Source: Candidatus Mcinerneyibacteriota bacterium
GTDB taxonomy: Bacteria > Macinerneyibacteriota > Macinerneyibacteria > Macinerneyibacteriales > DSCS01
Direction: 5' to 3'
Assembly: GCA_016937175.1 (NCBI GenBank)
Contig: JAFGWL010000044.1
Location: 1-15,355 of the forward strand
DNA: 15,355 nucleotides
In this document: positions 1-15,355 of the stretch, in pieces
How positions within the stretch are numbered: the stretch's first letter is position 1
How the letters are laid out: each line of letters begins with the position of its first letter
Program-made: the position numbers and the translations under genes
Notes under the pieces: generated by a model
Database searches by the model: none
Seen by the model: the letters and a program-made list of their open reading frames with translations, nothing else
Told to the model about the DNA's origin: nothing

Positions 1-65
1 AAAAATAAATGAAATGGGACTCAAAAAGGCAAACTCGAAAAACAGAATAAAATCTTTCCTCTTTC

Positions 66-842
66 TCAAAGCGAATGCTCTTGCCACGTTCCCTTATCAA
101 GGGAGTGGAAACGGGTAAAGCCGCAGTCGCGGGCAATGTCGAAGGCCTGAGCATGCCCGACACCGATATCGTGAGCAACGTGAGCATCGCTTCCGAAGGT
201 CAGAAGCTTCCCGCCGCATTCTCGATAAAGACGCAGGATCTGCGGAACGGGGATCACTGTCCCCAGTGGTTTGCGCACTCCTGAAAAGTTGATTTCTAAA
301 GCGATCTCCTGCCGGATGATCGCTTGAAAGATCTTCTCAATCACAGGCTTCCAGGGTGTGATGCCGGGAATCTCCTTTTCATAGCGCATATAGATCCCCA
401 GATGGCCCAGGATGTGAAACCCGCCGGCTTCGGCCAAAGCGAGGTTTTCCTCATAATAGTCATGGATCATCCCCGTGGAAAAGGGCATTTCAGGAAGGCT
501 GGAGAGGTTCACATCATCAGATGTCCTGTGGATGGACCCGATGAGAAGGTCCGTTTCCCCTCCTCTGAAAGGAAAGCGGTGCATCTCCCCCGCTTCAAAG
601 CCGCATAATATTTTTATCCGGCCTTCATAGGCTGTCTTCAGCTCAGTGATCCGCTTCCGGTACGCGTCCTGCGCCAACTCGCCATAGGCCTGAACATCCA
701 CGGGGTTCTGATCATCATGGTCTGTAAAGGCGATCTCACTGTAGCCCTTCTCCAGGGCGGCCTCGATGATCTGCACCGGGTCGGCCTTGGAATCGGCGCT
801 GAACTGCGAATGGAGGTGATAATCGATCAGGGACGGGCGCAT
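66..842 (-). CDS. PHP-domain phosphoesterase, histidinol-phosphatase (HisK/HisJ)-like
   Basis: A 258-residue protein with the metal-binding signature of the PHP superfamily: HxH at 9-11 (DYHLHSQFSADSK), TDHDD at 40-44, FEAGE at 82-86, GSIH at 102-105, GHLG at 146-149 and GSDAH at 217-221. These supply the His, Glu and Asp ligands of a trinuclear metal site. Length and motif order match histidinol-phosphate phosphatases of the HisK/HisJ type, but no his gene is nearby, so the substrate is open and a general phosphoesterase role is equally possible. The ATG lies 16 bases inside the end of the mogA-like gene, so it is the last gene of the molybdenum-cofactor operon and probably translationally coupled to it. 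A hydrolase acting on a pterin or nucleotide intermediate is conceivable but is only inference from position. The fold call is secure; the function is not. Confidence 0.85.
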   Translation of the reverse strand: MRPSLIDYHLHSQFSADSKADPVQIIEAALEKGYSEIAFTDHDDQNPVDVQAYGELAQDAYRKRITELKTAYEGRIKILCGFEAGEMHRFPFRGGETDLLIGSIHRTSDDVNLSSLPEMPFSTGMIHDYYEENLALAEAGGFHILGHLGIYMRYEKEIPGITPWKPVIEKIFQAIIRQEIALEINFSGVRKPLGTVIPVPQILRLYRECGGKLLTFGSDAHVAHDIGVGHAQAFDIARDCGFTRFHSLDKGTWQEHSL

Positions 843-1321
843 TCTTTATCTTTACCGGTGATGATGCCTAAGGCGTGGGGAATCGCATCGGCGACAAAGG
901 AGAAGTTCTCCGCGGCACCTTTAGGGCTTCCGGGAAGATTGATGATGAGCGTCTTCTCTTTGAGATAGGCCCCGCAGCGGGTGATCATGGCATGGGGGGT
1001 GATCGCCAGGCTTTTCATCCGCATGGCTTCTCCCATCCCGGGGATCTCTTTATCGGCGTAACGGGCGGTCACTTCAGGAGTGATATCGCGCTCGGAAAGG
1101 CCTGTCCCCCCTGTGGTAAGGATAAGATCCACATGAAGATCTTTGATACAGTGGTTATAGCTTCGCACCAAAATATCCTCATCATCGGGAATCACCGCAT
1201 AATACTCTTTTGCATAACCGAGTTTTTCAGAGACAGCCTCTTCCAGGACATGTCCGCTCTTGTCTTCACGTTCCCCGGCGGCCCCCTTGTCGCTTAAGGT
1301 CAGAATCGCATAAGTAAACAT
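827..1321 (-). CDS. mogA: MogA/MoaB-family molybdopterin adenylyltransferase
   Basis: A 164-residue single-domain protein of the MoCF-binding family. In molybdenum-cofactor synthesis MogA activates molybdopterin by adenylylation before MoeA inserts the metal. Visible motifs are LTTGGTGLSERD at 68-79, followed by TPE at 81-83 (molybdopterin and nucleotide binding), and the NLPGSPKGAAENF loop at 128-140. The length fits MoaB (about 170) or MogA (about 195). In genomes with only one such gene it usually does the MogA job, so I use that symbol with some caution. The start has a strong ribosome binding site: the minus strand reads TAAGGAGGATTATG, in which the stop codon of the upstream MOSC gene overlaps the Shine-Dalgarno. 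The 3' end overlaps the PHP gene by 16 bases. Confidence 0.92.
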   Translation of the reverse strand: MFTYAILTLSDKGAAGEREDKSGHVLEEAVSEKLGYAKEYYAVIPDDEDILVRSYNHCIKDLHVDLILTTGGTGLSERDITPEVTARYADKEIPGMGEAMRMKSLAITPHAMITRCGAYLKEKTLIINLPGSPKGAAENFSFVADAIPHALGIITGKDKECARP

Positions 1322-1332
1322 AATCCTCCTTA
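1321..1332 (-). promoter_or_regulatory. Ribosome binding site of mogA overlapping the upstream stop codon
   Basis: Read on the minus strand, TAAGGAGGATT precedes the mogA ATG. The TAA is the stop of the MOSC gene and its two A bases are part of the AAGGAGG element. Termination of MOSC translation and initiation of mogA therefore occur at the same spot, which suits translational coupling within the operon. Confidence 0.8.
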
Positions 1333-1776
1333 TTCCTCTCCGGGAGTAATCAAAACAACGTGATCGCCTTCTGTGATGCTCCCCGGAACAAGCACATCGG
1401 CAAAAAGCCCCTCTTCAGCTACGGGGCAGCACCCGATGAGAGAATAGGCGGGGCAGGTCACTACATCAGGCTTGCCCAGTCCTGTGATCACCAGTCTCAC
1501 CGACTTCCCGATTCCTAAAACCGTCCCCGGAGGCGCATCATCCACGCTCAACCCTTCGATGATCAGGTTTTCTGAAGAGATCCCCGGATCAATGGTGATA
1601 TCACGCTCCCGTTCCATGCGCCGGATGGTCTCTGTGGTCAGGATCGTGATATTCTTTTGAGGTAAGCCCGCATGGGCGTCCCCTTCAAGCCCCTGTTCCG
1701 TCACATGCACGATTCCCTGCACAGGAGTCTTGACCACGCCTTTCTTTTCACTGACGGCAATGGAACGCAGGATCAT
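1330..1776 (-). CDS. MOSC-domain protein associated with molybdenum-cofactor synthesis
   Basis: A 148-residue stand-alone MOSC domain. Family hallmarks are GLEGDAHAG at 29-37, SSENL at 67-71 with IEG following, and the C-terminal block CPVAEEGLFADVLVPG at 117-132. Cysteines at 108, 116 and 117 lie where MOSC proteins carry their proposed sulfur-carrier cysteine. MOSC domains occur at the C terminus of Moco sulfurases and, as small proteins like this one, beside or fused to MoaC and MogA/MoaB in anaerobes. The exact reaction of the small type is not established; delivery of sulfur or handling of the finished cofactor is the usual proposal. The ATG overlaps the moaC stop as ATGA, and the stop is 8 bases before mogA, so it sits inside the operon between the two genes with which it is typically linked. 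Confidence 0.88.
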   Translation of the reverse strand: MILRSIAVSEKKGVVKTPVQGIVHVTEQGLEGDAHAGLPQKNITILTTETIRRMERERDITIDPGISSENLIIEGLSVDDAPPGTVLGIGKSVRLVITGLGKPDVVTCPAYSLIGCCPVAEEGLFADVLVPGSITEGDHVVLITPGEE

Positions 1777-2249
1777 TTCTCGTTCCTCTCAAACCGGCCC
1801 GATGCGCCGCCCTCTTTTTCCATGAGCTTGATATCGCTGATCACCATGGCCCGGTCCACCGCCTTGCACATATCATAGATGGTGAGAAGGGCTTGGGAGA
1901 CAGCCTGCAGTGCCTCCATCTCCACTCCGGTCTTGTGGGTGCAGCGGGCCTCAGCCCGACATGTGATCACCCTCTCTTTAAGAGTGCAGGAGACATCGAT
2001 CCCGTCCAGAGGGACAGGATGGCAGAGAGGGATGAGGTCTGAAGTCTTTTTGGCTGCCATGATCCCGGCAAGTTCGGCCGTTGTGAGGACATTTCCTTTT
2101 TTATTGGTTTCATGAGCCACAAGAGATGCCGCTTTTTCAGAAAGAGAAATTCGCCCCTGGGCCACAGCCCGGCGCTGAGTCGCCTCCTTGCCGGAGACAT
2201 CCACCATATGGGGACGCCCCTCTTTATTGAGATGAGTGAGTTCCTTCAT
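1773..2249 (-). CDS. moaC: Cyclic pyranopterin monophosphate synthase MoaC
   Basis: A 158-residue protein matching the usual MoaC length. MoaC converts the cyclic GTP intermediate made by MoaA into cyclic pyranopterin monophosphate. Motifs are the N-terminal MVDVSGKEATQRRAVA at 15-30, KKTSDLIPLCHP at 67-78 (substrate pocket with the LCHP histidine), GVEMEAL at 108-114 and YDMCKAVDR at 125-133, which carries the conserved Asp-Met-Cys-Lys active-site element. The ATG is one base after the moaA stop and its Shine-Dalgarno lies in the last codons of moaA. The stop overlaps the next ATG by 4 bases. Identification is secure. Confidence 0.96.
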   Translation of the reverse strand: MKELTHLNKEGRPHMVDVSGKEATQRRAVAQGRISLSEKAASLVAHETNKKGNVLTTAELAGIMAAKKTSDLIPLCHPVPLDGIDVSCTLKERVITCRAEARCTHKTGVEMEALQAVSQALLTIYDMCKAVDRAMVISDIKLMEKEGGASGRFERNEK

Positions 2250-2250
2250 A

Positions 2251-2259
2251 TCATCCTCC
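2251..2259 (-). promoter_or_regulatory. moaC ribosome binding site encoded by the MoaA C-terminal Gly-Gly codons
   Basis: On the minus strand the end of moaA reads ATAGGAGGATGATATG. The two Gly codons GGA GGA encode the conserved C-terminal GG of MoaA and at the same time form the Shine-Dalgarno of moaC, whose ATG follows the TGA stop after one base. No other plausible ribosome binding site is present for moaC. Confidence 0.78.
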
Positions 2260-3207
2260 TATGGTATGCATGGGCTTAAAGCCCTGAAACATGTGTTCTT
2301 TGGGCTTGTTCTTAATTGCTTCTTCGATTTTTTTGCGGATCTCCTCGTCTGATGCCCCTCCCCTAACCATGTCCCGCAAGGGATATTCCAGAGAGCTAAG
2401 CAGGCAGGGAAGCAAACGCCCGTCAGCGGTCATGCGCACCCGATTGCACCGCGAACAGAATTTGTGTGAGAGGGGAGAAATAAAGCCGAGAACAGCCTTT
2501 GTCCCCGTGATCATGTAATCTTCCGAGATCAGGGTCTTATGGGTATAGGGAACCATTTCATACTTCTTCTTCAACCGCTCGATGAGAATATCATTACTCA
2601 TATAGTAATGTTTTTGCTCCTCTCCCACGCCGCCTAAAGGCATAAATTCGATAAAACGCCAGGAGAGGCCTTGTTCAATGGCCATTTCGGCAAAATCATA
2701 GACCTCATCGTCATTGACCCCCTTCATCACTACCGTATTGATCTTCACCGGAAAAAGTCCAGCTTCACGGGCCGCTTCGATCCCTTTCAGTACAGGGAAT
2801 AACTCTCCCACACGAGTGATCTTTTCGTATTTTTCAGGATCAAGCGTATCGAGGCTCACATTCACCCGGTCCAATCCCTTGTGTTTCAAAAGCGAGGCCT
2901 TCTCTTCCAGGAGCTGTCCGTTGGTGGTGAGGGTGATCTCTTCGATCCCTTCCACAGCCCGGAGCATGGCCACAAGTTCTTCGATGCCCTTGCGCACCAG
3001 GGGCTCCCCGCCGGTCAATCGGATCTTTTTCACACCGATCCGGGCAAAAACATTCACCAACCGTACGATCTCCTCAAAGGAGAGGAGATCGGCATGATGC
3101 ATCTTCGGGACGCCTTCAGCCGGCATACAGTAGATACATCTCAAGTTACACAGGTCTGTTACAGAGATGCGAAGGTAATCAATTTGACGTTTATACAGAT
3201 CATTCAT
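2251..3207 (-). CDS. moaA: GTP 3',8-cyclase MoaA (radical SAM)
   Basis: A 318-residue radical SAM enzyme that starts molybdopterin synthesis by rearranging GTP to 3',8-cyclo-GTP. Seen: the SAM cluster motif CNLRCIYC (Cys 20, 24 and 27 from the chosen start), LTGGEPLVRKG, a second cluster motif in the C-terminal half (FCSRCNRVR followed by the LLPCLLS cysteine), and the C-terminal Gly-Gly needed for catalysis in the family. The reading frame stays open 21 codons further upstream to 3270. The ATG at 3207 is preferred because the protein then begins MNDLYKRQIDYLRIS, just ahead of the family's conserved start, and because the longer version would lie within moeA. From 3207 it overlaps the end of moeA by 8 bases. 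The Shine-Dalgarno is weak (GGAG about 14 bases upstream), suggesting coupling to moeA translation. Confidence 0.96.
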   Translation of the reverse strand: MNDLYKRQIDYLRISVTDLCNLRCIYCMPAEGVPKMHHADLLSFEEIVRLVNVFARIGVKKIRLTGGEPLVRKGIEELVAMLRAVEGIEEITLTTNGQLLEEKASLLKHKGLDRVNVSLDTLDPEKYEKITRVGELFPVLKGIEAAREAGLFPVKINTVVMKGVNDDEVYDFAEMAIEQGLSWRFIEFMPLGGVGEEQKHYYMSNDILIERLKKKYEMVPYTHKTLISEDYMITGTKAVLGFISPLSHKFCSRCNRVRMTADGRLLPCLLSSLEYPLRDMVRGGASDEEIRKKIEEAIKNKPKEHMFQGFKPMHTIGG

Positions 3208-4399
3208 GAAGAAAAAAGAACTCCGTGCATTTGGATTTATAAGCCTCCTCTTCATGGGGAATACGGGCAAATCCGTCCGCTAAAGCGGCTGCATGAATAT
3301 CTCCGGATCCGTTGGAGGGGACAGGAGTCAGTTTATATGTGCCGCTCTCTTCAGCCACCCGGACAGGGATAAAATGATGACGGTCTTTCAGACGTTTGGC
3401 CTCCTGAGTCATGGCTCCGAAAGAGTGACGGGGGAAGAGGACCGTGTGGCCGGAGAGTCTTTTCAGGAGAGGGATAAGAAAGAGATAGAGAGACAGAGCC
3501 GTGGACACGGGATTTCCCGGAAGGCCCATGATAAAAGTATCCCCTCTTCTAGCCAGAAGCTGGGGTTTCCCCGGTTTCACATTGAGTTTATGCCAGAGGG
3601 TGGTGTACCCCCTTTCTTTGATGAGTTCAGGAATCAGGTCGAGATCCCCTTCGGAGACTCCCCCGCTGAAGACGATGACATCGGCTGTCGCTTCTCCCTG
3701 GTCAATCGCCTCTTCCAGGGCTTTTCGGGTGTCTTCTGCGATTCCGCCGTAGGATGCGGGAAAACCTTTTTGATGCAAGGCTGCCATGACCGACGAGGCA
3801 TTGGCATTACGTATTCCTGACAGGGGGAGTTCATCCTGAGGTTCATAGACTTCATCGCCTGTGGAGAAAAAGAGCACACGGGGACGCTGAAAGACAGCAA
3901 CGTCTGTCACTCCGGCTGTGGCCAGGGTGCCCGCTGTTAAGGGAGTGATGACAGCCCCTTTCTCAAGGAGAATATCCCCTTTTCGGAAATCCTCTCCCTG
4001 CCAGGCGATGTTGCTTCCCTTCTTCTCTTCTTTTAAGATTTGAACTGATATTCCTGACTCGTACCCGTTAAGATACTCCCGCCGGATCACCGTATCGTAA
4101 AAGGGCGGGACCGGAGCTCCGGTCATGATCTTGACGCAGGTTCCGGGACGGGCTTCTCCCTGAAAAAAAGTCCCCGCCATGACTTCGGCTAAAACGGGGA
4201 ACGAATGAGTGGCAGAGAGGTCTTCATACCTTACAGCGATCCCATCCATGGCTGACTTGTCAAAGCGGGGCATCTCAATATCGGCTCTGATATCTTCAGC
4301 CAGGATGAATCCTGCAGATTCAAAGACCGGGCGCTTCTCTGTCTTCAACTTCACAGGCATGGTTGTGATCAGGTCTTGTGCTTGTCTATAATCTGTCAT
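3200..4399 (-). CDS. moeA: Molybdopterin molybdenumtransferase MoeA
   Basis: A 399-residue protein, near the usual length of about 400-410, that inserts molybdate into adenylylated molybdopterin. Motifs in order: MPRFDKSAMDGIAV at 43-56, IMTGAPVPP at 91-99, FFSTGDEVYEP at 177-187, GIRNANASSVMAAL at 195-208, FSGGVSEGDLDLI at 244-256, WHKLNVKPGKPQ at 269-280 and GLPGNPVSTALS at 292-303. All four MoeA regions are covered. A TTG start six codons upstream is possible, but the ATG at 4399 has the AAAGGA element about 8 bases ahead and gives the normal N terminus MTDYRQAQDL. The gene overlaps the end of the ModE-type regulator by 14 bases and the start of moaA by 8, placing it second in the operon. 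Confidence 0.96.
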   Translation of the reverse strand: MTDYRQAQDLITTMPVKLKTEKRPVFESAGFILAEDIRADIEMPRFDKSAMDGIAVRYEDLSATHSFPVLAEVMAGTFFQGEARPGTCVKIMTGAPVPPFYDTVIRREYLNGYESGISVQILKEEKKGSNIAWQGEDFRKGDILLEKGAVITPLTAGTLATAGVTDVAVFQRPRVLFFSTGDEVYEPQDELPLSGIRNANASSVMAALHQKGFPASYGGIAEDTRKALEEAIDQGEATADVIVFSGGVSEGDLDLIPELIKERGYTTLWHKLNVKPGKPQLLARRGDTFIMGLPGNPVSTALSLYLFLIPLLKRLSGHTVLFPRHSFGAMTQEAKRLKDRHHFIPVRVAEESGTYKLTPVPSNGSGDIHAAALADGFARIPHEEEAYKSKCTEFFFLHE

Positions 4400-4727
4400 C
4401 GGTAAAGATCCTTTCAAAGGCTTGTTTCATGTAGTCATAGAGATCCCGCCGGAGAGCCTCATATTTTTCCAGAAGAATCCGCCCTTCGGGAGTGAGGATA
4501 CTGTCACCACCCCCGCTTCCGCCTTTGTGGGAGATAATGAGCTTCTTTCCCAGATGCTCCTCCATTTTGCGAATATTCCCCCAGGCATAGCGGTAGGAGT
4601 AGTGGAGTCTTTCGGCGGCTTTTTTGAGAGAGCCTTCCTCATCGATGGCTTTGAGCAAGCGGTAACGCCCGCCTCCGAGGATGTTTTTGCCCTCTTTTTC
4701 AAGCCATATTTTGATTCCCAGTTCCAT
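4386..4727 (-). CDS. ModE-type DNA-binding regulator lacking the molybdate-binding (TOBE/MOP) domains
   Basis: A 113-residue winged helix-turn-helix protein matching only the N-terminal half of ModE. The HTH region is about 32-55 (GSLKKAAERLHYSYRYAWGN) with the LysR-like pattern of ModE, followed by the glycine-rich wing KGGSGGGDSILTPEG at 68-82, typical of ModE proteins. Full ModE is about 260 residues and binds molybdate through C-terminal TOBE/MOP domains; none is present, so metal sensing must be absent or use another partner. It is the first gene of the molybdenum-cofactor operon, overlapping moeA by 14 bases, and probably controls it. The ATG is supported by alignment to ModE N termini. 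No Shine-Dalgarno precedes it; instead a TATAAT box ends 6 bases upstream. Confidence 0.88.
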   Translation of the reverse strand: MELGIKIWLEKEGKNILGGGRYRLLKAIDEEGSLKKAAERLHYSYRYAWGNIRKMEEHLGKKLIISHKGGSGGGDSILTPEGRILLEKYEALRRDLYDYMKQAFERIFTDDRL

Positions 4728-4733
4728 GCCCCT

Positions 4734-4761
4734 ATTATAAAGAGTTTAGCGTTGTGTGCAA
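4734..4761 (-). promoter_or_regulatory. Promoter of the modE-moeA-moaA-moaC-MOSC-mogA-PHP operon, predicted leaderless
   Basis: On the minus strand a TATAAT -10 (4734-4739) lies 16 bases after a weak -35, TTGCAC (4756-4761). Only six bases, AGGGGC, separate TATAAT from the ATG at 4727, so the expected transcription start falls on or next to the start codon. The inverted repeat at 4750-4773 covers the -35, consistent with repression. Confidence 0.72.
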
Positions 4762-4773
4762 GGAAATATAACG
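4750..4773. promoter_or_regulatory. Candidate ModE operator (imperfect inverted repeat)
   Basis: Two outward half-sites on the plus strand, CGTTGTGTG at 4750-4758 and AATATAACG at 4765-4773, form an inverted repeat with a 6-base centre. Reverse-complementing the right arm gives CGTTATATT, which matches the left arm at six of nine positions. CGTTATAT-type arms are characteristic of known ModE operators. It lies directly upstream of a modE-like gene, spans the -35 of that operon, and is centred about 70 bases before the likely transcription start of the divergent ferredoxin gene. The motif is seen; binding is inferred. Confidence 0.55.
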
Positions 4774-4797
4774 CCTGCCTTTTCGCTGATAATTCCC

Positions 4798-4826
4798 TTG
4801 AAAAAGAGAAGCAAAGGTTTTATACT
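4798..4826 (+). promoter_or_regulatory. Promoter of the ferredoxin gene
   Basis: TTGAAA (4798-4803) and TATACT (4821-4826) are separated by 17 bases. The predicted start near 4833 leaves a leader of about 25 bases containing the AAGGAGG ribosome binding site at 4845-4851. This is a conventional leadered promoter, unlike the divergent modE promoter. Confidence 0.72.
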
Positions 4827-4857
4827 AAAGACGCAAATGAATTGAAGGAGGTAAGTA

Positions 4858-5025
4858 ATGGCTTACAAAATTTCTGATGCTTGTGTGGCTTGCGGAACCT
4901 GTCTGCCTGAATGCCCCGTGGAAGCGATTTCCGAGGGCGATATTTATGTCATTGATCCCGAGAAGTGCATTGATTGCGGCGCCTGTGCAGCTGTCTGCCC
5001 CGTAAGCGCTATTTCTCCCGCTTAA
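4858..5025 (+). CDS. Small 2[4Fe-4S] ferredoxin
   Basis: A 55-residue protein typical in length for clostridial-type ferredoxins. It has two complete cluster motifs: CVACGTCLPECP (Cys 9, 12, 15, 19) and CIDCGACAAVCP (Cys 37, 40, 43, 47), each CxxCxxCxxxCP, in a pseudo-twofold repeat. It is a soluble low-potential electron carrier for anaerobic oxidoreductases. A strong AAGGAGG lies 6 bases before the ATG, and two stop codons (TAATAA) end the gene. It is a single-gene unit with its own promoter and intrinsic terminator, divergent from the molybdenum-cofactor operon. The shared intergenic region with a ModE-like repeat suggests, but does not prove, that it serves molybdenum- or tungsten-dependent enzymes. 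Confidence 0.96.
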   Translation: MAYKISDACVACGTCLPECPVEAISEGDIYVIDPEKCIDCGACAAVCPVSAISPA

Positions 5026-5034
5026 TAAGCCTTT

Positions 5035-5070
5035 GAAGCAGGCGTTCTGCGCCTGCTTCTCCCCTTTTTT
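5035..5070 (+). terminator. Intrinsic terminator of the ferredoxin gene
   Basis: A perfect 10-bp stem, GAAGCAGGCG at 5035-5044 pairing with CGCCTGCTTC at 5050-5059, has a 5-base loop and is followed after TCCCC by a run of six T at 5065-5070. It begins 9 bases after the ferredoxin stop. The minus strand has no T run beyond the stem, so it serves the plus strand only. Confidence 0.85.
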
Positions 5071-5113
5071 CTATCCCATTTCCTATTATTTTCCCCGGCT
5101 TGTCAGGAAACTG

Positions 5114-6157
5114 TTACTGAAGCTCTTTCTCAATTTCTCTTATGATCAAAGATGGAGTCAACTCTTTCATACAGGCCATCTTATCCGTTTCAAGAGGACA
5201 TTTTTTTTGAAAACAGGGTGAACACGTGAGCATGATCTGGAAGATACGGGCTTTGGGGTTGTACGGCCCGGTCTTTTTGGGTTTTGTGGGCCCGAAAAAG
5301 GCAAATTGCTTTATCCCCATGGCTGCAGCAATATGCATGGGCCCGCTGTCTCCCGAAAGGAAGAGGTCCATCTCCCCGGCTCTTGCAGCAAACTCCGAAA
5401 GGCTCAGCTCACCGGCTTTGTTTACACCATGCTCCAACCCATGGATGATGGATTCATTCTTTTCACGCTCCCCGGGCCCGCCGAAAAGAAAGACTGTCCC
5501 TCCCCGCTCTTCTGTCACCCATCGGGCCACATCACGATAATACTCTTCAGGCCAGTTTTTGGACGGCCATTTGGAAAAGGGCGCCAGCCCCACAAAGGGG
5601 CGCTTATATTTCTTTAATTCGTCCCTCGCAGCCTTTTTCTTCTCCTCCGACAAAGGAAAGAAAAAACGCCCCCGCTTCTCTTTGGGGATCAGCCCCAGAG
5701 AAGAGGCCAGGTGGTGATACCAGTCGATGGCATGGCCTCCCGGAAAAGTCGCGTAGGGGATATTATCAGTGACCATGAGCCTGTTGATTCCCTTGAGGGA
5801 AGCGGCTCTGCGCGGGATACAAGCTAAAAAGGGGATCAGGGAAGAGCGGAAGAGAGATTGAAAATCGATGGAAAGCTCCCACCCCTCTTTTCGGATCTCC
5901 CGGGTAAAGCGTCGAAGGTAAGAAATAATCTTTAAATAGCGCACTTTCCGTGCCCACTCTTCGATTTTTTTCTTTTCAAAAAGATAGAGTTTGTCCAGAT
6001 CATGGTAATCTTCGAGGGCTTCCATGCCCCCCTCCTCGGTGACCCAGCCCAGTTTCACACCGGGATGTGTCTGTTTGAGAAGGTCGGCCACAGGAATGGT
6101 CATGATGACATCTCCCAGTGACGAGAGTTTGATAAAAAGGATTTTCTTTGGATTCAT
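5114..6157 (-). CDS. Glycosyltransferase family 9 (ADP-heptose:LPS heptosyltransferase-like)
   Basis: A 347-residue GT-B fold enzyme of family GT9. Seen: the N-terminal KILFIKLSSLGDVIMTIPV at 5-23, typical of heptosyltransferases; the start of the second Rossmann domain VGLAPFSKWPSKNWP at 189-203; the nucleotide-sugar site SGDSGPMHIAAAMG at 268-281; and FGPTKPKKTGPY at 288-299. A cysteine-rich tail (CSPCFQKKCP at 312-321 and a later Cys) is also common in this family. It probably adds a heptose or similar sugar to the LPS core at the cytoplasmic face of the inner membrane; acceptor and donor cannot be told from sequence. It is a single gene with its own near-consensus promoter and no Shine-Dalgarno. 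No other LPS gene is adjacent. Confidence 0.92.
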   Translation of the reverse strand: MNPKKILFIKLSSLGDVIMTIPVADLLKQTHPGVKLGWVTEEGGMEALEDYHDLDKLYLFEKKKIEEWARKVRYLKIISYLRRFTREIRKEGWELSIDFQSLFRSSLIPFLACIPRRAASLKGINRLMVTDNIPYATFPGGHAIDWYHHLASSLGLIPKEKRGRFFFPLSEEKKKAARDELKKYKRPFVGLAPFSKWPSKNWPEEYYRDVARWVTEERGGTVFLFGGPGEREKNESIIHGLEHGVNKAGELSLSEFAARAGEMDLFLSGDSGPMHIAAAMGIKQFAFFGPTKPKKTGPYNPKARIFQIMLTCSPCFQKKCPLETDKMACMKELTPSLIIREIEKELQ

Positions 6158-6164
6158 AGTTGCG

Positions 6165-6192
6165 ATTATAGAGGGGTTCCCTTCTTTGTCAA
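6165..6192 (-). promoter_or_regulatory. Consensus promoter of the GT9 gene, predicted leaderless
   Basis: On the minus strand, a perfect TTGACA (6187-6192) and a perfect TATAAT (6165-6170) are 16 bases apart. Seven bases, CGCAACT, follow before the ATG at 6157, placing the expected transcription start at the start codon. There is no Shine-Dalgarno in those seven bases. The -35 begins 8 bases after the stop of the upstream gene. Confidence 0.85.
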
Positions 6193-6199
6193 CAAAGGG

Positions 6200-7663
6200 T
6201 CACCGCCAGACGCCGTTTCCGGAACTCCCCGAACTGGTCAGCTGCAGGTTTACCGGAAGCCCGTCCAGGATCGTGGGGTTGTCTGTGATATTGACGCCCC
6301 GCAAGGCTTTGGGGTCGGTAAAGTCTGTTCCTGTCTGCTCCCCGTTATCCGTCCCGTTGATCCAGAGATTCCCGTTGGCAAAGATCTTGCCTAAAATCGT
6401 CGTCGTCCCGTTGGCGAGGACATAATAGCGGCGGTTGGCTCCACCTCCCTGGGCGGCGGTCTCATAGAGGTCCGAATCAAAGGTGATATTGTCCCCAACC
6501 AGATAGATATTTCCCCCGGCTGTCTGCCACTCGTAGTTGACGGTGATATAGCTCCACCATCCCATCCGGTAACCGTACCAGGCATAATTCCGCACAGTGA
6601 TATTCCGTGAGGCGACGATCCCCAGCCGTCCTGAGATCCAGAAATCGGCCCCGTAAAGGTGAAGCTGCGGGTTTCGCGCATCATTTGGCTGGGGAGCCCC
6701 GTCAGGGGTCCCGATAGTGGCGTTCCCTTCGACGATGTAGAGGATATCCCGGTTTACGGGCGATGTATAGATATCGTGTTTGGCTTCGATGATAAGATCT
6801 CCCCGGACGATGACCACGGCCACACCGCTCGCTCCGGGTTCACTCCCTGCGGTATCTGTGAGGTCTGTCACTGTGAGGTTTCCGATATGGATGTTTCCGG
6901 CGGGGACCACGGCGGTTCCCAGGGCGATGACAGAATCCACCCAGGAGCTGAACGCCGCATCTGTCTGGAGATAGGCGGGAACAGTCAAAGTCTTTTTATT
7001 CAGGGCGTCGGTGGGTGTCACGTCGAACTTACCGTCTAAATCGTAGGGATCCGGCGGATAGGCAGTGACAATAGAGCCGTTGTAATAAAAGAGGGCGTTT
7101 TCCACCCGCAGGTCGTTGGAGTAGTAATCCACATCATCCTGCTGTGTCCATGTGTCGTTCCATATATAGGGGTAATAGTTCCCGTCCACATCCATGCGGA
7201 CATTCCCGTGGGTATAGACAGTGAAGTTCTGGGCGGACGTCATCCCAGGCAGGCAATATTCCAGTTCCAGGCCGTAAGCTGGAGAGGTGACCAGGATACT
7301 CACCGGGTTCACTCCCGTGACAACTTTCGAGGCGGCGTTCACTTCATTGAGCTCTTCGGTGTTGTTGACCACATAGCCGTCCCAGTTGTCGAACTCTCGT
7401 ACAGAGATAGTGAAATCTTCGGCAAGCCAGAGGGTCTGGTCGGGGAAATGGACAGGATCGGTGAGGTCTTTCCGCCCGGTATTCTTCACCAGGGCGATGG
7501 CACGCTGCAGGTCGCCTTCCAGGGCATACGCCTCCTGAGTCCTGGCGATGGTCTTCTGAGCCTGCTGGGACTGAAAATAGCTTCTCAGGAAGATCCCCGA
7601 AAGGAGAAAGATCCCCACGATGAGAAAGGCTGTCATGCTGAGAAGGATGCTGCCCCGTCTCAT
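6200..7663 (-). CDS. PilX/GspK-like minor pilin with a large beta-solenoid-like ectodomain
   Basis: A 487-residue protein with a short basic N terminus (MRRGS), a single hydrophobic helix at about 6-26 and a helical neck to about 63, then a long exported domain. The N terminus resembles PilX/GspK minor pilins with possible cleavage after Gly4, but there is no Glu at +5, so processing is uncertain. From about 255 to 465 the sequence is rich in short beta strands ending in turns of the form G-N-x-x or N-[ILAG]-T (GNIHI, GNLTV, GDLII, GNATI, RNITV, GNIYL, DNITF, NGTTTI, GNLWI, VNITD), which suggests a parallel beta-solenoid. It overlaps the preceding pseudopilin gene by 4 bases (ATGA) and is last in a three-gene unit. 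I do not recognise a named domain; adhesion or pilus-tip assembly is inference. Confidence 0.75.
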   Translation of the reverse strand: MRRGSILLSMTAFLIVGIFLLSGIFLRSYFQSQQAQKTIARTQEAYALEGDLQRAIALVKNTGRKDLTDPVHFPDQTLWLAEDFTISVREFDNWDGYVVNNTEELNEVNAASKVVTGVNPVSILVTSPAYGLELEYCLPGMTSAQNFTVYTHGNVRMDVDGNYYPYIWNDTWTQQDDVDYYSNDLRVENALFYYNGSIVTAYPPDPYDLDGKFDVTPTDALNKKTLTVPAYLQTDAAFSSWVDSVIALGTAVVPAGNIHIGNLTVTDLTDTAGSEPGASGVAVVIVRGDLIIEAKHDIYTSPVNRDILYIVEGNATIGTPDGAPQPNDARNPQLHLYGADFWISGRLGIVASRNITVRNYAWYGYRMGWWSYITVNYEWQTAGGNIYLVGDNITFDSDLYETAAQGGGANRRYYVLANGTTTILGKIFANGNLWINGTDNGEQTGTDFTDPKALRGVNITDNPTILDGLPVNLQLTSSGSSGNGVWR

Positions 7664-8142
7664 ACATTCCTCCAGGTCCCGGTGAGAGTAAAAAGAGAGT
7701 CTTCAGATTGTCCTCCCCGGGTCACCGTCACCCGGATGGAGAGGGTCACTTCCCGGTCCACCGGATCGATGACAGGACCGGGAGTGGTCACGAGAGAAAT
7801 ATCAGCATAATCCGATGCCACCACATCGTTCCCGTCCCGGCGGAGGCGTGGCCCTTCGGCCGTGTTGACTGTGGTATAAGTAACGGTCACATCGTTATAG
7901 AGGGTGACAGTTAAAACAGGATCGGCCCAGGTGACGTTTTTTGCCCGCTGGATATCATGGAGCAGAGTGTCTGAAGCGATCCGCGCGACTGTCACCGTTT
8001 CACTTTTCAGCATGGCCTGATCCGTCTGCCGGGAAGCCGTAAGGTAAGCTGTAAGAACCCCGGTGGAGATCACCCCGAAGAGGGTCAGGGTCACCACCAT
8101 CTCGATCAATGTCATCCCCTGTCTAATACGCCGCATCTTCAT
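7660..8142 (-). CDS. Type IV pilin-like / GspJ-type pseudopilin
   Basis: A 160-residue protein with a class III prepilin signal: a basic leader MKMRRIRQG, then MTLIEMVVTLTLFGVIS, giving cleavage after Gly9 and the conserved Glu at +5 (residue 14). The hydrophobic N-terminal helix runs from about 10 to 30, followed by an amphipathic stretch and a mostly beta C-terminal domain. Size and the position in the cluster suit a minor pseudopilin of the PilW/GspJ class. It would need a prepilin peptidase and an assembly ATPase, neither of which is in the window. The ATG lies 20 bases inside the previous gene, with GAGG 4 bases ahead of it. Its stop overlaps the next ATG. The prepilin call is firm; the subclass is a guess. 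Confidence 0.85.
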   Translation of the reverse strand: MKMRRIRQGMTLIEMVVTLTLFGVISTGVLTAYLTASRQTDQAMLKSETVTVARIASDTLLHDIQRAKNVTWADPVLTVTLYNDVTVTYTTVNTAEGPRLRRDGNDVVASDYADISLVTTPGPVIDPVDREVTLSIRVTVTRGGQSEDSLFTLTGTWRNV

Positions 8143-8599
8143 AGATCCTCACCACATAAACCAGGTCTTCCTGGTACTGACTCGTCCCCTGCCCTTCGCT
8201 TCCCGCTTTGAGCTCTGTCCAGCGCAGGGTCACCGTGATCGTCTTGTACTCTCCTCCGCCATCGGGGTCGGTCTCCTGGAGAACCACCCAGGTGATGGTG
8301 CCGGTGAGATCATCCCCGGGATCAGGGGTTCCCTTGTCATCGATGGTCACGGGATTTCCGGGATAGGAATAAGAGGTCCCGGTCCCCGGAGGAGTATCAG
8401 CCAGAAGCAGATCATTATAGTCCAAGGCCATGATCTCTTCCAGGACCGCCAGGGCCACCCCATCGGCTTTTTGCCTGGAGGCTTCTTTCCCGTGAATGAA
8501 ATAGATCGTGGCATAATTCTGGAAAAAAAGGAACAGAAAGACAGCCCCCATGGACATGGCGGCGATAAATTCCACAAGTGTGGCTCCGGTTTTCTTCAT
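8123..8599 (-). CDS. Type IV pilin-like / GspI- or PilV-type pseudopilin
   Basis: A 158-residue protein starting MKKTGATLVEFIAAMSMG. The leader ends at Gly5 and mature residue 5 is Glu (residue 10), as required by prepilin peptidase. A hydrophobic helix follows to about residue 30. The C-terminal domain is acidic and beta-rich with Gly/Pro/Asp loops (TPPGTGTSYSYPGNP, DDKGTPDPGDD) that recall the calcium-binding or flexible loops of minor pseudopilins, although no specific calcium motif is certain. It is first in the three-gene pseudopilin unit. Its promoter overlaps the divergent control region shared with sir2, and a TATACT box ends only 5 bases before the ATG. Confidence 0.83.
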   Translation of the reverse strand: MKKTGATLVEFIAAMSMGAVFLFLFFQNYATIYFIHGKEASRQKADGVALAVLEEIMALDYNDLLLADTPPGTGTSYSYPGNPVTIDDKGTPDPGDDLTGTITWVVLQETDPDGGGEYKTITVTLRWTELKAGSEGQGTSQYQEDLVYVVRIYEDAAY

Positions 8600-8604
8600 A
8601 CGTA

Positions 8605-8633
8605 AGTATAGCCTCCGCTCTTGTCGATTGCAA
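8605..8633 (-). promoter_or_regulatory. Promoter of the pseudopilin gene cluster, possibly leaderless
   Basis: On the minus strand TTGCAA (8628-8633) and TATACT (8605-8610) are 17 bases apart, with only 5 bases (TACGT) before the ATG at 8599. A GGAGG element occurs at 8612-8616, 12 bases before the ATG and within the promoter spacer, so it would be absent from a transcript started at this promoter. Confidence 0.55.
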
Positions 8634-8651
8634 GATAAATGCCGACGGGGC

Positions 8652-8679
8652 TTGACCTTGAGGGCTCCCCCCCTATAAT
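8652..8679 (+). promoter_or_regulatory. Promoter of the sir2 gene, predicted leaderless
   Basis: TTGACC (8652-8657) and a perfect TATAAT (8674-8679) are 16 bases apart. Six bases, AGAACC, precede the ATG at 8686, so transcription should begin at or next to the start codon. No Shine-Dalgarno is present upstream. It is back to back with the pseudopilin promoter, their -35 boxes being 18 bases apart. Confidence 0.8.
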
Positions 8680-8685
8680 AGAACC

Positions 8686-9429
8686 ATGGACGAACACATC
8701 AAAACCCTGGCTGATCTCATGACAACATCGCGGTATACTGTGGCCCTCACCGGAGCGGGGATCTCCACAAGCGCCGGCATCCCCGACTTCCGGGGAGAAC
8801 GGGGGATCTATATCACCCGTCAGTACGACCCCGAAAAGACCTTCGATATCACGTCATTTCAACGAGACCCCTCCTCCTTCTATGCCTTCACCAGGGATTT
8901 TTTCAATCAGTTCAAGACTCTTCAGCCCACTCCGGCTCACCGCTTCCTGGCCCGGCTGGAAGAGGCGGGGCTTCTGCATTTTATCATGACTCAGAATATC
9001 GACGGCCTTCACCATGCAGCTGGGTCGAAACAAGTCATCGAGCTTCACGGCTCCTACCGGACAGGGCGCTGTCTCTCCTGCGGGGCAGAGCGCGACCTGG
9101 CCTGGATCAAGGAACGCATCAGCTCCACCGGCTCCCTGGAGTGTCCCTGCGGGGGGATCACCAAGCCGGACATCGTCTTTTTCGGAGAGCCGGTCCACGG
9201 GATGGAGGCCTCTTACCGGGAAGCCCTGAAGGCAGACCTCTTTTTGGTCCTGGGGTCGTCACTCACCGTCACTCCCGCAGCACTCCTCCCTGAAGTCTCC
9301 CGGGGGAAGGTCGTGATCGTGAATAAGGGGCTCACCGCTTTTCCCTCTTCCAAAACAACGCTCTTCCTGGACGGGGACCTGGATGAGATCTGCAGAAGAA
9401 CGGCCCGGGCCCTCTCCATCCCCCTCTGA
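8686..9429 (+). CDS. NAD-dependent protein deacylase, Sir2 family
   Basis: A 247-residue sirtuin, the normal size for bacterial enzymes. It removes acetyl or other acyl groups from protein lysines using NAD+. Seen: LTGAGISTSAGIPDFRG at 21-37 (NAD binding), TQNIDGLHH at 102-110, the catalytic His121 in ELHG, a zinc-binding set Cys129, Cys132, Cys153 and Cys155, KPDIVFFGE at 160-168, GSSLTV at 190-195 and IVN at 211-213. The Tyr/Arg pair of desuccinylase-type class III sirtuins is not evident. The overall pattern is closer to the Thermotoga-type class U enzyme, suggesting deacetylase activity. It has its own promoter. No acetyltransferase or acetyl-CoA synthetase gene is beside it, so its target cannot be inferred from context. 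Confidence 0.94.
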   Translation: MDEHIKTLADLMTTSRYTVALTGAGISTSAGIPDFRGERGIYITRQYDPEKTFDITSFQRDPSSFYAFTRDFFNQFKTLQPTPAHRFLARLEEAGLLHFIMTQNIDGLHHAAGSKQVIELHGSYRTGRCLSCGAERDLAWIKERISSTGSLECPCGGITKPDIVFFGEPVHGMEASYREALKADLFLVLGSSLTVTPAALLPEVSRGKVVIVNKGLTAFPSSKTTLFLDGDLDEICRRTARALSIPL

Positions 9430-9437
9430 GACTCTTC

Positions 9438-9466
9438 TTGATGAGAGACGAGTCGTATGTTATGAT
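9438..9466 (+). promoter_or_regulatory. Likely promoter of the small membrane protein gene
   Basis: TTGATG (9438-9443) and TATGAT (9461-9466) are 17 bases apart, starting 9 bases after the sir2 stop. The leader of about 20 bases carries AAGGAGG at 9480-9486. I see no terminator between sir2 and this promoter, so read-through from sir2 is also possible. Confidence 0.55.
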
Positions 9467-9493
9467 AACGGATAACCTTAAGGAGGTCATATG

Positions 9494-9739
9494 ATGGAAC
9501 TGTTTACGGTTAAAGATTTCTTTTTCTGGATGATGATTCTCAACGCCGCCCTCTTTCTTCTTTCAGTCCTTCTCATTGTGATCCTGAAAAATCCTCTGGC
9601 CAGACTCTTTTCACGCCTCTACGGCATCTCTGAAGACCGTTACAGAGAGATGGCTTTCCGGGGACTGGCTCTCTACAAGATCCTCATCCTCTTTTTCAAT
9701 GTCATCCCCTGGCTTGTCCTTTGTATGGCCCAGAGATAG
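9494..9739 (+). CDS. Small two-helix membrane protein, DUF6868-like
   Basis: An 81-residue protein with two hydrophobic segments, about residues 9-30 (FFFWMMILNAALFLLSVLLIV) and 59-78 (LYKILILFFNVIPWLVLC), joined by a polar loop. From memory, the spacing and the conserved elements FF-W at the start, LYGIS near the middle and ALYK-I-L-FN-IPWL near the end fit the DUF6868 family of short inner-membrane proteins. Its function is unknown. An ATG one codon upstream at 9491 is possible, but the strong AAGGAGG at 9480-9486 is better spaced (7 bases) for 9494. It sits between sir2 and an envelope gene pair with its own candidate promoter, so it may be monocistronic. Confidence 0.8.
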   Translation: MELFTVKDFFFWMMILNAALFLLSVLLIVILKNPLARLFSRLYGISEDRYREMAFRGLALYKILILFFNVIPWLVLCMAQR

Positions 9740-9782
9740 GAGCCTGCAGAGAGCGAAAAAGAAGTCTCTTTTCATAAACCCT

Positions 9783-9810
9783 TTGACTTCTCCCTGTCTT
9801 TCACTATGAT
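9783..9810 (+). promoter_or_regulatory. Promoter of the propeller-protein / lipoprotein pair
   Basis: TTGACT (9783-9788) and TATGAT (9805-9810) are 16 bases apart. The predicted start near 9817 leaves a leader of about 24 bases with an AAAGGAG ribosome binding site ending 6 bases before the ATG at 9841. Confidence 0.65.
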
Positions 9811-9840
9811 GGGGGACATCACCCGACAAAAGGAGACCGC

Positions 9841-11367
9841 ATGACATCACCTGCAAAAAGAGGCCTCATCATCGTGATGATCCTCATCCTTGTCCTTCCC
9901 TTTTTGTACTTGACCGTGTTACAACCGATCCTCTCTCCTGAACCGGCCATCGAAGCCTTTCACAGTGAAGAGGGCCGTTTCCTCTATGTTGTGGAGGAAT
10001 ACGGGGAGTTTCCCAAAGAAAAACATATCTTGCGAAAAGTGGACATGTCCACGGGCAAAACCCTCTGGAAAGAGACGATCCTTCCGGCCTATCACTTGAA
10101 CCATCAGGCCCGTCGCCCCACGCCTCCTCTCTTTTTCGACGAGACAGCGGCCTATTACTATGTGCAGAATATGGACGATTCCTTTTTGTTGTATCGCTTT
10201 GACAAAGAGAGCGGACGGCTTATGGATTCTGTTGACATCACCGCACGGGCCAAAGGCATGAAGCTGACAGACTGCCTATGGGTCCCCTATGTGCAGACAA
10301 CGGAGAACATCATCTGTTTCAACATGACGCTGCGGAATTACCCCCAAAAACCGGTGGAAAGCGCTTTCCACGTGACGGTTTTTTCCAAAACAACCGGAGA
10401 AGTCTCCACCTTTACCCCGGCGTTCCCTGATTTTTTCATCCTGCAGGCCCCTCGGGGACTGGAGGATGACTCGGACTTTATCACTTATTACAACCTGCCT
10501 GATATCCTGGTGATGGATAAAAAGAACCCCTCGCAATTGACCATGATCCCTGATATCTATACATCACCCTATCAGGACGGTAATATCCTCTCCTACCTCA
10601 CCCGCGAAGGGCAATATATCCGGAGAGACCTGGCAACAGGGATGGAAACTCGACTCTACTCTCTCAAAGAGTCCTCTTTCAGCCACTTTCGCCTGATGAC
10701 CCCCCGCGGAATCATCACCTATCATCGGGAGAGGAACTCCTTCTTCCTGCAGGCAAGAGACAGCAGCGGAAGACTCCTGTGGCGATACGCCCTCCCGTCG
10801 GACACCTCTTTTTATGATCTCTTTGCTTTCGACCACAGCAATTACCTTCCCGTAGAATCGGCCTACGAATTTATCGGCACCGCCTATTGGCCTCTTCTGG
10901 CTACGCAGAAAAACACGTCAGAAGATGCCTCTTCTGATACTTATCAGCTGATCATGCTTGATCTTCAAAACGGCCGGCCCCTCTGGGTCCGCACACTGGA
11001 TGAGGGTACCGATTGCTATCCCAATCACATCTACAAAGAAGGTGATCTCTATTATCTTCTTTATGACCATACCCTCTACCAGATGGACGGGGAAAGCGGA
11101 GCCCTGGTCAAATCGTTTCAGTTCACATTAGAAAAAGACGGAAAAGAGTATCCTCTGCTTCCGTATTACGCCAGAAACCTCCCCCTGTACAGTTTTCAGG
11201 GAGATCACCTCACCTTTCAATCCGGGAACCGGTTCATCATCACCGCTGACCTGAAGAATGAAGAGTTCACGCTTTACGGGAAAATGAAGCGTGCCGAAAA
11301 GGCCTTTATGACTGTGGTCCGGGGGGATTCGCTCCACCTGGGAAAACTTGATAAGGAGTCAAAATGA
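9841..11367 (+). CDS. Membrane-anchored protein with PQQ-like beta-propeller repeats
   Basis: A 508-residue protein with an N-terminal signal anchor at about 9-28 and no lipobox, so most of it should face the periplasm. I count seven degenerate repeats of a strand-turn-strand element with a Gly turn, often followed by Trp: DMSTGKTLW at 68-76, DKESGRLMD at 121-129, SKTTGEVST at 182-190, DLATGMETR at 263-271, RDSSGRLLW at 306-314, DLQNGRPLW at 374-382 and DGESGALVK at 416-424. These resemble the repeats of PQQ-type beta-propellers such as BamB, but without evidence of a bound cofactor. The spacing is irregular. It overlaps the next gene, a lipoprotein, by 4 bases (ATGA), so the two are co-translated and may act together in the envelope. 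No named family is recognised and the function is unknown. Confidence 0.75.
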   Translation: MTSPAKRGLIIVMILILVLPFLYLTVLQPILSPEPAIEAFHSEEGRFLYVVEEYGEFPKEKHILRKVDMSTGKTLWKETILPAYHLNHQARRPTPPLFFDETAAYYYVQNMDDSFLLYRFDKESGRLMDSVDITARAKGMKLTDCLWVPYVQTTENIICFNMTLRNYPQKPVESAFHVTVFSKTTGEVSTFTPAFPDFFILQAPRGLEDDSDFITYYNLPDILVMDKKNPSQLTMIPDIYTSPYQDGNILSYLTREGQYIRRDLATGMETRLYSLKESSFSHFRLMTPRGIITYHRERNSFFLQARDSSGRLLWRYALPSDTSFYDLFAFDHSNYLPVESAYEFIGTAYWPLLATQKNTSEDASSDTYQLIMLDLQNGRPLWVRTLDEGTDCYPNHIYKEGDLYYLLYDHTLYQMDGESGALVKSFQFTLEKDGKEYPLLPYYARNLPLYSFQGDHLTFQSGNRFIITADLKNEEFTLYGKMKRAEKAFMTVVRGDSLHLGKLDKESK

Positions 11368-11879
11368 AAAAAAGAAGCTGCTTACTGATTCTCGCCCTTC
11401 TGCTCCCTCTTTTAGCAGGCTGTCCTGCACAACGGACTCTCTCTTCAGAAGAAGAGGCCTTCGTGGGATTCTGGCATTCCGCTCCTGCATTGGGAGGAAA
11501 CACCTGGGGAGAGCGCTACTTTTTCTTTCCGGACGGCCGTTTTGCCTTTCTCTATGGCCAGTGGCCCGACGAGAGTCAGAGAGACGTCTCCTTCAGCGGG
11601 ACCTGGTCCGTTGAAGAGCAGAAGCTCATCCTCACCATCACTAAAAAAGTTGTTTTGGAAGGGGGCCGTGTGGTGGAAGATGCCTTGGGGGCGGAGTGGC
11701 AGGATGCCGTGGAAAAAACCGTTCTCATGGATCCCCCCGAAAAGAGAACTGTGACGTTCACGCCTTTCATCGATGATGATATATTCCCGGAACACCCCCT
11801 GAAAAAAACAACATTCGACGGTCACCCTTTCTGGAAGACTCATCATGACCCGGAAGCTTATAGAGAACAGTTAGAGTGA
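11364..11879 (+). CDS. Lipoprotein with a lipocalin-like repeat pattern
   Basis: A 171-residue protein starting MKKRSCLLILALLLPLLAGC: a basic start, hydrophobic core and lipobox LLAG|C with the lipidated Cys at 20. The residue after Cys is Pro, not Asp, so outer-membrane sorting is possible. The mature part has alternating beta strands with a G-x-W motif (FVGFWHS at 33-39) and later FSGTWSVEEQKLILTITKK, the pattern of small lipocalin-like or META-type ligand-binding lipoproteins that compare a wild-type strand pair FFFPDGRFAF with a GTW strand. It overlaps the propeller protein gene as ATGA, with AAGGAG upstream. Function is unknown. It is convergent with asnS across a shared hairpin terminator. 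Confidence 0.78.
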   Translation: MKKRSCLLILALLLPLLAGCPAQRTLSSEEEAFVGFWHSAPALGGNTWGERYFFFPDGRFAFLYGQWPDESQRDVSFSGTWSVEEQKLILTITKKVVLEGGRVVEDALGAEWQDAVEKTVLMDPPEKRTVTFTPFIDDDIFPEHPLKKTTFDGHPFWKTHHDPEAYREQLE

Positions 11880-11894
11880 TCTTTGAGACAAAAG

Positions 11895-11926
11895 AAAGGC
11901 CCGGACAAAAATCCGGGCCTTTTTTT
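11895..11926. terminator. Bidirectional intrinsic terminator between the lipoprotein gene and asnS
   Basis: AAAGGCCCGGA (11895-11905) pairs perfectly with TCCGGGCCTTT (11912-11922) around a 6-base loop, CAAAAA, followed by T residues to 11926 on the plus strand. On the minus strand the same stem is followed by TTTCTTTT, so it can serve both convergent genes. The asnS stop codon TAA (11925-11927) lies in the plus-strand T run. Confidence 0.85.
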
Positions 11927-13316
11927 AAAACTCGGCGTTTTTGGGAACACGGGGGAAGGGTATGACATCCCTGATGTTTTCCATTCCCGTCAGAGCCATG
12001 AGTGCCCGTTCAAACCCGATCCCGAAGCCGGCATGGGGGGTCGACCCGTATTTACGCAGATCCAAATACCACCAGTAATCAGATTCATTGAGCCCCATAT
12101 CCCGGATCCTTTTCAACAGAACATCATGACGCTCTTCACGCTGACTCCCGCCGATGAGTTCTCCGACGCCGGGGACCAGCAGGTCCATGGCGGCAACGGT
12201 CTTCTCATCGTCATTGAGGCGCATATAGAAAGCCTTGATCTCTTTGGGGTAGTCGGTGACAAAGACAGGACGTCCGAAGACCTCTTCAGAGAGGAAGCGT
12301 TCATGCTCCGTCTGCAGGTCACATCCCCATTCCACGGGGAACTGGAACTCTTTTTTCGCCGCCTTCAGGGCCTGGATGGCTTCTGTATAAGTGATGCGTC
12401 CAAAATCGGAGGCGACGACCTTTTCCATCTTTTCCAGGATCCCCTTCTGGATGAAAGAATTAAAAAACTCCATCTCTTCGGGGGCTTCGCGCAGAACAAA
12501 CCCGAAGACATCTTTCACCATAGCTTCAGCCAGCTCCATATCGTCGTTGAGGTCAGCAAAGGCGATCTCCGGCTCGATCATCCACAGTTCGGAAAGATGG
12601 CGCGGGGTATTGGAGTTTTCCGCCCTGAATGCCGGGCCGAAGGTATAGACCTTGCCGAAGGCCTGACAAAAGGTCTCCACGTTGAGCTGCCCACTCACGG
12701 TGAGGTTGGTCTCTTTTCCGAAAAAGTCTTTTGAAAAATCGATGCGGCCCTCTTCATTTTTGGGAACGTCTCCAAGATCCAGGGTGGTCACCCGGAACAT
12801 CTCCCCGGCCCCTTCACAGTCGCTCCCCGTGATCAGGGGCGTGTGGACATAGACAAAACCCTGCTCATGGAAAAACCGGTGAAACGCATAAGCCAGAAGA
12901 TGGCGCAGGCGGAACACCGCTGAAAAGGTGTTGGTCCGGGGACGCAGATGGGCGATGGTGCGCAGATATTCAAAGGTGTGGCGTTTCTTCTGCAGGGGGT
13001 AATCCTCGGGAGAAGTTCCAATGATCTTAATGTATCCTGCATGAAGCTCGACGGGCTGTTTCGGCGCCGGGGATTCAACAAGCTCTCCTTCAACCATGAC
13101 AGATGTCCCCACGCCTGATTTGGCGATCTCCTCATAATCGGGAAGAGAGGGATCAAAGACCACCTGAAGGTTTTTGAAAAAAGACCCGTCGTTCAGTTCC
13201 ATGAAGGAGAAGTTCTTGGAATTCCGGATGGTCCGGACCCATCCCTGTACACGGACTTCTTCTCCTGCTAAGCCTTGAGCTTCTCTCCAGATCGTTTTAA
13301 CTGACAGATCTTTCAT
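11925..13316 (-). CDS. asnS: Asparaginyl-tRNA synthetase
   Basis: A class II aminoacyl-tRNA synthetase of 463 residues from the chosen start, close to the usual 466. The N-terminal OB fold ([18 protein letters not shown]) binds the anticodon. The catalytic domain has motif 1 ([18 protein letters not shown]), motif 2 ([21 protein letters not shown]) with its ATP-binding Arg, [12 protein letters not shown], and motif 3 ([15 protein letters not shown]). [10 protein letters not shown] and the TPRHL element indicate AsnRS rather than AspRS or LysRS. Four in-frame ATG codons crowd the start (13328, 13319, 13316 and later). GGAGGT at 13321-13326 sits properly (5 bases) ahead of the ATG at 13316, which also gives a normal N terminus, so I chose it. 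It attaches Asn to tRNA-Asn directly. The gene stands alone with its own promoter and terminator. Confidence 0.96.
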
Positions 13317-13337
13317 CATGACCTCCATGTTTTCCCT

Positions 13338-13365
13338 ATTTTAAGTATTCAATGAAACGTGTCAA
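13338..13365 (-). promoter_or_regulatory. Promoter of asnS
   Basis: On the minus strand TTGACA (13360-13365) and TAAAAT (13338-13343) are 16 bases apart. The predicted start near 13331 gives a leader of only about 14 bases, containing GGAGGT, before the ATG at 13316. The -35 begins 11 bases after the stop of the upstream hydrolase gene. No terminator hairpin for that gene is visible in between. Confidence 0.72.
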
Positions 13366-13375
13366 GAAGATAACG

Positions 13376-14752
13376 TCACGGAAGAGAGCGGCCTGCGATC
13401 TCCGTCAAGGATTCAAAAAAAGGATTCACCCTCAGCCGCTCCATCTCCTCTTCTCCTGTAAAGAGGCGTTTTTCTCCCCAGATGAGGTCTTTCTCTTCCC
13501 GGTATCGGCTGTAAAGAGCATCATCGGGAGAGAGGAGCAGCGCTACGTGAGAGAGGGAGTAGAGATGTTCAGCCCAGGGAAAAGTCTCAACGGAGACGTT
13601 TTCTTTTTCCGGAAGGCCGTACTCTCCGGTGATGATCACAAGAGGCGCTTTGGCCGTCCATACCCGGGATATGGTCCTGACATTCAAAGCGTTTTTAAAC
13701 TGTCCCCGGTGAGCCGGATGAGTATCGAAGAGGGTCAGGGCACCCGGAAAGCTGTACTTTTCGTAGAAACGGGTGACCGCTTGAGCGGAGACCGTGGCAT
13801 CTGCTGCTGACTGAAAGGTATAGACCGGAACGGGAAACTCTTTCGCTTCCGTGTACCGCGCCACTCTCTTTTCATTCTCCTTTGAAAGGCGGTAAATCTG
13901 CCATGCGGCGTTTTTAGGAAAAGAAGCGTATTTGCACGGGTCCTCCTCGTCCAGGATATCCAACCAGGCAAATTTACGAAAGAGAGGGAAACGGCTCACA
14001 GGCGTGTGGAGTCCGGTGACTGCAGCAGCCGGAGAAACGGCAAAGGCCGGTGAAAAGAGAAAAAGCGCTTCAGGCCTGGTGAGATCCCCCTCTTCCAGTG
14101 CATCCAGGGTATAGGAGAGGCTTAACGCGGCCCCTGTGGAAAATCCGGCCAGATAGATAGGGCCTTTTCTTCCCCTCTCCTGAGATTCCAAGAGCCTGAC
14201 ACCCTGTAACACCTGTTGTTTCCACTCTTCAAAACGCACATGAAGCAGGGCTCCGGGGACTGTCCCGTGTCCCTCCAGGCGGAGAGCCAGGACACGATAT
14301 CCCCTTCGGGCAAAAAAGTCGCCGAGGGCGCTCATGGTATAGGGTGAATCGGTCAGCCCATGGAGAAGAAGGACACTGCCTTTCACTTCTCCCCGAGGTT
14401 CCCGGTAAAAGGGACTGTTTCGGATGATGTTCTCTTCTGATGCAAAGGATTTTAAAACAGGATCCTCCTCCCTTCCGTAGATGCTCTCACGGGTGAGTCT
14501 GACATACTCTCCCTCCGTTTGGAGATACTCCTCAAGAGATAGGCTCTCTGCAGGGGCAACCTTCCGGAGGACCGGAGCTTTATGCCAGGGCATGAGAGGA
14601 GGCGACAGAAAAGAGAAGAGAAGCCAGACTGTATAGAAGAGAAGGAAAAGAAGAAGCGTTCCTCCCAGGAAGCGCCGGGTGATCCTGAGAAGGAGCGAAG
14701 GCTTTATTCCCCGCTCCTTCTTATTTTTCAAGGAAGGGATCAGATGTCCCAT
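13376..14752 (-). CDS. Membrane-anchored alpha/beta-fold hydrolase (esterase/lipase type)
   Basis: A 458-residue protein with a basic N terminus and a membrane helix at about 29-50 ([19 protein letters not shown]), followed by an alpha/beta hydrolase domain. Seen: the oxyanion region [20 protein letters not shown] at 128-147, the LRLEGHG loop at 157-163, the nucleophile elbow GFSTG with Ser205, a likely acid in SAADATVS (Asp318) and the catalytic His in [12 protein letters not shown] (His402). The GLTDSPYTM element is typical of the serine-aminopeptidase/lysophospholipase-like branch. The substrate is unknown; carboxyl esters or lysophospholipids are plausible. The ATG lies 13 bases inside the end of the acyl-CoA dehydrogenase gene with only a weak Shine-Dalgarno, indicating coupled translation. 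This may link ester or lipid cleavage to fatty-acid oxidation, which is inference. Confidence 0.85.
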
Positions 14753-15355
14753 ATTTCCGCGTTGTGGTCGATAACCGTTTTGTCTCCGTCAGTAATGGTA
14801 AAATCGGCAGCCTTCACCACGGCTTCTGCATCGGTGATGAAGATACGGGCCACTTTGGCTTTCCGGCCGTTGGCCGGGGCATCTTCGAGCAGGAGATAGG
14901 AGGTGATGACCATCGTCGCCATCTGAACGATCCGGCCGGCATGATAGGCTTTTGTCTCATCATCCATCTCTTTGTAGAGAGCCACAGCCGCATTCAGCCT
15001 TTCCCTCATAGAGCGGATCCGTTTCTTCTCATCGTTCCAGGCGGTCTCTTTGACAGAAGCGTCCATCCGGTCCAGTTCCTCGTTGAGGCTACCCGTGACG
15101 ATGCCGCCGATAGCTGCCACGACCTGAAGCTGAGTGGTCCCTTCATAGATATTGGTGATCCGGGCATCCCTGTAGTGGCGCTCGATGTTATAGTCCTTCA
15201 TATAACCGTCCCCACCATGGATCTGGAGGCCGTCATAAGCTACTTTGTTGGCCATCTCCGTGGAATAGAACTTGGAGATCGGGGTCATGGTATTTGCCAG
15301 CGCAGTGTAGTATTTCATCCTGGCGCGGGCTTCTCCGTCTTTAGTCTCTTCGAAC
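14740..15355 (-). CDS. Acyl-CoA dehydrogenase, C-terminal part (gene continues past the window edge)
   Basis: The frame is open to the last base, so the true N terminus lies beyond 15355; a Met at 15318 is internal. About 205 residues are visible. The segment [62 protein letters not shown] holds the C-terminal helical domain of FAD-dependent acyl-CoA dehydrogenases, with the [11 protein letters not shown]-binding loop, the RHYRDARI element and IYEGTTQ. More than 100 further residues follow, as in the longer enzymes of about 550-600 residues that carry an extra C-terminal domain (FadE5- or DmdC-like). The catalytic base and most of the active site are outside the window. It oxidises an acyl-CoA to the enoyl-CoA, passing electrons to ETF. 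Its stop overlaps the hydrolase start by 13 bases. Confidence 0.93.

Follow-up and report, generated by a model that had tools for sequence, protein, structure and literature searches.

Is the gene for a GT9 (heptosyltransferase-type) glycosyltransferase transcribed from its own start codon, without any mRNA leader? The question is raised by its upstream region, which reads ...GTTGACAAAGAAGGGAACCCCTCTATAATCGCAACTATGAATCC on the minus strand of the window (the whole stretch of 15,355 nt analyzed here) and brings a promoter of consensus sequence to within a few bases of the ATG. We conclude that the GT9 mRNA very probably begins at the A of this ATG and is leaderless, because of the perfect −35 and −10 elements, a genome-wide spike in the spacing of −10 boxes, the lack of a Shine-Dalgarno (SD) sequence, the position of such genes at the heads of transcription units, and conservation in the nearest relative, G001.

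The GT9 promoter and start codon

The sequence agrees with the initial annotation in that the −35 and −10 hexamers of GT9 are both perfect, lie 16 nt apart, and end 7 nt from the ATG, and in that no SD sequence precedes this ATG on the minus strand (Table 1). Judged as a sigma-70/sigma-A promoter (TTGACA/TATAAT, 16–18 nt apart), the site scores 12/12 with a spacer of 16, and it is the sole 12/12 promoter-like site within the window. In the 1.88-Mb genome, TTGACA-N15-18-TATAAT-N4-9-ATG has 4 occurrences, and the reversed pattern has none. In bacterial promoters, the usual position of the starting purine is 7–8 bases after the −10 element. Since a T stands just before the A of the GT9 ATG, giving a pyrimidine–purine initiator (T at −1, A at +1), we infer that transcription starts at this A.

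Table 1. Predicted promoter elements and associated genes in the window
Feature	Position	Strand	Observation
−35 element TTGACA, GT9 promoter	6187..6192	−	6/6 match; TTGACA also in G001
−10 element TATAAT, GT9 promoter	6165..6170	−	6/6 match; 16-nt spacer from −35, same in G001
Gap CGCAACT, 7 nt, −10 to GT9 ATG	6158..6164	−	gap length same in G001
GT9 (heptosyltransferase-type) glycosyltransferase gene, 347 aa	5114..6157	−	predicted leaderless; ATG 6157–6155
sir2 predicted leaderless promoter, TTGACC-16-TATAAT, gap 6	8652..8685	+	ATG 8686; −35, −10 and gap same in G001
modE-like regulator predicted leaderless promoter, TTGCAC-16-TATAAT, gap 6	4728..4761	−	ATG 4727; all kept in G001
Pilin-like gene, possible (near-)leaderless promoter, TTGCAA-17-TATACT, gap 5	8600..8633	−	ATG 8599; conserved in G001

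The ATG itself had been defended by the conserved N terminus of the family, and this argument stands. The GT9 product matches Pfam Glyco_transf_9 with an E value of 5e-45 and 154 bits (curated cut-off 22); its N terminus is MNPKKILFIKLSSLGDVIM, with the conserved strand/loop KKILFIKLSSLGDVI from residue 4–5, and an independent dicodon coding model also chose the start at 6157. If the promoter instead belonged to a leadered transcript and the true GT9 start codon lay farther downstream, the annotated ATG being an error of the kind seen in the window at asnS, then the later start would remove the first strand of the fold; the next methionine codon in frame falls inside this conserved motif, at the M of DVIM. 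We consider such a downstream start extremely improbable. The asnS gene (minus strand, region 13316–13365) was itself rejected as a leaderless case: its first ATG, at 13328, lies at the 5′ edge of an SD sequence, GGAGGT (13326–13321), and its likelier start is the ATG at 13316 (MKDLSV), which makes TTGACA-16-TAAAAT an ordinary leadered promoter with a 21-nt gap.

The same layout had been claimed for modE and sir2, with a slightly weaker −35 in each. The layout is common to both, with a gap of 6 nt where GT9 has 7, and an SD sequence was found before none of the three starts; the −35 of sir2 is as described, but that of modE, matching at 3/6 positions, is weaker than claimed. The sir2 gene and the pilin-like gene starting at 8599 are divergent, with 86 bp between their start codons (8599–8686), an arrangement conserved in G001, and both are apparently leaderless or nearly so. 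Between modE and GT9 lies a small ORF for a 55-aa 2[4Fe-4S] ferredoxin (4858–5025, plus strand), which has a good SD sequence (GGAGG) and is shorter than the 80-aa cut used for ORFs. On the other side of GT9, a pilin-like gene runs in the same direction and ends 42 nt before the GT9 ATG, the GT9 −35 element starting 7 nt past its stop codon (6200–6202).

Spacing of −10 boxes across the genome

We counted −10-like boxes (at most one mismatch to TATAAT, with A2 and T6 fixed) by their gap to the start codon over 1.57 of the 1.88 Mb of the draft genome G000 (84%), whose contig 62 is the window; a simple dicodon model of our own called 1565 genes in this part. Among 2003 ATG candidates, a box was present at gap 6 in 48 and at gap 7 in 16, against a background of 7.3 per gap at gaps 0–4 and 9–17 (P = 1.6e-23). 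Gaps 5 and 8, with 9 and 8 boxes, were near background; the peak is thus one base wide with an asymmetric shoulder at 7. Dinucleotide shuffles yielded 8.1 ± 2.3 boxes, with a maximum of 12, and when a single best-coding start per gene was used, 29 boxes were found versus 3.9. GTG and TTG starts (1324 candidates) displayed no spike, with 5 boxes at gap 6 versus 6.5 expected. The initial annotation had regarded the layout as a habit of the genome rather than chance, and had set a genome scan against shuffled upstream regions beforehand as the test that could refute this; the enrichment of −10 boxes at gap 6, weaker at gap 7 and confined to ATG, upholds that view. Leaderless exceptions to the ATG-only class may exist in L024:5481 (−) and L012:6923 (+), two genes that start with GTG and have a −10 at gap 6 in a position conserved in G001.

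Because gene starts came from our own simple caller, single genes on the list of leaderless candidates may be wrong, while the −10 peak does not depend on any one called gene. The spacing signal needs real start codons: when the ATGs following every TATAAT in the genome were counted irrespective of gene starts, only a faint and uninformative bump was visible at gap 6 (23 versus about 13).

The shape of the peak bears on the possibility that the promoters are real and produce a very short leader of 1–5 nt, or that transcription begins just inside the codon at some genes. The gaps of 7 at GT9 and 5 at the pilin-like gene mean that starts could scatter by 1–2 nt. A spike one base wide and restricted to ATG argues against such scatter, as does the GT9 sequence, in which the seventh base after the −10 is T and the eighth A, so that the purine start is the A of the ATG; we judge the short-leader alternative improbable. 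The GT9 gap is nevertheless one off the sharp genome optimum of 6, in the shoulder rather than the peak, and boxes at gap 7 exceed background by a factor of only about two, so that the claim of leaderless transcription for GT9 is carried by its perfect −35 and −10 elements together with their conservation. Its transcription start may lie a few bases up- or downstream of the predicted A.

Of the 48 boxes at gap 6, 34 had TTG at the −35 position (spacer 16 in 25/48 and 17 in 9/48), and the −10-like boxes farther upstream of genes in G000 likewise have a TTG −35 at 16–17 nt. The usual distance between −35 and −10 elements is 17 ± 1. For the leadered −10 boxes of this genome, the TTG spacing was 16 nt in 91 and 17 nt in 75, with 18 nt at background (4).

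An SD-like tetramer preceded 3/48 of the gap-6 starts, versus 684/1055 of the other ATG starts (P = 9e-17). SD use was judged from a metaplot, since a search for the 3′ end of the 16S rRNA as GGATCACCTCCT did not find it in the assembly, from which it is probably missing; in this plot, the SD sequence is the dominant start signal of G000, with a peak 4–7 nt before the start. The genes concerned also tend to head transcription units. Of the 41 genes that combine a gap of 6 or 7 with a TTG −35, 21 are divergent from their neighbor and 11 are separated by 60 nt or more from a co-directional one (32/41 together), as compared with 218 and 336 among all 1472 genes (554/1472; P = 3e-7).

After subtraction of background, the leaderless candidates number about 48 of 1565 genes, and the layout is a minority habit (about 3%) in an otherwise SD-using genome. 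In several of these genes, the family domain begins directly after the predicted start, for example at residue 6 in cytidylate kinase and residue 12 in LptF/LptG. The class includes regulators (modE, ArsR, TetR, sensor kinases), envelope genes (LptF/LptG, MlaE, ExbD), and cytidylate kinase, a tRNA-deaminase-type enzyme, HPPK and others; we see no single theme in these mixed functions.

Conservation of the layout in relatives

The nearest relative, G001, belongs to the same genus, and about 0.8 Mb of it was compared. Its GT9 protein is 78–79% identical, the same pilin-like gene lies upstream, and the promoter keeps the form TTGACA-16-TATAAT-7-ATG despite changes at 6 of the 16 spacer bases. The gap is also kept at sir2, modE and the pilin-like gene starting at 8599. 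In a set of 553 orthologs whose starts aligned, 13 of the 17 boxes lying at gap 6 or 7 in G000 had the same gap in G001, versus 38 of the 144 at any other gap (P = 8e-5).

These data weigh on the reading in which the GT9 hexamers are chance occurrences in AT-rich intergenic DNA and the gene is translated off the transcript of the upstream pilin operon. The co-directional upstream gene, ending so close to GT9, would suit it. A 12/12 site whose spacings persist in G001 while its spacer diverges does not, nor does a genome-wide spike far above the shuffles, and the read-through message would offer GT9 no SD sequence; we give this reading hardly any credence.

In G002, from the same order, the GT9 relative (41% identity) has a different upstream neighbor and an SD-like sequence, aggtggg, before its ATG. 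The layout is therefore not common to the whole order, and the start mechanism differs within it; changes of start mechanism between related genomes have been reported by Zheng et al. (2011, PMC3160421). The order is seemingly represented by these three genomes, the other genomes sampled sharing only the domain. The promoter comparison excluded remote GT9 homologs, of about 30% identity, because their neighborhoods look unrelated. Across bacteria, the layout was found in 94/192 genomes versus 72/192 for a control gap of 12–13 nt, and in the genome studied here 6 times versus 1 at the control gap, which shows that it is not peculiar to this lineage.

Predicted expression of GT9 and known leaderless systems

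The most attractive explanation, which we hold with high though not complete confidence, is that a consensus housekeeping promoter puts the GT9 transcription start on the A of the ATG or within about 1 nt of it and that the mRNA is leaderless. A sigma-70/sigma-A-type promoter would start transcription at or near the A of the start codon, and the mRNA from this promoter would carry neither leader nor SD sequence; the ribosome would then recognize the 5′-terminal AUG, presumably by a 70S route. GT9 would thus be one of the roughly 3% of genes, mostly heads of transcription units, built as −35, 16–17 nt, −10, 6–7 nt, ATG.

Leaderless expression is a known and widespread minority mode in bacteria. 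In a survey of 953 genomes, leaderless genes were widespread but seldom dominant; their mark was a TANNNT box some 12 bp ahead of the start, which resembles the sigma-70 −10 element and is TATAAT in medium-GC genomes (PMC3160421). The genes described here resemble these TA-led genes in being a minority without SD sequence and in having the first T of the box 12–13 nt before the ATG. Among genomes having any leaderless genes, the survey averages were 26.5% in Aquificae, 15.8% in Deltaproteobacteria and 4.2% in Firmicutes (PMC3160421); the value of about 3% is near that of Firmicutes and far under those of Actinobacteria (19.2%) and Deinococcus-Thermus (39.4%). Going by the survey's table of groups, the present lineage was absent from it (PMC3160421). 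Leaderless initiation in Escherichia coli requires AUG, and 70S ribosomes can carry it out (PMC4965119). The likeness to the leaderless mRNAs studied there (lambda cI, tetR; PMC4965119) lies in the predicted 5′-terminal AUG, the restriction to AUG and the lack of an SD sequence; 70S binding has been described for 5′-terminal-AUG mRNAs (PMC4965119), whereas we propose it here from sequence. Canonical sigma-70/sigma-A promoters share the TTGACA/TATAAT hexamers and differ in that here the spacers are almost exclusively 16–17 nt and the start codon stands at the predicted transcription start.

The initial annotation had called leaderless genes less described in LPS-bearing anaerobes. The LPS-bearing label is right, since LpxC and Omp85 are present in the genome, and the lineage is apparently a deep-branching diderm; the "less described" part is weak. 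Nor are leaderless genes a rarity beyond Actinobacteria and Deinococcus, as the survey averages for Aquificae, Deltaproteobacteria and Firmicutes show.

A read-through mRNA with a long leader, coming from the upstream pilin-like gene, may also exist. Because a leaderless start has no SD sequence, GT9 could be translated from its own promoter's mRNA alone and not from such read-through, which we think rather unlikely; if true, an internal leaderless promoter would insulate co-directional genes from each other at the level of translation. No principle is changed by these findings, the wide spread of leaderless genes being already known. They document a statistically firm leaderless minority for a sparsely sampled LPS-bearing lineage and provide a rule for annotating starts in it: TATAAT, 6 or 7 nt, ATG.
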